Assembly: GCA_017536895.1 (NCBI GenBank)
Contig: JAFWCN010000005.1
Coordinates: 1-64,000, forward strand
From: Candidatus Saccharimonadota bacterium
GTDB lineage: Bacteria; Patescibacteriota; Saccharimonadia; Saccharimonadales; Saccharimonadaceae
Direction of reading: 5' to 3'
DNA: 64,000 bases
Shown in pieces: positions 1 through 64,000 of the stretch (the stretch's first letter is position 1; every line of letters starts with the position of its first letter). The notes below the pieces were generated by a model. The model saw only the letters and a program-made list of their open reading frames with translations. It was not told where the DNA came from and made no database searches. A program made the translations under genes and the position numbers.

Positions 1-277
1 GTTTAGGCTGTTCCAATTTCGCTCGCCACTACTTTCGGAATCATTGGTTATTCTCTTTTCCTGGACCTACTAAGATGATTCAGTTCGGCCCGTTCCCGCT
101 TTCTGCCCTATGTGTTCAGACAGACGCAATCTGGCATAACCCAGATTAGGTTTCCCCATTCGGCAATCCCCGGATCATTTCTCGCTGTCAGATCCCCGAG
201 GCTTATCGCAGACTTCTACGGCCTTCATCGGTATTGATTGTCAAGGCATCCACTATCAGTGCCCTTAGTAACCTTTT
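1..277 (-). rRNA. rrl: 23S ribosomal RNA, 5' end (partial)
   Basis: The reverse complement reads as the conserved start of a bacterial 23S rRNA: a GGTTACTAAGGGCAC start, then GTGGATGCCTTG, GATGAAGGCCG and GGGGAAACC blocks in the expected order. The gene runs off the left edge, so only about 275 nt of domain I are seen. The exact 5' end is uncertain by several bases. No 16S rRNA, tRNA or 5S gene lies upstream: a helicase gene ends at 533 and the 250-base gap carries a promoter instead. The gene therefore seems to be transcribed alone. Confidence 0.95.
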
Positions 278-532
278 TATGCATTGACTTAACTAGCAAT
301 CGACATTCGATTGCTGTTCCGTCTTTAAAATCTTTCTTACCCAAATTGTTAATCGAAAAGTCTTAAAAGAAGATTCTGAAGTCGTTAAAGCGACCTCAAA
401 AGATTCCCTCGCTTTTCTTATCTTTTTACAGAGGTCGTAAAAACACGACTTGCTTCAACTTCAATCATTATATCGCACTTTTTGAATAAAATCAAGTACT
501 TTTTTCGACTTTTTTAGATAATTTCACGGCGT
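278..532 (-). promoter_or_regulatory. 23S rRNA promoter and leader
   Basis: On the minus strand there is a near-consensus sigma-70 promoter, TTGATT (490-495) and TATAAT (467-472) with a 17-base spacer, pointing into the 23S gene. Transcription should start near 460, giving a leader of about 180 nt. The leader holds a perfect 9-bp hairpin at 295-315 (AGCAATCGA, loop CAT, TCGATTGCT), possibly a processing or antitermination element. No coding region is visible in the gap. Confidence 0.75.
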
Positions 533-2167
533 CTATTCCTCCCATTTTTCAACCCCCCATCCTAGATATGGAATAAATCCCGCCATACTCCGTTTTTTCG
601 CCTTTTCATGCATAATATATAGTCGTTTCTTCGCCCTAGTCATCGCCACATAAAATAGCCTCTTCTGATCATCAAGTGTCACCTCCTCTGTCTCGCCAAA
701 CACCGCAAACAGTTTCGTGTCCGGATGGGTTTTCGGGATTATTCCTTCATCCGCTTCTAATATAATCACCACCTCCGCCTCGAGCCCTTTTGATTTATGC
801 ATCGTCATCACTCGCACTTTTTCGTCATAATCCTCCTCGCTCATTACTTTCGCCTTTATCACTTCTCTCTTTAAAGCCTTTTTTAAACCCTCCAAACTAA
901 TCTTCAGATTCGTCTCATTGTTGCGATGAAGAATTAGAATATCCTTAGCTTTCCGATTTTCCCGCAGTATTTTCACCAAATATTTCAAATATTCCACCTT
1001 ACTTCGTTTCACATTAACCAACATCACTCTCCCTGCTCTCTTAGAAAATGCTCTAAAATTACCCTTTTCACCCATCGCCTTCTTCATAAACTTTCGCGCT
1101 GTATCAACGATCATATAATTACAACGGTAATTCGTAGTAATTTCATACCGCCTTGCCCCTGTAAAATACTTCTCAAAATTCTTGAAGTATTCCACGTCAC
1201 TTCCCGCAAATCGGTTAATCGCCTGCCAATCATCCCCCACCACGAACAGCCTCGCCTCACTCGCCACACTCTGAATTGCTTCCACCGCCGCCAAGAATAA
1301 TTGTGAAAAATCCTGGTATTCATCTATTAATATATACTTCATATTAGCCAAGAGCTTAAGCACTTTTCCTCGCTTCGCCGCGACTAACTTACTTGCCCAC
1401 GACACAATCAAGTTAAAATCCGTCCCATACTCCTCAAACCCCTTCAGCTTTCGCTTTGCATCCAGTAAATACCAATGGTATCTCCGATAACACTCCACCC
1501 CAAGCTCCACGAAAACCTTTTCTCTATCATCAACCTCATTACTATCCAAATACTCTTTTACACTTTTAGCCAGAGTCACTTCTCCACCCAAATACCTTTG
1601 CCCAGCCCGATTGATAAATAACGTCATCATGCTAGCAAATCTCATCAGTTCCGCTTCCTCAATGCTTTCGTCGTCTATCGTACCTCTGATAAATAATCTA
1701 ATCCTGTCCATCCATTCCGTTTCTTTCATCATCTTCCTTACTACCGCTAGTATAAACCCTTCCTTTTCGCCTGCCAAAATCCTACCGCATTTATCCCTCC
1801 CGCCACATGCCTCATACACAATCCTTCTTGAAAACGCATGGAAAGTACTCGCAATCCGAGCTTTCTCCACCACCGGTTCGCCATCCACCATCATTTTTCC
1901 TAGTCTCTCATTAATCTCCCGCGCTGCACTCGCATTAAACACAAACGCCACAATCTCCTCCGGTTTCACCCCTTTACGGGCTATCAAATATACAATTTTC
2001 GCCACAATCGTCCGTGTTTTCCCTGAACCCGCTCTCGCTACCACAATCGTATTCAAATCGTCTGAGACCACCGCCGCCGCCTGCTCGTTATCTATCACAT
2101 ATGCCTCACCTTCATCTGTCACACATTTCGCAAACCACCGTTTTACTTTTGTTTTTTGTAATTCCAT
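533..2167 (-). CDS. UvrD/Rep-family SF1 DNA helicase (helicase IV-like)
   Basis: This 544-residue protein has the full set of superfamily 1A helicase motifs: Walker A ARAGSGKT near residue 45, DEYQD (Walker B/motif II), VVGDDWQAI (motif III), NYRC (motif IV), VMTMHKSKGLE (motif V) and YVAMTRAKKRLY (motif VI). It is shorter than PcrA/UvrD (about 670-720) and its opening resembles the helicase core of HelD. It should be a 3'-5' ATP-dependent DNA helicase in repair or displacement of bound proteins. The start overlaps the end of the XRE gene by 25 bases and has its own SD-like AAGGATAATGGA, so the two genes are probably co-transcribed. A second, longer paralogue lies at 18653. Confidence 0.9.
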   Translation of the reverse strand: MELQKTKVKRWFAKCVTDEGEAYVIDNEQAAAVVSDDLNTIVVARAGSGKTRTIVAKIVYLIARKGVKPEEIVAFVFNASAAREINERLGKMMVDGEPVVEKARIASTFHAFSRRIVYEACGGRDKCGRILAGEKEGFILAVVRKMMKETEWMDRIRLFIRGTIDDESIEEAELMRFASMMTLFINRAGQRYLGGEVTLAKSVKEYLDSNEVDDREKVFVELGVECYRRYHWYLLDAKRKLKGFEEYGTDFNLIVSWASKLVAAKRGKVLKLLANMKYILIDEYQDFSQLFLAAVEAIQSVASEARLFVVGDDWQAINRFAGSDVEYFKNFEKYFTGARRYEITTNYRCNYMIVDTARKFMKKAMGEKGNFRAFSKRAGRVMLVNVKRSKVEYLKYLVKILRENRKAKDILILHRNNETNLKISLEGLKKALKREVIKAKVMSEEDYDEKVRVMTMHKSKGLEAEVVIILEADEGIIPKTHPDTKLFAVFGETEEVTLDDQKRLFYVAMTRAKKRLYIMHEKAKKRSMAGFIPYLGWGVEKWEE

Positions 2168-2730
2168 TCCATTATCCTTGCAATCGCACTCTTCTTCACA
2201 ACAAACACTACTCGCGCTCGCGCCTTATCCTCAAATTTATCATATATCCTCCCCGCTGAACGCGTCCCTCTCACCACTGTATTCACTGAATTTGCCACAT
2301 GCATCGGCCGATAATACCCCACCGACTGCGACTCCCCCATATACACCCTAATTGCCTCCACTTTTTCTCTCCAATCCTCCTCCGTACTATAATCATTCTC
2401 CACAACAATCGGCATTTCTTCATCTATTGGGTAGGCCATAATCGCTTCATCATCATATTCATTATCATAATCTTTCTCTAATACTACATAATCTCCTACT
2501 TTCACCTCGTCCACATTTACCAAAGTCACATAAATTGGCTCTGCCTCTCTAGTCATATCTTGAGCTAAATATAATTTTTCAATATCCGCCATCAATGACT
2601 TTTGCGGCTTCGTGCGACCGTTCATCCACGAATTAACCGTCGCAAAACTCACCCCCAACTTCATTGCTAATTGCTCTTGCGTCCAGTGCGAATCTTTTAA
2701 GATTTGCTTTAGCATATTTAAATGTGTCAT
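2143..2730 (-). CDS. XRE-family helix-turn-helix protein
   Basis: Residues 1-55 form an XRE/Cro HTH (WTQEQLAMKLGVSFATVNSWMNGRTKP). The remaining roughly 140 residues are acidic in the middle (DYDNEYDDEA) and end in a basic segment; I do not recognise that part. The start is supported by GGAGAAAGT just upstream. It lies upstream of and overlaps the helicase gene, so it may regulate that pair. The MazF-like toxin gene lies upstream on the same strand about 100 bases away; whether the XRE protein acts as its antitoxin is speculation. Confidence 0.8.
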   Translation of the reverse strand: MTHLNMLKQILKDSHWTQEQLAMKLGVSFATVNSWMNGRTKPQKSLMADIEKLYLAQDMTREAEPIYVTLVNVDEVKVGDYVVLEKDYDNEYDDEAIMAYPIDEEMPIVVENDYSTEEDWREKVEAIRVYMGESQSVGYYRPMHVANSVNTVVRGTRSAGRIYDKFEDKARARVVFVVKKSAIARIMEWNYKKQK

Positions 2731-2745
2731 ACTTTCTCCAAACTA

Positions 2746-2840
2746 TTGACTTATTACATATTATTTGTTATAATAGAATCATAATCGGGAATACCCGCAA
2801 CACCCTTTGCCATTTGAGGCAAAGGGAATATTTTTATTTG
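2746..2840 (+). ncRNA. Candidate short transcript: promoter followed by terminator-like hairpin
   Basis: On the plus strand TTGACT (2746-2751) and TATAAT (2769-2774) are 17 bases apart, a near-ideal promoter. Within about 25 bases of the expected start comes a perfect 9-bp stem, CCCTTTGCC (2803-2811) and GGCAAAGGG (2818-2826), followed by AATATTTTTATTT. A transcript of about 50-60 nt is predicted. It lies antisense between the toxin and XRE genes. The hairpin could alternatively be only a terminator for the minus-strand toxin gene. Confidence 0.4.
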
Positions 2841-3562
2841 TATAATTTCTGGAATCCCTCCTTTATTTTCTTTAAATCCGAATCTGGCAAAGTCCCCATT
2901 CTATCAAAAAGCCGATTAACACTAAAAACTCTCGCCTGGCAAATTGCCGCATATTGTTTCGAGTTCAAAAAATCAATTTCCACATACCATGCACCGGTTT
3001 TTGGTTGAGAAGTCAGCGGCACCCCCATAAATCCTTCCCTGCTTAATTTGCGCATTATTAATACAGGGCGCGAAAAACGAGAACTTTTTCCATTTATTTC
3101 TATTCCTACATTCTCACCAACACCGCTCCACCAGACTTCTCCTTCCTTAACACTTGGAGTTTTTCCTCTAGCATGGAGATCCTTCTTAGTATCAATCCAC
3201 TTGTAAAAATGCTTTAAATTAGTGGTATCCTCATTGACCCATTCATCGTTTGGAATTCTCCAATATATATCCTTAATATTATTGCTATGCACTTCAAAAA
3301 CATGCATTGTTTTGCATTTTGGACAAATCCACACATCATTCGCAAACTCCATGTTAACATCAAACCAAGTATCAATATCCTCCCCATCTTCAGGATAATC
3401 TTTAATCCACTGTTTGTTTTTCACATTACTTTCAGCTATTACTTTGTCATATTCATTCTCGCAATAATGTCCAACCCAGGTATTAATCAAGAAATATTCT
3501 ACCTTATTCTCAGAAGTATTAGACAATACTTTTCCGCATTTTTGGCACATTAATCTAGCCAT
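2834..3562 (-). CDS. PemK/MazF-like toxin domain protein with Cys-rich N-terminus
   Basis: Residues about 136-242 match the MazF/PemK endoribonuclease fold (EGEVWWSGVGENVGIE, then FSRPVLIMRK, then GVPLTSQ and a C-terminal LKKIKEGFQKLY helix). MazF toxins cleave mRNA in single-stranded regions. The N-terminal 130 residues are an extra module with CxxC pairs at Cys6/Cys9 and Cys80/Cys83, a zinc-ribbon-like pattern. The usual MazF is about 110 residues, so this is a long, two-part form. No MazE-type antitoxin is adjacent; the nearest small DNA-binding protein is the downstream XRE protein. The start has SD GGAG. Activity is inferred from the domain only. Confidence 0.7.
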   Translation of the reverse strand: MARLMCQKCGKVLSNTSENKVEYFLINTWVGHYCENEYDKVIAESNVKNKQWIKDYPEDGEDIDTWFDVNMEFANDVWICPKCKTMHVFEVHSNNIKDIYWRIPNDEWVNEDTTNLKHFYKWIDTKKDLHARGKTPSVKEGEVWWSGVGENVGIEINGKSSRFSRPVLIMRKLSREGFMGVPLTSQPKTGAWYVEIDFLNSKQYAAICQARVFSVNRLFDRMGTLPDSDLKKIKEGFQKLYK

Positions 3563-3691
3563 CGTCTCCTCACTTTATTATTCATCACCATGATACTCTA
3601 TAAGATTTCGAAAGTCAATATATTTTATATAATTTTATAAGTGTAAAATATTAATCTTTATAAAACATTGGCTATTTCATCCTTACTATAA

Positions 3692-3734
3692 AAAACTATA
3701 CCTAGCATTTATGATAATCGCTAAGTATAGTTTT
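3692..3734 (-). terminator. Rho-independent terminator after 3748-4719
   Basis: Read on the minus strand, AAAACTATACTTAGC and GCTAGGTATAGTTTT form a 15-bp stem with one G-U pair, followed by a run of T. It lies just after the stop codon at 3748. Confidence 0.8.
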
Positions 3735-3747
3735 ATATGCAAAACTA

Positions 3748-4719
3748 TTACTCTTCGGTTTTTTTACTGTTCTTTTTACCAGCTCGAATTTTCATTACAA
3801 TCCAAATCACCAGTGCCGCAATCACAAATAGAATCAAGAAAAGCAACCATATTGGACACACGAACACCAATTTTTCAATCACCGATTCTTCTCCAAATAG
3901 TTTTACAGTCTGTTTCGCTCGGAATATGCCTATCGGAGACAATTGACAAGATTCTGTATGATAACGTTCAGTCTCTGGCATTATCAAGCTAGTTGCTGGC
4001 TTCTCTTCATTAGTGCAAACCTCCTCGCCTCCAAATAATGGCCAAACCTGTAAAACATACGAGGCGTCAGTATGCACATTACCATCATTTCGAACCATCG
4101 AAGTAGCTTCAAGATTATTGTTTAGTATAAAAGACGGTATATTATTCTCCAAAATAGCGCCCTCTTCTCTCGTCTCACCCGCTACATCAGCATAAATGAT
4201 TGAAGCAATATGCATAATGTTTTTTATGCTAGACTTTCCTTCCTCATTTTCACCTGCTCCTTCCGTGTTATCGCTTACAATAATAGTAGCGTATTGTCCA
4301 CCCGCAGGGGCATCTTCTGGCACATTAATCGTAAATGGCACTTCATCTGTACTGTTAGGAGCTACCGTGCCACTATCTTTCCCTAAAGTAATCCAATCTT
4401 TTATCTGATTATATGAAGTTGTCGTAGATAAATCTACATCACCATCATAAATATCCTTACCTCCTTCCGACCCGCGAAGACTAAATGAGCCAACCGAGAC
4501 CGAGTATTTCAAATCAACAGTCGAATCATTAGGGCTAGAAACAGCAACACTTGTTTCATACTTTTGACCAGGGACAAGCAGTATTCTCTGATTCGCTGGC
4601 GACACCGTAAACCCTAAAGAACTTCTTTCCTCTGCTTTTACTAGCATATTACAAGAGCTAAGGCACAACGCTAATGCCAAGACCCCGAAAATCACCCTAA
4701 ATTTAGTTGTTTTTTTCAT
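3748..4719 (-). CDS. Secreted, C-terminally anchored surface protein (DUF916/WxL-related fold suspected)
   Basis: The 323-residue product has an N-terminal signal sequence with a possible lipobox-like CLSSC (residues about 18-23). A beta-rich ectodomain follows, beginning GFTVSPANQRILLVPGQKYETSVAVSSPNDSTVDLKYSVSVG. Near residues 285-310 there is one transmembrane helix, then a short basic tail. The opening and the VPEDAPAGGQYATIIV motif resemble DUF916-type WxL peptidoglycan-binding domains of Gram-positive bacteria. It probably sits on the cell surface. SD GGAGG precedes the start and a strong terminator follows the gene. The family assignment is tentative; the topology is clear. Confidence 0.6.
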   Translation of the reverse strand: MKKTTKFRVIFGVLALALCLSSCNMLVKAEERSSLGFTVSPANQRILLVPGQKYETSVAVSSPNDSTVDLKYSVSVGSFSLRGSEGGKDIYDGDVDLSTTTSYNQIKDWITLGKDSGTVAPNSTDEVPFTINVPEDAPAGGQYATIIVSDNTEGAGENEEGKSSIKNIMHIASIIYADVAGETREEGAILENNIPSFILNNNLEATSMVRNDGNVHTDASYVLQVWPLFGGEEVCTNEEKPATSLIMPETERYHTESCQLSPIGIFRAKQTVKLFGEESVIEKLVFVCPIWLLFLILFVIAALVIWIVMKIRAGKKNSKKTEE

Positions 4720-4756
4720 TATACCTCCTACTAATTATAATCTAGTATAGCACAAA

Positions 4757-5308
4757 TTACTTTTGCTCACAAGAGAAACCTTTACTTTTATAATTCTGCA
4801 TCAAGTATTCCTTAAGCCCACCTTCCCGAGCGTTATACTCATCCGCATTCAAGAAAAAGATTGGCATAAGCGCTGGATTCATATCACCTCGCTCTGCATA
4901 GAAAGAAGCGTCAACACTATTCTGGTTAGCAGAAACATTGTGCGACAAAACATCCTGCTTCAACCCTGACTGATTGACGTGTTTATTATATTTGTCCAAA
5001 ATATCAAACTGAGCAGCTACTGCGTCATTATCGCTATCAAACTCTCCCCGAAAAGAATAAAACAGCTTATCAAGTGTATCGCCATAAAACGAAGCTATTA
5101 TCTTATGTTCGGCTTTAACTGGATTAATTTTTAATTCATAAAATAATTCACTTGGGCTAGTTGCAACACAACTAATTTGTTCTGGTGATTTCTTTTCAAC
5201 ATCAGTTTTCACGTATGATCTGTGCGTATTAGTAAGTAAATAGGCAATTATCGCCACTATAAATATCAGTATTATAAACAATAGTATAAATGCATCTCTT
5301 TTCTTCAT
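4757..5308 (-). CDS. Single-pass membrane protein, unknown function
   Basis: The 183-residue protein has a basic start (MKKRD), one N-terminal transmembrane helix (residues about 7-26) and a soluble extracytoplasmic domain ending in CEQK with two cysteines (Cys47 and one near the end) that could form a disulfide. I do not recognise the domain. TATAAT lies 6 bases before the ATG and there is no SD, so the mRNA may be leaderless. Confidence 0.65.
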   Translation of the reverse strand: MKKRDAFILLFIILIFIVAIIAYLLTNTHRSYVKTDVEKKSPEQISCVATSPSELFYELKINPVKAEHKIIASFYGDTLDKLFYSFRGEFDSDNDAVAAQFDILDKYNKHVNQSGLKQDVLSHNVSANQNSVDASFYAERGDMNPALMPIFFLNADEYNAREGGLKEYLMQNYKSKGFSCEQK

Positions 5309-5354
5309 ATATCTATTATATCCTATTTTTAAAATAATTATTAATATTGTTTAC

Positions 5355-5384
5355 AAAAAACGACCCCTTAAGGGGTCGTTTTTT
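5355..5384. terminator. Bidirectional terminator
   Basis: A perfect palindrome (AAAAACGACCCCTT and AAGGGGTCGTTTTT) with A/T runs on both sides. It ends the minus-strand surface protein gene at 5408 and could also stop plus-strand transcription. Confidence 0.85.
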
Positions 5385-5407
5385 AAACCATTATTATCAA
5401 CGGTCAA

Positions 5408-6004
5408 TTATGCAGGGTTAACCAACAAGTAAGATACATTACCCGTGTAGCTACCAGCAGCTTGGCTACCACTTGCATAGATGTGGTATCCCGGAGTAAA
5501 CGACACACCTTCTGCACTCTTTGCGCTAGAAGCAGAGTTGGTAACAACAGTAGTCAAAGCAGAAGGAACTTGAGTCCAACCAGTAGCAGTTGAACCTGTA
5601 GAAGTTACCTTAAATGCCCAAGCAGAACTATCACCAGAGAACGTGGTTCCAGTAGCGATTTCGTTAGCAGGTGTAGCATTATCACTTAGAACAGTAACAC
5701 CAACAGCTTGAGTAGCTACACTAGTACCACCGATTGCTTGAACAGTGTAATTACCAGTTTCCGTGTTGCAAACCACCGACATGGTTGGCTCACCAGAGTT
5801 CATAGTAAAATCAGTTTCCTGACCAGCTGCAACCTCAGCACTGAAAGCACGAGCATAGTCGTTCAAAACACTCGACTTGAAAGTACAACCACCAGTAATG
5901 GTTAGGTTAAGGGTATCTGTAAAGTTTGATTGCGTAGCAAATACCCCAGCCATTGGTAACGCTGCGAGAGCTACCGAAGAAGCTGCAATTGCTAATTTTT
6001 TCAT
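5408..6004 (-). CDS. Small secreted beta-rich surface protein
   Basis: The 198-residue product has a classic signal peptide (MKKLAIAASSVALAALPMAGVFA) and a Ser/Thr/Ala/Gly-rich mature part. Its mature part is similar to the N-terminal domain of the protein at 11703-13793: both have a TGGCTF/TSCTL cysteine motif, a VVCNTETGNYTVQAIG/VTLCNDSGGYSLYAIG segment and end with YTGNVSYLLVNP/YTGKVKYTMVHP. It ends right after this domain, so it seems to be a single-domain surface protein, perhaps an abundant coat protein. Strong SD (AAGGAG) and a strong terminator suggest high expression. Function unknown. Confidence 0.75.
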   Translation of the reverse strand: MKKLAIAASSVALAALPMAGVFATQSNFTDTLNLTITGGCTFKSSVLNDYARAFSAEVAAGQETDFTMNSGEPTMSVVCNTETGNYTVQAIGGTSVATQAVGVTVLSDNATPANEIATGTTFSGDSSAWAFKVTSTGSTATGWTQVPSALTTVVTNSASSAKSAEGVSFTPGYHIYASGSQAAGSYTGNVSYLLVNPA

Positions 6005-6168
6005 ATTTTTTCTCCTTCCGTTATACGGAATTATTTATTATTTGTGTTAAATGTATAACCTTTAACATTTCTTATTTTACATAAGCTTAATAACATTGTC
6101 AAGTAATTTTTTAAAAAATTTTTATGGTTTTTTGTCCAGAGTTTTCCACAAGCTTACCCCTATAACTC

Positions 6169-6666
6169 CTACAAATACCGCCCCATCCACCCATTAAACG
6201 CATCATAATTATTATACTTTTCCGCATCCTCATCTGAATCCGCCCGAAGCCACGCTCGCACCACTCCCTTATCAACCACTACTACTGATGGATAGTATTT
6301 CACTCGGTCATGTAGCGACGATTCCTTTACTTCCGCAAACATCATCCGATACACTTTTATTCCACGACTTGTCGCCCAGTCCGAAATATACCCCCTTAGC
6401 CTATCCGCAGTCGTACAGCCATCCTGGTCTACAAACACCACAAAAGATTTCTGAGTTTTCACTAATTCATCATACTCTCCTGCCGTAAGCTCCATATAGT
6501 CACACCCTGATTCATTGTCGCAAACATACTCACCATCAATCACTACCTTCGGATCATCAAACCATCCCGCTACCGCTCCCATAAATATCAGTCCCCCGAT
6601 CAACACTATCACTAGAGCCACAATCAGCCCCAGCACCCCTAATTGCTTCTTTTTGTCTTTACCCAC
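6169..6666 (-). CDS. Membrane-anchored thioredoxin-like protein lacking CxxC
   Basis: The 165-residue protein has one N-terminal membrane helix (residues about 9-33) and an external thioredoxin-like domain: SFVVFVDQDGCTTAD, then KVYRMMFAEV, then YYPSVVVVDKGVV with the cis-proline position. The usual CxxC is CTTA here, so only the first cysteine remains; a reductase/oxidase with two thiols is unlikely. A second cysteine pair (Cys49 and Cys55, approximately) lies upstream. It starts with GTG one base after the stop of the rhodanese-like gene, so both are translated from one mRNA. Confidence 0.7.
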   Translation of the reverse strand: MGKDKKKQLGVLGLIVALVIVLIGGLIFMGAVAGWFDDPKVVIDGEYVCDNESGCDYMELTAGEYDELVKTQKSFVVFVDQDGCTTADRLRGYISDWATSRGIKVYRMMFAEVKESSLHDRVKYYPSVVVVDKGVVRAWLRADSDEDAEKYNNYDAFNGWMGRYL

Positions 6667-6667
6667 T

Positions 6668-7351
6668 CTATTTCTCCGTCAACCTCTCAAAATCAATCTC
6701 ATGTACCGGTACTTTATAGAAATCATAAACCACCGAACCATCCGGAAGTACGCGCTTAACTTCGACGTTATTCTTTCCCTCATAGAACCAATAGCCCCCC
6801 ACATCATAAATCTTCTCGCCGTCCCATCCTAAATCTACCAATAACTGTTTCAGCATTCCTGAGTATCCACCACCTCCACACATCAAGAAGATCACCTTAT
6901 CCTTTGGGAATAACCCTTCCAAAATATTTAAAGACTCCTCATAGTTCGCCGTCAAGCTACCATCTGAATGACGGTGGAATAGTGTCGGCCCAGTATAAGT
7001 AGAGCCAACCGCTTCCGGAAGTCCCGCTACATTTACAATATAAGGAAACGGCACCACCTCAAATCCTCGTACGAATCCCGACAGTTTCGAATCACCCCCA
7101 ATTGCTTCATAATTCCCCGGGTCCTCCAGCATCCGTACGTCACGATACACCGCATCTGACCGCCCTAGATAAGCATCAATCGTCGCCTCATTAATATTTT
7201 TATCAATCCCAAGCTCCCCTCTCTGTCCCTCCGACACCTCCGGCTTAGGTAGCGGCAACATTAAATTCGGAAACGCATATCTTCCCAACAAAAACGCCAG
7301 CACTATCAGTACCAACGAACCAATTCCTAACCCCCACAACAGTTTTTTCAT
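6668..7351 (-). CDS. Membrane-anchored rhodanese-like protein
   Basis: The 227-residue protein has an N-terminal transmembrane segment (residues about 4-24). A rhodanese-like domain carries the loop VIFLMCGGGGYSGMLKQLLVDLGW with a single catalytic-type Cys followed by a phosphate-loop-like GGGGYS, then IYDVGGYWFYEG. Rhodanese domains carry persulfide sulfur on that Cys or act as inactive scaffolds. It is the first gene of a pair with the thioredoxin-like gene at 6169, suggesting a joint thiol or sulfur role outside the membrane. The pairing is seen; the role is inferred. Confidence 0.7.
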   Translation of the reverse strand: MKKLLWGLGIGSLVLIVLAFLLGRYAFPNLMLPLPKPEVSEGQRGELGIDKNINEATIDAYLGRSDAVYRDVRMLEDPGNYEAIGGDSKLSGFVRGFEVVPFPYIVNVAGLPEAVGSTYTGPTLFHRHSDGSLTANYEESLNILEGLFPKDKVIFLMCGGGGYSGMLKQLLVDLGWDGEKIYDVGGYWFYEGKNNVEVKRVLPDGSVVYDFYKVPVHEIDFERLTEK

Positions 7352-7387
7352 GTTAACTCCACTTTATTTATACTTATTATACTACGA

Positions 7388-8404
7388 TTATGTTTTTTTA
7401 CCAGTCTTTTTAGTCTTACTAGGTTCAGTTTCTTCTAATTTCAAAAGTGGCTCTTTGCACTTCGCAAGTCTCCCCGCTTTTTTAATCAAAGCCTCCACCT
7501 TTGCATGGTCTTCCTTTTGTTTTTTTGCGTCAAACGCTTCCTGTTGCCGCCTTAAATCACCCGTAAATCCCGTCCCCTTTGCTGCATTCCAAAACAATCT
7601 CTCGCATGGCACATTTTTATAGTGCCATGGTTTATTAAACAGATTAAAATGCACCAACTTCACGCTTCGCGGCAAATCCGCCACCGGTTCCGCATTCCAC
7701 TTTCCATCAAGTGGCAGAATCTTTCCATTTAATATCACGTTCAAATAATCCTGGTCAGGCGCTACGAGATCCGCATCGTATTTCCGAATCAAATCAATCA
7801 TTGTCGAGAGATACTTCATCTTCCGCATTTTTTTCAGGTCCATCACCTGTACCCCCGAATTTACATATTTCGTATGTGGCACCCCCACCGCCTTATCCAC
7901 ATAATCTTTAAATTCCAAAATAGCAGAAACCTTCGGGTCTACCATCGCCGCTAGCACCTTGTCACCAAGCTCAGTGTCAAACAACTCCCCAATATCCCCT
8001 CGTAAAATCACATCGCTATCAATATACACCGCCTTCTTATAAATCGGAAACAGCAGGGGAATAAACGCCCGATAATAATACACCGCACTCGAAAAGAAAT
8101 CTCCTGCCCCCTTCTGCCGTCTCGTACAATACGCAATAATAGCCTTAAGATACAAGCTTCGCGTCATCTTCTTAAATTGCAAAGCCACATTCCTAGTCAC
8201 CAGGCTCCTTAGCCGAATCCGGTTAATAAACGACAACCCATCATGCAGGATAATCACCCTGTAATACCGCTTCGGATCTGTATGCTGAGTCAGCGAATGA
8301 ATCGCCGCCGCCGCATAAGGCGCATACGCATTATTAATCGTCAAAAACACCGGTACGACTTTAGTATATCTATTTATTGGATTTCCTGTATCGAAAATAC
8401 TCAT
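7388..8404 (-). CDS. GT8-family glycosyltransferase
   Basis: The 338-residue protein matches family 8 retaining glycosyltransferases (LPS galactosyl/glucosyltransferase type): VPVFLTINNAYAPYAAAAIHSL at the N-terminus, the metal-binding DxD motif in YIDSDVILRGDI near residue 130, NSGVQVMDLKKMR, a PDQDYLN segment and the C-terminal LVHFNLFNKPW. The last 60 residues are a Lys-rich tail outside the domain. It likely adds a sugar from a nucleotide-sugar to a surface glycan or glycolipid. Its start overlaps the end of plsC by 35 bases, making a GT8-PlsC-GT8 operon. Confidence 0.85.
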   Translation of the reverse strand: MSIFDTGNPINRYTKVVPVFLTINNAYAPYAAAAIHSLTQHTDPKRYYRVIILHDGLSFINRIRLRSLVTRNVALQFKKMTRSLYLKAIIAYCTRRQKGAGDFFSSAVYYYRAFIPLLFPIYKKAVYIDSDVILRGDIGELFDTELGDKVLAAMVDPKVSAILEFKDYVDKAVGVPHTKYVNSGVQVMDLKKMRKMKYLSTMIDLIRKYDADLVAPDQDYLNVILNGKILPLDGKWNAEPVADLPRSVKLVHFNLFNKPWHYKNVPCERLFWNAAKGTGFTGDLRRQQEAFDAKKQKEDHAKVEALIKKAGRLAKCKEPLLKLEETEPSKTKKTGKKT

Positions 8405-9197
8405 AACTATTCTTCTTACTATATTTTACCATAGAATCATAAGCTTCTTTTGCCAATTTCGCTCGGTTCTCGTCCTCACTCTTGTTTTTATCCGGATAAA
8501 ACGGCCCGTCAATATAAATATCCATTCGCGGCAAATCACCCTTCTTCTTATCACTACGTTTATGATAAGTCGTCGTCATCGTAAAAATCGGCAAATTATT
8601 ACGCGCTGCATAGGTAAACGATTTGTCCCCCGCCGGAAACTTTCGCACCCCAGTATAATACGGCCAAAGATGCGCCTCCGGATAAATCACTAGGCAATTC
8701 CCCTGTTTTAATCTCGTATCCGCCGCCTCGTGAAAAGCCTTTTTCTCTTCCTTGGTTTTTCCAAGTGGCAACCCGCCAATCAGCGGCAAAAACTTCCCAA
8801 TCCCTGGCACTTTCAAATTCACTGGCGAAATAATTGTAAAAATCCTTCTATCCGCCGCAATCGCCGGCCCAAACACATCATGAAACGGATTCGTGTGGTT
8901 GCAATATAACACATACCCCGTGCCACGCGCCTTATTCAACTTCTCTCGCCCATAAAACTTCGCCTGCCAATACCCCCTCTCATAATACTGTCCAAACAGT
9001 TTAAACACCCTAAACAACACCGCCGAGTACAATTTCACGAAAGGATTTTTCGGAATAAATTCATATCCCTTAGGTAGCCTCACTTCCTCGCCTTTTTCCT
9101 GCTCATCCGTTTTAATCGGATCATCCGTCTCCGACTTGTAATAAAACACCCGTTCTTCCTCTGGTATATCTTTCTGAAATAATTCTGCCTTCGCCAT
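8370..9197 (-). CDS. plsC: PlsC-type 1-acylglycerol-3-phosphate acyltransferase
   Basis: The 275-residue protein has the acyltransferase signature NHTNPFHD (residues 100-107, the HX4D catalytic motif) and YPEAHLWPYYTG in the place of the EGTR substrate-binding block. A GLPLGKTKEEKKAF stretch also fits. Such enzymes acylate lysophosphatidic acid. It is flanked by and overlaps two GT8 genes (TAATG overlap of 1 base upstream, 35 bases downstream), so here it may acylate a glycolipid precursor or scavenged lysolipid. Saccharibacteria generally lack fatty-acid synthesis, so acyl groups would have to come from a host; that is inference. Confidence 0.85.
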   Translation of the reverse strand: MAKAELFQKDIPEEERVFYYKSETDDPIKTDEQEKGEEVRLPKGYEFIPKNPFVKLYSAVLFRVFKLFGQYYERGYWQAKFYGREKLNKARGTGYVLYCNHTNPFHDVFGPAIAADRRIFTIISPVNLKVPGIGKFLPLIGGLPLGKTKEEKKAFHEAADTRLKQGNCLVIYPEAHLWPYYTGVRKFPAGDKSFTYAARNNLPIFTMTTTYHKRSDKKKGDLPRMDIYIDGPFYPDKNKSEDENRAKLAKEAYDSMVKYSKKNSYEYFRYRKSNK

Positions 9198-10015
9198 TAC
9201 AATTCTCCCTTCATTTTAGCATATTCTTTTAATATATCATCATACTCATGGATTTTCAAAACCTCATGTATCTTGTCCACCTCAAACGGCTTCACCTTCT
9301 GCACGTGAAAAACTGGCCAAAACTTAAAATTATTCGAAAAATGATGCAGCACCGTATCCTCTCGCGGCCTCTCCCCCTGCTCATTATACTTTCTAGGTAG
9401 TAGCTTCCGATGCACGATAGTTTTATTTAACGCTGCTTGATCTGCCAGCATCATCCACCTCTCCCCACATAGCTTCACCGCCTTTTCAAACATCCCCGAT
9501 TTCACACATTCCGGCACATTAAATAGCATCACCCCCGAATTCATATAGGTCTGCTTCAGTCCATGATAATGATAAAAATACTTCCCATAAATATCTAGCA
9601 CCCCTGCCGCTTCAATCCCTTCCATATCTGTATCATAAAACTCCGTCAAATCGCCCCTACACACCACATCATAATCTAAATATAAGATTCTATCTAATTT
9701 AGCCAGCTCCGGCACCTTATCTAAATAAAGCCTCAACATCGAACAGGGCGTAAAATACGACCCCATGTTTTTCTTCGGCAAATTCCGGACAAATACCTCC
9801 GTCGCATCAATTAGCTTCACGAAGTTCTTCGAATTCGTCTTTTTTACTAATGTGTCTAAATATTTCGCCGTTTCCTTCTTGAATGGCTTCACCCCTTCAT
9901 ATTCAATCGTCATGATATAAAAATGTAGCTCTTCCTTATTATGCTTCAGTATCGACAGTATCGACACCAGCACTCCGTCAGAAATCCCCTCATCCCCACA
10001 GTATAGTATATTCAT
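9197..10015 (-). CDS. GT8-family glycosyltransferase
   Basis: The 272-residue protein has GT8 hallmarks: MNILYCGDEGISDGVLVSILSIL at the start, DYDVVCRGDL (DxD near residue 115), YMNSGVMLFNV, DQAALNKTI and a C-terminal VLHHFSN with the metal-binding His. It lacks the Lys-rich tail of its neighbour at 7388. Its stop overlaps the plsC start by one base (TAATG), so it is the first gene of a three-gene operon that probably builds a surface glycolipid or wall sugar. Confidence 0.85.
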   Translation of the reverse strand: MNILYCGDEGISDGVLVSILSILKHNKEELHFYIMTIEYEGVKPFKKETAKYLDTLVKKTNSKNFVKLIDATEVFVRNLPKKNMGSYFTPCSMLRLYLDKVPELAKLDRILYLDYDVVCRGDLTEFYDTDMEGIEAAGVLDIYGKYFYHYHGLKQTYMNSGVMLFNVPECVKSGMFEKAVKLCGERWMMLADQAALNKTIVHRKLLPRKYNEQGERPREDTVLHHFSNNFKFWPVFHVQKVKPFEVDKIHEVLKIHEYDDILKEYAKMKGEL

Positions 10016-10033
10016 ATCCCCATTATACCAAAT

Positions 10034-10252
10034 CTAAACCTCTTCCGCCAAGTCTACCCCTTCGCTTGAAACATCTGAGATAATCACGCGTCTAGACTTC
10101 ATTTCCGCATGCTTCGCCGTCTTTGAAATCACCGACGAAAACCCCGTCAAAGCCGCATAGGGTGCAAATTGCGCTGCCCGCATTTCTCTAGACATTCGCG
10201 GGTGATTCTTCGGCTCGTAATGTGGATGGTCGATAATCGCATCATATTTCAT
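10034..10252 (-). CDS. Small partner protein of Y-family polymerase
   Basis: The 72-residue protein contains HPRMSREMRAAQFAPYAALTGF, a motif I recognise from small unnamed proteins encoded beside Y-family polymerases in Firmicutes. Its start overlaps the polymerase stop by 4 bases (ATGA), so it is translationally coupled. It has no membrane segment or signal. Function is unknown; a role in controlling or assisting translesion synthesis is plausible from the constant neighbourhood. Confidence 0.75.
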   Translation of the reverse strand: MKYDAIIDHPHYEPKNHPRMSREMRAAQFAPYAALTGFSSVISKTAKHAEMKSRRVIISDVSSEGVDLAEEV

Positions 10253-11601
10253 GCCCTGTGCCCTCCTATCTGCGCATTCCTCTCTCGCCCCGTCGCTCCT
10301 TCCTCATAATTAATTCCCTTCAGAATCGCATTTTTACCATAACGCTTCTTGATTTCAAGCACTGCCTCATTCGTTCGCTTCTCCTTCGCTACAACTTCAC
10401 GCCTTTTCACATTATCAAATAGACTCGCTTGCGTTAGCTCCTTCTTCAAATCCTCTTCCCATTTCACATTATTCACATTTATCATAATCCGCCGCACCGT
10501 TAGCCCAGAATTCACGTTTTTCTCATAAATCTTCCTCACCGCCTCAGAAATTTCCCGTGACGAATTCGTATAGCTATCCAAATTATAAGTTCCATGCGCA
10601 TGTTTTGGTACTGTTCGCCCGTAATAATCCTGCATTTTGCTTCCCTCATAATTCACATTACTCACATCATACCCCACCGTCAGTACTACTTGATTAGTCA
10701 AAAGTCTTCTCTTTAGTAAAGTCAGCCCCACTTCCTCCGCCATTTCCTCTACCACCACCAGTGCTTTGTTATAACTATACGGTTCCTTCAAAACCTGTCC
10801 CGAGGTAAGAGAATTCGTTTTCGGCCGATATTTCTTCACATCCTTAATTTCACACGGCTCCCATCCCCAAGCATGATCGATCAGGAGCTCTGCATTCACT
10901 CCAAACTCATCATATAAAAAGTCCTCATTCGTCTCCGAACAAAGCGCCACATCCCCCATTGTAAATAACCCCGCCTTTTCTAACCTCTTCGCATATCCTC
11001 GCCCCACCCGCCAAAAATCTGTTAACGGCCGATGATTCCATAGTTTTCGCCGATAGCTCATCTCGTCTAGTTCCGCAATTCTCGCTCCGTCTTTATCCGG
11101 CTTCGCATGCTTCGCCTCAATATCCATCGCTACTTTCGCAAGATACAGATTCGTTCCCACTCCCGCCGTCGCCGTAATCCCAGTTTCCATGGATACTTCC
11201 TTCATTAACTTCACCGCTAACTCTTTCGCTGTCATTTTATAATTCTTTAAATACGGTGTCGCATCGATAAATACTTCGTCGATCGAATAAACATGAATAT
11301 CCTCCGCCGCAATGTATCTCAAGTATATATTATATATCCTAGCACTATAGCTCATATAATATGCCATCCGAGGCTTTGCGATAATAAAATCTCGCGCCTT
11401 TTGCCTCACTTCATAAAGTCTCGCCCTGCCAGGAATACCTAACTCTTTCAAAGCCGGCGACACAGCGAGGCAAATCGTCTTATCCGTTCGCGACTCATCC
11501 GCCACCACCAACTTCACCTTCAAAGGATCAAGCCCCCTCTCCACGCACTCCACCGACGCATAGAAAGATTTCAGATCAATCGCAATATAACTCTTCCCCA
11601 T
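10249..11601 (-). CDS. Y-family DNA polymerase (Pol IV/UvrX type)
   Basis: The 450-residue protein has the palm motifs IAIDLKSFYASVEC (catalytic Asp8) and YSIDEVFIDATPYL (catalytic Asp-Glu), an HhH region (DFWRVGRGYAKRLEKAGLFTMGDVA), a little-finger domain and a QASLF clamp-binding peptide near residue 400. It should perform translesion synthesis. The C-terminal KKRYGKNAILKGINYEEGAT is typical of the Firmicutes UvrX/UmuC-like group, and the coupled small protein at 10034 supports acquisition as a two-gene unit. TATAAT lies 6 bases before the ATG with no SD, so the mRNA may be leaderless. Confidence 0.92.
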   Translation of the reverse strand: MGKSYIAIDLKSFYASVECVERGLDPLKVKLVVADESRTDKTICLAVSPALKELGIPGRARLYEVRQKARDFIIAKPRMAYYMSYSARIYNIYLRYIAAEDIHVYSIDEVFIDATPYLKNYKMTAKELAVKLMKEVSMETGITATAGVGTNLYLAKVAMDIEAKHAKPDKDGARIAELDEMSYRRKLWNHRPLTDFWRVGRGYAKRLEKAGLFTMGDVALCSETNEDFLYDEFGVNAELLIDHAWGWEPCEIKDVKKYRPKTNSLTSGQVLKEPYSYNKALVVVEEMAEEVGLTLLKRRLLTNQVVLTVGYDVSNVNYEGSKMQDYYGRTVPKHAHGTYNLDSYTNSSREISEAVRKIYEKNVNSGLTVRRIMINVNNVKWEEDLKKELTQASLFDNVKRREVVAKEKRTNEAVLEIKKRYGKNAILKGINYEEGATGRERNAQIGGHRA

Positions 11602-11644
11602 ACCATCATTATATCAAATTCGAGCGCTAGCCTTTTCCACAATT

Positions 11645-11674
11645 CCACAAGGCGGGACCACGCCTCCCTTGTGG
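11645..11674 (-). terminator. Hairpin downstream of the surface protein gene
   Basis: CCACAAGG (11645-11652) pairs with CCTTGTGG at the other end (to 11674), with an inner GGCG/CGCC option. There is no clear T-run, so it may be an mRNA-stabilising or weak termination hairpin after the stop at 11703. Confidence 0.45.
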
Positions 11675-11702
11675 GCGTTGCGGTTGCTAAGCCACGCAGC
11701 TA

Positions 11703-13793
11703 CTAAGGGTTCACTATCCACGGATCTGTGGCGATACCAGAACCATTCACTGACGATATTCCAGGTTTTAGGGAAATGGACGGGCGTACCCCATACGCGC
11801 TACTCACGTAGTCGTAGTTCAAGCGGCCGCCATCCCAATACAGGTTGAACTCGTAGACGCTACCGCTAGAGTAGCGATAGTAAGGAGACAGCAACCAGAA
11901 GTTGCTGCGCGAACACAAGTAACTATTAGCATGGTAGGCTTCTTTACCGCTAAAGCCTGAACCAGCTAGAGCTGCTTCATCAGCAGTAAGTGGGGCTGCT
12001 GGGTAACTCATACCTTTTGAGGTAGTGAGGAGGTCATTGCCTGTAGTGTTAGGACATTGTAGTGTAGGGGCAGCATTATCTGTTGCTAGTCTATGATATG
12101 CACCAAAGTAGACTGCAGCGGATGAAGTTTTATATGGAATAGTTTGAGTAGTAGGTGACGCAGTAGCGCTATTACTAGTGTAAGTAGTTCTGTCATTACA
12201 CCAACCAGCAGAAGTTTCTAGTTTAGACGTATAGGCAGACATGCCACTGGAACTACCACTATACCAGCTCTCCAGTTGAGTTCTGAGATTTGAGGCAGTG
12301 CCGTTGTTGAATAGAGTACTATTATCAACATTTGAAGTATAGCTAGTATTGTTGTAAGCATAGGTGTTGTTATAATTATAGCCTACGTAGGTTATAAAGC
12401 CTTTGGTACCGTAATTATCACTACCAGCAGTAGACGGATTACCGCGATTGAAGTAAATGGATGAAACGGCGTTAGCGCTTGTGCTAGAGTTGGCGCAAGT
12501 AGAGCCAGTCCATTTACCGTTATAGACCATCTTTACGCCACCGCTACCAGTTGTTCTAACTATTCGCCAGCAAGTGTTTGAAGTGGTGAGGCTACCTTTA
12601 TTGCTGGCAGTAGAGAGGACTACATAATTAGGATAAGCATCGGAAAGTCCGTTGCTACCATAAGTGCCAGTATTGCCATAAGTGTCTAGAATGCCACGAT
12701 AGAAGTAGATAGTATGTGTACTAGCGGCATCACTGTGGCTACCATTGTAAGTAAATACGCCTGAATTTGAGCTGATAGGAGTTTCTGCGGTAGGGGCTAC
12801 TATAGCATCGTTGATGCCGATATTGTTTGATGCCATAGTGCCCTTAGTCATACCAGCTACAGCATCATAAAGCACGGTAGGAGTAGCAGACGAGGCCCAC
12901 ATCGCATAAAGAGTAAGGGAGTTACTAGATTGAGTCTGGTCCAAAGTCCAGACTCCACCAGCAGGATAGGATGTACCAGTACAGGCTGCTCCATCCACAA
13001 CCGCTACCGTACACCAGCCTTCAAAGTTATAGCCATCTCGTGCTGGGGTATTAGAAGATAGGGTAATAGTACCAGTATTAGCTACTTCGTTTTCTATGTT
13101 AGTTGGCATATTAGTTACGGTATCAGTCGTGTTCTTGTTATAAGTAATGGAATATAAGCCTACATAAGTATTATTAGGATGCACCATAGTATATTTGACT
13201 TTACCGGTATAAATTCCTGTGCCTTGTGTGGAGGAGATATTGACTTTGTATTTAGTTTGGACAGTAGAGCCAGTAGATTGAGTTGTGGTAGCAGTATACC
13301 CTGCAATTTGAGTAAATGATTCTGGAATAACATGGTAGTTATCAAAGTTATTTAGGATAGTAGGTGGAGTAGTACCGGAAACAGATTCTAGTTTCATCGC
13401 CCAATAAGAGTCAGTACCAGATGTTCCAGTATTGATGTTCCCAATACTGCCTTCTCCAAGCATTTTAGTATTAGTACTAGTGTCATAGGTATCACCAGAA
13501 TACCCAATAGCATAAAGAGAATAGCCTCCACTATCATTACATAAAGTTACTAGTTTAGAGCCAGCTATTTCTTCGTAAGTACCTGGATCAATAGAAGCAG
13601 TATAGGTGTCTCCTCCTGGCGTAGTACCGGATGAACCGCCCTTCAAAGTACAGGAAGTATTGACTTGGATATTGATAGAACTAACCGAAGAATCATTATC
13701 AGCATGAACAAGGTTAGAAGAAAGTAAAAACCCAGAAACAGCAGTTAAAGTCACTAACGCTCCTGGAATGATAAGTAATTTGATATTCTTCAT
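11703..13793 (-). CDS. Large secreted modular surface protein with InlB-type repeat
   Basis: The 696-residue product has a signal peptide (residues 1-31). Domain 1 (about 40-210) is shared with the small surface protein at 5408. An InlB B-repeat/Flg_new unit follows (about 215-300, SITYNKNTTDT to LTLYAMWA with GYNFEGWC). A long C-terminal domain begins near residue 385, runs through CWRIVRTTGSGGVKMVYNGKW and ends SNFWLLSPYYRY to GVRPSISLKPG, like DUF6273-type surface domains. There is no sortase motif or C-terminal membrane helix. It is probably an adhesin or coat protein. SD AAAAGGAA and a promoter at 13820-13849 support expression. Confidence 0.85.
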   Translation of the reverse strand: MKNIKLLIIPGALVTLTAVSGFLLSSNLVHADNDSSVSSINIQVNTSCTLKGGSSGTTPGGDTYTASIDPGTYEEIAGSKLVTLCNDSGGYSLYAIGYSGDTYDTSTNTKMLGEGSIGNINTGTSGTDSYWAMKLESVSGTTPPTILNNFDNYHVIPESFTQIAGYTATTTQSTGSTVQTKYKVNISSTQGTGIYTGKVKYTMVHPNNTYVGLYSITYNKNTTDTVTNMPTNIENEVANTGTITLSSNTPARDGYNFEGWCTVAVVDGAACTGTSYPAGGVWTLDQTQSSNSLTLYAMWASSATPTVLYDAVAGMTKGTMASNNIGINDAIVAPTAETPISSNSGVFTYNGSHSDAASTHTIYFYRGILDTYGNTGTYGSNGLSDAYPNYVVLSTASNKGSLTTSNTCWRIVRTTGSGGVKMVYNGKWTGSTCANSSTSANAVSSIYFNRGNPSTAGSDNYGTKGFITYVGYNYNNTYAYNNTSYTSNVDNSTLFNNGTASNLRTQLESWYSGSSSGMSAYTSKLETSAGWCNDRTTYTSNSATASPTTQTIPYKTSSAAVYFGAYHRLATDNAAPTLQCPNTTGNDLLTTSKGMSYPAAPLTADEAALAGSGFSGKEAYHANSYLCSRSNFWLLSPYYRYSSGSVYEFNLYWDGGRLNYDYVSSAYGVRPSISLKPGISSVNGSGIATDPWIVNP

Positions 13794-13819
13794 GTGGTTC
13801 CTTTTAATTAACTGTAACC

Positions 13820-13849
13820 ATTATAACACATATTTTATTTAATCTACAA
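13820..13849 (-). promoter_or_regulatory. Promoter of the 11703-13793 surface protein gene
   Basis: On the minus strand TTGTAG (13844-13849) and TATAAT (13820-13825) lie 18 bases apart, about 27 bases before the start codon. Confidence 0.6.
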
Positions 13850-13859
13850 GAATTAAAAA

Positions 13860-13906
13860 TGGTGACCTCACCGAGAGTCGTTTCGCTTCTCTCTTATCGG
13901 CCACCA
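13860..13906 (-). repeat. Duplicated 3' end of tRNA-Glu within a hairpin
   Basis: The 21 bases 13860-13880 are identical to 13942-13962, the last 21 bases of tRNA-Glu including CCA. The rest of the tRNA is absent. On the minus strand the copy is preceded by a partly complementary arm (GGTGGCC and GAGAG against CTCTC and GGTCACC), so the block can fold into a hairpin. This looks like a recombination footprint rather than a functional tRNA. Confidence 0.7.
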
Positions 13907-13916
13907 AATAAAAATT

Positions 13917-13932
13917 AAGTCCTCACGGACTT
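13917..13932. terminator. Terminator after tRNA-Glu
   Basis: AAGTCC, loop, GGACTT forms a 6-bp stem with AATTTTTATTT on the minus strand (downstream of tRNA-Glu) and ATTTTTA on the plus strand. Confidence 0.7.
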
Positions 13933-13941
13933 ATTTTTACT

Positions 13942-14016
13942 TGGTGACCTCACCGAGAGTCGAACTCGGATTGTCGGGATGAAAACCCGATGTACTAACC
14001 GTTATACTATGAGGCC
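13942..14016 (-). tRNA. tRNA-Glu (anticodon TTC)
   Basis: The reverse complement folds as a full tRNA of 75 nt. The acceptor GGCCTCA pairs with TGAGGTC, followed by A and an encoded CCA. The anticodon stem is TCGGG/CCCGA with loop TTTTCAT, giving anticodon TTC. The T-arm is CCGAG/CTCGG with TTCGACT. A terminator follows at 13917-13932 and a second copy of the 3' end lies at 13860. Confidence 0.95.
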
Positions 14017-14044
14017 ACGGTAATGATAATTATAGCAACAATTC

Positions 14045-14506
14045 CTAAAAATTACAAGAATAAGTTATTTCCATGCGATACGAAGTTCGCTCATATGGCG
14101 GCTCCATGTAATATTTAATCATGGTCTTGTTTTCGTCACAGTATTCTGACAGATATTTACGATGCTCTTTGTTCTTCTCGTTATCATAAAGCAGTAAATC
14201 ATTCAGCGTAACCGGCGAGAGACCATTCGTGCGATATTTTTCCATCGCCGCATCTAGATCCGTAATGTTCTTATATTTATCAGAATTCACCATCTTCTCG
14301 TAAAGATAGTTTTCATAATAATCCTCAGCCATCGCCGTTATTTTCGACTTCACCATATTCTCGCTATTAAAAATTATCGCAAAAATTATCCCACCAACCA
14401 CAATAATGCTAGCAATCACGATAACAATTAATACGGTCTTTTTAATCTCGGGAGCACCGTTATAATAAGAACGCCGCATATACTTTCGTTTTTTAGATTT
14501 AACCAT
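14045..14506 (-). CDS. Single-pass membrane protein, unknown function
   Basis: The 153-residue protein has a basic N-terminus (MVKSKKRKYMRRS), one membrane helix (residues about 24-46) and an external alpha-rich domain of about 105 residues with two cysteines near the C-terminus (SEYC and SCNF). No family recognised. It is divergent from pyk with 44 bases between them. TAAGAT lies 6 bases before the ATG, suggesting a leaderless start. Confidence 0.65.
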   Translation of the reverse strand: MVKSKKRKYMRRSYYNGAPEIKKTVLIVIVIASIIVVGGIIFAIIFNSENMVKSKITAMAEDYYENYLYEKMVNSDKYKNITDLDAAMEKYRTNGLSPVTLNDLLLYDNEKNKEHRKYLSEYCDENKTMIKYYMEPPYERTSYRMEITYSCNF

Positions 14507-14550
14507 AATTATATCTTATCATATTATTAAACTTATGGTAAGATTATAGT

Positions 14551-15984
14551 ATGAGCAAGTTTTTTAAACGAACCAAAATACTAGCCACCATTGGCCCATC
14601 CACTAATTCAGCAGAAATGATTACGAACGTAATTATGGCCGGCGTCAACGGCTGCCGTTTGAACTGTTCGCATGGTTCCAACGAAGAGCGTGATCAACAA
14701 ATCAAATGGATTCGCGAAGCCGCCATGAAAAAAGGCCGTAGCGTCGCAATTCTTCAGGATTTACAAGGCCCAAAAATTCGGCTAGGCATGCTAAAAGATA
14801 ACCACTTAGATCTCAAATCCGGTGACGAAGTTGTTCTCGAAGCAAAGGAGAACTACGAACACGACGGCGGACTGACCGTTCCAGTCCAGTATAATTTAGC
14901 CGAAAAATGTCGCGTTGGCGAACCTCTTTCCATGTTCGATGGCAAAGTCAAAGCCGAAATCACCGAAATCGTATCGGACACCGCCATCAAGGTTAAAGTC
15001 CTAAACGACGGCTTCATTATGTCCAAAAAAGGTCTCAATCTCCCCGATACAGATTTCGGTGGTGATATTTTAACTAAAAAGGATTTATCCGATATCGAAT
15101 ACGGCGCCGGTTGTGACTACGATTATGTAGCACTCAGCTTCGTCCAAAGCCCCGAAGACGTATTGAAGCTCAAACAAATCCTCTTGTCTCACGGCTCAAC
15201 CGCCAAAGTTATCGCCAAAATCGAAACCAAAAAAGCCATTGCCCCCGAGCATAATCTCGAAGCAATTGTCGAAGCGGCTGATGGCATCATGGTCGCACGC
15301 GGCGATATGGCTGTCGAGGCTGGTGCCGAAGTTGTACCTATTATTCAGCGCAAACTAATTGCGCTTTGTCGCAAACACGCCAAACTTTGCATCGTCGCTA
15401 CCCAAATGATGTCTTCCATGGTAGATAATCCTGAACCCACTAGAGCCGAAGTTTCAGACGTCGCTACCGCTGTTGTACAAGGCGCCGACGCCGTCATGCT
15501 CTCCGACGAAACTGCCAACGGCAATTACCCACTAGAAACCGTAAAAGAAATGAAAAAAGTCATTCTGTTTACGCAAAACCATTCCAAAGTCGCCACCGTT
15601 AATCGCGACATGGACAAACTAGAATCTATCTATACTGCTATTTCATCAGCCGCCGCCCGTCTCGCCGAAAACATCAACGCCGACGTCATCGTTTGTCAAA
15701 CCGCCTCCGGCGTTACCGCTACTACTATGGCCGCTGAGAGGCCAAACCTCCCTATCGTTTCTGTCACTTCAAACGCCAGAGTCGCCAATCAACTTGCTCT
15801 CATCTATGCTAACTCAGCCTTCGTCAGACCATATTCCGAAGATTTTGGCTACAACCTTGCAAGCGAACTAAAAGAGGTCGGCTATTTACAACTCAAAGAC
15901 GGTGTCAAAGACCTCACCACCGTCATCGTCTCTGGCGACCGCGACAAAGTCGGCACCGATACCATCAAAGTCCGCAGAGTCTAA
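14551..15984 (+). CDS. pyk: Pyruvate kinase
   Basis: The 477-residue enzyme converts phosphoenolpyruvate and ADP to pyruvate and ATP. Visible signatures include TKILATIGPSTNS at the start, LQDLQGPKIRLG, the active-site KIETKKAI, DGIMVARGDMAVE, ATQMMSSM and PTRAEVSDVATAVVQGADAVMLSDETANGNYP. A C-terminal regulatory-type domain completes the usual length. It ends exactly where the convergent pgk gene ends. TAAGAT is 6 bases before the ATG and no SD is present, so translation is probably leaderless. Confidence 0.97.
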   Translation: MSKFFKRTKILATIGPSTNSAEMITNVIMAGVNGCRLNCSHGSNEERDQQIKWIREAAMKKGRSVAILQDLQGPKIRLGMLKDNHLDLKSGDEVVLEAKENYEHDGGLTVPVQYNLAEKCRVGEPLSMFDGKVKAEITEIVSDTAIKVKVLNDGFIMSKKGLNLPDTDFGGDILTKKDLSDIEYGAGCDYDYVALSFVQSPEDVLKLKQILLSHGSTAKVIAKIETKKAIAPEHNLEAIVEAADGIMVARGDMAVEAGAEVVPIIQRKLIALCRKHAKLCIVATQMMSSMVDNPEPTRAEVSDVATAVVQGADAVMLSDETANGNYPLETVKEMKKVILFTQNHSKVATVNRDMDKLESIYTAISSAAARLAENINADVIVCQTASGVTATTMAAERPNLPIVSVTSNARVANQLALIYANSAFVRPYSEDFGYNLASELKEVGYLQLKDGVKDLTTVIVSGDRDKVGTDTIKVRRV

Positions 15985-17040
15985 TTATTGTTTTATGCTT
16001 TCAAGGCCTGGCAATTTCTTGCCGAGCAAGAATTCTAATGCCGCCCCACCACCTGTAGATACTAGTGTGTATTCAAGATTTTTGTGGTCTTTTTTCATAT
16101 TCTCAACAAACCCAGTCGTATCACCACCACAAATCACTGTTGTCGCCCCTTCCTTCTCACCAATTAACTCCGCCGCAATCGTACTAGACGTAGCATAAGC
16201 CGGATCTTCAGCATAACCTAAAAGACCATTCCAGATAATCGTATTTGCCTCATTAATTAACTCTGACAGTTTTCCTGTAGACACCGGCCCGATATCTAGT
16301 TTGTCGCCATTTTCATTTTCGTCAAAATCATCCGCCACTATTACCTTAGAATTATCCGATGTATAACCATCTGCCGCAATTTTACCACCCACAAATACAT
16401 TATCGGCAATGTCCACAAATTTATCAATCAAAGGTTGCTTATCCTCAACCTTCGCTCCCCCAATTATCAAAAGTACCGGCTTTGTCGGATTATCCAGCAC
16501 AGCCCTAAGTCCTGTAATTTCCTTCTCGAGCAAAAGTCCCGCATAAACCGGCAAAAACTTAGCCACCGCATCAGTCGAAGCATGCGCTCGGTGAATTACC
16601 GCAAACCCATCTTGCACGTACACCTCAGCCCCTACAGCATCTACGATATTTTTGATGAATTCTTCCGAGTTCGCCTCTTCACCCTCATTAGTACGCAAAT
16701 TCTCAAGCATTGCAACCTTCACAAATTCTGGAATATTAATCTTCTCACCCTTTTCAGGTAGGGAATAAAAACCTATCTCTTTCTGCTCTGGCATGAGTTT
16801 TTTCAGCGCCTTAGCTACCGGAGATAAAGTAGTTTCCGGTGTTAATTTCCCTTCCGGTCGTCCTAAATGCGAAATCAAAACCACTCTTTTTGCTCCGTTC
16901 TCTAACAAATAATTAATCGTTGGAAGGCTTGCTCTTATCCTCAAATCGCTCGTCACTTTACCTTTTTCAACTGGCACATTATAGTCCACTCTGACTAGCA
17001 CGATTTTATCTTTGACATCTACATCTCGAATTGTTTTCAT
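15985..17040 (-). CDS. pgk: Phosphoglycerate kinase (short form)
   Basis: The 351-residue enzyme interconverts 1,3-bisphosphoglycerate and 3-phosphoglycerate with ATP formation. Motifs seen: VRVDYNVP, SHLGRPEG, LLIIGGAKVEDK, GGDTTGF and STGGGAALEFLLGKKLPGLE. It is about 40-50 residues shorter than usual (390-400), with the shortening spread through loops and no sign of a frameshift. SD AAGGAGG precedes the ATG. It lies 8 bases downstream of the XRE-MurA gene on the same strand and abuts pyk tail to tail with no spacer. Confidence 0.95.
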   Translation of the reverse strand: MKTIRDVDVKDKIVLVRVDYNVPVEKGKVTSDLRIRASLPTINYLLENGAKRVVLISHLGRPEGKLTPETTLSPVAKALKKLMPEQKEIGFYSLPEKGEKINIPEFVKVAMLENLRTNEGEEANSEEFIKNIVDAVGAEVYVQDGFAVIHRAHASTDAVAKFLPVYAGLLLEKEITGLRAVLDNPTKPVLLIIGGAKVEDKQPLIDKFVDIADNVFVGGKIAADGYTSDNSKVIVADDFDENENGDKLDIGPVSTGKLSELINEANTIIWNGLLGYAEDPAYATSSTIAAELIGEKEGATTVICGGDTTGFVENMKKDHKNLEYTLVSTGGGAALEFLLGKKLPGLESIKQ

Positions 17041-17048
17041 TTTCCTCC

Positions 17049-18599
17049 TTATATTCCAGTTAGTGGCACGATATCAGCTCCAAGATGCCTTAATCTCGCA
17101 GCAAAATCTTGATAGCCACGGTTAATTGTATAAACGTTTCTTAAAATTGATTTCCCAGGTGCCGCCAACATTCCAATCAATACTACCACCGCCGGCCGAA
17201 GGGCAGCCGGTGCAACCAGTTCTGTCGGGCGAAAATTCGTTGGTCCCTCAATATAAACCCGGTGCGCATCCAGTAACTCCACCTTCACATTAAGGTTAGA
17301 TAACTCCGTAATATACACCGCCCGATTCTCAAACACCCAATCATGAATCAATGTCCTTCCCTCTGCTACCGCAGCAATAATTGAGAAAAATGGCAAATTA
17401 TCAATATTGAGCCCTGGAAACGGCATCGGATGAATTTTATCAACTGGCGCGACTAAATCAGATTTTTTTACCACCAAATCCACTAGCCTCGTCCTTTCAT
17501 TTGCCGACAAATATTCCTCAGACCTTTCAATCTTCGCATTCATATTTTTCAGCACCTCAAGTTCTATTTCGAGAAATTCAATCGGCGCCCTTGTAATCGT
17601 AATCTCTGAATGAGTCACTAGTGCCGCCGCAATAAACGACATTGCTTCAATCGGATCCTCTGAAATGCAGTAATCCACTTCAAAATCAAATTTCCGCTTA
17701 CCATATACCACTAGTCTAGTAGTACCAATCCCCTCAATTTTCACTCCTAGTTTCTCCAGGAAGAAGCACATGTCCTGCACCATATAGTTCGGCGACGCCC
17801 CCACAATCGTAGTCTTACCCGGATTCAGCGCTGCCGCCATTAACACGTTCTCGGTTACCGTATCGCCTCGCTCAGCTAGTACGATATACCTATCATCACG
17901 ATTTTTTAACGCTTTCTGCTCAACCTCAATTTCATAAAAACCACTGTTACATTCTGCATCTACCTTCAGTCCAAACGATTCTAATGCCTTAAGATGCGGT
18001 TCAATCGTCCTAGTCCCCAGTGAGCATCCACCCGCATAAGGCAAAGTAAACTTTTCAAATTTATGAAGAAGCGGCCCTAAAAACATAATAATCGAACGAG
18101 TTTTTCTCGCTGCTTCAATATCAAGTTCATCAAGTTTTAATTCACGTGGTGATATAATTTCAAGATCTCGATGGCGGTTCGTCCAGTGACATTTTACGCC
18201 AATTGATTCCAAAACTTCAATAATCCGAAATACTTCTTCAATTCGCGCCACTCGGTGAAGCACCGTTTTTCCGGTATTAAGTAGCGCCGCACAGAGTAAT
18301 CCTACTGCTGCGTTTTTTGACGTATTAATCGTAATCTCACCCATCAATTCCTTCCCACCTCGAATTCGAAAACTCTGCGAAGCAGAGTCATTTATAGAGA
18401 GAATCTGAGTACCAAAAGCCTCTGACAGCTTTTTAATCATTTCCAGCGAGACATTCTGTCCACCTTTTTCAATTCGGTGAATCGCCGACTGCGAAGTACC
18501 AGTTGCTTTAGCCAACTCGCCCTGCGTCCAGCCCCTCTCCTCACGCATATGTGCAATCGTTTCGCCAATCACTTGCTGATAACTACGTGGTTTTTTCAT
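17049..18599 (-). CDS. murA: XRE-HTH fused to MurA (UDP-GlcNAc 1-carboxyvinyltransferase)
   Basis: Residues 1-70 are an XRE helix-turn-helix (WTQGELAKATGTSQSAIHRIEKGGQNVS). Residues 75-516 are a complete EPSP-synthase-like MurA, the first committed step of peptidoglycan synthesis. Key positions are kept: KN at 95-96, the PEP-reactive Cys192 in GGCSLGTR with Arg197, and the C-terminal NRGYQDFAARLRHLGADI. The fusion is continuous with no weak join. TATAAT lies 7 bases before the ATG, so the mRNA may be leaderless. The HTH could let the enzyme bind DNA and regulate itself or other genes, which is inference. Confidence 0.93.
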   Translation of the reverse strand: MKKPRSYQQVIGETIAHMREERGWTQGELAKATGTSQSAIHRIEKGGQNVSLEMIKKLSEAFGTQILSINDSASQSFRIRGGKELMGEITINTSKNAAVGLLCAALLNTGKTVLHRVARIEEVFRIIEVLESIGVKCHWTNRHRDLEIISPRELKLDELDIEAARKTRSIIMFLGPLLHKFEKFTLPYAGGCSLGTRTIEPHLKALESFGLKVDAECNSGFYEIEVEQKALKNRDDRYIVLAERGDTVTENVLMAAALNPGKTTIVGASPNYMVQDMCFFLEKLGVKIEGIGTTRLVVYGKRKFDFEVDYCISEDPIEAMSFIAAALVTHSEITITRAPIEFLEIELEVLKNMNAKIERSEEYLSANERTRLVDLVVKKSDLVAPVDKIHPMPFPGLNIDNLPFFSIIAAVAEGRTLIHDWVFENRAVYITELSNLNVKVELLDAHRVYIEGPTNFRPTELVAPAALRPAVVVLIGMLAAPGKSILRNVYTINRGYQDFAARLRHLGADIVPLTGI

Positions 18600-18652
18600 A
18601 TTTCAAATTATATCACAGGATGAATAATTGTAAAGTGTGCTATAATAACTAA

Positions 18653-20659
18653 ATGGATAAAATTCTAGCGGGATTAAACGAAAGACAAAAAGAAGCTGTC
18701 GAGTATCTCGAAGGTCCACTCTTAATTCTCGCTGGCGCAGGCTCTGGCAAAACCAAGACTTTGACTCATCGCATCGCCAACCTCATCCGTCACGGTATCA
18801 GCCCAAACGAAATCCTAGCTGTCACCTTTACCAACAAGGCCGCCAAGGAAATGCGAGGTAGACTATGGCGCCTTCTTCAAGATGAATCCACACTAGATAC
18901 CGAACCACCTCACTCATTCATGCCTTACATGGGCACTTTTCATGGTATTGCTGTCAAAATCCTACGCATCGAGGCAGATGCGCTGAACCTTGACCGTAAT
19001 TTCGTTATTTATGACATCGACGACCAGGTTTCACTCATCAGAAGGATTCTAAAAGATTTAAAACTATCAGACAATAAGCAACTCAAACCCAAATCCATTC
19101 AATCCATCATTTCAAGCGAAAAAAACCAAGGCAACGGCCCCGAAGAATACGAAGCTTCTTCCTACTACCCCAATCAAAAAAGCATCGCCAAAGTCTTCTA
19201 CCAATACGAAGAGGAGAAGAGAAAAGCCGGTGCTCTTGATTTTGATGATTTACTGCTCTATGAACTAGAGTTATTTAAAAACCACCCCGACATCAGAGCA
19301 AAATGGCAACATCGCTTCAAACACATTCTCATTGACGAATATCAGGATACCAACATGGTACAATACAACATCGTCAAACTCCTTGTAAACGACAAGCTCA
19401 ACCTCTGCGTTGTCGGAGATGATTGGCAATCTATTTACTCCTGGCGCGGAGCAGATTTCACGAACATCCTAAACTTCGAAAAAGATTTTCCTGGCGCCAA
19501 AGTCATCAAGCTCGAGCAAAACTACCGTTCTACCGGCAATATTCTCGAAGCCGCACAAAGAATCATCAACGAAAACAAACAGCGCACCGACAAAACTCTC
19601 TTTACTGAAGCCGGAAAAGGCGAACCAGTCGATATCGAATCCTTAAGAGACGAAAACGCCGAAGCGAACTACGTTGCTCTCTCCATCCTCAAAATGCGTA
19701 AAAACTACTCCGGCTATCATGATTTTGCAGTTTTGTACCGTACCAATGCCCAATCATATGCTTTCGAAAAAGCCTTCATCGAAATGCATATCCCCTACAA
19801 AATCATCGGTGGCGTCAGATTCTATGATCGTAAAGAAATCAAAGACGTCCTCGCCATCATGCGTCTCATCGTCAATCAAAGAGACAAAGTCAGCCTCACG
19901 CGAGTCGTTTCAAATGTTTTATCGGGTATCGGCGAAGTATCCCTCAGCAAAATCCTCGGAGCAATCGATGCCATTCCAGGCCCAGAACCACTCTTTGATG
20001 AAGATTTACCCACAGTCTTAAAAGCCGCCAAAGCTAAAAACGCCCTCATGAGACTGATAAACTTCCTCTGCAAAAACCAAGCGACCGATAGTCCTAGCGA
20101 AACCATCACAAAAGCTATTGAGTACTTCGATTTCCGCACTTTAACTAATGATGGCACGCCAAGTAGCGAAGACCGCATGCAAAACCTTGAGGTATTAAAA
20201 AACATTTCAGCGGAATATGACAATCTTGAAGAATTCCTAGCCGATGCCTCTCTTATGTCCTCAGCCGATGAATCCTCAGCTCGACACGCTGTCACCCTAA
20301 TGACCATGCACGCCGCCAAAGGCCTAGAGTTTCCAGTAGTATTCGTGGTCGGAATGGAAGAAGGCTTATTCCCCGGCTCGCGTTCTTACGACAACGAAGC
20401 CGACCTCGAAGAAGAAAGACGCCTCGCCTATGTCGCGATGACTAGGGCCATGCAAAAACTCTTCCTAACCTACGCTCTCAGCCGTTTCTCGTTCGGTAGT
20501 CGTAATTACAATATGCCATCGCGTTTCCTCACCGAACTCGGCTACAACCCCTACGGCTCAGCCGGCTATCACGACGAGGATGGCGACGGATTCACTGACG
20601 ACGATTTTACCGAAACAGATTTCGACCCTTTTCCGGAAGACTTACCAGTCTGGGAATGA
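18653..20659 (+). CDS. pcrA: PcrA/UvrD-type 3'-5' DNA helicase
   Basis: The 668-residue protein has all SF1A motifs: LNERQKEAV (Q-motif), LAGAGSGKTKTL (Walker A), TFTNKAAKEM (Ia), LIDEYQDTN (II), VVGDDWQSIYSWRGA (III), LEQNYRS (IV), VTLMTMHAAKGLEFPVVFVVG (V) and VAMTRAMQKLF (VI). It likely works in nucleotide excision repair and in removing proteins from DNA. The acidic C-terminal tail (DEDGDGFTDDDFTETDFDPFPED) is unusual. TGCTATAAT ends 6 bases before the ATG and no SD is seen, so it is probably leaderless. It is divergent from murA. Confidence 0.95.
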   Translation: MDKILAGLNERQKEAVEYLEGPLLILAGAGSGKTKTLTHRIANLIRHGISPNEILAVTFTNKAAKEMRGRLWRLLQDESTLDTEPPHSFMPYMGTFHGIAVKILRIEADALNLDRNFVIYDIDDQVSLIRRILKDLKLSDNKQLKPKSIQSIISSEKNQGNGPEEYEASSYYPNQKSIAKVFYQYEEEKRKAGALDFDDLLLYELELFKNHPDIRAKWQHRFKHILIDEYQDTNMVQYNIVKLLVNDKLNLCVVGDDWQSIYSWRGADFTNILNFEKDFPGAKVIKLEQNYRSTGNILEAAQRIINENKQRTDKTLFTEAGKGEPVDIESLRDENAEANYVALSILKMRKNYSGYHDFAVLYRTNAQSYAFEKAFIEMHIPYKIIGGVRFYDRKEIKDVLAIMRLIVNQRDKVSLTRVVSNVLSGIGEVSLSKILGAIDAIPGPEPLFDEDLPTVLKAAKAKNALMRLINFLCKNQATDSPSETITKAIEYFDFRTLTNDGTPSSEDRMQNLEVLKNISAEYDNLEEFLADASLMSSADESSARHAVTLMTMHAAKGLEFPVVFVVGMEEGLFPGSRSYDNEADLEEERRLAYVAMTRAMQKLFLTYALSRFSFGSRNYNMPSRFLTELGYNPYGSAGYHDEDGDGFTDDDFTETDFDPFPEDLPVWE

Positions 20660-20682
20660 TATAATAGTAAAAAGGAGCAATC

Positions 20683-21447
20683 ATGAAATACGATACTATC
20701 ATTATCGGCGCAGGCATTGCCGGCATGACCGCCGCGATTTATCTCAAACGAGCCGGCAAATCCGTCCTCGTCCTCGAAAGCAAAATGCAAGGCGGCCAAA
20801 TCATCAACACTATCAACATTGAAAACTGGCCCGGCGCCCTAGGGATTTCTGGCGCAGAACTCACCGAAAACATTCACGCTCAAATGATCAAGCTCGGCGC
20901 TGATTTTGAATATGAAGAAGTCTTGTCCATTAATAAAACTGATGACAGTTTCACAGTCAAAACCGACGACGGTGAACACTCGTCTAAATCCATCGTCATT
21001 GCTACCGGCACCGAACCCCGCAAGCTCAGCGCCAAGCAAGAACAAGATGCCGGGGAACGCACTATTTCTTATTGTGCAACCTGTGATGGCGCCCTCTATA
21101 AAGGCAAACCTGTAGTCGTCGTAGGCAGCGGCAACACCGCCAAACACGAAATCAAGTATCTTGAAAATATTGCATCCAAGGTTTATCACATCCACCATGA
21201 CGATCCAATTCCCAAAGATGCCGTAGCAGTCTTTGTAGCAATCGGTCGCATCCCAAATACCAAATTCCTTGAAAATTTAGTCGAGCTCGACAGCAAAGGC
21301 TACATCAAAGCCAGCGAAGATTGCAAAACCTCCCGCAAAGGAGTCTTCGTTGCCGGTGATTGTCGCACCAAAGACATCCGCCAATTAGTCACCGCTGCCG
21401 GAGACGGTGCCATTGCCTCTCAAGCCGTAGTAGATTATTTGGGATAA
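20683..21447 (+). CDS. Compact thioredoxin reductase-like flavoprotein
   Basis: The 254-residue protein has the FAD-binding GAGIAGMTAAIYLKRAG, the redox motif CATC (Cys131/Cys134, context SYCATCDG), the FAD ATG motif (VIATGTEPR) and the closing GVFVAGDCR and QLVTAAGDGAIAS. It is about 55 residues shorter than TrxB (about 310). The missing part is the second half of the NADPH domain: after VVVGSGNTAKHEIKYLENIASKVYHIHH the usual HRRxxxR stretch and most of the following strands are gone. It may use another electron donor. SD AAAGGAG precedes the start; it follows pcrA by 23 bases. Confidence 0.85.
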   Translation: MKYDTIIIGAGIAGMTAAIYLKRAGKSVLVLESKMQGGQIINTINIENWPGALGISGAELTENIHAQMIKLGADFEYEEVLSINKTDDSFTVKTDDGEHSSKSIVIATGTEPRKLSAKQEQDAGERTISYCATCDGALYKGKPVVVVGSGNTAKHEIKYLENIASKVYHIHHDDPIPKDAVAVFVAIGRIPNTKFLENLVELDSKGYIKASEDCKTSRKGVFVAGDCRTKDIRQLVTAAGDGAIASQAVVDYLG

Positions 21448-21466
21448 TGTGCTATAATTAAAGAGT

Positions 21467-21512
21467 GCTCGGATGGCGGAACTGGTATACGCGTTCGACT
21501 TAAAATCGAATG
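21467..21512 (+). pseudogene. 5' half of tRNA-Leu(TAA), interrupted by integration (attL)
   Basis: Bases 21467-21510 match the first half of a tRNA-Leu: acceptor GCTCGGA, D-arm and complete anticodon arm TTCGA-CTTAAAA-TCGAA (anticodon TAA). The match then breaks. The missing 3' half starts with the same 22 bases at 29700. Joining 21467-21512 to 29722-29760 gives a perfect tRNA with acceptor GCTCGGA/TCCGAGC. The half keeps its promoter (TGCTATAAT at 21451-21458). Confidence 0.92.
21491..21512 (+). repeat. attL core of the integrated element
   Basis: Twenty-two bases, GCGTTCGACTTAAAATCGAA plus TG, are repeated exactly at 29700-29721; the flanking bases differ on both sides. The core is the anticodon arm, with inverted TTCGA/TCGAA around CTTAAAA, a layout typical of tyrosine recombinase core sites. 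Confidence 0.9.
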
Positions 21513-21567
21513 CTCTTTTTATTTGGTTTTGGTTTATGTTCCGAAAATTACCCCTTATAGAATAGTG

Positions 21568-21595
21568 AAATAGCGACCTTTTGCAGTCGCTATTT
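21568..21595. terminator. Terminator between attL and the integrase gene
   Basis: AAATAGCGAC (21568-21577) and GTCGCTATTT (21586-21595) form a 10-bp stem flanked by A/T runs. It lies downstream of the integrase stop (minus strand) and could also stop read-through from the host side. Confidence 0.7.
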
Positions 21596-21603
21596 TTAGA
21601 ATT

Positions 21604-21622
21604 TACATCACTTTTTACATCA
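21604..21622 (+). promoter_or_regulatory. Left arm-type heptamers TACATCA (two copies)
   Basis: TACATCA occurs at 21604-21610 and 21616-21622, 12 bases apart, just inside attL. Five more copies lie inside the right end. They are candidate arm-binding sites of the integrase. Confidence 0.55.
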
Positions 21623-21629
21623 ATTTTGA

Positions 21630-22715
21630 TTAAAAATCTGTAAAATCCATAAATTTATCGTATGCTCTACGCTTATCTTCCATGTGGGAATGTTGATAAA
21701 ACTTCATAGTTGTAGCTGGCGTAGAATGCCCCAAGATTTTTTGAGCGTCAGTTGGTTCCACGCCAGCATTCTTCAGTGTAGTAGCTACAAAATGGCGCAA
21801 ACTGTGTAATACCACATCTGGTAATCCAGCATTCCTGACAATGACACGAAATCTTCTACTGACACTATCTGGACTGATAAGCTTTCCCTCATTGGACAGA
21901 ATATAGTCATCTGGTTTTTGATTTATAGACCTCATGTTGTTCAATAATTTAGCAATGCATGGTATTAAGGGTAGGTCGCGCTCACTATCTTCAGTTTTAA
22001 GTGTGCTGATAATAGGACCACCCTTATCTACTATGGCTTCGCGCTTAATATGAATTACTTTCTCCTTAAAATCTATGTCTTTCCATTTAAGAGCTATAGC
22101 CTCACCTCGTCTCAAACCGTAAGTAATATACATTTCATAGAAAAACTGATATTTTTCGCCCTCAATAATCTCACGAAATTTGCGACCTTCGTTTAGATTC
22201 CAAACTTTACGTTCTTCGGGGGTATATGATTCAAGTTTTACATGACGCATCAAATTGGGGCGAACCAAATTCTCATCCTCAGCAATCTCAAGCACTTGCG
22301 ATAAAATGATTTTGACAAATTGTGTTGTTCTTACCGAATTTCCATCTTTGACAATTTCTCTTATCATGCCCTGGATTCGTGCTGTAGTCAAACTAGACAA
22401 GCGAATCTTGCCTATTCTTGGGATTATATGATTAGTGATTACAGACCTATACCCCTTACGAGTGGTTTCTTTTATACCTACAGTGTTTTCTACCCAATCC
22501 ATAAGATATGAGGCGACAGTAAGGCTTTGACTATCTACGGCTGCGTTTTTGATATTATCGGCAACAACATTGCGCCACTTTTCTCTTAAGGCTTTTTTAT
22601 CTCTGTCATAGACTGCCTTTCGCTTTTTGCTACCGTCTAGTAGGTTAATCCAATAATAAGCCATATATAAGCCATCTTTGCGTTTAATGGGGTGAAATTT
22701 GTCCTTAGAAGCCAT
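21630..22715 (-). CDS. int: Tyrosine recombinase (phage-type integrase)
   Basis: The protein has an N-terminal arm-binding-like domain (residues about 1-50), a SAM-like core-binding domain (TVASYLMDWVENTVGIKETTRKGYRSVI) and a C-terminal catalytic domain. The catalytic residues are visible: Arg in YGLRRGEAIALKW, HSLRH, the GHSTPATT His and the nucleophile Tyr in MKFYQHS. I place the start at the ATG at 22715, because AGGGGG lies at SD distance before it; an upstream ATG at 22730 would place that SD inside the gene. It sits beside attL and should move the element in and out of the tRNA-Leu gene. Confidence 0.95.
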   Translation of the reverse strand: MASKDKFHPIKRKDGLYMAYYWINLLDGSKKRKAVYDRDKKALREKWRNVVADNIKNAAVDSQSLTVASYLMDWVENTVGIKETTRKGYRSVITNHIIPRIGKIRLSSLTTARIQGMIREIVKDGNSVRTTQFVKIILSQVLEIAEDENLVRPNLMRHVKLESYTPEERKVWNLNEGRKFREIIEGEKYQFFYEMYITYGLRRGEAIALKWKDIDFKEKVIHIKREAIVDKGGPIISTLKTEDSERDLPLIPCIAKLLNNMRSINQKPDDYILSNEGKLISPDSVSRRFRVIVRNAGLPDVVLHSLRHFVATTLKNAGVEPTDAQKILGHSTPATTMKFYQHSHMEDKRRAYDKFMDFTDF

Positions 22716-23043
22716 ACTGTTCCCCCTCATACTCTGGCAATGAATCTAGAAACTCTGCCAAATCAGACCGGCGAAATAGTGTTCTGCCAGCCAGTTTAAC
22801 TGCTACAAGCTGACGACCATTAACTAGCCCATATAGTGTCGAGCGACCAACCCTCAGCAGTTCGCAAACCTCTTGAATGTCTAGTAGGTAGTTCATATCA
22901 CTATTCTGTCGTGTTTTTCTCAATTTGTCCGCCCCTTTTTTGGACTTTTTGTCAAAACTCCCGCGAATTTCAGTTTGTTCGTCGTCTGCATTTTTGCTTT
23001 GGCTTGGCAACCTTTTAATAGTGGTAGTGGTTTTAGCGTCCAT
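22705..23043 (-). CDS. Excisionase-like HTH protein
   Basis: The 112-residue protein has a basic, low-complexity first half and a C-terminal helix-turn-helix of the excisionase/MerR-like HTH_17 type (LLDIQEVCELLRVGRSTLYGLVNGRQLVAVKLAGRTLFRRSDLAEFLDSL). Such proteins bend DNA at att sites to favour excision, or set plasmid copy number. It overlaps the integrase gene downstream and the rep gene upstream, so rep-xis-int form one transcription unit. Confidence 0.85.
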   Translation of the reverse strand: MDAKTTTTIKRLPSQSKNADDEQTEIRGSFDKKSKKGADKLRKTRQNSDMNYLLDIQEVCELLRVGRSTLYGLVNGRQLVAVKLAGRTLFRRSDLAEFLDSLPEYEGEQYGF

Positions 23044-24220
23044 TTTCTACCTCCTCAGCCATCAAGCGATTCATGTTTTTTAATTCATCTGTGATTACGT
23101 CTAGGCAAGCAAATTTGTCTGGATTCTCTACCTCTACTAATAGGGAGGCTTTAGCTCTGCTCCAATTAGAACTCGGTAGACATTCTGCAAGCGAGGCTTT
23201 AACCTTGGCGAATCCGCAAGTGTCGGCAAAAATGTTAAACCCTAATTTACCGAGCGCCTTACAGGCTCCACCTTTACCGTCCTTTGTGATTTGGGTAAAA
23301 CGATACAATACCGAAACACCATCTACAGAATCTACACTGCTCCCCCGGCGAATTGCCTGCTCGACTTGGCTCCAGTAATGACTTAAGGTGGCACTTGCGA
23401 TTTCCGATGAGAAAATATCAGCAAACGATACACTGTCCTTAGGGAATCCTAGACGCCCTAGCTCAAGTTTAAGTTGTTTTGTCCTCTGAATCTGGACTTC
23501 AAAACGAACTAATTTTTTGTTCGGGCTAACCTTACTGAGGTCGAATCCTAGATTGTTGTTTCCGTATGCAGGGCGAGAATCTTTGCTCTTTAATTTAACC
23601 TCTGCTAGTTTGTCATAGACAATAAACGCTCTGTGTTTGATTGAATCTCGAAACAACTCTCCCTCGTGATACTGAGTTTTACCATGCTTGCTGCGTTTCT
23701 TTAGGGGTGCTTTGCCCAACATTTCGTTTAATAACTCCATACTGGTTCCATCTGAAAATACGAGGTTTTTACCATAATCCACGCGGCAGACTTTGGCATT
23801 TCGTAGTTGTTCTTTAGTGATTTCTACTGGTAGTTCTAGGAATACCAGCTCTCTATATAGTTGGTCTAGGACTCTCTCGAAATCCCCAGCGGGAACTTCT
23901 GTAATGTTGTTCCCATACATCAGTTTCGGTAGCGATAACCGGCGAATTTGATATTCGTAGCACCTCCCACCAGTAGGAGATGGGTAATCCACGAAATGAA
24001 TCTCTGGGAGATAATACTTGCGGAGGTCTTTGCTCCAGTTGATTTTAATGTCGTCCTGGAATCCAGTTGGCGAATTTTCGCCCCCATCTGATTCCTCTTT
24101 ATGTTGATAAGTAGCACCAAAACGGAACTCGTTTGGGTATAGTTTCCGCTCAATAGGGATGGACAACTCAATTGTGTCGATTCCTACGGTTTTTTGATTT
24201 GGTTGTTTAAGTTTTGCCAT
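23033..24220 (-). CDS. rep: Rolling-circle-type replication initiator (phage CRI/Rep_trans-like)
   Basis: The roughly 395-residue protein has VGIDTIELSIPI at the N-terminus, VCRVDYGKNLVF, a Tyr-containing FIVYDKLAEVKLK and LVRFEVQIQR, in the order seen in replication proteins of filamentous phages and rolling-circle plasmids. It would nick the origin and drive replication of the excised element. Two ATGs are possible; I prefer 24220 because AAAGGAA stands 9 bases before it, while it abuts the ATG at 24229. The intergenic region upstream (24230-24413) has several palindromes and is a likely origin. The family call is by pattern only. Confidence 0.65.
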   Translation of the reverse strand: MAKLKQPNQKTVGIDTIELSIPIERKLYPNEFRFGATYQHKEESDGGENSPTGFQDDIKINWSKDLRKYYLPEIHFVDYPSPTGGRCYEYQIRRLSLPKLMYGNNITEVPAGDFERVLDQLYRELVFLELPVEITKEQLRNAKVCRVDYGKNLVFSDGTSMELLNEMLGKAPLKKRSKHGKTQYHEGELFRDSIKHRAFIVYDKLAEVKLKSKDSRPAYGNNNLGFDLSKVSPNKKLVRFEVQIQRTKQLKLELGRLGFPKDSVSFADIFSSEIASATLSHYWSQVEQAIRRGSSVDSVDGVSVLYRFTQITKDGKGGACKALGKLGFNIFADTCGFAKVKASLAECLPSSNWSRAKASLLVEVENPDKFACLDVITDELKNMNRLMAEEVENGR

Positions 24221-24229
24221 TACTGACAT

Positions 24230-24413
24230 TTCCTTTCTTTGCCTTGCGGCTTAAGTTAGTGTCTGTAATGACGCGCGTCATTAGTTGTTTTAGAACATTC
24301 CAACTTGACCTACATTATTTGCCTAAGTTTGTGGATGTTCTAATTATTCTTATAACAAAAAGGTATCCGGACGCCCCCGTCCGGAGATTATAGGGGGATT
24401 TTTTCACTTTCAA
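24230..24413. other. Palindrome-rich gap upstream of rep: candidate origin or operator
   Basis: Three symmetric elements are present. TAATGACGCGCGTCATTA (24266-24283) is a perfect 18-bp palindrome. TAGAACAT (24291-24298) and ATGTTCTA (24335-24342) are inverted repeats enclosing the presumed rep promoter region. TCCGGACG/CGTCCGGA (24366-24385) forms a GC-rich hairpin, which on the minus strand is followed by TACCTTTTT and may end the gene at 24414. No coding region is visible here. Confidence 0.55.
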
Positions 24414-25427
24414 TTATTTAAGAAGTTCGGGATTAACCCTAAAACCACGTTTAACAGGTATAATTAAGTTGGTTTCTCCAGTCAGTGCTCGACCAACTTT
24501 TCTGTTAATTTGTCTAACACACTCGTCGAGACCGCGTTTTGCGTGCTTCTTTTCGGACTCCGTTATTGGATTCTCAAAAATCTTGTCCATGAGCGTCCCT
24601 CTATCAACAACTTTGCTCCAGTTTTTTCGTTTGCCGAAAAATGCCATTACAAAAGCAGCGCAATTGGTCGAGATTCCAAATTCTACCTCTTTACCGTTTA
24701 TCACTAGAATTGGGTTTTCTTGTCTTATTAGGCTCATATTACTAATATGCTGAACCACAAGTTGTCCTCCGCGCCTTTCAAGTTCTTCTTCGAGTTCTTT
24801 ATCACTCATATTGGCTTTTATGTAATGCTTTAGCTCCGACATCTGTTCAGGCGTAGCGGTAATTAACGTTCCTAGGATGGATTGTTCTTGGCAAAATTCG
24901 ACTGCCCCATGTTTAGCCCTTACGACTTGCCCTGCGACAACTGGGGCTTCTTTTTCATCGTCTGTGTCAATAGCTTTAGTCTGTAGGAATTCAATGGATT
25001 TGGTTTGGACTGAGAAAACCGATTTCGGTGGCTCTGTATTAGCTTTATCTTGAAGAAACAGACTCATCGAACTTAGGTTGGCTTGAAATGAGCAGGCAAT
25101 AATCGGTTGCGCCATTTGTTTTATGACTTCTTGATTAAACTTCGTCATTTCGGAGATATTCTTTAGCAGGTCTTGAATCTGAGGAATCGCAAAACTCTGC
25201 TGCATGCTTTCTGCGATTTCTGCCGCCTGTTTCATTGACTCTTTGAATGCCACATTATCTATAACTGGAATTATTAAGTCCGCAATTCGCCTGCTTTGTT
25301 CCTGTGCGATTTTGCTTATTGGCTCTAACTGGACCTGTAATGGCTTCAATATGGTAGCCAATTCCTGATTGACTACCGACTCATTGTATAGATTTGTAGC
25401 TCTGTGGTCGTTCGTCATATTGTCCAT
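24414..25427 (-). CDS. Element protein with C-terminal winged-helix-like domain
   Basis: The 337-residue protein has an alpha-helical, Gln-rich first half (QLEPISKIAQEQSRRIADLI, QEVIKQMAQP) and a C-terminal region (residues about 240-337) patterned like an OmpR-type winged helix: ILVINGKEVEF, then DRGTLMDKIF, CVRQINRKVGRAL and IIPVKRGFRVN. No membrane segment is seen. It could regulate the element or take part in replication. I do not recognise a named family. It lies upstream of rep on the same strand. Confidence 0.55.
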   Translation of the reverse strand: MDNMTNDHRATNLYNESVVNQELATILKPLQVQLEPISKIAQEQSRRIADLIIPVIDNVAFKESMKQAAEIAESMQQSFAIPQIQDLLKNISEMTKFNQEVIKQMAQPIIACSFQANLSSMSLFLQDKANTEPPKSVFSVQTKSIEFLQTKAIDTDDEKEAPVVAGQVVRAKHGAVEFCQEQSILGTLITATPEQMSELKHYIKANMSDKELEEELERRGGQLVVQHISNMSLIRQENPILVINGKEVEFGISTNCAAFVMAFFGKRKNWSKVVDRGTLMDKIFENPITESEKKHAKRGLDECVRQINRKVGRALTGETNLIIPVKRGFRVNPELLK

Positions 25428-25629
25428 ATTTTAACATTTTTCTCTGTAAAAATCCAGCTCTAGCCTGTTATTTGGCTTTCCTGGGGCTTTATTTTCTCCA
25501 GATGATACTTTGCCTGTTTCAGCTCCAAACCGCCCTCAAAATGGCTCTAAACACCCCACAGGGCGCGTTTTAACGGGTTATGGTTGCCTTATGCTGGACT
25601 TTATTGTCTAGTAGCGATAAAATAGGAGT
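25428..25629. promoter_or_regulatory. Divergent intergenic region inside the element
   Basis: The gap separates the minus-strand gene at 24414 from the plus-strand gene at 25630. It has an inverted repeat CGCCCT (25531-25536)/AGGGCG (25560-25565) and, for the plus gene, TGGACT with TAAAAT 17 bases later followed by SD AGGAG. No coding region is seen. Confidence 0.45.
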
Positions 25630-25989
25630 ATGAAACGCGGAACAAACCCACTATTTCCAACATCAGACGGTAAGGGGGTTAAGGGTGCTTATGAACAGGC
25701 TGCCTTGATGGATGATTCCGACAATACTTTCGGCAAAACTAAGGTAAAACCTACGGGCATTGAGGCGGATTTTGAGTTCGCCACAGACACTAATAAATCT
25801 TATCGTGAGTTTTCTGATGACCATCGTGAAATTATACAGAATTATAAGCAGGAACTTAAAAAACTTAAGCACCAGAAAAAGACTGGCGAAATCTCGAGCG
25901 ATAAATTCCGAGAGCTCAAACGGGCTTTAGTTAGGAAAACGGACGCTAAGAATCGGGCGGGGTTTAAGAGATTTCTACTAGGGAAATAA
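25630..25989 (+). CDS. Small element protein, unknown function
   Basis: The 119-residue protein is charged and mostly helical: HREIIQNYKQELKKLKHQKKTGEISSDKFRELKRALVRKTDAKNRAGFKRFL is a likely amphipathic helical region. It has no signal or membrane segment. SD AGGAG and a strong terminator at 26009-26035 show it is a single-gene transcription unit. No family recognised. Confidence 0.65.
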   Translation: MKRGTNPLFPTSDGKGVKGAYEQAALMDDSDNTFGKTKVKPTGIEADFEFATDTNKSYREFSDDHREIIQNYKQELKKLKHQKKTGEISSDKFRELKRALVRKTDAKNRAGFKRFLLGK

Positions 25990-26008
25990 ACGCGCGCGTA
26001 AAGAACGA

Positions 26009-26035
26009 GCCTCGCTGTTTTTGGCGAGGTTTTTT
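26009..26035 (+). terminator. Rho-independent terminator after 25630-25989
   Basis: CCTCGC (26010-26015) pairs with GCGAGG (26024-26029), followed by TTTTTT. It isolates the RNA and nuclease unit downstream. Confidence 0.85.
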
Positions 26036-26055
26036 GGGGCAGGAAAACTAGATTT

Positions 26056-26296
26056 TTGATGGTTTTCATGGTAAAATAATAATTGTTCTGGAATCAAAAT
26101 GATAGTAAGGTCTACAGTTAGGCGCTGTGGCTAATTGATTAACCCCTAGATGGAACGTCCGATTCGTTCCAGTCGGGTTAACGCCTTACTGTCAAAATTG
26201 AGTCCAGAACGCTCGAGAACAATCGGGCGTTCCTATAGTTTTAGGGGAGCGCCCAGTCGAGTTTAACTAATAATTAAGCTCAATGGAACTCCTAAA
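26056..26296 (+). ncRNA. Highly structured RNA/5' leader of the nuclease-like gene
   Basis: A candidate promoter (TTGATG at 26056-26061, AATAAT 16 bases later) precedes a nested fold. The helices are GTTCTGGA/TCCAGAAC (26085-26092 with 26203-26210), GATAGTAAGG/CCTTACTGTC (26101-26110 with 26184-26193), ACAG/CTGT (26114 with 26125), TTAACCC/GGGTTAA (26139 with 26175) and TGGAACG/CGTTCCA (26151 with 26165). A second part has CTCGA/TCGAG (26212 with 26257) around GGGCG/CGCCC (26225 with 26250). TTTTAGG (26239-26245) can pair with CCTAAAA (26291-26297), which covers the start codon. I do not recognise a known class. It could be a regulatory leader, a trans-acting RNA or a single-strand origin. 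Confidence 0.65.
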
Positions 26297-27907
26297 ATGA
26301 ATAACTGGTCGAATCTATGTAAGGCATTATCATCTCAGACTTATCAGAACGAGGCTGACCTCGAATCCCATTTTCAGCAATTCCTAGTAGATATTTTCGG
26401 CTGGAATCCTCAAGAAATAGACCGGCAAAAAATCGTGTATTTCGGACACCAGCCTAAGCGAATTGACCTTGCTCTAGTCCATAACAATCGCTATACTCTA
26501 GTAATCGAACTTAAGGCTCCGAACATTCGGCTCTATTCTGGGGATTCTACTGAGCAAGTTTCCTCTTATATGCTCCAAACTCAAGCTGAGTTCGGAATCT
26601 TAGCGAACGACAAAAACTTACAGCTCTTTTATCACCCCTTAGATATGCGGGAACAGCCCAAGTGTATTTTGGATTTAGATTTTGATGAAACGGATGAGGA
26701 TGGCGCAAAATTAGGGGATTTATTGGGTCGTGATTCCTATGACGAGGCTAAGTTCAAGGACTATTGCGAGCAGAAACTTTATCTCCGCAGAATTGAGGAC
26801 TTAAAAGATTTGCTCACATCTGGTAGGGGTAAGGATGTTCTACTCAGCGCCTTGCCAACTCTAGGTGGCACCAATGAGGGATGGCAGTCTGCCTTATCTA
26901 AAATTAGAATCAGTAGAACGGATGGCGAAAATCGGTTGCAGGATTCTAACGAACGGGTAGGGGGAGAATTAGGATTGTTGCTTTCCGATAAGGGATTACA
27001 GACTATTTACCAAGCACTAGCAAAAACCCATGCGGACGGTGAGGTCTTTACTGATGAAATGAGGCGGCAGGCTTTAGCGGGTTTAACTATCTCTAGATGG
27101 GAAAAACCGATTACCTCTCCGACTACTCGTCGAGACAACGCTACACGTCAAAAACTTAGTAGTAAGAAATATGATGTTGAAACTCTAAGGACTGCAACTC
27201 AGAAAATCCGAGGCTTAATTCAGCTCTATCTCGACAAGTTAGAAAACGATTCTGATTTCAGAAACGAAACGAACAAATTTATTAACGCTTGCGAAACTGG
27301 GGTAGAATGGGCAAGCCAAAACATTCTAAACCCCGAGAAACTGGAATCTATACCATCAGACAAATTCCTAGACTGGCTAAGAAATGAGGCAATGCCTAAT
27401 ATGCCGAGATGGTTAGACGGTATGGTTTATCGCCATGCCTACAAGCCATTCCAAGATGAGAACGAGTGCGAGGCAAACCGACTCAAACTAATTGACGATA
27501 TTAGATTTCTACATAATACACCTGAGGAAAAACGATTCGAGGCTGTATACGAATTATTAGATGAGGGCAGTGGGCGATATATAAGGGGTTGGGGGCGTGA
27601 GGCTTGGCTTACTCTTGCTGCTTACCAGTTCCCAAACCAAGTTCCACGAATAAACGGAGAAACTGAACAATTTTTCGACATCATAGGCTTAAGACTGAGG
27701 GGGACGATAGACCAGCAACTCCAATTCGTTTATCTTTGCTACTCTAATTGGGGAACAATGACCGGCGATAAGGAGCATTTAACCTTATTCCAGTGCGATA
27801 ATTTGATTGCTTTTGCTACAAGAAATGCCGCAGGGCGGCAATATATGAACGAAAACTTTGGGGCAGATTTTGAGGTTAAAACCCTCCACGATAGACCCGT
27901 AGCTTAA
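26297..27907 (+). CDS. PD-(D/E)XK nuclease-like element protein (HsdR-N-like)
   Basis: The 536-residue protein begins with a domain like the N-terminus of type I restriction R subunits: EADLESHFQQFLVDIFGW, then KRIDLALVHNNRYTLVIELKAP. Asp57 and Glu71-x-Lys73 form a PD-(D/E)XK site, and VSSYMLQTQAEFGILANDKNLQLFY follows as in HSDR_N folds. There is no helicase domain; the C-terminal 250 residues are unrecognised (Trp-rich, MPRWLDGMVYRHAYKPF and YIRGWGREAWLTLAAYQFP). With the C5 methyltransferase at 28444 it may form a restriction or defence unit. The structured leader upstream can mask its start codon. Confidence 0.7.
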   Translation: MNNWSNLCKALSSQTYQNEADLESHFQQFLVDIFGWNPQEIDRQKIVYFGHQPKRIDLALVHNNRYTLVIELKAPNIRLYSGDSTEQVSSYMLQTQAEFGILANDKNLQLFYHPLDMREQPKCILDLDFDETDEDGAKLGDLLGRDSYDEAKFKDYCEQKLYLRRIEDLKDLLTSGRGKDVLLSALPTLGGTNEGWQSALSKIRISRTDGENRLQDSNERVGGELGLLLSDKGLQTIYQALAKTHADGEVFTDEMRRQALAGLTISRWEKPITSPTTRRDNATRQKLSSKKYDVETLRTATQKIRGLIQLYLDKLENDSDFRNETNKFINACETGVEWASQNILNPEKLESIPSDKFLDWLRNEAMPNMPRWLDGMVYRHAYKPFQDENECEANRLKLIDDIRFLHNTPEEKRFEAVYELLDEGSGRYIRGWGREAWLTLAAYQFPNQVPRINGETEQFFDIIGLRLRGTIDQQLQFVYLCYSNWGTMTGDKEHLTLFQCDNLIAFATRNAAGRQYMNENFGADFEVKTLHDRPVA

Positions 27908-27928
27908 GTTTAATCTCTCCAAATCTCT

Positions 27929-28315
27929 CTAAATATCGCCCCAATCCTCTGGTGGATTTACAATCTCAATTTCGATTCGGTTGTCCGTTTCCCAAGTAGG
28001 CTTCTTAGATTCCTCTGTGTCGATTTTGTCGATTAACTTCAGCAAGGCGTTCGCAGATTTGACATCAAGGTTGAGTGCTCCATTTACCAGGGACATTAGA
28101 ATCGCCTCATAAACTGTTTTACCTTTGGCTCTCTCGCCAATTCTAAGGGCTGTTTCGCCAAGTAATTGGCTCGGGTCCAACTCTGATTCCATTAGTTGTT
28201 TTACTAGGGTTTTACGATTAACGCTACCCCTTTTTCTACCAACCTGGCGAGATTTAGAAAACTCGCCCTTTTTGTAGGGTTTGAGGTTTTTGAGGCTTTT
28301 AGGATTATATGACAT
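27929..28315 (-). CDS. DUF5681-like small protein
   Basis: The 128-residue protein has NLKPYKKGEFSKSRQVGRKRGSVNRKTLVKQL, resembling the basic start of DUF5681-type proteins of phages, followed by a helical domain and an acidic tail (IEIEIVNPPEDWGDI). These proteins are often found near phage packaging or plasmid genes; a DNA-binding role is plausible. TATAAC lies 6 bases before the start codon. It is convergent with the nuclease gene and upstream of nothing obvious. Confidence 0.55.
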   Translation of the reverse strand: MSYNPKSLKNLKPYKKGEFSKSRQVGRKRGSVNRKTLVKQLMESELDPSQLLGETALRIGERAKGKTVYEAILMSLVNGALNLDVKSANALLKLIDKIDTEESKKPTWETDNRIEIEIVNPPEDWGDI

Positions 28316-28443
28316 TGTTTGTTATAGTATTGAATTATTTTTAGTCTTAGGCTATACAAGGTAGCAGTGGCTTTTCAGACCTTGACGCGGAGTGTTTTAT
28401 AATTTCTAACAGCGTCTTTAATTCAATTATATGTCTTAACAGT

Positions 28444-29346
28444 CTAGGCTAAATCTCTGGCAATGTCGTCCATACTAAATAGGCGACTGAATGTGGCTTC
28501 AATTACTTTAGGACAAACTGCGTTTCCACATTGGCGGTAGCGTTGCGAATCGCTGATTAGTTTTCCATCCGCCCCATATTGCGTCCAATAGTCCGGAAAA
28601 CCCATCAGACGCTCACACTCTAGGGGAGTAAATCTCCTGACTCGACCATTTTTCTCTAATACTCCAGGTTGGTTATAATTGCCCAACCCTTTATAACTGG
28701 CGATAATGGTGTTTGCGGTGTCTCTGAATTTGACTATATCTCGGCTTTTACTGTAGCTGATGATTCTATTTTTGTCAAAATGTGTCTTATATAAGGGCTT
28801 AAGTGGAAATATCGGCTCGCTGGGGATTTCTCCAAGAACTCCGACAATAATAACACGTTCTCGCTCTTGGGGGACGCCATAATGCGAGCTGTTGAGCACG
28901 TTCCACTCCACATACAGCCCCAGTTCTGCCAATTCACTAAGGATTGTGGAGAAACTTGCTCCACTAGCGTTGCTGAGGATTGCCTTAACATTTTCGAGAA
29001 CAATGATTTTAGGTTGCTTTTCTTTGATGATTCTAATGAGGTCATAGACGAGTTGCCCTCGTTCGTCCTCAAGCCCTTTTCTTTTACCTGCGGTGCTGTA
29101 GCTTTGGCAACAGAATCCACCGACAAGGATGTCGAAATCTGGTAGTTCTTTTGCGTTGATTTTAGTAATGTCTCCATAGTTTTTGTTTCCTGGAAAATGA
29201 TTCTGATAAACAGCCTCGGCGAATTTGTCGATTTCTGCATGTCCTATACACTCTGCCTCTAGACCTGCGGATTTTGCTGCGTTCTTAAGCCCTAGCTCAA
29301 AACCGCCAATGCCACTAAATGCCGAGAAAAACCTAATCTTTTTCAT
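28444..29346 (-). CDS. DNA (cytosine-5-)-methyltransferase
   Basis: The 300-residue enzyme has the C5-methyltransferase motifs in order: FSGIGGFELGL (I, SAM binding), GGFCCQSYSTAGKRKG (IV, catalytic Cys80), ENVKAI (VI), QERERVIIVG (VIII), RRFTPLECERLMGFPDYWT (IX) and QRYRQCGNAVCPKV (X). Motif IV reads CCQ where PCQ is standard. The target recognition domain is short. It could protect the element against the neighbouring nuclease or host systems. TGCTACAAT stands upstream as an extended -10. It reads away from the tRNA-Leu gene at 29504. Confidence 0.93.
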   Translation of the reverse strand: MKKIRFFSAFSGIGGFELGLKNAAKSAGLEAECIGHAEIDKFAEAVYQNHFPGNKNYGDITKINAKELPDFDILVGGFCCQSYSTAGKRKGLEDERGQLVYDLIRIIKEKQPKIIVLENVKAILSNASGASFSTILSELAELGLYVEWNVLNSSHYGVPQERERVIIVGVLGEIPSEPIFPLKPLYKTHFDKNRIISYSKSRDIVKFRDTANTIIASYKGLGNYNQPGVLEKNGRVRRFTPLECERLMGFPDYWTQYGADGKLISDSQRYRQCGNAVCPKVIEATFSRLFSMDDIARDLA

Positions 29347-29408
29347 TTTTGTTTTAACTCTTTACTAACTCTATTGTAGCAAGCGGTTAGGGAATGATTT
29401 TCTCATCA

Positions 29409-29634
29409 TACATCACAAAATACATCACTAAATTTGGACGGGATTGGACACTTACAGTTGAAAAATAACCCGATATGTAGTAAAATAAAATGTGAAAATA
29501 CTAGCCCGAATGGCGGAATTGGTATACGCGAGCGACTTAAAATCGCTTCCCGACAGGGGTATGGGTTCAAGTCCCATTTCGGGCACCAATCATACATCAA
29601 AATTTACATCAGTTTATACATGTTTATTGATGTA
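29409..29634. promoter_or_regulatory. Right arm-type heptamers TACATCA (five copies)
   Basis: TACATCA occurs at 29409-29415, 29421-29427 (12 bases apart, as at the left end), 29593-29599 and 29605-29611 (again 12 apart), and inverted at 29628-29634. They flank the element tRNA and lie inside attR, as expected for integrase arm sites. Confidence 0.6.
29504..29588 (+). tRNA. tRNA-Leu (anticodon TAA), carried by the element
   Basis: A complete 85-nt class II tRNA: acceptor GCCCGAA/TTCGGGC, anticodon arm AGCGA-CTTAAAA-TCGCT (anticodon TAA), long variable arm, T-arm ATGGG/CCCAT with TTCAAGT, then A and encoded CCA. It has the same anticodon as the host gene split by the element but differs in most stem bases, so it is not a recent copy. 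It could restore UUA decoding after integration. Confidence 0.95.
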
Positions 29635-29699
29635 TGTGAGTGTGTAAAACACTTAAAAAATAAAAGCATAAGGATTGTCCGGGGAATTGTAAAATGGCT

Positions 29700-29760
29700 G
29701 CGTTCGACTTAAAATCGAATGGGGAAACCCGTGCGGGTTCGATTCCCGCTCCGAGCACCA
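29700..29760 (+). pseudogene. 3' half of tRNA-Leu(TAA), interrupted by integration (attR)
   Basis: The 22-bp core (29700-29721) is followed by the variable arm, T-arm GCGGG-TTCGATT-CCCGC, TCCGAGC, A and CCA. The acceptor strand pairs perfectly with the orphan 5' half at 21467. No tRNA-like 5' half lies directly upstream, so the gene is truly broken. A terminator (29770-29788) still follows. Confidence 0.92.
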
Positions 29761-29769
29761 ACACAACAA

Positions 29770-29800
29770 ACTTGACACTCTGTCAAGTCTATTTTATTTT
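29770..29800. terminator. Terminator of the original tRNA-Leu gene
   Basis: ACTTGACA, loop CTC, TGTCAAGT (29770-29788) followed by CTATTTTATTTT on the plus strand. On the minus strand it lies just after the stop codon at 29789 and may serve that operon too. Confidence 0.8.
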
Positions 29801-30361
29801 AACATCACACGGTATATCACCTTCGTGAACCCGATAGACAATAACATAGTCTGATAAGTCGACAGGCAAAGATTTGAGATAATTATTTGCCGCTACTTTA
29901 TTCCCCTCGACGTCACAACTATCAACCGATACCACAATTCCTTTCTTTATAGCTGTGTTTTCATTAATAACCCAATATGCACGCAATCCATGCTGATTAT
30001 CACCATAGGTTATGTAATCGTACTTAGATTTTGGAATATATTCTATTAAAGTATACTCATGGTTTTCGTTATAATCCACGCTAACTGGAACATTCACACT
30101 GTTATCCTCATCATTATTTCCTTTATTCAAATCTGCTCCAGAAACACCTTCCTCAAAAGATGCTGAACCGATTCCATCCTCAATCAATTCTTCAGTAGAA
30201 CCATTATTATCCGTATTGTCAGAGTTTTCCTGTGGCAAACCGACTAACAAAAACAGTATTATAACCAACACTACTATGATCACAAAAGCCAACCCAAAGC
30301 CAATCCTTTGTTTCTTCGTCGTATTTCTGAATATATTACCCAAACTATAACCTTGCTCCAT
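29789..30361 (-). CDS. Membrane-anchored protein, paralogue of 30362-31081
   Basis: The 190-residue protein has a short cytoplasmic start, one membrane helix (residues about 20-42), an acidic Asn/Asp-rich linker and an external domain. Its end, NNYLKSLPVDLSDYVIVYRVHEG, matches EYLNTLPIDFSDYTVNYEVNG of the upstream neighbour, so the two share a C-terminal fold. It is the last gene of the wall-hydrolase operon. Function unknown. Confidence 0.7.
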   Translation of the reverse strand: MEQGYSLGNIFRNTTKKQRIGFGLAFVIIVVLVIILFLLVGLPQENSDNTDNNGSTEELIEDGIGSASFEEGVSGADLNKGNNDEDNSVNVPVSVDYNENHEYTLIEYIPKSKYDYITYGDNQHGLRAYWVINENTAIKKGIVVSVDSCDVEGNKVAANNYLKSLPVDLSDYVIVYRVHEGDIPCDVKIK

Positions 30362-31081
30362 TTAACACCCCGCATTAAGCCCATTAACTTCGTAGTTTAC
30401 AGTATAATCAGAAAAATCAATCGGCAGTGTATTCAGATATTCCCAAGCCTCTTTTTTAAATCTTTCTTCATCGCACACTGATACCATGATATTCAAAGAC
30501 TTCTTTTCTTGATCACCAGTAATCATAATATTAGGCGCTGAGGACACACCGCTCTTTCCACGATTTTCCGGATATACAAGATGAGGTAAATACAAATCTA
30601 AAGAATAAGTATTGTGATATGCTCCATAGCACACAGTTTCTGGATATTTCATTAGTTCAAGCGGCGGACAATCAATAATCGGCTCATATACAGTTTTTCC
30701 ATCCTTAGACCACGCAACCCCTACCGTAAAAGTTTGCTTCAAAGAATCAATATCTACAATAAAACTCGCTGAGACAGTTCCATCTTTATTCTGAGTTTCT
30801 TCGTAAGTTCCTTCTCGTATTACGACGTCTTTTATATCATTACTTGACACATCAGCCACCTTACTACTAACGATAGACCAGATATTTTCAGCGATAAATT
30901 CCTCTGCATTCTCCGGAATGTCATTTTCGGCAACTGCCTGGTCCTCTATTTCAACATGACTTTTTTCTCTCGTAAAAGATTGGACTAGTAGCACCAAAAC
31001 AACTATGAAGAGTAGTTGAACTATCGCCAATAATCCAATTTTCTGAGCTCTTGAAAGATTATCCCAAAACGTCCTAAGCAT
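30362..31081 (-). CDS. Membrane-anchored protein of the hydrolase operon
   Basis: The 239-residue protein has one N-terminal membrane helix (residues about 15-36) and an external domain with three Cys residues that may form disulfides. Its C-terminal motif YLNTLPIDFSDYTVNYEVNG is shared with the next gene. It overlaps the hydrolase gene by 8 bases and abuts the next gene, so the three are co-translated. Function unknown; a partner of the hydrolase or a secretion scaffold is possible. Confidence 0.7.
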   Translation of the reverse strand: MLRTFWDNLSRAQKIGLLAIVQLLFIVVLVLLVQSFTREKSHVEIEDQAVAENDIPENAEEFIAENIWSIVSSKVADVSSNDIKDVVIREGTYEETQNKDGTVSASFIVDIDSLKQTFTVGVAWSKDGKTVYEPIIDCPPLELMKYPETVCYGAYHNTYSLDLYLPHLVYPENRGKSGVSSAPNIMITGDQEKKSLNIMVSVCDEERFKKEAWEYLNTLPIDFSDYTVNYEVNGLNAGC

Positions 31082-33596
31082 TTTTTAAAGGTCCTCCCAT
31101 TGAAAGTTTATCATCAGTATACGCATACCACCAATCTTTTATCTCACTAAATGTCAACTCATAAGCTCTAGGCTTATAAAACTGTCCTGAAGTTTGATTG
31201 CAAGCGGCATCACCCACTATCACCTTTTTAGCAGCAGTATTCACACCCAATATAACACCCGTATGTCCATCAGAACTAGGACCATTCTTACTAAATATTG
31301 CGTATGGTCTTGGTTCTGTTCCACGTTTCAACCCTTTTTGCTCCAATGCTCCAACTAAATCTACGCCATTAGTCGTATTATTCCAGTCTGGTCCTACGGT
31401 TGTATAATTATTTACAAACCATTGCGAAAACGCTACGCAGTTATGAAGTACACCAAATGGACATCCCGCATCATGTATCTGTCCATTTTTTACACCAAAC
31501 TTTACATCGGATTTATAATTATAGTATTTTCCATTAGGCGAAGCAGCGTCAATATAACTCTGCATAAACTTCGTTGCTTCCTCAACTGTATCAAATCCCC
31601 CAGCTTTCAACTGCCCACCATCACTTCCATCACCACATATATCACATTCTTCCCCAGACTTTTCTTCATTGTTCTTGTTCCTAAACACTCGAACTGAATC
31701 AAAGTCATCATCACCAGGGCCCTTTTTACCAGTAATGTTTCCGGTTCCTTTTATTACGCCATAATAATCTCCGTGAGATGCTTGAGCTGTATACTTTTTA
31801 CCGTCAATTTCGACCACAATAGCAATGTGGGCTGCACTATCTCCCTTAAAATATATAACTATGTCACCACTCTTATACTCATCTAACTTTCTGTTATCTG
31901 TCATTTTAACTTCTTCCCAATTACTACTCTGTTCAAAATAATCATTCAACTTACCAACATGCCCCCACGGAAGAGAATCATTTTCCTCTAATCCTGTATA
32001 CACCAAAACAGTGTGGACAAAATAGTCGCAGCTCTTTCCTCCTTCTCCATTAGCATCACCATCTCTCCCAGATAGTGTCTCATAAAACGATGTGAACTTA
32101 TCGTTAGCCCTCTTTTTATAATTCATTTCCCCTGTGAAATCGGAATAAGGCCAAGCAAGTTCTATAGCGCTAGCACCAATATCTTTATTGCCAGAATTAG
32201 CCCCATTTTCAATTTCGCCTGTTATGGAAGAAGGCTTTACCTCGTCTGTCACAGATATTCCAACGCTAGAATTCCTTGCATTTTTAGCCCTGAAAATAAA
32301 TGCCTGCGCAGAAGATGGTGGTGCACCAAATTCACCAATACGTCCAAAGAATCCGCACATCGATGCCTCAGCATCATATACTTCACCACTTTCATCCTGC
32401 ACTATCACATAGGAATGACCTATCCCAGGACCAGAATAATAAATGACGTCACCGCCTTGTACTTTTGATTTATCCCCATTCCAAGGAATCAGTTCCCAAA
32501 GGTCCGGATGATTTACAACATATAAATATTGGTTAGCTCCACCACCTAAGTGGTCTCCCACGCTACACGCACTTTCAAAATTTGGATCATAACCAGAATA
32601 TCGCACAGCTGCCGCAGAAAAACCACAACAATAAGCCCCTTTATCCCAACAATCACCCGTTCCGTTTCCTTTTACCACTCCTTCTTCCTGAGCCCAGAAT
32701 TCATTAAACAAATCTGTGCCGTCTCCATCTGGCCAAAGCGTTTTGCTTTCATCTGTCCCCAGTGGCCATGCCAAACACACTGCTGCACCATTTATGTTCA
32801 AACTACCTTTCTCACAAGCATTACAGGACGGAGATCCACCAGTTCCTGTTGAAGTCGGGGTAATACTTTTTCCAACAAGCTTATCAAAAGCCTCGTGTGC
32901 TTTTTTCTTTCGGAATTCATCACTAAAAGTACCTGGTCTTTCATAATGGACCCTAGCCCACACCGTAGCATCATCGATATCCGTTTTATTGTAATACTCC
33001 TGATAACTTTCATCCATTTCTTTTTTAATAAATTCAACTTCTAATTGAAATATTCTATTTGCATCTTTTTCGCCAACCTTCTCGATAAACTCATCTCCAC
33101 TTATTTGTGCCAAGCTATCATCCTCAAAGTATTTTATTAATGACGGCTCTTGCTCTTTTACGTAATTCAATAAATCTACTCTTCTACCAAATGACCACTG
33201 TATAAACCCCATGCCCATTTGGACATTTCTATCATATAAACGCCCACTTTGTCCAACTTCACGCCTCACGGGATTATAATTACCATCTTCTTCCCCAACA
33301 TTGCCCATAATGCCAGCTGCTTGCTCGTCGCTCAAAAAACTCTTCAAACCACTCCATAGTTTATCCTCAGCAGTTGATCCAGCAATAGTTATTTCACCAC
33401 TCAACGTACTACTGTCAGAAGATCCAGTCTCGCAAGGTTCAGGAAAAATTATGCTATTTAAAGCGTGTTCCATATATTCTTCATCGGTCAATTCAGCATT
33501 CGCTGTATACTTACTAACCATGCCAGGCAATAAAACCATGCTAAATATAGCAATTAGGATAAACCTACTGCGAAACATTCTCCGACTCCGATACAA
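31074..33596 (-). CDS. Large secreted cell-wall hydrolase: lysozyme-like plus three NlpC/P60-CHAP-like domains
   Basis: The 840-residue product has an N-terminal signal region (residues about 10-34). A phage-tail-lysozyme-like domain follows (about 75-240; LSDEQAAGIMGNVGEEDGNYNP and GFIQWSFGRRVDLLNYV). Three cysteine-peptidase-like modules come next: about 275-440 (CCGFSAAAVRYSGY with GIGHSYVIVQ), 480-650 (SCDYFVHTVLVYTG with GDSAAHIAIVVE) and 665-835 (NCVAFSQWFVNNY with DGHTGVILGVN). Each shows the Cys near a helix start and a His on a strand. It should cut both glycan and peptide bonds, which suits attack on or attachment to a host wall. Confidence 0.85.
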   Translation of the reverse strand: MYRSRRMFRSRFILIAIFSMVLLPGMVSKYTANAELTDEEYMEHALNSIIFPEPCETGSSDSSTLSGEITIAGSTAEDKLWSGLKSFLSDEQAAGIMGNVGEEDGNYNPVRREVGQSGRLYDRNVQMGMGFIQWSFGRRVDLLNYVKEQEPSLIKYFEDDSLAQISGDEFIEKVGEKDANRIFQLEVEFIKKEMDESYQEYYNKTDIDDATVWARVHYERPGTFSDEFRKKKAHEAFDKLVGKSITPTSTGTGGSPSCNACEKGSLNINGAAVCLAWPLGTDESKTLWPDGDGTDLFNEFWAQEEGVVKGNGTGDCWDKGAYCCGFSAAAVRYSGYDPNFESACSVGDHLGGGANQYLYVVNHPDLWELIPWNGDKSKVQGGDVIYYSGPGIGHSYVIVQDESGEVYDAEASMCGFFGRIGEFGAPPSSAQAFIFRAKNARNSSVGISVTDEVKPSSITGEIENGANSGNKDIGASAIELAWPYSDFTGEMNYKKRANDKFTSFYETLSGRDGDANGEGGKSCDYFVHTVLVYTGLEENDSLPWGHVGKLNDYFEQSSNWEEVKMTDNRKLDEYKSGDIVIYFKGDSAAHIAIVVEIDGKKYTAQASHGDYYGVIKGTGNITGKKGPGDDDFDSVRVFRNKNNEEKSGEECDICGDGSDGGQLKAGGFDTVEEATKFMQSYIDAASPNGKYYNYKSDVKFGVKNGQIHDAGCPFGVLHNCVAFSQWFVNNYTTVGPDWNNTTNGVDLVGALEQKGLKRGTEPRPYAIFSKNGPSSDGHTGVILGVNTAAKKVIVGDAACNQTSGQFYKPRAYELTFSEIKDWWYAYTDDKLSMGGPLKNA

Positions 33597-34218
33597 AGAT
33601 TATGTCAAAATCATCAGGTGAGTATCCAGCATCACGGATCAATTTAAAAGCTATATCCTTATGTTTCTCTCCACCATAAACAGACAAACAGCCAATATTA
33701 TCGCCACATATATCCTTAGCTTGTTCAATAAAAATAGCAACCGGGTCCGCTGGATCATCGTTGTCATAATATTCAAGTGGCAATACTTCATCAATATTTA
33801 CTATCCTCCGATGTTTGTCTACAAAATTTCTACCTGTATCATCATCTACGACTTTTTCTAAAATTATCTCATCATTTGGATGGTTCAAATAATACTCAAA
33901 TCCTCCATCCATGCCTAATAAATAATTCCAAATTCTTACAAATCCATCCCTTTCAATACTAAAATCATATTCTTTCGTTTGCATACCTTCCATTGAAATT
34001 TTTACATGATAATCACCTGGAACAATATTATGAGACCTCATGTTTTCGTATCTTGCGCCATTTAATTCTACAACCGCATCATATGGAGTCACCATAATAT
34101 CAACGGTAGCTGTTTTTGAATTATGAATCACTATAATCAAAATCACAATCAATACTGCCACTACATTCAAAAACAATAGTAAGCTTAGAGCCTTATGTTG
34201 TTTAATAAAGTTAAACAT
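33565..34218 (-). CDS. Membrane-anchored PEGA-domain protein
   Basis: The 217-residue protein has one N-terminal membrane helix (residues about 11-32), a PEGA-type beta domain (VDIMVTPYDAVVELNGARYENMRSHNIVPGDYHVKISMEGM) and a C-terminal region with a possible Cys pair (DICGDNIGCLSVYGG). PEGA domains occur in surface proteins. It is the first gene of the operon ending at 29789 and overlaps the hydrolase gene by 32 bases. It may tether or position the hydrolase. Confidence 0.75.
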   Translation of the reverse strand: MFNFIKQHKALSLLLFLNVVAVLIVILIIVIHNSKTATVDIMVTPYDAVVELNGARYENMRSHNIVPGDYHVKISMEGMQTKEYDFSIERDGFVRIWNYLLGMDGGFEYYLNHPNDEIILEKVVDDDTGRNFVDKHRRIVNIDEVLPLEYYDNDDPADPVAIFIEQAKDICGDNIGCLSVYGGEKHKDIAFKLIRDAGYSPDDFDIIFVSESENVSQ

Positions 34219-34240
34219 TACTATTTAATTATAACACATA

Positions 34241-36999
<2,759 letters not shown>

Positions 37000-37025
<26 letters not shown>

Positions 37026-37878
37026 GTCTTTCTATTCGTTTTTCGATTGGGGGATGTGAACTTAATAGATTATTGAAAAAACCCTTCCTTAACGGATTAT
37101 TAATATACATCGCTTCCGTCGCAACATTTTGGCTCTTCATCGGCGTACTATGTGATTGTAATTTTTTCAAAGCGTCAATCATCCCCTCCGGATAGCGCGT
37201 AATATTAACTGCTGATGCATCTGCTAGATATTCCCTTTGTCTTGAGACTGCCATCTGTGCCAACGCTGCCACAATTGGCGATAATATCGCCACCACTAGA
37301 ATCAAAATATAACCCACCGGACTTCCCTCATTATCTCGTCTTCTCGAGCCATAGAACATAAATCTAAACGCGAGGTCCGAAATCAGACCAATCACACAAA
37401 CTAAGCCAAATACAATCATCGATACCCTAATATCATAATTCTTTACGTGCGACATCTCGTGTGCCATCACCGCAGTAACTTCCTTGTCATTCATGATATC
37501 AAGTAAGCCCGTCGTAGCAGCTACTGACGCATGTTTCGGATCTCGTCCCGTCGCAAACGCATTTGGCGCTTTATCATCAATTATGTATACTTTCGGCATT
37601 GGAAGCCCCGTCGTAATAGATAAATTCTCAACAATATTATAAAATCTGGGGTTGTCTTTTTTCTCAATTTCCTTCGCGCCGGTCATCATCATCGCAAGTG
37701 ATCCAGCCGCATAATATTGGATAGCAGCATAAATCATCGCCACAATAATCGTCCAAACCGCAATCCATGGGTCATTATAGGCCCAAGCAAAAACAGCGGC
37801 AATCCCACCAATCATCAACACAAAACCTATGATGATGTATGCTGTTCGCCGCTTGTTTTCTGCTATTTGCTTATACAT
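37000..37878 (-). CDS. htpX: HtpX-family membrane zinc metalloprotease
   Basis: The 292-residue M48 peptidase has two N-terminal membrane helices, the zinc motif HEMSH (His140, Glu141, His144), two further membrane segments and the third ligand in RQREYLADASAVNITRYPEG. The C-terminal LSSHPPIEKRIERLE is typical of the family. It degrades damaged membrane proteins. It stands one base after lemA, a pairing common in bacteria. Confidence 0.95.
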
Positions 37879-37879
37879 T

Positions 37880-38458
37880 TTAGAACTTTACTTCTGGCAC
37901 ATCCTTAATCTTTGCCTTTTCGGCATCATCTACCTCAAAGTAATCACGCGTCTTAAAATGACCAACGAAATTATTAATCAAATTAGTTGGAAAAGTTTTA
38001 ATCTTCGTGTTAAGTTCTTTTGCACCAGCGTTATAGAATCTGCGAGCTGCTTGAATTTTATCTTCTGTGTCTTGAAGTTGAGTTTGCAAAGTTTGGAAGT
38101 TTTCGTTAGCTTTAAGTTCCGGATAAGCTTCTGCAATCGCAAGGAGACGACCTAATGCCCCCTGCATCTCTTTTTCCGCTTCTGATGCTTGCTTTACTGT
38201 TTTCGCACCCATCGAAGCAGTACGAGCTTCAGTCACCATTTTAAAAGTGTCTTTTTCGTGTTTGGCATAACCCTTTACGGTTTCCACCAAATTCGGAATC
38301 AAATCCGCCCGATATTTAAGCTGTACCGTAATGTCACTCCAAGCTTCATTTACCCGCTCGTTTAATTTAACCAAACCATTATAGGCACCAATCACCATCG
38401 CAATCAAAAGAACGATCACGACGACAACTACAATCGCTATAATACCACCTGTTGACAT
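37880..38458 (-). CDS. lemA: LemA family protein
   Basis: The 192-residue protein has one N-terminal membrane helix and the LemA helical domain (YNGLVKLNERVNEAWSDITVQLKYRADLIPNLVETVKGYAKHE, LQDTEDKIQAARRFYNAGAKELN, FPTNLI). SD AAGGAG precedes the ATG. LemA proteins often co-occur with HtpX, as here, and are thought to act with it in the membrane; the exact role is not established. Confidence 0.95.
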   Translation of the reverse strand: MSTGGIIAIVVVVVIVLLIAMVIGAYNGLVKLNERVNEAWSDITVQLKYRADLIPNLVETVKGYAKHEKDTFKMVTEARTASMGAKTVKQASEAEKEMQGALGRLLAIAEAYPELKANENFQTLQTQLQDTEDKIQAARRFYNAGAKELNTKIKTFPTNLINNFVGHFKTRDYFEVDDAEKAKIKDVPEVKF

Positions 38459-38483
38459 ATATTATCTCCTTTTAAAGTTTATA

Positions 38484-38557
38484 TGGAGGTGCCTACCGGA
38501 ATTGAACCGGTGTAAACGGTTTTGCAGACCGCTGCGTAACCACTCCGCCAAAGCACC
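38484..38557 (-). tRNA. tRNA-Cys (anticodon GCA)
   Basis: The reverse complement folds fully: acceptor GGTGCTT/AGGCACC, anticodon arm GCGGT-CTGCAAA-ACCGT (anticodon GCA), T-arm CCGGT/ACCGG with TTCAATT, then T and encoded CCA. It lies between lemA and the EamA transporter gene. Confidence 0.95.
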
Positions 38558-38573
38558 ATCTGTTTTAATTATA

Positions 38574-39497
38574 TCATAATTGAAGCAAGACAATGCCAAT
38601 TACAACCAACCCAGTAGCGATAAGATGCACCAACACCGTTTTTTTATCCAACTTTTCCCGACCAAATTTCGGCCAAATTAAAGTCAGTATCAATCCCATA
38701 AAGAAAATCACGATCGGCTCTGCCGAATCCGACGCCACCGAAGCAATCGCAATCGTTGGTGCCGCAATTAATGCTCCACGATACGAGAATTGTTGCACTA
38801 CTCGCACAATACTATTAATAAATAATGGCCTTAATACCTTGTGACGACTCTTCTTATTAACCTCCTTAAATCGCCTTCTTAGCTTTGGCATCATCAGCAT
38901 AATCGACAGATTTGCAATACCAGTACCAAGTAGCACCAACGCGATAGCAGTAACGAAATTCTGTTCGCTGTTACTAATCTTCACAAATAACACATTACCG
39001 CAAATCGCAATAAAAACATATAAAAACGCAAAAAATACCGCACGTAGCTTAATCTTGCGAGATCTTTTTCTAGTAGTTAAAACAATTAGAAAAGGCGCCG
39101 ATAATATCACGAAAAATGCTAGAAGCTGCATCGGAGAAAATGTTTGGTCAAGCAAGAACCATCCAAATATCAAATATAGTACCGGAGAAAGTTGAGTAAA
39201 TATTCCAATGTTAGTAGAGTCGTCTAATTCCAATGCCCGGTAATACGGTACTCCCGCAAATCCATAAATAAAACCTGAAAGAATCAAAAGTAGCCCCGCC
39301 ACAACGTCCATACCACTAAAATCAAACCCCGTAATAATAAGTGCAATCAATGCAATCACTGGAAACGCCAAACCATTAAACAGTTTCTGCGAGACCGCTC
39401 CACGTCCCCTAAAATACACATCCGACGAATAATTATCAATATATATTCTAAGAGAATCCGAAATCACAGCGATGATGACTAATACTAACCAGCTCAT
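38574..39497 (-). CDS. EamA/DMT-family transporter
   Basis: The 307-residue protein has about ten membrane helices in two repeats, with features such as GFAGVPYYRALELDDSTNIGIFTQLSPVLYLIFGWFLLDQTFSPMQLLAFFVIL that fit the drug/metabolite transporter superfamily. The substrate cannot be told. It overlaps the upstream antiporter gene by 4 bases. Confidence 0.8.
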   Translation of the reverse strand: MSWLVLVIIAVISDSLRIYIDNYSSDVYFRGRGAVSQKLFNGLAFPVIALIALIITGFDFSGMDVVAGLLLILSGFIYGFAGVPYYRALELDDSTNIGIFTQLSPVLYLIFGWFLLDQTFSPMQLLAFFVILSAPFLIVLTTRKRSRKIKLRAVFFAFLYVFIAICGNVLFVKISNSEQNFVTAIALVLLGTGIANLSIMLMMPKLRRRFKEVNKKSRHKVLRPLFINSIVRVVQQFSYRGALIAAPTIAIASVASDSAEPIVIFFMGLILTLIWPKFGREKLDKKTVLVHLIATGLVVIGIVLLQL

Positions 39498-40465
39498 ACC
39501 ACCGCACTATATATTATAAATCCGTAATACAACAAAAATGTCAGAAGCATCATCACGCCACTCCGCCGAGTAATTTTATGATCACGCCTTGCTAACACAC
39601 ATACGAGTAATGATGAAAACACGAACATGAACAAATCAATCACCTCAAAACTATTTGGCGTAATTCCACCCACAATCGCAACAGGAAGCGCCAGCACAAT
39701 GCATATATTGAATATATTACTTCCTACAATATTACCAACCAACAAATCCGACTCGCCCTTCCTTGCGGCATTAACGGTTGTGACAAGCTCTGGTAATGAT
39801 GTGCCGAGTGCCACAATCGTAAGCGATATAATCCGCTCCGATATTCCCACCGCAAGTGCAATAGCAGAAGCTGAGTTCACGACCAATTGGCTACCCGCCA
39901 CCACACCAACCAGCCCCAAGATTACAAACAAGAAAGATTTCCCTAGCTTAAATTTTGGTTTTTCGACTTTTTTCGCTTCTTTTTTATTCTTCCGTGCCAA
40001 AGTAATCAGGTAGTACAAGAATATCCCAAAGAACAACAAGCAAATAATCGCATCCGCACGCGAGAAAGTATTCGTCATCGCTTCCGCAAGATTAGTATCT
40101 AAAATCAAAACAATCAAAGCCGTTGAAATCAGAAGAAGTAGCGGTAGCTCCTTTGACACCGTCGCCTTTTTTACTTTAATCGGACGGATTACTGCTGCAA
40201 TACCAATGAGCAAAAGTACGTTAATAATATTACTACCAATCACGTTACCGATCAGGATATCCGTACTACCGTTTATAAGCGAAGAAAAAGAAACGGCCAG
40301 TTCCGGCGCACCAGTACCAAACGCTACAATCGTAAGACCAATCAAAAGTTTACTGACCTTAAAATTTGAAGCTACAGAAGATGCTCCTTCTACTAGCCAA
40401 TCAGCGCCCTTAATCAAAAAGACAAACCCGACCGCTAGTAATATGAATTGTAGTATTAGTTCCAT
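39494..40465 (-). CDS. Calcium/sodium antiporter (CaCA family, YrbG-like)
   Basis: The 323-residue protein has about ten membrane helices with the two alpha repeats of the CaCA family: FGTGAPELAVSFSSLINGSTDILIGNVIGSNIINVLLLIG and LGTSLPELVTTVNAARKGESDLLVGNIVGSNIFNI. It exchanges Ca2+ for Na+ or H+ across the membrane. The EamA transporter gene is co-transcribed downstream. Confidence 0.93.
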   Translation of the reverse strand: MELILQFILLAVGFVFLIKGADWLVEGASSVASNFKVSKLLIGLTIVAFGTGAPELAVSFSSLINGSTDILIGNVIGSNIINVLLLIGIAAVIRPIKVKKATVSKELPLLLLISTALIVLILDTNLAEAMTNTFSRADAIICLLFFGIFLYYLITLARKNKKEAKKVEKPKFKLGKSFLFVILGLVGVVAGSQLVVNSASAIALAVGISERIISLTIVALGTSLPELVTTVNAARKGESDLLVGNIVGSNIFNICIVLALPVAIVGGITPNSFEVIDLFMFVFSSLLVCVLARRDHKITRRSGVMMLLTFLLYYGFIIYSAVV

Positions 40466-40563
40466 TTTTTTATTTTTATTTCGTTTATGCCTATATTATA
40501 AATGATTTTTGTCAAAAAAGCAATAATCTATGATATAATATTAATAGTGCATTAGCATAAGAT

Positions 40564-40640
40564 GCGAGCGTAGCTCAGTTGTTTAGAGCGCTTCCTTGCC
40601 AAGGAAGAGGTCGAGAGTTAGAGTCTCTTCGCTCGCACCA
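40564..40640 (+). tRNA. tRNA-Gly (anticodon GCC) with altered D/T-loop contact
   Basis: A 77-nt tRNA: acceptor GCGAGCG/CGCTCGC, anticodon arm CTTCC-TTGCCAA-GGAAG (anticodon GCC), T-arm GAGAG-TTAGAGT-CTCTT, then A and CCA. The T-loop has A at position 56 in place of the near-universal C, and the D-loop (CAGTTGTTTAGAG) has T where G19 is expected, so G19-C56 appears replaced by U19-A56. A terminator follows at 40645. TATAAT at 40534-40539 is its -10. Confidence 0.9.
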
Positions 40641-40644
40641 CACC

Positions 40645-40668
40645 ATAAGGCTCAAGAAGCCTTATTTT
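40645..40668 (+). terminator. Terminator of tRNA-Gly
   Basis: ATAAGGCT and AGCCTTAT form an 8-bp stem followed by TTTTG, directly after the tRNA. Confidence 0.8.
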
Positions 40669-40673
40669 GTTGG

Positions 40674-40754
40674 CTAACTCTCGGACTTGCGTTGCGAGAG
40701 TTAGAGTCTCTTCGCTCACACACCACACCATAAGGCTTAAGAAGCCTTATTTTT
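40674..40754 (+). repeat. Duplicated 3' end of tRNA-Gly with its terminator
   Basis: Bases 40695-40754 repeat 40612-40669: the T-arm and 3' acceptor strand of tRNA-Gly, the CACCATAAGG spacer and the terminator, with a few changes (CTCACACA for CTCGCA). The copy is preceded by CTAACTCTCG (40674-40683), an exact inverted copy of its start CGAGAGTTAG, giving a 10-bp stem. The terminator copy (40730-40750) also ends the minus-strand gene at 40753. Confidence 0.8.
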
Positions 40755-41478
40755 ATACCCCCACCGCCGGTTCTTTCGGGCAATTCTCCAGAACTTTAGA
40801 AATTGCATTCTTCTCCGCTTCCGTTACCCACAATGAATACTTATATTTCACCGACACTTGCCGCGCCACATACTGGCAGCGGAATTTTTTGTTCAAAGGA
40901 AGCCAGGTCGCCGCATCACCATCCGATTTCTTCTTATTGGCATCACCATCTACCGCTAATAAATTCAAAGGATCCGTCGCAAGTTCGTATCTCTTTTCGG
41001 CAGAGATATTTTGTGCTCCTTTTTGCCATGCATCCGAAAGTGCTACCACATGATCAATTTGTATCCCTTTTGAAATCTGTTCTCGCTCAGTAAACACCAT
41101 ATGTTCACCAGTATACGGCTCATCATATTCACCTGCCATCACATTACACTCGTTAAGCACCGCACTCTCACCAAACTCCCGCCGAATAATCCTTTGCCGA
41201 AGCGAACATCCATCCACATTCGGCCACCCCGAATAAAACTGCTCCCTCGAATAATCCGTTTTCGGGGCCCGACCTTTTACTTCTAGTTTTTCCAGAATGT
41301 CCCTAGCTAGCGGCGCGTTTTCATCCGGCGCACTTACCGCTTCTGCCGCATAGTCCGCTCCGTCATTTACCGCCTGCGTAAATTCTGATTCATAACTTGC
41401 TGGATTAACAATGAGCCACACCACTACTGCTCCAAGAGCAAGCAGTAAGGCAATAAGTCTTCGTTTCTTTAACCTCAT
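40753..41478 (-). CDS. Secreted/anchored HNH endonuclease (DUF1524-like)
   Basis: The 241-residue protein has an N-terminal hydrophobic signal/anchor (residues about 7-24) and an HNH nuclease of the GmrSD C-terminal type: QIDHVVALSDAWQKGA (Asp142-His143), DPLNLLAVDGDANKKKSD (Asn171, Asn181) and ATWLPLNKKFRCQYVARQVSVKYKY. Such exported nucleases can digest external DNA for nucleotide salvage. Four Cys may form disulfides. Its ATG overlaps the upstream stop by 4 bases. Confidence 0.88.
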   Translation of the reverse strand: MRLKKRRLIALLLALGAVVVWLIVNPASYESEFTQAVNDGADYAAEAVSAPDENAPLARDILEKLEVKGRAPKTDYSREQFYSGWPNVDGCSLRQRIIRREFGESAVLNECNVMAGEYDEPYTGEHMVFTEREQISKGIQIDHVVALSDAWQKGAQNISAEKRYELATDPLNLLAVDGDANKKKSDGDAATWLPLNKKFRCQYVARQVSVKYKYSLWVTEAEKNAISKVLENCPKEPAVGV

Positions 41479-42461
41479 TCTATTTCATCCACCTTCACAC
41501 TAGAATTTATCTTTTTATCCAAAGTCTCATGTCGTGTAATGTCTGCATTATACCTTTCGACTCTTGAATTATATTCCCGAATTAAACTGTCAATTTCATT
41601 ATAAAGCGCCTCAACAGCATTCTGCTCCGATAGTAAAGCATTCCTTTTCACACAAAACTCATCCATTGACACGAAGCACCCCTCCATCCTCGCGCAATTG
41701 TTAAAACTCTCTACCTCCGCCTCTAATTGATTAGCTCTCTGCTCATATTCAGCGGTCTTAGCATTCACCTCAACCATAATCGCATCCATCTCTGCCTTCA
41801 AAGCATCCATCTCCGCTTCAATTTCCCGGAATACTTTAATATACGAATTATAAAAACTCACAACTAAATCTTGGTCTGAAAAAACTTCCGCATAATGTTT
41901 CTCAAGTACATCCGGCAAATTTGCCACTTCTGTCCCCGCCCTGACATACAACTCTTCCTGTCTTTCGTCTACGTTATATGTCGTAATCTCACTCTCCAAT
42001 AAATCTCGGTTCGCATCAAAAGTTCGCGTCAAAGGCTCAACCAAATCACGTTTTTCTTCTTCGCTCATTCGCGCCCAGTTTGCATGTAGTAGTTCATGCG
42101 CCGTCGTCAATTCTCTAATTCCCGCTAGTTCATCTTCCACTATATTATATATATGTATATTTCCGGCCGCATAACATCCAAGCACTGCTACTTCTGTGTC
42201 CACCGCCGAGCGACAAGAGCTATTAAATGCATCTCTCTCATTTAACTCTGGCTGTGCAGCATTAAATAAGAACTTTCCCTTTTCCGTCAATTTCAGTTTG
42301 TCTCGTATCAAGCTCATTTCTGCAGTTGGTTGATATGTCATTCCTCGAACGTAGTCATAAATCCATTCCCGATTAACTAAACCCCAAGCAACTACCGCAA
42401 TTAAAGCCACCGTCAAAACCATCCCCCCTGCGAACACTACATAGTCTTTTCGTCTATTCAC
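41475..42461 (-). CDS. Membrane-anchored protein with HExxH motif and coiled coil
   Basis: The 328-residue protein has one N-terminal membrane helix (residues about 8-28). A zincin-like HELLH follows (His122, Glu123, His126, context TTAHELLHANWARM). Next comes a long coiled-coil region of residues about 205-325 with a Cys-flanked insertion (CARMEGCF ... FCVKRN). The HExxH suggests a metallopeptidase, but no third ligand is certain. It is coupled to the nuclease gene downstream by a 4-base overlap. Confidence 0.7.
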   Translation of the reverse strand: MNRRKDYVVFAGGMVLTVALIAVVAWGLVNREWIYDYVRGMTYQPTAEMSLIRDKLKLTEKGKFLFNAAQPELNERDAFNSSCRSAVDTEVAVLGCYAAGNIHIYNIVEDELAGIRELTTAHELLHANWARMSEEEKRDLVEPLTRTFDANRDLLESEITTYNVDERQEELYVRAGTEVANLPDVLEKHYAEVFSDQDLVVSFYNSYIKVFREIEAEMDALKAEMDAIMVEVNAKTAEYEQRANQLEAEVESFNNCARMEGCFVSMDEFCVKRNALLSEQNAVEALYNEIDSLIREYNSRVERYNADITRHETLDKKINSSVKVDEIE

Positions 42462-42547
42462 ACTTTTAGTTTAACATATTTTTAAAAAATCACATATCTA
42501 ACTCCTTAAGCTAGACTATCAAGCCCAAAAAACGTATAATTAATATA

Positions 42548-44476
42548 ATGAAATCAACCAAACTTACGCACAACATATTAAATAGTTTAGACTGGAAGAA
42601 AATTCTCTACGCCGAATTCGCTACTGACGGCGCCATGGGCTGCTGTGGTACCGCTCGTATTTTTACTCTAGAAAACGGCAAGCTCATTTTTTACCTGATT
42701 GATAACATCTATAAAAACAAAACTAACGCCAAGGTTTACTCTGAAGTTAACATCTATTTAGAGAACCTCAAAGATTCCGGCAAATTAGACTCCTTTTACG
42801 CTGGTTTTGGCAATTACGCTTATAAGTCGCCAAAAGCTTCATTTACTCGCGATGACGATCATTGCTCTTTTATCTACAAAAAAGCATCCAAAACCTACCA
42901 AATCCCAGTTTCTGTCAAAGGTGTCTACGATCATATCGTTGCCGCCTTCGCCAATCGTGAAGTATCCATCGAGGCACTCGAGCAATATTTCAAAGACCGA
43001 AATGTTAAATTTTCATCCCCCGACGAAAACTACCTTTTCGAACAATACCTAAGCCAAATCAAACGCACCGACTCTGGCCAAGGTTGGTTCGATTTTACCG
43101 CCATAGATTATCTAAATGCTGTGTCTTGGCTGAAACACATTTCTGGTGAAGATTACATTCTAAACTGGGGGATACTTATAGATTGTCAAACCGCTATCAA
43201 CAAATACCGACTCAAATATATTGTTGATAAAATTGGTTGGGACAAGCTTGACTCCATTTTCGCAAACGTAGTCAAGACTAAATCTCGTAAACTCTTTTCT
43301 CGAATCGAAAAAGTTCTTGGTGAAAAAGTCGAAGATATCTATAGCACTCTTGAGACCATAAAATCAGACCACACTAGCACCAAAGTATTACAGCCTGACA
43401 AGCTCGAAAATCTTTTCAACCGACCAGTCCTTGTAGAATTCACCAAATCCGCTCATAATACCATCATTAAAAACATAGTTAACCGTAGCGGCAACTCCTT
43501 CAATCCTGATGCCAAGTCCATTGCTTATTATCTTACAAATTACATGTTAAACGAAGATAAACTTTCCTATGCTGATGTTATTCCAGCTGTTGCACACATT
43601 ATCGAATCTATGCCAGACGACGATTTTAACCATACCCACACCGATGATTTATTCTGGATTTGTGGCGAAATCATTGACCGCGCCTGGCGCTATCTCGAGG
43701 AAAACAAAGCTACTCAAAAAAAATATCGCAATCTAGTTTACGAACTATACTGGCCCCGCGTCGGCAGTCTTTGGCCAGTTATCAATCGTGATCGCTTTGA
43801 TTTTAAGTACGAATCGGCCAACAAAATATTCAATGACTCCCTTAGTTTTGCCATGAGCCTAGAAGATATCACTGAACGAAACGCCGAAATCAAAACCTTC
43901 CTCGACAAAACCGCCGAACACATTAATTACAATGCTGGTCCCCTAGGTCGACGCGCTTTCGTTTATACTTTGCGAAGATTAAAACCAAAACAAGAATTTG
44001 AAAGAATTCTAAAAGTTATCGAACCAAACGATTATCACGAATATCTATCCTATCCTAACGGCATTGAAGAAGCCGAAATTTTGCTCGATGAACTTTTCCG
44101 CACCGACAACAAAGCTCGCATCACTGGTACTTCGCGTCTTGCCTGTTTTGAATCGCTCGTTATTACTGCCAATACTATGAATGTAGGTGAATTCATCCTA
44201 AACTACATCGACCGTCATTTTATTAAATTCATTGAAGTCATTTCAAATGAAGCCGCAAAGCAAGGACAAGAGCCAGTTTACGTCCTCACTGATTTGTTCA
44301 TTGCGATGAGCAAAGGTATCACCGAAGAAAACGAGTTTCCGCCATTTAAATCTATCAAGCAAAAACTCACAAGTCTCGGCTGTGACGAAACTAAACTTTC
44401 AAATTCCGAAAAATACGCCCGCCATCATCGTCGTACCATCCTCTTTCAACGCTCCGCCCTCCAAAAACTCTTTTAA
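42548..44476 (+). CDS. Large cytoplasmic protein of unknown function
   Basis: The 642-residue protein has no signal or membrane segment. The first 120 residues look like a mixed alpha/beta domain (LYAEFATDGAMGCCGTARIFTLENGKLIFYLIDN); the rest is mainly helical, with an MPDDDFNHTHTDDLFWICGEIIDRAWRYLEE segment. I do not recognise a family. TATAAT ends 7 bases before the ATG without an SD, so it is probably leaderless. It is followed by decayed ychF 5' copies and has no operon partner. Confidence 0.75.
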   Translation: MKSTKLTHNILNSLDWKKILYAEFATDGAMGCCGTARIFTLENGKLIFYLIDNIYKNKTNAKVYSEVNIYLENLKDSGKLDSFYAGFGNYAYKSPKASFTRDDDHCSFIYKKASKTYQIPVSVKGVYDHIVAAFANREVSIEALEQYFKDRNVKFSSPDENYLFEQYLSQIKRTDSGQGWFDFTAIDYLNAVSWLKHISGEDYILNWGILIDCQTAINKYRLKYIVDKIGWDKLDSIFANVVKTKSRKLFSRIEKVLGEKVEDIYSTLETIKSDHTSTKVLQPDKLENLFNRPVLVEFTKSAHNTIIKNIVNRSGNSFNPDAKSIAYYLTNYMLNEDKLSYADVIPAVAHIIESMPDDDFNHTHTDDLFWICGEIIDRAWRYLEENKATQKKYRNLVYELYWPRVGSLWPVINRDRFDFKYESANKIFNDSLSFAMSLEDITERNAEIKTFLDKTAEHINYNAGPLGRRAFVYTLRRLKPKQEFERILKVIEPNDYHEYLSYPNGIEEAEILLDELFRTDNKARITGTSRLACFESLVITANTMNVGEFILNYIDRHFIKFIEVISNEAAKQGQEPVYVLTDLFIAMSKGITEENEFPPFKSIKQKLTSLGCDETKLSNSEKYARHHRRTILFQRSALQKLF

Positions 44477-44504
44477 CCTATAAATGTGATATATTAACAG
44501 ATAC

Positions 44505-44544
44505 GAATTTAAAGATCGGAATCTTGTATTTCTAAACCAACCTG
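44505..44544 (+). repeat. Decayed copy 1 of the ychF 5' region
   Basis: GAATTTAAAGATCGGAATC and the following bases match copy 2 at 45048-45087 in about 36 of 40 positions and the ychF start (46444-46462) closely. The upstream TTAACAGATA also matches the ychF leader. Confidence 0.65.
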
Positions 44545-44578
44545 ATTTTTATCTTGTTCGATTAAACGACACTACTAA

Positions 44579-44962
44579 TTAATCAACAGTTAATAAGTAT
44601 TTAGAGATTATTTCTAAAGGCTCCAAACCATAAATATATCCAGTCTCGCGCACCCATTTTATCGAATCATCATCATTGTATTCTACAAAAGTCCATACTT
44701 CTCCATCACTGGCTTCAACAACTTCATTCATCTTCTTTGCAAGAGCAATGTTGTCCATTAAAACATTAAAATCTTCTTGCCTTATCGTATGATTACTAGC
44801 CTCTTTTTTGTTTGGGTTTTGTCTAGGTTTTTCAACGTCAAGATATTCATCCGTCTTAACAACAGACAAATCATCAAATATTTCCCACTTCGTATTATCC
44901 CATGCACCCGGACCCATAAGACCCCAATTACGTCGAGTTATTTCTAGTTTCTTTTTACTCAT
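44579..44962 (-). CDS. Small hypothetical protein between ychF-like repeats
   Basis: The 127-residue soluble protein (MSKKKLEITRRNWGLMGPGAWDNTKWEIFDDLSVV) has a Trp-rich start and an acidic middle; no family is recognised. SD TAGGAGAG precedes the ATG. It lies alone between two direct repeats derived from the ychF 5' end, which suggests it came in as an insertion or swap. Confidence 0.6.
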   Translation of the reverse strand: MSKKKLEITRRNWGLMGPGAWDNTKWEIFDDLSVVKTDEYLDVEKPRQNPNKKEASNHTIRQEDFNVLMDNIALAKKMNEVVEASDGEVWTFVEYNDDDSIKWVRETGYIYGLEPLEIISKYLLTVD

Positions 44963-45006
44963 TCCATACTCTCCTATCTACTATTAACATTATATCATTA
45001 AAATGT

Positions 45007-45087
45007 TATAATCAAACTTACACTAACAAATATCATAGGTTAATTATGAATATAAAGATCGGAATCTCGAATTTCTAAACCAGCCTG
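45007..45087 (+). repeat. Decayed copy 2 of the ychF promoter and 5' end
   Basis: The block has TTATAAT, a leader with AACAAATATCATAGG, and ATGAATATAAAGATCGGAATC, paralleling the ychF promoter, leader and TTGAATATAAAGATAGGAATC. The frame reads MNIKIGISNF and then stops, while ychF continues IVGLPNVGK. It is a broken copy of the start of the gene. Confidence 0.7.
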
Positions 45088-45162
45088 TTTCTTTTATCCC
45101 ATTTACAGTTATAATTCGCTTACCGAAGCCAAAATGGGAAAACTTCATTTTAAAAACTATTC

Positions 45163-46377
45163 CTATGGATATTTCAAAATCTGGCATCCAGGCCAAATGT
45201 AGCTTATGGTTCCGAGTTCATAACTCTTCCTAGTATTTTTAGCCTGTTCTATAGTGTTTATTGATTTCCCCCATTCTTTAGTAAAACTAACCTCACCAAC
45301 AGTTACTTTTGCCCCTATGACATCGGCAATCTTTTTCATCTCTGCGAATTGTTCATCGAAGCTTAGGTTGCTTTTTTGCCTTTTATTATCAACTATCTCC
45401 GCAGTTCCTTCTTCAACATCACCACGATACGGATGAAAACTTATCACATCGATTAAACCTTTCTCACGATCTTGCACAGAGCTAACTACTTTTTCAACAT
45501 ATGTCTTATCATAAAATGCCGTTCCGGCTAATGACAACTTCAACTCCGGAAATTCACTTTTTAATCTATTTGCTACTTGATAATAAAAATCAGCATATTC
45601 CTCTGGAGAACTCGAATCACCAAATTCTTCTTTATCAAATGGTCTATATCCATTATCACTCGTATTGCGATTCACATTCGTTTCATTTCCAAGTTCCAAA
45701 GTCAAGCCCTTTCCATTTTCAAAACTAGTCTGTTTAATAAACTCTCTGCACATCAAGAGATAGCTCTCGATTTCTTCTGGAGTTTTTGGTGTATTCGCCC
45801 CACTCTCTTTTGCAAACATATTCATTACAACGGTCAATCCAGAATCACCAGCTTTTTCCTTCAACCTCTCAATTTGTTTCATAGCAATTTCATTAAATAC
45901 CACTTGTTTTTTACCAGTCTCATCTGCTCTAATACATTCCGACACTACAAACGGCGATTGAGATCCACTTGAATGTACCCGAAACCTTGTTCCGTCAGGC
46001 AAGGAATCAATTTCTTTATCAAAAATTGCTATCTTCTCTTTTTCAGAATTAATCGCCGACTGAATCTGTTCCGGAGTGATAGTTTTTCCGTATCGAGAAC
46101 TAATTTGCTCACTTATCTCTTCCATTGTCTTTCCGTCAGCCAACGATTCTTCGACAAATGCCATTCCTCTCAGATTTCTTGGATTAACTATACTAGACGA
46201 GTCCAAGTTAAGTCCTACTACGTCTGGAGATTTTATAACTTCTCCAAGCTCTCGTGCACGCACAGTATCATAATCTGACACCGCTTCTGGATTCTGGAAT
46301 GGCGGATAATCAACTGTTCCGTTACTTTGACTTATATTTTCCTCGGCACTATCAGAAATTGTTTCGGAACTATTCAT
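45163..46377 (-). CDS. Glycoside-hydrolase-like TIM-barrel protein (clan GH-A suspected)
   Basis: The 404-residue protein has a low-complexity N-terminus and, from about residue 170, features of a clan GH-A barrel: LTLELGNETNVNR (candidate acid/base Glu after Asn), LIDVISFHPYRGD and AKVTVGEVSFTKEWG (candidate nucleophile Glu). No signal peptide is seen, which is odd for a glycoside hydrolase. The C-terminus ends soon after the last barrel strand (TISYIWPGCQILKYP), so it may be slightly short. TATAAT lies 7 bases before the ATG. It is flanked by ychF-derived repeats. Confidence 0.6.
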   Translation of the reverse strand: MNSSETISDSAEENISQSNGTVDYPPFQNPEAVSDYDTVRARELGEVIKSPDVVGLNLDSSSIVNPRNLRGMAFVEESLADGKTMEEISEQISSRYGKTITPEQIQSAINSEKEKIAIFDKEIDSLPDGTRFRVHSSGSQSPFVVSECIRADETGKKQVVFNEIAMKQIERLKEKAGDSGLTVVMNMFAKESGANTPKTPEEIESYLLMCREFIKQTSFENGKGLTLELGNETNVNRNTSDNGYRPFDKEEFGDSSSPEEYADFYYQVANRLKSEFPELKLSLAGTAFYDKTYVEKVVSSVQDREKGLIDVISFHPYRGDVEEGTAEIVDNKRQKSNLSFDEQFAEMKKIADVIGAKVTVGEVSFTKEWGKSINTIEQAKNTRKSYELGTISYIWPGCQILKYP

Positions 46378-46441
46378 ACCTTATATTATACTCCAAAATA
46401 TGTTATAATTATATCTAAAATAACAGATAGAAAGGTTGGTT

Positions 46442-47431
46442 TTGAATATAAAGATAGGAATCGTCGGTTTACCAAACGTTGGTAAATCCACTTTGTTTAA
46501 TGCTTTAACAAACGCTGGTGCGCTTGCCGCCAACTATCCTTTTGCAACCATCGAACCAAACGTCGGCATCGTTCCCGTTCCAGATGAGCGCTTAGATGTT
46601 CTCGCTAAAATGTACGAAACTAATAAAGTCGTCCCCGCCACTGTCGAATTTGTCGATATCGCTGGCCTCGTTCAAGGCGCTTCAAAAGGCGAGGGTCTCG
46701 GCAACAAATTTCTCGCTCACATTCGCGAATGCCAAGCTATTTGCCATGTTGTCCGTGCTTTTAAAAATGATGATATCGTCCGTGCCGACAATAAGCCCGA
46801 AGATAATATTTTAAAACAAGCGGGGGACGACATCGACATCATCAATCTCGAACTTCAGCTCGCTGATGAGGAAACCAAAGCCAAAATCGAAGCCAAACGC
46901 AAAAAGGACCCAAACGACGAAAACATTCCATTCCTCACCGATAAACCAGTCATCTACATGTTCAATGTCGACGAATCCGGTCTCACTGACACCGACCTTC
47001 AAAACAAACTAAAAGATCTCGTCAAACCCGCTGAAGCAATTTTCGTTAATGCTAAACTAGAAGAAGAAATGTCCGGCATGAACCGCAACGAACGCAAAGA
47101 ATTCCTCGAATCCTACGGCGTCAAAGAAGATGCTCTCGGCGAGCTCATCAAAGCCGCCTACAAAACTCTCGGTCTCCAATCCTTCCTCACCGCCGGCAAA
47201 AAAGAATGTCGCGCCTGGACCATCAAAAAAGGCTCCACCGCCCCCAAAGCTGCTGGCACCATTCATACCGATTTCGAACGCGGCTTCATCGCCGCCCAAA
47301 TCTGTAACTACGACGACCTCAAAGAACTCGGTTCTGAACAAGCCGTAAAAGCTGCCGGCAAACTCCGGCTAGAGGGCAAAACTTACATTATGCAAGACGG
47401 CGATGTCGTCGAATTCAAATTTAACGTCTAA
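46442..47431 (+). CDS. ychF: YchF/OLA1-family GTPase/ATPase
   Basis: The 329-residue protein has the G1 motif GLPNVGKSTLFN, G3 DIAGLVQGASKGEGLGNKFL, the NVDE variant of G4 (YMFNVDES) and a C-terminal TGS domain (RAWTIKKGSTAPKAAGTIHTDFERGFIAA). YchF binds ribosomes and prefers ATP. It is about 30 residues shorter than usual (363). I choose the TTG at 46442, 6 bases after the SD AAAGG; an upstream in-frame TTG at 46436 would touch the SD. Its promoter and first codons occur in two decayed copies upstream. Confidence 0.95.
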   Translation: MNIKIGIVGLPNVGKSTLFNALTNAGALAANYPFATIEPNVGIVPVPDERLDVLAKMYETNKVVPATVEFVDIAGLVQGASKGEGLGNKFLAHIRECQAICHVVRAFKNDDIVRADNKPEDNILKQAGDDIDIINLELQLADEETKAKIEAKRKKDPNDENIPFLTDKPVIYMFNVDESGLTDTDLQNKLKDLVKPAEAIFVNAKLEEEMSGMNRNERKEFLESYGVKEDALGELIKAAYKTLGLQSFLTAGKKECRAWTIKKGSTAPKAAGTIHTDFERGFIAAQICNYDDLKELGSEQAVKAAGKLRLEGKTYIMQDGDVVEFKFNV

Positions 47432-47505
47432 TTCCCATAAAACCCTTGCTATTTTACAGGTTATATGATAAAATAACTACTAATCGTTTAATAATAAAGG
47501 TAAAT

Positions 47506-47982
47506 ATGAGTGTTAATATTTTAAAGCAAATTGGTGACGCCCAAAAAAAGAAAGCCGTAGTCGATGTTCGCTCCGGTGACACTATCCGAGTCACCCAAAA
47601 GATTAAAGAAGGTAATAAATTCCGCTCTCAGACTTTCGAGGGTGTCGTAATTCGCGTTGATCGCAAAGATTCTCACACTGCTCGCATCGTAGTTCGCAAA
47701 GTTACTTCTGGTGTCGGTGTCGAGAAATCTTATCTCATTCATTCCCCACTCGTCGAGAAAATCGTCATCGTCAAACGCTCCAAAGTTCGCCGCAACAATT
47801 TAAGTTATCTCCGCGAACGTTCTGGTAAATCTGCTCGCTTGAAAGGCAAAGATTTTGACCGCACAGCAGTAAACGACGTCACCGTTCCTGAAGAACCAGC
47901 TGAAGAGCCAAAAGAAGAGAAAACCGAAGAGCCAAAAGAAGAGGCTAAAACAGACAAAACCGAAGAAAAGAAAGAAGCCTAA
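47506..47982 (+). CDS. rplS: Ribosomal protein L19 with long acidic/basic tail
   Basis: Residues 1-115 match L19 (VDVRSGDTIRVTQKIKEGNKFRSQTFEGVVIRVDRKDSHTARIVVRKVTSGVGVEKSYLIHSP, then VVKRSKVRRNNLSYLRE). The last 40 residues are an Glu/Lys/Pro repeat tail (EEPKEEKTEEPKEEAKTDKTEEKK) not seen in standard L19. The start is the ATG at 47506 with SD AAAGG, not the upstream ATG at 47446. The rnhB gene follows directly after the stop. Confidence 0.95.
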   Translation: MSVNILKQIGDAQKKKAVVDVRSGDTIRVTQKIKEGNKFRSQTFEGVVIRVDRKDSHTARIVVRKVTSGVGVEKSYLIHSPLVEKIVIVKRSKVRRNNLSYLRERSGKSARLKGKDFDRTAVNDVTVPEEPAEEPKEEKTEEPKEEAKTDKTEEKKEA

Positions 47983-48954
47983 GTGGCAATTCTAGGAATC
48001 GATGAAGTTGGACGCGGACCCTTAGCGGGTCCGCTTGTTATTGGCGCTGTTATATTACCAGACGATAAACAGCCTTGGTTCAAAAATCTCAAAGATTCCA
48101 AAAAACTCTCCGCCAAAAAACGCGCAGAACTAAACGAATTAATCCTTAAAAACTCCACCACCGGACTTGGTTGGATCTCGGCAGAAGAAATTGATCAACT
48201 TGGTATATCCAGAGCACTTGCTCTCGCTACCAAGAAAGCCGTGAAGCAAATCCAATCGCTTCACAAACCTTTTTCTCAAATCATCATCGACGGCAAAGTT
48301 AATTTTCTAAAAAGCACTCCGCTAGAAAAATTCACCACCACCTGCATCAAAGGCGATGATAAAATCCGTGAAATTTCCGCCGCTTCCATCATTGCCAAAG
48401 TCGCTCGGGATAATTACATGATAAAGCTCGCTGACAAGTTCCCTGAATACGGCTTCGACAAACATGTTGGCTACGGCACCAAATCCCACGTCGAAGCAAT
48501 TTATAAGTATGGTCTCACTTTGGAACATCGCAAGTCCTTTGAACCTTGTAAATCTCTTTCTAATTTCGCTACAAAAACAAGCTCAAAGAAAAACACCACT
48601 AACATCGGTCAAAAAGCCGAATCCGCCGTCGCGAATTACTTAATAAACCACGGCCACACTATTATCGCTAGAAACCACAAAACTCATTTTTACGAAATCG
48701 ATATTATCTCCACCAAAGACAATTATATTTATTTCACCGAAGTAAAATATCGTAAATCCAACATTCGCGGCACGCCACTTGATACCATCACGAAAGAAAA
48801 ACAACAACAAATGCAATTCGCAGCCGAGTCCTACCTCAAGTATCAAAACGCCAAATTCAAAAACCACCAACCACTCCTCGCCGCTGCTTCTGTCTCTGGC
48901 GATTTAAATCAACCCATGAAAACTAATATTACCTGGTTCCCTCTTGCCAATTAA
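47983..48954 (+). CDS. rnhB: RNase HII fused to YraN/UPF0102 domain
   Basis: Residues 1-195 are RNase HII, which cuts RNA in RNA-DNA hybrids: ILGIDEVGRGPLAGP (catalytic Asp-Glu), DSKKLSAKKR, DGKVNF, KGDDKIREISAASIIAKVARDNYM and HVGYGTKSHVEAI. Residues about 205-323 are a YraN-type, PD-(D/E)XK-like domain (NIGQKAESAVANYLINHGHTIIARNHKTHFYEIDIIS, YFTEVKYRKSNIRGTPLDTIT). In many bacteria rnhB and yraN are adjacent; here they are one reading frame. The GTG start follows the rplS stop immediately. Confidence 0.93.
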   Translation: MAILGIDEVGRGPLAGPLVIGAVILPDDKQPWFKNLKDSKKLSAKKRAELNELILKNSTTGLGWISAEEIDQLGISRALALATKKAVKQIQSLHKPFSQIIIDGKVNFLKSTPLEKFTTTCIKGDDKIREISAASIIAKVARDNYMIKLADKFPEYGFDKHVGYGTKSHVEAIYKYGLTLEHRKSFEPCKSLSNFATKTSSKKNTTNIGQKAESAVANYLINHGHTIIARNHKTHFYEIDIISTKDNYIYFTEVKYRKSNIRGTPLDTITKEKQQQMQFAAESYLKYQNAKFKNHQPLLAAASVSGDLNQPMKTNITWFPLAN

Positions 48955-49533
48955 TCATTTTTTCAAGGCAAGTTTAATTCGCTCTTCCAGAGGCAAAGAA
49001 CTATCAATTTTCTCAAGCGCCGTCGTTGCTTCTTTCAATGTGAATCCAAGTGCCATCAAAGCATCCATTGCCTCATCCGGCTCAGCAGTTTCAACAACGC
49101 CTTTAACCTCAGTCGCTCCATACCGACTTGGTATTCCAACCTTATCACGAAGATCTACTATTACTCTTTCAGCCGATTTTTTTCCTACACCAGCGGCTTG
49201 CGAAACGAACTTTACATCACCGTTAGCAATCGCATTTCTTACTTCCTCCGCTTCCGCAAGCGACATAATCGCAATTCCAGCCTTTGGTCCTATACCCTGC
49301 ACCGATATTAACAGTTCAAACATCTTCTTCGCTACTAACGACGAAAAACCATACAGCTCTTCTGCATTTTCCCGCACTTGATGATAAGTGTAAAATTTTC
49401 GCTCTTCACCAAGCAAGCAATTTTCAAAATCATAAGCTGGCACTAACATTTCATACCCCACACCAGCAACATCCACAATCAGCCCATTTGAACCAAATTT
49501 TTCTTCAATAATTCCTTTAACATGCGCAATCAT
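48955..49533 (-). CDS. ruvA: Holliday junction complex subunit RuvA
   Basis: The 192-residue protein has the OB-fold start (MIAHVKGIIEEKFGSNGLIVDVAGVGYEMLVP), HhH motifs (LISVQGIGPKAGIAIMS and AAGVGKKSAERVIVDLRDKVG) and the C-terminal RuvB-contacting domain (DALMALGFTLKEATTAL). It binds four-way junctions during branch migration. It is tail-to-tail with rnhB with no gap, and 12 bases downstream of ruvC. No ruvB is in the window. Confidence 0.95.
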   Translation of the reverse strand: MIAHVKGIIEEKFGSNGLIVDVAGVGYEMLVPAYDFENCLLGEERKFYTYHQVRENAEELYGFSSLVAKKMFELLISVQGIGPKAGIAIMSLAEAEEVRNAIANGDVKFVSQAAGVGKKSAERVIVDLRDKVGIPSRYGATEVKGVVETAEPDEAMDALMALGFTLKEATTALEKIDSSLPLEERIKLALKK

Positions 49534-49545
49534 ATTTATATTTTA

Positions 49546-50064
49546 TCACCTTCCTTTAGTGTTCGAAAACTTATATTCATCATTTTGACCATACGCATAC
49601 AAGAAACTACACGTAATCGCAGCCGCAAGCGCATCCGCCGCATCATCTGGGCGCGGTTTTTTCTCAAGTCCAAGATGTACCCGCACCATTTCCTGGATTT
49701 GACCTTTCTCCGCCGCGCCATATCCTGTCAAAGTTTTTTTAATTTCATTCGGCGAATACTCATAAACCAACAAACCTCTCTGTTCCGCTACAAGCAGTAC
49801 AATCCCCCTCGCTTCCGCCACCGCAATCCCAGTCGTTATATTTTTTGAAAAAAACAGTTTTTCTACCGCCACTACTTCCGGCCGGCATTCATCAAAAACT
49901 TGATTCAAAGAATCATATAATTCTTTCAAACGTGAAGGAAGTGGCGCATCCACCGTCGTTGTTACTACACCATAGTCCAAGGCAGCAGCCGAAGAACTAT
50001 TTACCGCATTAATCAGTCCAAACCCACACCTGCCAAGTCCCGGATCAATTCCAAGTATTCTCAT
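49546..50064 (-). CDS. ruvC: Holliday junction resolvase RuvC
   Basis: The 172-residue nuclease has the RNase H-like motifs MRILGIDPGLGRCGFGLI (Asp7), VAVEKLFFSKN (Glu) and the C-terminal DDAADALAAAITC (Asp-Asp). It cleaves Holliday junctions. Its start overlaps the radA stop by 4 bases, giving a radA-ruvC-ruvA recombination operon. Confidence 0.95.
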   Translation of the reverse strand: MRILGIDPGLGRCGFGLINAVNSSSAAALDYGVVTTTVDAPLPSRLKELYDSLNQVFDECRPEVVAVEKLFFSKNITTGIAVAEARGIVLLVAEQRGLLVYEYSPNEIKKTLTGYGAAEKGQIQEMVRVHLGLEKKPRPDDAADALAAAITCSFLYAYGQNDEYKFSNTKGR

Positions 50065-51413
50065 TTTACGTACCTAATTAAAGTTTCGCGTAAATCCTTC
50101 ACTGGCACCACAAACTTATCTCGAATCGTCGCGGGCGCAATCGCGTGTTTAAATCCTAGTTTTTTCGCCTCTGCAATTCTCTGATCCGCTCGGAACGCTG
50201 ACCGTACTTCTCCACCAAGCCCTACTTCACCAAATACCACATATTCCTCACCCAACTTTCTCCCCGCCACTGCCGACGCAATCGCCATACACACTGCAAG
50301 ATCCGCCGCTGAATCATTGAGCTTCATTCCCCCCACCACATTTATAAATATATCCTTATCCGACAATTTCAATTTCGTTCTTCTCTCTAATACCGCAATC
50401 AGTAAGTTCAATCGATTTAAATCAAATCCCGAAGCCGTTCTTTTCGGGTACCCAAAACTCGTTTTCGTGCAAAGTGCCTGAATCTCAACTAAAATCGGCC
50501 GATTTCCATTTAGGGTCGCAAGAATTATCGAACCATCCGTATTCGTTCGTTCCGCAAGTAGTGCTGCCGATGGATTTTCTACTTCCTTTAGTCCTGACGA
50601 TACCATTTCAAATATCGCCACTTCGTTAGTCGAACCAAATCGGTTCTTCACCGCTCGTACCGTCTTAAAACCACCGTACCTATCTCCTTCAAATTGAAGT
50701 ACCACATCCACCAAATGTTCTAGCACTTTTGGTCCAGCCAGAGTCCCCTCCTTCGTTACGTGGCCCACAATCACCACTGCTGTATCAGTCGCCTTCGCCG
50801 CTCTAATAATCAAATTTCCCGAATTTGTTACTTGCGACACTGTTCCTGGCGCTGAAGATATTTCGTCCATCGCGAGAGTTTGTATCGAATCGACGATCAC
50901 AAGGTCAAACTCACCCGATTCAATTGTTTTTGCTATATCATTTGCCGATGTCGAAGCTGCAAATGACAACTTATCCGATTCTGCCCCAAGGCGTACTGCT
51001 CTTAATTTCACCTGACCCGCTGACTCCTCACCAGATACATATAACACATTATGCTTTTTTGCCACCACTGCGCATATCTGCATCAAAAGTGTTGATTTTC
51101 CAATCCCCGGCTGCCCTGCAAGTAGCGATACCGACCCCATCAGTATTCCACCTCCAAGTACAATATCAAGATCAGAAAATTCAGTCAAAAGCCTCGCCTT
51201 TGCGTCCGACGGCGTGATTGTCGATATCTTTACAAAATCAAGTTTTTTTCCTGAAGCCTGCCCCTTAGCAAGAGCTGATTTCTTACCATTAGTACCCTCT
51301 TCAACAACTTGCTCCACCAAAGAATTCCATGCCGAACAGTTACTACACTGCCCCATCCATTTCGTGTATGCACTTCCACACTGCTGGCAAACAAACCTCG
51401 TCTTGTTTTTCAT
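50061..51413 (-). CDS. radA: DNA repair protein RadA
   Basis: The 450-residue protein has a C4 zinc finger (Cys9, Cys12, Cys23, Cys26), the RecA-like Walker A GQPGIGKSTLL near residue 100, the KNRFGSTNE motif typical of RadA and a Lon-like C-terminal domain (INVVGGMKLNDSAADLAVCMAIASA). It helps process recombination intermediates. TATAAT is 7 bases before the ATG and there is no SD, so it is probably leaderless. Confidence 0.97.
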   Translation of the reverse strand: MKNKTRFVCQQCGSAYTKWMGQCSNCSAWNSLVEQVVEEGTNGKKSALAKGQASGKKLDFVKISTITPSDAKARLLTEFSDLDIVLGGGILMGSVSLLAGQPGIGKSTLLMQICAVVAKKHNVLYVSGEESAGQVKLRAVRLGAESDKLSFAASTSANDIAKTIESGEFDLVIVDSIQTLAMDEISSAPGTVSQVTNSGNLIIRAAKATDTAVVIVGHVTKEGTLAGPKVLEHLVDVVLQFEGDRYGGFKTVRAVKNRFGSTNEVAIFEMVSSGLKEVENPSAALLAERTNTDGSIILATLNGNRPILVEIQALCTKTSFGYPKRTASGFDLNRLNLLIAVLERRTKLKLSDKDIFINVVGGMKLNDSAADLAVCMAIASAVAGRKLGEEYVVFGEVGLGGEVRSAFRADQRIAEAKKLGFKHAIAPATIRDKFVVPVKDLRETLIRYVK

Positions 51414-51426
51414 ATATTATATTATA

Positions 51427-54400
51427 CTACAGTCTCGGCGCAACTTCATGCATAGTAGTCACGTCAAGCCTGCCAGTGGTATCGTCATTGGCTTCAGCGC
51501 TCCCACCAAACTGATATAGTGTCGGGTCAAAGTTAACAATTTCTGCTGGTACAATAGAATTTGCTCCAGTTGCAGCTCCGTAAGTACGGTTGGCAATAAG
51601 TCTCTTCGCAATAATTGCCCCATTAATAAACAGCTGATTAGAATTTGCTCGTTGATTAATTGTTGATTGTATTCTTCTGTCTAATTCCTTGTTTTTATTG
51701 TTAATATCAGCAACATCACCAATATTATTGCAAGTAACGACTGTATCGTCCGCAATCAATAACGCATCTATTCGGGTCACACCACAATCAATATAAATAT
51801 TCTTTCTAGAATAAATTACTAATTTAGGCATTGCCTCATAACTTGAATATTCATCGTTGAAATAAATCAAATTTTCGGTTATTGTGATAGCTTCATCAGC
51901 GCTAATTACTCTTGTAGTATTACCATTTATAGTTTCTCCAACTAATGCTCTATTTACGTCAAGTTTAACAGAACTATGCTCACGATTCATCATGTTATCA
52001 CCTGACGCGAGTAGGTTCACTATTGATTCTTTGTCACTAGCTGCCTTAGTTGTACTCACTGCAGAACTAAGCCCTCCTACACCCATACTATTATTGCATG
52101 GAGAATTTGGAATCGTCAACGGAACACGATCGCAATAATTAGCCGTATTACCGCCACCTGGGTTAGGTGCTGTAGCAACACTATTCACGCTGAAAGGATT
52201 AGGTGATAAAATTTCACCATTGTTTCCACCGTAACCCATACTAGCACCACTACCAAAACCATTTATTGTCCCGTTTCCTACTACTCCAAGTTCGCCCCAT
52301 GAGCCAAAAGCATAAGTCCCCTTTGCGCTTTTTACACTATACTCAGTGTATCCTCTCAAATTGCGTTTCAAATTTGTACTGGTAGCGATATTGCCCCTTG
52401 AAAATACATTGCCACCCCAAATCTGTATACTCGGTCTTTTTGCTACAATATAGCATTTAGAATCCGAAATTCTCCAGGTTTTACTCCCGTTTGCATCCAT
52501 ATTAGTTGGACCGCCACTATTTGCCGGCCAGAAAGCTGCTGCCACACAAACTTTTTCTCCGGCTTTCATATCTTGCACATAAATAGTTTTAGCCGAAGAT
52601 CCTGCTTTACCAATGTACCTATTTAGCCCAACATTAACATCATTAGCACTTGTCTCCGCCGAATAACCACAGCTAGTCTCATTATTAGCTAGGCCATAAT
52701 ACGAACATAATTCACCACTCCAACTAGCAGTACCAGTTTTTTTAGATCCACGATAGACGATTATTTTAAATTTCGGGTTTCCTACCTTAGTTACATAGTT
52801 CTTATCACCACTTTTCATAGTTACCGAATTAGACCTCGGAAGAACTTGATAAGTAATTGGGATACTAACAGGTTCCCCTGCAAAAACCGGATCATTCTCA
52901 TCTTTAGTCACGCTTATATTAGTATTGTAATTGTATGGCACCATAGCATTTGCCACACTATCCTTCGAATCAGTCTTTACGTTGCCCAAACTGCTATTGC
53001 CATTGTTACTAAAGATAACTTGGCTAGGAGTTGTTTGGTTGTTGGAATTAAAACTAGTGATAGCCTTACCATTAATAGTTCTGCCAACATCACTATCTAA
53101 CACTTCTGTTTTTTTAGACATCTCTCGTGACCTCAAAATAGTGCTACCAGCCGCATAATTGTCATTGCTAATCGTGTTAGTAAACTTGCCGTCTCTACCA
53201 ACCTGCATGCTAAATCCATTCTTCCAGCCCGGCAAACTACCTCGGTATGTATTAAACAAGTTCATCAAATTTGTTCCATTGCCATTACGAATAGTACCGG
53301 AATTAATTTGCATTTTATTCGGAGTTAAATAAGCTGTGTATTGCAGAACTGGATTGTATGTTCCGCGCCACGAAAGCTTATCACCAGGTTTCGCATAAAC
53401 CGTCCGTTGATAGCTTTGATAATTAGCACTAGCATAAGTATTCTTAACTTTTATATTTATAAAAGCCTGGTCACCATCAGGCCCATCAGGATCAGGGTTA
53501 GGCGGTTGTGCATTACCAAGTGCAGAAGCGCAAACAGTCGTAGTAGCCCTTTGTCCATTATTAACGCTAGTCGTAAAACTCATGCTTTCACAAACCACCA
53601 TCCCTGGATATAAAGTCAAAGTTTCCGACCTTACTGTTCCCGTCCCATTCAAAGATGAGTTAGCCAAAGTTCCACCATTTACTCCCTTTTTAGTAGTAGA
53701 GTTATACGGATAATTAGACGTCCTTGTAATTGTATATGCCGAAGCCTTATCCCCCATATCTCGCCTCAAACTATGACTAAAAGTCACTTTACATCCTGTC
53801 GTTGGACTACAATTATTCAAATAGTAATTTGGCGCGTTTGTATTGCTTCTTACAAATCCAGTTGATTTGTCGCCAGCTGTGGAAGAGCCAGAATAAACAG
53901 TCTCGTCAGGAACTGTAATACTAACATAAATTGGGTCATCATCTGATCCACAGTTACAATAGGTAGAACTGCTCGGTTCAAACCCCTCCATACAGCGATA
54001 TGGATGTATTGGCACATTATAAACCCTGTTACCGTTCCGCATCTCATACGGAAGTCCACTTGCCTTCAATTTACCAATATCAAGTTTTAGTGGTTGGACA
54101 CCAGATTCAAAAATTGTATATCTGTCAAGGACAGGACGATCCAACGAAAAAGGAACCTCACTTAGTACACCCCAGGTAGAATAATCATAATACTCGCTAT
54201 CGCATATCTCACTAGTTCTAGCAGTCTGGACAAGTTTAATATATGTCGCCTTAACACTACCGATACACCCTCCACCCCTACAGATAGCAAGTCCATGAAG
54301 GTAAATAGTAGCTTGGCCGCTTGATTGTGAAACTGTAATTCCGTCCGAAATATCACTCCTTGAGGGGTTATTACTAATCCACAAAGCTCCGAATCTTGCC

Positions 54401-54582
54401 GACCTCCCCGCTGCTATCATTTCACAAGCACGCCAAATAGACCGGTTATCTGACTGCGTAACATCTTGACACGTCTTCGCAGAAACACTACTTGTACAAG
54501 AAAAAGTCACCAAGAAAACTATAAAAACCAAAATTGCCTTTATTGTCTTCATTCTATCTACTTGTATCTTGTATTTGTTCAT
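51427..54582 (-). CDS. Very large secreted surface protein
   Basis: The 1051-residue product has a signal peptide (MKTIKAILVFIVFLVTFSCTSSVSA after a short extension). The ectodomain is long and rich in Ser, Thr, Asn and Gly, with many Cys, and a PPNPDPDGPDGDQ hinge near residue 365. Toward the C-terminus a more hydrophobic region (PKLVIYSRKNIYIDCGVTRIDALLIADDTVVTC, LFINGAIIAKRLIANRTYG, AEIVNFDPTLYQFGG) resembles polymer-like assembly domains. SD AAGGAGAGAGGA favours the start at 54582. It overlaps the upstream gene. It is a candidate adhesin or surface-fibre protein; no named family recognised. Confidence 0.75.
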   Translation of the reverse strand: MNKYKIQVDRMKTIKAILVFIVFLVTFSCTSSVSAKTCQDVTQSDNRSIWRACEMIAAGRSARFGALWISNNPSRSDISDGITVSQSSGQATIYLHGLAICRGGGCIGSVKATYIKLVQTARTSEICDSEYYDYSTWGVLSEVPFSLDRPVLDRYTIFESGVQPLKLDIGKLKASGLPYEMRNGNRVYNVPIHPYRCMEGFEPSSSTYCNCGSDDDPIYVSITVPDETVYSGSSTAGDKSTGFVRSNTNAPNYYLNNCSPTTGCKVTFSHSLRRDMGDKASAYTITRTSNYPYNSTTKKGVNGGTLANSSLNGTGTVRSETLTLYPGMVVCESMSFTTSVNNGQRATTTVCASALGNAQPPNPDPDGPDGDQAFINIKVKNTYASANYQSYQRTVYAKPGDKLSWRGTYNPVLQYTAYLTPNKMQINSGTIRNGNGTNLMNLFNTYRGSLPGWKNGFSMQVGRDGKFTNTISNDNYAAGSTILRSREMSKKTEVLDSDVGRTINGKAITSFNSNNQTTPSQVIFSNNGNSSLGNVKTDSKDSVANAMVPYNYNTNISVTKDENDPVFAGEPVSIPITYQVLPRSNSVTMKSGDKNYVTKVGNPKFKIIVYRGSKKTGTASWSGELCSYYGLANNETSCGYSAETSANDVNVGLNRYIGKAGSSAKTIYVQDMKAGEKVCVAAAFWPANSGGPTNMDANGSKTWRISDSKCYIVAKRPSIQIWGGNVFSRGNIATSTNLKRNLRGYTEYSVKSAKGTYAFGSWGELGVVGNGTINGFGSGASMGYGGNNGEILSPNPFSVNSVATAPNPGGGNTANYCDRVPLTIPNSPCNNSMGVGGLSSAVSTTKAASDKESIVNLLASGDNMMNREHSSVKLDVNRALVGETINGNTTRVISADEAITITENLIYFNDEYSSYEAMPKLVIYSRKNIYIDCGVTRIDALLIADDTVVTCNNIGDVADINNKNKELDRRIQSTINQRANSNQLFINGAIIAKRLIANRTYGAATGANSIVPAEIVNFDPTLYQFGGSAEANDDTTGRLDVTTMHEVAPRL

Positions 54583-55042
54583 TTAATCCTCTCTCCTTAG
54601 CCAAATCATAGTATTGGTTAACTTGTTCTTCGTTTCCAAACATTCTTTCATAATAAGAGATATTGTATGCCGAAAAAGCAGTAGGGTTCAATTCCTCAGC
54701 CTTATATGCATCTGACAATATCTGCTCTTTATATTTTTCAAATTCAGGCCTTGAAATATAACTACATAAATATGAAGCACGGTCGGCATACAACTTAGCT
54801 TTTTCATCATTAGTGCTAGCCTCAGCGATTTGCTTGTCTACATCTTTTATATAATTATTCAACTGATCCTCTGTAGCCTCCCCTCCTGACACCACCGCCT
54901 CTATTTCCTCTTCCTGCTTCGCTATATATTCTTTTTGGTTTTCTTTTACCACAATGATACTTATAATTAGTCCAACTATCAAAAATAACAAGCTAAATAG
55001 TGCAGCTACCAACCACCTGCTCTTACCACCACCTTTTTCCAT
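54554..55042 (-). CDS. Membrane protein with TPR-like helices
   Basis: The 162-residue protein has one N-terminal membrane helix (residues about 10-31), a charged coiled-coil stretch (KENQKEYIAKQEEEIEAVV) and a helical region with TPR-like spacing (AKLYADRASYLCSYI, AEELNPTAFSAYNISYYERMFGN, VNQYYDLAKERG). Its end overlaps the start of the giant surface protein by 29 bases, so it may help export or anchor that protein. The role is inferred from position. Confidence 0.65.
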   Translation of the reverse strand: MEKGGGKSRWLVAALFSLLFLIVGLIISIIVVKENQKEYIAKQEEEIEAVVSGGEATEDQLNNYIKDVDKQIAEASTNDEKAKLYADRASYLCSYISRPEFEKYKEQILSDAYKAEELNPTAFSAYNISYYERMFGNEEQVNQYYDLAKERGLNEQIQDTSR

Positions 55043-55092
55043 AATCCTATTTTATCACAACCATTATCAAAAATCAAAGAATTTTGATATTA

Positions 55093-56379
55093 TTATTCCG
55101 CAAACTCATCTCTAAACCACTCGTCCGCCGGACCAGCCGTCATCAAAATTACCAAATATCCTTCATCCACATATTCCCACAGCTTCTTCGCCAAATCATC
55201 ATCAAGTTTTGCTGCCTCTGCCACTTCCCTATTTGAAAGACCAGCCACAAATTCTTCTGGCGTAATAACCGTCAGGGTTGGATCTTCGCGCACTAAATAC
55301 GTCGGTAACCAGTACAGCTTGTCCACACCCACAAAGGCATTCTTATAGTCATCCTTCACTTCATGCTGACGAATATTTTGATGTGGTTGATATACCACCA
55401 CTACACCTTTAAAACCTTTTAATTCCGCCTCTTCCTTTGCTACCTCAATTGTCGCCGTTATTTCTTCCGGATGGTGCGCATAATCTGTATACACTCCATC
55501 TGCTATTCTTTCAAACCTTCGCCCTACTCCCGGAAACTCATCTAAGATTTTGATTAACTCAGCAAAATTATAATCAACTATCATTTTCTTTTCAGCATAT
55601 TCTGTAAACTGTATTTTCATTACTGCTTCAGCTGCAAGTGCTGCGTCTTGTTTTCTCACTTCTCCTGCTAGATTAAACTTATCTGCCATAAACATCACTC
55701 TGCCACCATCTCGCCGTATAATCTTACCTTCTTCAACTTCAATCACATTCTCGCTCTGCGACTTAAACTGCAAAAAAGCGTCTTCATAATCTTTCCGTGT
55801 CGGGTAAATATCCGGATGATCATAAGAAACTGCCGGAATTACCGCAAGCCACGGATGATATTTCAAGAAATTTCGATCATATTCATCTGCTTCATAAACA
55901 AAATATTTATCCCCTGGATGATATGCACCAGAAGATGCAAATCCAAGTGTCGTACCCACAATATAAGAAACCGGGAGGCCTAATTTCAAGCTTGCCCAAA
56001 TAATCATCGCCGTAGTCGTGGTCTTACCATGTGTCCCTGCTATCGCCACCATTTTAAGTCCCAATTTTTCAACCAAAAACACCGTGAAATCGTCCCGTTT
56101 CGTACACTTCAAATCAGCCTCTTTTGCCACCACAAGTTCCGCGTGAGAGTCCGGCAATGCCGAAGTATACACAAACCAATCAATTCCTTCTTTCAATTTC
56201 TCGCCCAAAAACTTTCCATCCTGTTCTCCAATTTCCACCTCAATCCCCTCAGCAACTAATTCATCATAAATCGCCCCACGCATCAAATCTGAACCAAAAA
56301 CGTTAAACCCCGCTGCTTTTGCCATCAAAGCAAGCGGTCCCATCCCCGTTCCAGATATCCCCGATATGTATATATTCAT
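55093..56379 (-). CDS. murC: UDP-N-acetylmuramate-L-alanine ligase
   Basis: The 428-residue Mur ligase adds the first L-Ala to UDP-MurNAc. Motifs: NIYISGISGTGMGPLALMAKAAG (Rossmann start), AIAGTHGKTTTTAMI (ATP loop), YEADEYDRNFLKYHP, VIPAVSYDHPDIYPT and YTDYAHHPEEITATI. I choose the ATG at 56379, since the longer reading would start inside the tsaE gene. It shares an 18-base intergenic region with tsaE; the -10 box is 6 bases from the ATG, so the mRNA is likely leaderless. Confidence 0.95.
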   Translation of the reverse strand: MNIYISGISGTGMGPLALMAKAAGFNVFGSDLMRGAIYDELVAEGIEVEIGEQDGKFLGEKLKEGIDWFVYTSALPDSHAELVVAKEADLKCTKRDDFTVFLVEKLGLKMVAIAGTHGKTTTTAMIIWASLKLGLPVSYIVGTTLGFASSGAYHPGDKYFVYEADEYDRNFLKYHPWLAVIPAVSYDHPDIYPTRKDYEDAFLQFKSQSENVIEVEEGKIIRRDGGRVMFMADKFNLAGEVRKQDAALAAEAVMKIQFTEYAEKKMIVDYNFAELIKILDEFPGVGRRFERIADGVYTDYAHHPEEITATIEVAKEEAELKGFKGVVVVYQPHQNIRQHEVKDDYKNAFVGVDKLYWLPTYLVREDPTLTVITPEEFVAGLSNREVAEAAKLDDDLAKKLWEYVDEGYLVILMTAGPADEWFRDEFAE

Positions 56380-56397
56380 GATATAATATATTATACA
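56380..56397. promoter_or_regulatory. Symmetric bidirectional promoter between murC and tsaE-tsaB
   Basis: The 18-base gap contains TATAATATATTATA, a perfect palindrome that presents TATAAT on both strands. On each strand the -10 lies 6-8 bases before the ATG, so both mRNAs should start at or near their start codons. The -35 parts would lie inside the opposite gene. Confidence 0.7.
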
Positions 56398-57300
56398 ATG
56401 AAAATAGATTCTGAACAAGAAATGCTCGATTTTGGCAAAGATTTTGCCAAGAATCTTAAATTCCCAGCAGTGATTGAATTAGTTGGCGACGTTGGTGCCG
56501 GTAAAACCACTTTCACTCGCGGCCTCGCCGAAGGCCTTGGAGTTAAAAGCCAAATCACCAGCCCCAGCTTTACCATTTCAAAATCTTACGCTTTACCAAA
56601 CAACAAAAAACTTATCCATTACGACTTCTACCGCCTAAACGATGTGGGTCTCATGGCCAATAATCTCAAAGAAGCCATCAGTAGCAATAATGTCGTAGTT
56701 ATCGAATGGGGAGAATCAATCAAAAACGTTTTACCTAAAAACAAGATAACTATCTCATTAAAACTACAAAATGATGGGGGCAGAAGAATAATTATTGAAG
56801 GTAATCGGAATAGTGTCTTTCGAGACACTGACATCAAAAATAGCCGAAGCAGTGTTTCTCGGGGGCTTCCGGAGGTTACGACCGCTCGCCGAAGGCGTAT
56901 CGTAGCGTCGGATGAGGGCGCGAGCCCTGTGACGACAGGAGCGAGCGACCCGTCCCCCGAAAACACTGTTCGGCTATTTCTCGACACCAGTACTCCCGAA
57001 ACAGTTTTACGATTGAACGACAAAGAATACAAATACCCTTTTGCCAGCGACCTCGCCGAAAAACTCTTAAAATTCATCAAAGACAAACTCGACGAAAACA
57101 ATTACACTTGGCAAGACATCACCGAAATCACTTTTATGTCCGGCCCCGGCTCCTTTACAGGCCTTCGCATCGGCGCTAGCATAGTAAACACTCTCGCCCA
57201 TGAACTAAGAATCCCACTCTATGATCACAAAGGTCAAAAACACGACCAAATCATTCCCGATTATGGTCGTGCAGCTAATATTTCAAAGCCCGTTAAATAA
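56398..57300 (+). CDS. tsaE: TsaE-TsaB fusion (t6A biosynthesis) joined by a palindromic insertion
   Basis: Residues 1-140 are TsaE, the ATPase of tRNA threonylcarbamoyladenosine synthesis (GDVGAGKTTFTRGLAEGLG at 30-48, SPSFTISKSY, HYDFYRLND, VVIEWGE). Residues about 190-300 are the N-terminal half of TsaB (VRLFLDTSTPETVL, MSGPGSFTGLRIGASI). The join at residues about 148-193 is encoded by a palindromic repeat also found in lepA. The TsaB part is about half the usual length, so TsaD contact may be reduced. The ATG follows TATAAT by 6-8 bases without an SD. Confidence 0.88.
   Translation: MKIDSEQEMLDFGKDFAKNLKFPAVIELVGDVGAGKTTFTRGLAEGLGVKSQITSPSFTISKSYALPNNKKLIHYDFYRLNDVGLMANNLKEAISSNNVVVIEWGESIKNVLPKNKITISLKLQNDGGRRIIIEGNRNSVFRDTDIKNSRSSVSRGLPEVTTARRRRIVASDEGASPVTTGASDPSPENTVRLFLDTSTPETVLRLNDKEYKYPFASDLAEKLLKFIKDKLDENNYTWQDITEITFMSGPGSFTGLRIGASIVNTLAHELRIPLYDHKGQKHDQIIPDYGRAANISKPVK
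56838..56979 (+). repeat. Palindromic coding-region element, copy A
   Basis: The outer arms pair over about 24 bases (AATAGCCGAA, CAGTGTTT, CGGGGG on the left against CCCCCG, AACACTG, TTCGGCTATT on the right). The inner part has CGGAGGTTACGACCG, GAGGGCGC, GTGACGAC and AGCGACCCGT, shared with copy B at 60654-60769. It carries about 20 extra bases relative to B. It is read in frame inside tsaE-tsaB and encodes EVTT, EGASPVTTG and SDP. Confidence 0.85.
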
Positions 57301-58473
57301 TCATTTCTTCTCTATCGTTTTTTGCTGTGAAGCCATTTCTTCTGCTTCACGCGCCGATAGTCTTCGACGCACTACACTTCGAATTGCCGCCGCCATTAAT
57401 ACTGAAAACACTATCACCATCACGCCTTCTATTGTCGCCATCACAATAAAACCTCTTGTTCCATCTGGTTTTACTACTGACGTTTCACCAAGCGGTGCTA
57501 CATATGATGGGTCCGTCGGGTCGTAAGCAATTTGCACACCATCACCTTCGCGATTTGCCAATTTTGCATCAGTAATCGTCAAACTCATGCCGACGAGCTT
57601 AACTTCAAAAACTGAATCTGCAGAGTCTCTATCCGCATGGAATATTCTAATAATTGACCCATTCCCCGCATCAAGTTTAATACCCGAATAAGCCAGCTCC
57701 TCACCATTCACTCCGGTATACACTTCACCATTGTCATTAATTACAAATCTGCCCGTCGTCGCATCATGTATTCCACCCATATCAATGGCCAATTTATCAC
57801 CTATATAGACAAACGTATCATCATCTGCTCGAATTGCAAAACCTTCATTGCCGCTCGCAAGTACCGTAAATGGTACCGCAAAACTCATTGTGAACAAATG
57901 GTTGTGCCCATCCCTATTCACCGCATCGCCATTGCTAAAATCTGCACCATCCAAAGGATAAAAATGATCATGGTGAAAAGAGAATTCCGCTCCTTCCGGT
58001 TGATACTCTAATTTCAAAGCTCCAGTATAATTAGCACTCTTCCCATCTACCGCCTCAAACCATCCATCAAAATTACTTAAACCCTGATTTGGAGTTAGCT
58101 TACCATTGCCCGTCGCTACTGGTAAATATTCCTCAGATAATTCATACTCCGCCAAACCTTTTTCAACTTCTTTATTATAGTATTTACAGCTACTCCATTC
58201 AAATTGACGAGTCTTCAGGCTGTTTTTTACATTCAAATCATACATATTAACGCATTCGTCTGACTTTCGATCAAAATATGCCACCGACAGATAAACATCC
58301 TCACTCCCGGACAAACCCGCACTAGCTAGTATCGCTGTCGGTGATTTTGATATCGCAATCTCATCAATTGCCCCCATTGTAGAAGAGAGCCCCACAATCG
58401 CCAAAATCATCGCCACTACAAAAGTTACTAACGCTACTATACCCAATTGTCGTGATTTTTTCTTTTTCTTCAT
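57301..58473 (-). CDS. Membrane-anchored fibro-slime-type surface protein
   Basis: The 390-residue protein has an N-terminal membrane helix (after MKKKKKSRQ), an external region ending in a fibro-slime/PA14-like domain (FYPLDGADFSNGD, HNHLFTMSFAVPFTV, GFAIRADDDTFVYIGDKLAIDMGGIHDATTGR, IRIFHADRDSADSVFEV) and a second helix near residue 345 with a charged tail. I choose the ATG at 58473 because GGAGAG stands just before it; the ATG at 58485 lies upstream of that SD. It may bind carbohydrate or host surface. It converges on tsaE-tsaB with no gap. Confidence 0.8.
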   Translation of the reverse strand: MKKKKKSRQLGIVALVTFVVAMILAIVGLSSTMGAIDEIAISKSPTAILASAGLSGSEDVYLSVAYFDRKSDECVNMYDLNVKNSLKTRQFEWSSCKYYNKEVEKGLAEYELSEEYLPVATGNGKLTPNQGLSNFDGWFEAVDGKSANYTGALKLEYQPEGAEFSFHHDHFYPLDGADFSNGDAVNRDGHNHLFTMSFAVPFTVLASGNEGFAIRADDDTFVYIGDKLAIDMGGIHDATTGRFVINDNGEVYTGVNGEELAYSGIKLDAGNGSIIRIFHADRDSADSVFEVKLVGMSLTITDAKLANREGDGVQIAYDPTDPSYVAPLGETSVVKPDGTRGFIVMATIEGVMVIVFSVLMAAAIRSVVRRRLSAREAEEMASQQKTIEKK

Positions 58474-58520
58474 ATTACTCTCCATTTTAAGTATATGCTT
58501 TTTTCATATAAAAATCAACC

Positions 58521-58922
58521 CTACTCCGTTTTTGGAATCCCAAAACTCTCATCAGACAACACTTTTTCTTCAAATGGTTTTTCGTAAGCATTCACTGCAT
58601 CAACTTCTGCTTGTAATTCTTCCAAATATTTTTCCAGAACAGTCAAATCGATCGGTCCCGTCTTGTCAAACTTAAATTCTTCCTCGTCATCATCATTATT
58701 TTCCTCTTCAATCTCTTCCTCATCCGGCAAAAACCCTGGCCTAGACCGGTCTAGATAAATATCACCTGAGTTATGATAAATCAAAAGACTCACTCCGCTC
58801 GTTATAACGGCAATCACTACGGCCATTATTCCTAAAATCACTAAATTCCACCCACCTTTATTCAGCTTTTTCTTCTGTTTTTTCTCGTCAGAAACTTTAT
58901 CTTCTACTTTTTTCTCTTCCAT
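58521..58922 (-). CDS. Small membrane protein with acidic tail
   Basis: The 133-residue protein has a Lys-rich cytoplasmic start, one membrane helix (residues about 25-48) and an acidic external region (EEEIEEENNDDDEEEFKF) ending in a helix. No family recognised. Its ATG overlaps the stop of the upstream secreted protein gene by 1 base, so the two are co-translated. Confidence 0.65.
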   Translation of the reverse strand: MEEKKVEDKVSDEKKQKKKLNKGGWNLVILGIMAVVIAVITSGVSLLIYHNSGDIYLDRSRPGFLPDEEEIEEENNDDDEEEFKFDKTGPIDLTVLEKYLEELQAEVDAVNAYEKPFEEKVLSDESFGIPKTE

Positions 58923-59416
58923 TAGATTTTACCCCTTAATACCGTTACCAACCTTACGTGTTTTGAGATTAAGTTTCGAAGTTTCAATGCATCTTGCCCT
59001 ACGATTTTTCGTTTTTGTCTAACCTTATCCAACTTCTCATAAAAATTTGCCGGCTCCTTTTTACAATCTAACGCCACGAGTTCCTCTAATCTTTGTTGAT
59101 AATCAATATAATCATTATTAAATAAACTCTTCGTCTCTGCAAAACTATTTTGGTTTTCCACCAGTTCCACATTCGACAGATTATTTTCTAGTAACCTCAC
59201 GTTAAGTGGCATCATAAAACTAGTTAAAATTGTCTCATATCTGCCGCCTAAATGAACTCTTGTTCTTGCGTCGTCTTTTTGTACTGCTTTTAATTGTTCT
59301 TTTATTTCATTACATTTATCAACAATTGCTTTTTCCTGGCTTTCGGAAATCGCAAAACACGGCAAAGCAACCAAACTCATCACGAAAACCGCAAATACTA
59401 CCAATAAACGTTTCAT
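58922..59416 (-). CDS. Small secreted helical protein
   Basis: The 164-residue product has a signal peptide (MKRLLVVFAVFVMSLVALPCFA) and a mature helical, coiled-coil-prone part with two Cys (CNEIKEQL and LDCKKEP). No family is recognised. It lies 17 bases downstream of lepA on the same strand and is coupled to the small membrane protein downstream. Confidence 0.7.
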   Translation of the reverse strand: MKRLLVVFAVFVMSLVALPCFAISESQEKAIVDKCNEIKEQLKAVQKDDARTRVHLGGRYETILTSFMMPLNVRLLENNLSNVELVENQNSFAETKSLFNNDYIDYQQRLEELVALDCKKEPANFYEKLDKVRQKRKIVGQDALKLRNLISKHVRLVTVLRGKI

Positions 59417-59433
59417 ACAACGATTATAGCATA

Positions 59434-61293
59434 TTAATCACGCTTCAACATGACTGTAAAAGCTTCCGAAGGAATATCAATTTTTCCAAATCCTTTCATC
59501 CGTGCCTTCCCGCGCTTCTGTTTTTGGAGAAGTTTTGCTTTTCTATCTCTATCCCCAGTATGAATTTTTACCGTCACATCCTTTCTATATGCTCCTATTG
59601 TTTCTCTCGCAATGATTCTCGCCCCAATTGCCGCCTGCAAAGCAACCTCATAGTTTTGTCTCGGAATCACTTCCTTCAGCTTTTTCGTCACTTCTCGCCC
59701 AATTCCCTCAGCTTCCGATCGATGTGCCATCACCGAAAGCGCATCCATTTTATGTCCACCTACCAGAAAGTCCACCCTCACCAAATCCTCTGTTCGGTAC
59801 CCATCAAGTTCATAGTTAAACGACGCATATCCCGAAGTGGCCGATTTTAATTGGTCATAAAAATCCGTCAGCAAATTCGCCATTGGCGCTTCAAAATCAA
59901 TCACTGCCCGATCCTCAATATAACTAAGGTTTGTCTGATGCCCTCGTTTACTATTAATCAAATTCAAAACTCCGCCAATCATATCTTTCGGCAAAATAAT
60001 TTCACCTTTTACCCACGGTTCTCGGATTTCAGCTATTTCCGATACGTCTGGCAAATCCGCTGCTGATTTAATCTCGCGTATTTCACCGTTTGCCATCACC
60101 ACTTCATAGTTCGTAGACGGATTTGTCACAATCAAATCTAGCCCAAACTCTCGCTCTAGTCTCTCGCGAATAATATCCATATGAAGTAGCCCCAAAAATC
60201 CAATCCGAAGCCCAAACCCAAGCACTGGCGAATTTTCTGGCTCAAACCGTAGCGCCGAATCCGAAAGTGCTAGTTTTTCGATCGCCTCCTTCAAATCCTT
60301 ATACTGGTCATTTGAAACTGAGAAAAACCCAGCATACACAAAAGGCAAGACGTTTTTATAGCCTGGCAAAGCTTCTTTCGCTGGTGATTTGGCCAGTGTC
60401 ACCGTATCACCCACTTTCGCTTCACGCGTAGTTTTAAGGTTCGTCACGATGTAGCCAATTTCACCCGCTTTCAAAGAATCTCGTGGTGTCATTTTTGGCG
60501 TTAATATTCCAACTTCCAACGCCAAGCCCTTCGTCTCCGCCGCCATCATCAATATCTCATCATTCTTCTTAATCTCCCCGTCAAATATCCTTATATAAAG
60601 TACTACTCCTCGATAATCGTCAAAATATGAATCAAATATCAGTGCCTTAGTAGGCCCGAAGCTGAAGTTGGTTTGGGACCGTTCGGAGGTTACGACCGAG
60701 AAAGAGGGCGCTTCGCCCGTGACGACGGGCCAAAGCGACCCGTGTCCCAAACCAATCTTCAGTTCGGGCTTAGTAGTTATTATTTTATCCAGTATTTTAT
60801 CCACATTTTGTCCGGTCTTACCGGAGACTTCTATAATATCTTCACGCTTACATCCAAGCAGATTAATAATTTGCGCTGAAACCGATTCGACATCAGCCGC
60901 CGGAAGATCAATTTTATTAATCACCGGAATAATTTTTAGGTCCTGTTCCAAAGCTAGATAAACATTTGCCAGCGTCTGCGCTTGAATCCCTTGCGTAGCA
61001 TCAACCACCAAGACCGCAGTCTCCACCGCTTGCAAAGAACGCGATACCTCATACGAGAAATCCACATGGCCCGGTGTATCAATCAAGTTCAAGGTATATC
61101 CCTTCCACTTCATCGTCACCGGCGCCAGCTTAATCGTAATCCCTTTTTCTTGTTCAAGCTCCATCGAATCCAAAAGCTGCGACTTCATTTCGCGTTTCGA
61201 CACTGTCCCCGTAAGTTCCATCATCCGATCCGCAATCGTGGATTTCCCGTGATCGATGTGCGCAATGATACAAAAATTCCGGATTTTATCCAT
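59434..61293 (-). CDS. lepA: Elongation factor 4 (LepA) with an in-frame palindromic insertion
   Basis: The 619-residue translational GTPase has FCIIAHIDHGKSTIADRM (G1), DTPGHVDF (G3), NKID (G4), domains II, III and V, and the LepA-specific C-terminal domain (ALQAAIGARIIARETIGAYRKDVTVK ... KLLQKQKRGKARMKGFGKIDIP). Residues about 173-214, between the G domain and domain II, are an extra segment (HGSLWPVVTGEAPSFSVVTSERSQ) encoded by palindromic copy B. The usual length is about 600. The gene follows pnp immediately (stop and start abut). Confidence 0.96.
   Translation of the reverse strand: MDKIRNFCIIAHIDHGKSTIADRMMELTGTVSKREMKSQLLDSMELEQEKGITIKLAPVTMKWKGYTLNLIDTPGHVDFSYEVSRSLQAVETAVLVVDATQGIQAQTLANVYLALEQDLKIIPVINKIDLPAADVESVSAQIINLLGCKREDIIEVSGKTGQNVDKILDKIITTKPELKIGLGHGSLWPVVTGEAPSFSVVTSERSQTNFSFGPTKALIFDSYFDDYRGVVLYIRIFDGEIKKNDEILMMAAETKGLALEVGILTPKMTPRDSLKAGEIGYIVTNLKTTREAKVGDTVTLAKSPAKEALPGYKNVLPFVYAGFFSVSNDQYKDLKEAIEKLALSDSALRFEPENSPVLGFGLRIGFLGLLHMDIIRERLEREFGLDLIVTNPSTNYEVVMANGEIREIKSAADLPDVSEIAEIREPWVKGEIILPKDMIGGVLNLINSKRGHQTNLSYIEDRAVIDFEAPMANLLTDFYDQLKSATSGYASFNYELDGYRTEDLVRVDFLVGGHKMDALSVMAHRSEAEGIGREVTKKLKEVIPRQNYEVALQAAIGARIIARETIGAYRKDVTVKIHTGDRDRKAKLLQKQKRGKARMKGFGKIDIPSEAFTVMLKRD
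60647..60776 (-). repeat. Palindromic coding-region element, copy B, with 7-bp target duplication
   Basis: The element spans 60654-60769 (116 bp). Its outer arms pair over about 25 bases (GCCCGAA, CTGAAG, TTGGTTTGGGAC against GTCCCAAACCAA, CTTCAG, TTCGGGC). It is flanked by direct TTAGTAG at 60647-60653 and 60770-60776. Element plus one duplication is 123 bp, exactly 41 codons, so lepA stays in frame. The inner part matches copy A. Read against the gene direction, lepA uses the opposite orientation from copy A. Confidence 0.88.
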
Positions 61294-63465
61294 TTAGACT
61301 CCAATCATCGAAAGTGACAACTTCCCGTGGTCAATCGCCACGAGCCGCACTTTCACTTTGTCACCTACGTGAAGTACTTCTTCAACCTTCTTCAAACGCT
61401 TACCTTCAACAATCTGTGAAATATGGAGCATCCCATCAATCCCTGGCATAATGTTTACAAACGCACCGAAATCTTTGATTGATACTACCGTGCCATCATA
61501 CACTTTACCGACTTCCGGTTCTTCCACTAACGACTTAATCCATTCTACGGCTTTTGCAATTTTCTCTGGGTCACTACCAGATACCGTCACGAGCCCAGAA
61601 TCATCAATGTCAACCCCAGCTCCAGTCTCAGTCGTAATCTTATTAATCGTTTCACCACCTTTACCAATAATCGAGCCAATTTTCTCTGGTTTCACCATAA
61701 TCTTCTCAATTTGTGGCGCATACTTCGAAATCTCCTTCTTTGGTTCAGGAATCACCGACACAATATGGTCTAAAATAAACATCCTACCTTCATGTGACTG
61801 CTTCAAAGCCTTTTCCATTATCTCAACTGGAAGGCCATGTACTTTCATATCCATCTGCAACGCCGTTACACCTTCCGTCGTACCAGTCACCTTAAAGTCC
61901 ATATCCCCAGCAAAGTCTTCAGCATCCATCAAATCAGTTAGCACATAAGCTTTGTCGATATCTTTTGCTTCAATCGCTGTACCCTTTGGTACGTCTACCA
62001 TTAGCCCCATCGCTACACCAGATACTGGTCGCTTAAGAGGCACACCTGCATCCATCAAAGCCATACACGATGAACACGTTGCCGCCATCGAAGTCGAACC
62101 ATTTTGCGACATAATCTCAGTTACCGAACGAATCGCATAAGGGAACTCCTCTTCAGAAGGAAGCACCGGAATCAAAGCTCTCTCCGCCAAATATCCGTGT
62201 CCAATCTCACGTCTTCCAGGAGAACCAATTCTACCAGGCTCACCCACTGTATAAGACGGAGCATTATAATGATGCATATAGCGCCTTTTTCCTTCTGTCA
62301 CTTCCATTGTATCCACTTCTTGTGAGTAGGAAAGTGGTGCAAGCGTCACAATATTCATTGCCTGCGTCACACCACGGGTAAATAGCGACGAACCGTGCAC
62401 TCTTGGCAATAGTCCGACCTGCGACGACAAAGGCCTTACCTCGTCTAATTTACGCCCATCCGGACGCACACCTTCTTCTACAATTCCACGACGCACTTCC
62501 TTGAACAAAGCAAGCTCAAACGCCTGGTCATACACATCACGCAAGTTTTCATCATACCATGCAACTTTCTCATTATCGGTTTCACCTTTACCCTTAGAAA
62601 GTGCAAATTCATCATGCATCGCGTACTTAATCTCATCCAACACCTGTGCTCTTTCCATCACATTTCCGCGCACCTTAGAACCAAATTTGTCCTTAGTCCA
62701 ATCTTCAACTTCTTTAATCACTTCCTCATCCGGCAAAACTAATTCATATTCCTGTGAAGTTGCCTTTACCTTTTTCGCTAAATCTCTCTGCAAATCAAGT
62801 ACTGGCTGTACATTTTCTACCGCCCAACGCATTGCATCAATAATCATCTCCTCTGGTACTTCCTTCATACCAGCTTCCACCATCATCACCTTACCATCTT
62901 TGCAAGCCACCACGAGATCCATTGGCGATTCTTCACGCTCTTCTGGTGACAAAAATCCTTTGAATTTCCCACCAATTTGGCCAATTCGAATTCCAGCAAC
63001 TGGTCCATCAAACGGCACGCCCGCGTTCATAAGAGCCGCCGAAGCTGCAATCATCGCCACGCAGTCTGGTCTAAACGAAGGGTCCATCGAAAGAACCGTA
63101 CAAACCACTTGCACCTCTTGACGATACCCCTTCGGAAATAATGGCCGAATCGGTCGATCAATCAATCGCCCCACGAGTACCGCTTCGTCTGCTGGTTTAC
63201 CTTCTCGTTTAATAAACCTTGAACCGGAAATCTTCCCAGCCGCATACCACTTTTCTTCATAGTCAATCGACAGTGGAAAATAATCAAGCACCACTGGCTT
63301 TGTCCCAACCACCACTGAGCCTAGAACCACGGTATCCCCATAAGTCACCATTACTGATGAGGTTGTTCTAAACCCAACCTTGTTTACTTCAAGCGTCAAC
63401 TTTCGTCCCAACCACTCCGTTGACACCGAAAGCGTCTTCTTGCCATTAGGATTGATAATGTCCAT
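61294..63465 (-). CDS. pnp: Polyribonucleotide nucleotidyltransferase (PNPase)
   Basis: The 723-residue enzyme degrades RNA 3'-5' by phosphorolysis. It has two RNase PH-like domains (FPLSIDYEEKWYAAGKISGSRFIKREGKP and RVHGSSLFTRGVTQAM, YMHHYNAPSYTVGEPGRIGSPGRREIGHG), a KH domain (IGSIIGKGGETINKITTETGA) and an S1 domain (VGKVYDGTVVSIKDFGAFVNIMPGIDGMLHISQI). A promoter lies at 63551-63579 and the leader holds a strong hairpin. Confidence 0.97.
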   Translation of the reverse strand: MDIINPNGKKTLSVSTEWLGRKLTLEVNKVGFRTTSSVMVTYGDTVVLGSVVVGTKPVVLDYFPLSIDYEEKWYAAGKISGSRFIKREGKPADEAVLVGRLIDRPIRPLFPKGYRQEVQVVCTVLSMDPSFRPDCVAMIAASAALMNAGVPFDGPVAGIRIGQIGGKFKGFLSPEEREESPMDLVVACKDGKVMMVEAGMKEVPEEMIIDAMRWAVENVQPVLDLQRDLAKKVKATSQEYELVLPDEEVIKEVEDWTKDKFGSKVRGNVMERAQVLDEIKYAMHDEFALSKGKGETDNEKVAWYDENLRDVYDQAFELALFKEVRRGIVEEGVRPDGRKLDEVRPLSSQVGLLPRVHGSSLFTRGVTQAMNIVTLAPLSYSQEVDTMEVTEGKRRYMHHYNAPSYTVGEPGRIGSPGRREIGHGYLAERALIPVLPSEEEFPYAIRSVTEIMSQNGSTSMAATCSSCMALMDAGVPLKRPVSGVAMGLMVDVPKGTAIEAKDIDKAYVLTDLMDAEDFAGDMDFKVTGTTEGVTALQMDMKVHGLPVEIMEKALKQSHEGRMFILDHIVSVIPEPKKEISKYAPQIEKIMVKPEKIGSIIGKGGETINKITTETGAGVDIDDSGLVTVSGSDPEKIAKAVEWIKSLVEEPEVGKVYDGTVVSIKDFGAFVNIMPGIDGMLHISQIVEGKRLKKVEEVLHVGDKVKVRLVAIDHGKLSLSMIGV

Positions 63466-63492
63466 AAAAATATTCCTTTCCCGGGAAAACCT

Positions 63493-63579
63493 CAGATACG
63501 GGCCCCCTTATCCCATATCTGCCGTCTTCCCTATTGTTAATGTTGTATTTATTATACCAAATCTTGATTTTTTTCGCAA
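63493..63579 (-). promoter_or_regulatory. pnp promoter and leader hairpin
   Basis: On the minus strand TTGCGA (63574-63579) and TATAAT (63551-63556) are 17 bases apart. The leader of about 75 nt holds a 10-bp stem, CAGATATGGG (63512-63521) and CCCGTATCTG (63493-63502), with one G-U pair. A similar leader hairpin in E. coli pnp is the target of autoregulation. Confidence 0.65.
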
Positions 63580-63584
63580 AATAT

Positions 63585-63645
63585 GCTATAATAGTAAGGA
63601 TAGATACTTTCCAGTAAATATAGAACTTTTCATAGGAGGCAAAAT
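63585..63645 (+). promoter_or_regulatory. Extended -10 promoter and SD of the right-edge gene
   Basis: TGCTATAAT (63585-63592) is an extended -10 on the plus strand, the same form as before pcrA and tRNA-Leu. A strong SD, AGGAGG (63634-63639), lies 6 bases before the ATG at 63646. Confidence 0.7.
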
Positions 63646-64000
63646 ATGGGATTCTACTGGCCTGTAGCAATAGTTAAAGAAACCAGCGAGAAACTGCTTA
63701 CACAGGAATCGTGTTTTACTCTGGAAGAAGCAATTAAACAGATTAACCTCTGGAGGCATCAGTATCACTATGACCTTAAATGCTTCTGGGTTCATGATGA
63801 CAATGACAATGTCGTCTGGGGGATAGATTCCACAGAACGAGATTACATCAGAGAACACTCCGAGGGATCCGGAAAATTAGTCATAAAAGGGCTAACCATT
63901 CCAGAAAACAAAGAGTTTAGCCTGATGGGCAAAATATACTCCAGTGTTCGCAAGCGCAATTACGAGCGCTTCGGAATCGGGGTATCTGGTGTTTTTTCGC
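63646..64000 (+). CDS. Partial hypothetical protein running off the right edge
   Basis: An open frame of at least 118 codons starts at ATG 63646 after AGGAGG and continues past the window. It begins MGFYWPVAIVKETSEKLL and includes LEEAIKQINLWRHQYHYDL, CFWVHDDNDNVVWGID and IYSSVRKRNYERFGIGV. It appears soluble, and no family is recognised. It uses codons such as CTG and GGG more than its neighbours, which hints at a different history. Being cut by the window edge, it could be missed by length-based calling. Confidence 0.75.
   Translation, partial: MGFYWPVAIVKETSEKLLTQESCFTLEEAIKQINLWRHQYHYDLKCFWVHDDNDNVVWGIDSTERDYIREHSEGSGKLVIKGLTIPENKEFSLMGKIYSSVRKRNYERFGIGVSGVFS

Follow-up and report, generated by a model that had tools for sequence, protein, structure and literature searches.

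In the genome of a Candidatus Saccharimonadota bacterium, tsaE and tsaB share one open reading frame, joined by a linker that a palindrome encodes, which raises the question of what this palindrome is and how it came to lie between two genes. The sequence under study is a stretch of 64,000 nucleotides (contig JAFWCN010000005.1), referred to here as the window. The evidence presented below makes it probable that the palindrome is a copy of a non-autonomous mobile hairpin element belonging to a single genus of Saccharibacteria, and that it fused tsaE to tsaB on landing.

The fused tsaE-tsaB gene and its linker palindrome

The fused gene contains the following parts, all on the + strand.

56398..57300, + strand: fused tsaE-tsaB open reading frame (ORF), 300 aa, with TsaE and TsaB-type domains in one ORF
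56398..56808, + strand: TsaE domain (PF02367 at residues 4-130; confident AlphaFold2 fold)
56812..56829, + strand: small hairpin AGTGTCTTTCGAGACACT, by eye like the left arm found at the same place in G072 and G006
56838..56979, + strand: the entire palindromic element, encoding roughly residues 147-194 of the fused ORF
56839..56869, + strand: left arm, whose outer part AAATAGCCGAA is the tsaB codons of the right side, inverted
56870..56909, + strand: core hairpin I, in a long variant that has 25 bases more than the common one, CGGAGGTTACGACCG
56916..56951, + strand: core hairpin II, GGGCGCGAGCCCTGTGACGACAGGAGCGAGCGACCC, with tetraloop GACG and a bulged A; covariation in 46 copies
56953..56979, + strand: right arm, whose outer part TTCGGCTATTT overlaps native tsaB codons 2-4
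56968..57300, + strand: TsaB part, 110 aa, a length normal for the genus, with GTT in place of ATG

The palindrome is imperfect and was missed by a repeat search with default seeds. Compared with shuffled sequences, it folds with z-scores of -6.9 as DNA and -7.3 as RNA, and none of 200 shuffles folded as well. The long variant of hairpin I recurs in two further copies elsewhere in the genome, and the small hairpin upstream of the element is, from its sequence, probably the remnant of an earlier one. In the encoded protein, the TsaB/TsaD-type domain (PF00814) covers residues 219-275. AlphaFold2 models confident TsaE and TsaB domains and gives residues 141-186 a pLDDT below 50, and the modeled linker is probably floppy. 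Predicted peptides that span the element include GLPEVTTAR and IVASDEGASPVTTGASDPSPENTVR.

In most relatives, the two genes are separate ORFs in which the tsaE stop overlaps the tsaB start at ATGA, and where the fusion is absent no linker at all lies between TsaE and TsaB. The element occupies the junction in the genome studied here (G000) and in G006, G071, and G072. In G066, the fused linker resembles, by eye, a decayed element (SDLSPVIKNVGGAS as compared with DEGASPVTTGASDPS), and every fused case contains an element or an apparent remnant within its linker. Because tsaE and tsaB are separate and mostly overlapping genes in relatives, the proposal of the first-pass annotation that an insertion joined them in frame is upheld. 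The element would have landed on the overlapping stop and start, removing both signals and leaving the two frames continuous. The annotation had also tied the insertion to a half-length TsaB, and this part does not hold: TsaB measures about 110 aa whether or not the element is present, including in the stand-alone proteins of relatives across the clade.

Two other accounts of the linker, that it is ordinary protein sequence or that it is an assembly artefact, have a negligible chance of being right. Palindromes do misassemble at times in metagenome bins, which lends the artefact some general plausibility; however, no result obtained here suggests it, and the same element lies at orthologous places in many independent assemblies. 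An ordinary linker should be conserved in all relatives as protein sequence, and the relatives instead have none.

The fused genomes are scattered on a LepA tree, in which the unfused G003 adjoins G000 and the unfused G042 adjoins G071; at least three changes of fusion state are needed to satisfy its well supported branches. Judged from this tree, which is of one gene, is weakly resolved, and has unsettled bootstrap support, the fusion likely happened more than once, in an uncertain number of events. The tsaE-tsaB gene is offered as an example of a palindromic element creating a gene fusion.

Other arrangements occur at this locus. In G003, G005, G007, G053, G060, and G065, tsaE and tsaB are neighbors on opposite strands and form no tandem. 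Between the unfused tsaE and tsaB of G018 (L074) lie two concentric palindromes of another core type, which resemble G000 C9:8086. In the tsaE-tsaB linker of G072 (L062), and at G000 C16:3539-3807, a palindrome is nested in the tetraloop region of another element.

Distribution, structure, and in-frame copies of the family

The window has exactly two places, 56870-56953 and 60684-60743, at which both core motifs quoted in the first-pass annotation are found together; the second is in lepA, where a further copy of the roughly 140-bp palindrome had been reported. An empty site in ligA is also relevant.

60653..60772, + strand: second element copy, in lepA (aa 174-213, between the GTPase domain and domain 2)
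59434..61293, - strand: lepA ORF that carries the second copy
35701..35759, + strand: ligA site, empty here; three relatives (L092, L144, L181) carry an element in this stretch, with different arms

The lepA copy folds with a z-score of -7.6 against shuffles. It has CTACTAAG on both flanks, and other copies show no consistent duplication.

Larger inserts are seen at the same LepA linker, where lepA is split by about 0.7-3 kb at L053 (G018), L055 (G069), and L058 (G067) and, by coordinates, also in G020, G023, G054, G060, G062, G063, G070, and G075. At L053, L055, and L058 the insert is a gene, and the C-terminal half of lepA has its own ATG; we take these inserts to be one aquaporin-like and two phosphoglycerate-mutase-like ORFs.

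With gaps allowed between the two motifs, the exact core pattern has sixteen matches in the own genome (836 kb), versus none for the reversed control; a broader strict structural pattern gave 22, and a looser scan about 30 places with arm support. We take the family size here as at least 22 strict copies. Of 60 genus genomes sampled, 40 carry strict copies, and 183 genomes that represent 121 other genera of the order have none; in an order-wide sample of 198 genomes the element was confined to one of 122 genera, its own. Among the matches listed in a scan of species genomes, the labels were Saccharibacteria (many from the ruminant gut, including Ca. Nanosyncoccus alces) apart from one contig labeled Nomurabacteria, and did not point to an origin in Rickettsiales. 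The element was not found in the viral contigs searched, no similar DNA was found in phages (lepA copy as query) or plasmids (tsaE-tsaB copy as query), and no Rfam family matched positions 56700-61000, which include both window copies.

The genome holds other palindromes as well. Copies of a second family share the inner sequence GCCCGATAAAAATTACAAC...GTTGTAATTTTTATGCGGC, and each has its own pair of complementary outer arms, about 20-27 nt long (G000 C17:109123-109289, C7:6001-6167, C2:23584-23750, C7:20865-21078, and C11:27573-27742). A third (G000 C1:75749-75936 and C16:11532-11718) has a near-identical interior of about 140 bp within near-perfect outer arms that are wholly different, one pair of which contains the terminator-like GCCTCGGAAAGGCTTTTT.

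The element unit is about 118-145 bp, and consists of a core of two hairpins, about 60 bp long (84 bp in tsaE-tsaB), within a stem of about 27 bp. From the outside in, the arms are followed by a GGG/CCC clamp, often with a GA/GA internal loop ahead of it, and then by the two hairpins: hairpin I has a tetraloop, and hairpin II has both a bulged A and a tetraloop of the GNNG type. Arm pairing mostly stops 26-30 nt from the core, as measured on the right side. In 46 copies, 93.9% of core cells were paired and 14 of 24 pairs showed a double change; double-change cells numbered 134, as compared to 36.9 +/- 5.8 in shuffles, and slid controls collapsed. The core tetraloops exchange among TACG, GGCA, TGCT, and AACG. 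Each copy has arms of its own that nonetheless pair with each other, with 21-50 paired bases in nearly all copies, whereas right arms dealt to other copies mostly gave 2-9. MAFFT alignment of the arms was unreliable outside the core because arm offsets vary. At sites shared across species, 99 changed arm pairs comprised 48 with two-sided compensation, 31 with one-sided changes that still paired, and 20 that were broken, versus about 13, 44, and 130 for foreign right arms. The first-pass description of a conserved inner sequence within divergent, self-complementary arms is thus borne out.

That annotation read the pattern as selection on folding; compensation in the arms is predicted both by such selection and by hairpin-templated copying of one arm onto the other. 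A further explanation is that the copies are functional structured RNAs or DNA sites kept by selection on folding, with mobility incidental. Strong core covariation, tetraloop exchange, and compensated arms would all be expected of such sites. However, the copies lie in ORFs in both orientations and at varied positions, many being lineage-specific; the elements are also absent from related genera and without an Rfam match. We regard this explanation as improbable and retain that of a mobile hairpin element.

Insertion into reading frames, which had been likened to that of the Rickettsia elements, is widespread, in that 99 of 143 copies are in frame within ORFs, which run antisense to the core in 57 cases and sense in 42. 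Three frames of the core, out of six, are free of stops, and the few peptide types that the copies insert, EVTTEDEGASPVTTGASDPS and GSLAPVVTGLAPSSSVVTS among them, match these frames. Copies would be tolerated inside proteins because the stop-free core can be read through as a soluble linker peptide. The hosts in the own genome, with proteins named by their Pfam domains, are tsaE-tsaB, lepA, peptidase M1, a methyltransferase, gatB, uvrB, mnmA, dnaX, tsaD, two class-I tRNA synthetases (leuS is named among the hosts), a tRNA U5-methyltransferase-type gene, femAB, truB, two wzy, a glycosyltransferase, priA, and an rluD-type gene. Empty orthologous sites were found for 65 copies, and the insertion boundaries are approximate because the genomes that supply the empty sites belong to other species, with about 70-85% identity. 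With many shared and empty sites over dozens of species, the mode of movement is directly testable. We infer that new insertions continue, that the fused product is translated, and that its linker is harmless.

Origin of the arms and proposed movement of the cores

The same core is found with different arms at unrelated loci, as with the genome-specific GAGTAT core of G018. Conversely, homologous arms hold different or inverted cores at L089/L173 versus L110, L008 versus L174, L141/L200 versus L153/L181, and L030 versus L044. Such exchange is compatible with gene conversion and with the kind of stem-loop replacement that has been proposed for IS1272.

The empty sites give a mixed account of where the arms come from. 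At pheT, the left outer arm GGATTTCAGATAA is native, and the own genome, whose copy is empty, has the identical sequence. At tsaB in G000 and G071, codons 2-4 are native and the left arm is their inverted copy. The GGTCC of the lepA copy (GPxP) is native in many relatives, and at the G000:C1 copy the native stop codon lies within the left arm while the right arm is inserted. In contrast, neither arm is present in the empty site at L025 of G018 (as compared with four relatives), L119, or G000:C2.

One explanation is that each insertion makes its own arms, the core integrating and 10-30 nt of target flank being copied inverted, so that all arms are target-derived. The native arm sequence at pheT, tsaB, lepA, and G000:C1 is in keeping with this, as are the differing arms around the GAGTAT core of G018. 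The sites at which neither arm is native do not agree with it, nor do the inherited and coevolving arms of shared sites or a weak arm consensus (EM information of 6.2 bits versus 2.8 in shuffled arms). We hold it to be unlikely, if worth keeping in mind; as a rule for all arms it was dropped, since the outcome was mixed both in an automated empty-site test and among the ortholog groups. Fold-back copying, whether during insertion or later, is nevertheless favored because, at some sites, the outer 10-15 nt are native and the opposite arm is their inverted copy. Within the preferred reading of a mobile hairpin element, the data suggest hairpin-based insertion with fold-back copying, followed by core exchange. 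A bolder version, to which we give a similarly low likelihood, is that palindromic landing sites persist while interchangeable cores move among them by stem-loop-directed replacement or by fold-back synthesis that copies the target. If true, it would mean mobility without a dedicated transposase, rewriting protein linkers across the genus.

Spread of the element may depend on a hairpin-recognizing enzyme or on replication-linked template switching. Searches of the own genome found no RVT_1, no Y1 transposase, and none of PF01797, PF13751, and PF07282; DDE_Tnp_1_6 and TnpB-type domains were lacking in seven carriers, and a Y1 transposase was found in only 2 of 60 genus members. The own genome has two rve-type transposase ORFs (G000 C1:93068 and C6:30704), which are absent from six other carriers. 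Reverse transcriptase was rejected as the mover, given that the copy-rich G000 and G042 have none, and the Y1/RAYT, IS1182-type DDE, and TnpB families were likewise set aside when these searches yielded no mobilizing enzyme.

Comparison with known palindromic elements

The copies could also be REPs of the GTAG or CGTC class, spread by a RAYT (Y1) transposase. GTAG and CGTC REPs are 20-40 bp with an unpaired terminal tag, have intragenic copies in repair, replication, and pseudouridine synthase genes, and in the CGTC class lack a known transposase (PMC3733652). The present copies likewise include short palindromes within genes of these kinds and of tRNA modification, and CGTC is present in the reverse-strand tetraloop. 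However, the unit of about 118-145 bp is untagged and has a branched core, and the scarcity of Y1 transposase described above further contradicts this origin, which we consider most improbable.

The MITEs Correia/NEMIS, ERIC, and RUP are small and non-autonomous, with terminal inverted repeats and some in-frame fusions (PMC10969869, PMC2229807). The element resembles them in size, non-autonomy, and in-frame fusion, but its arms share no terminal repeat, no consistent target duplication is seen, and no parent transposase was found (PF01797, PF13751, PF07282, and rve searched). IS1272, a 1.9-kb transposase-bearing IS, deletes a target stem-loop and replaces it at palindromic sites (PMC5678879). 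The different or inverted cores in homologous arms recall this, although gene conversion gives the same picture; unlike at IS1272 targets, the arms here persist, and such a transposase was not found.

The closest parallel is with the Rickettsia palindromic elements (Ogata et al. 2000, 2002), which are outlined in later accounts as in-frame stem-loops of about 105-150 bp, of several families and with no known transposase (PMC10969869, PMC2229807). The present element is similarly a palindrome of 100-150 bp forming one long stem-loop, lies in a stop-free frame within unrelated conserved genes, and is accompanied by several families per genome and no mobilizing enzyme that we could find. It differs in its host, Saccharimonadota rather than Alphaproteobacteria, and in its near-constant core within site-specific, coevolving arms, with cores exchanged between sites. 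The protein-coding palindromic repeats of Wolbachia (Ogata et al. 2005, as cited in PMC2229807) share, by that description, in-frame palindromes in a reduced, host-associated genome, and differ in phylum and in the same features of core and arms. A search of open-licence papers found no report of such elements in Saccharibacteria. On present analysis, the best reading is that they are a new, genus-restricted family that may be called RPE-like, being likened to the Rickettsia elements by description and not by sequence.

In these accounts, palindromes inserted in frame into essential proteins on a large scale are mainly a feature of Rickettsia, and are also described in Wolbachia and, on a smaller scale, for REPs. 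The genome studied here adds some 20 conserved genes that are interrupted but open, independently of Rickettsia, which suggests that tolerance of such elements recurs among genomes that are reduced and host-dependent.
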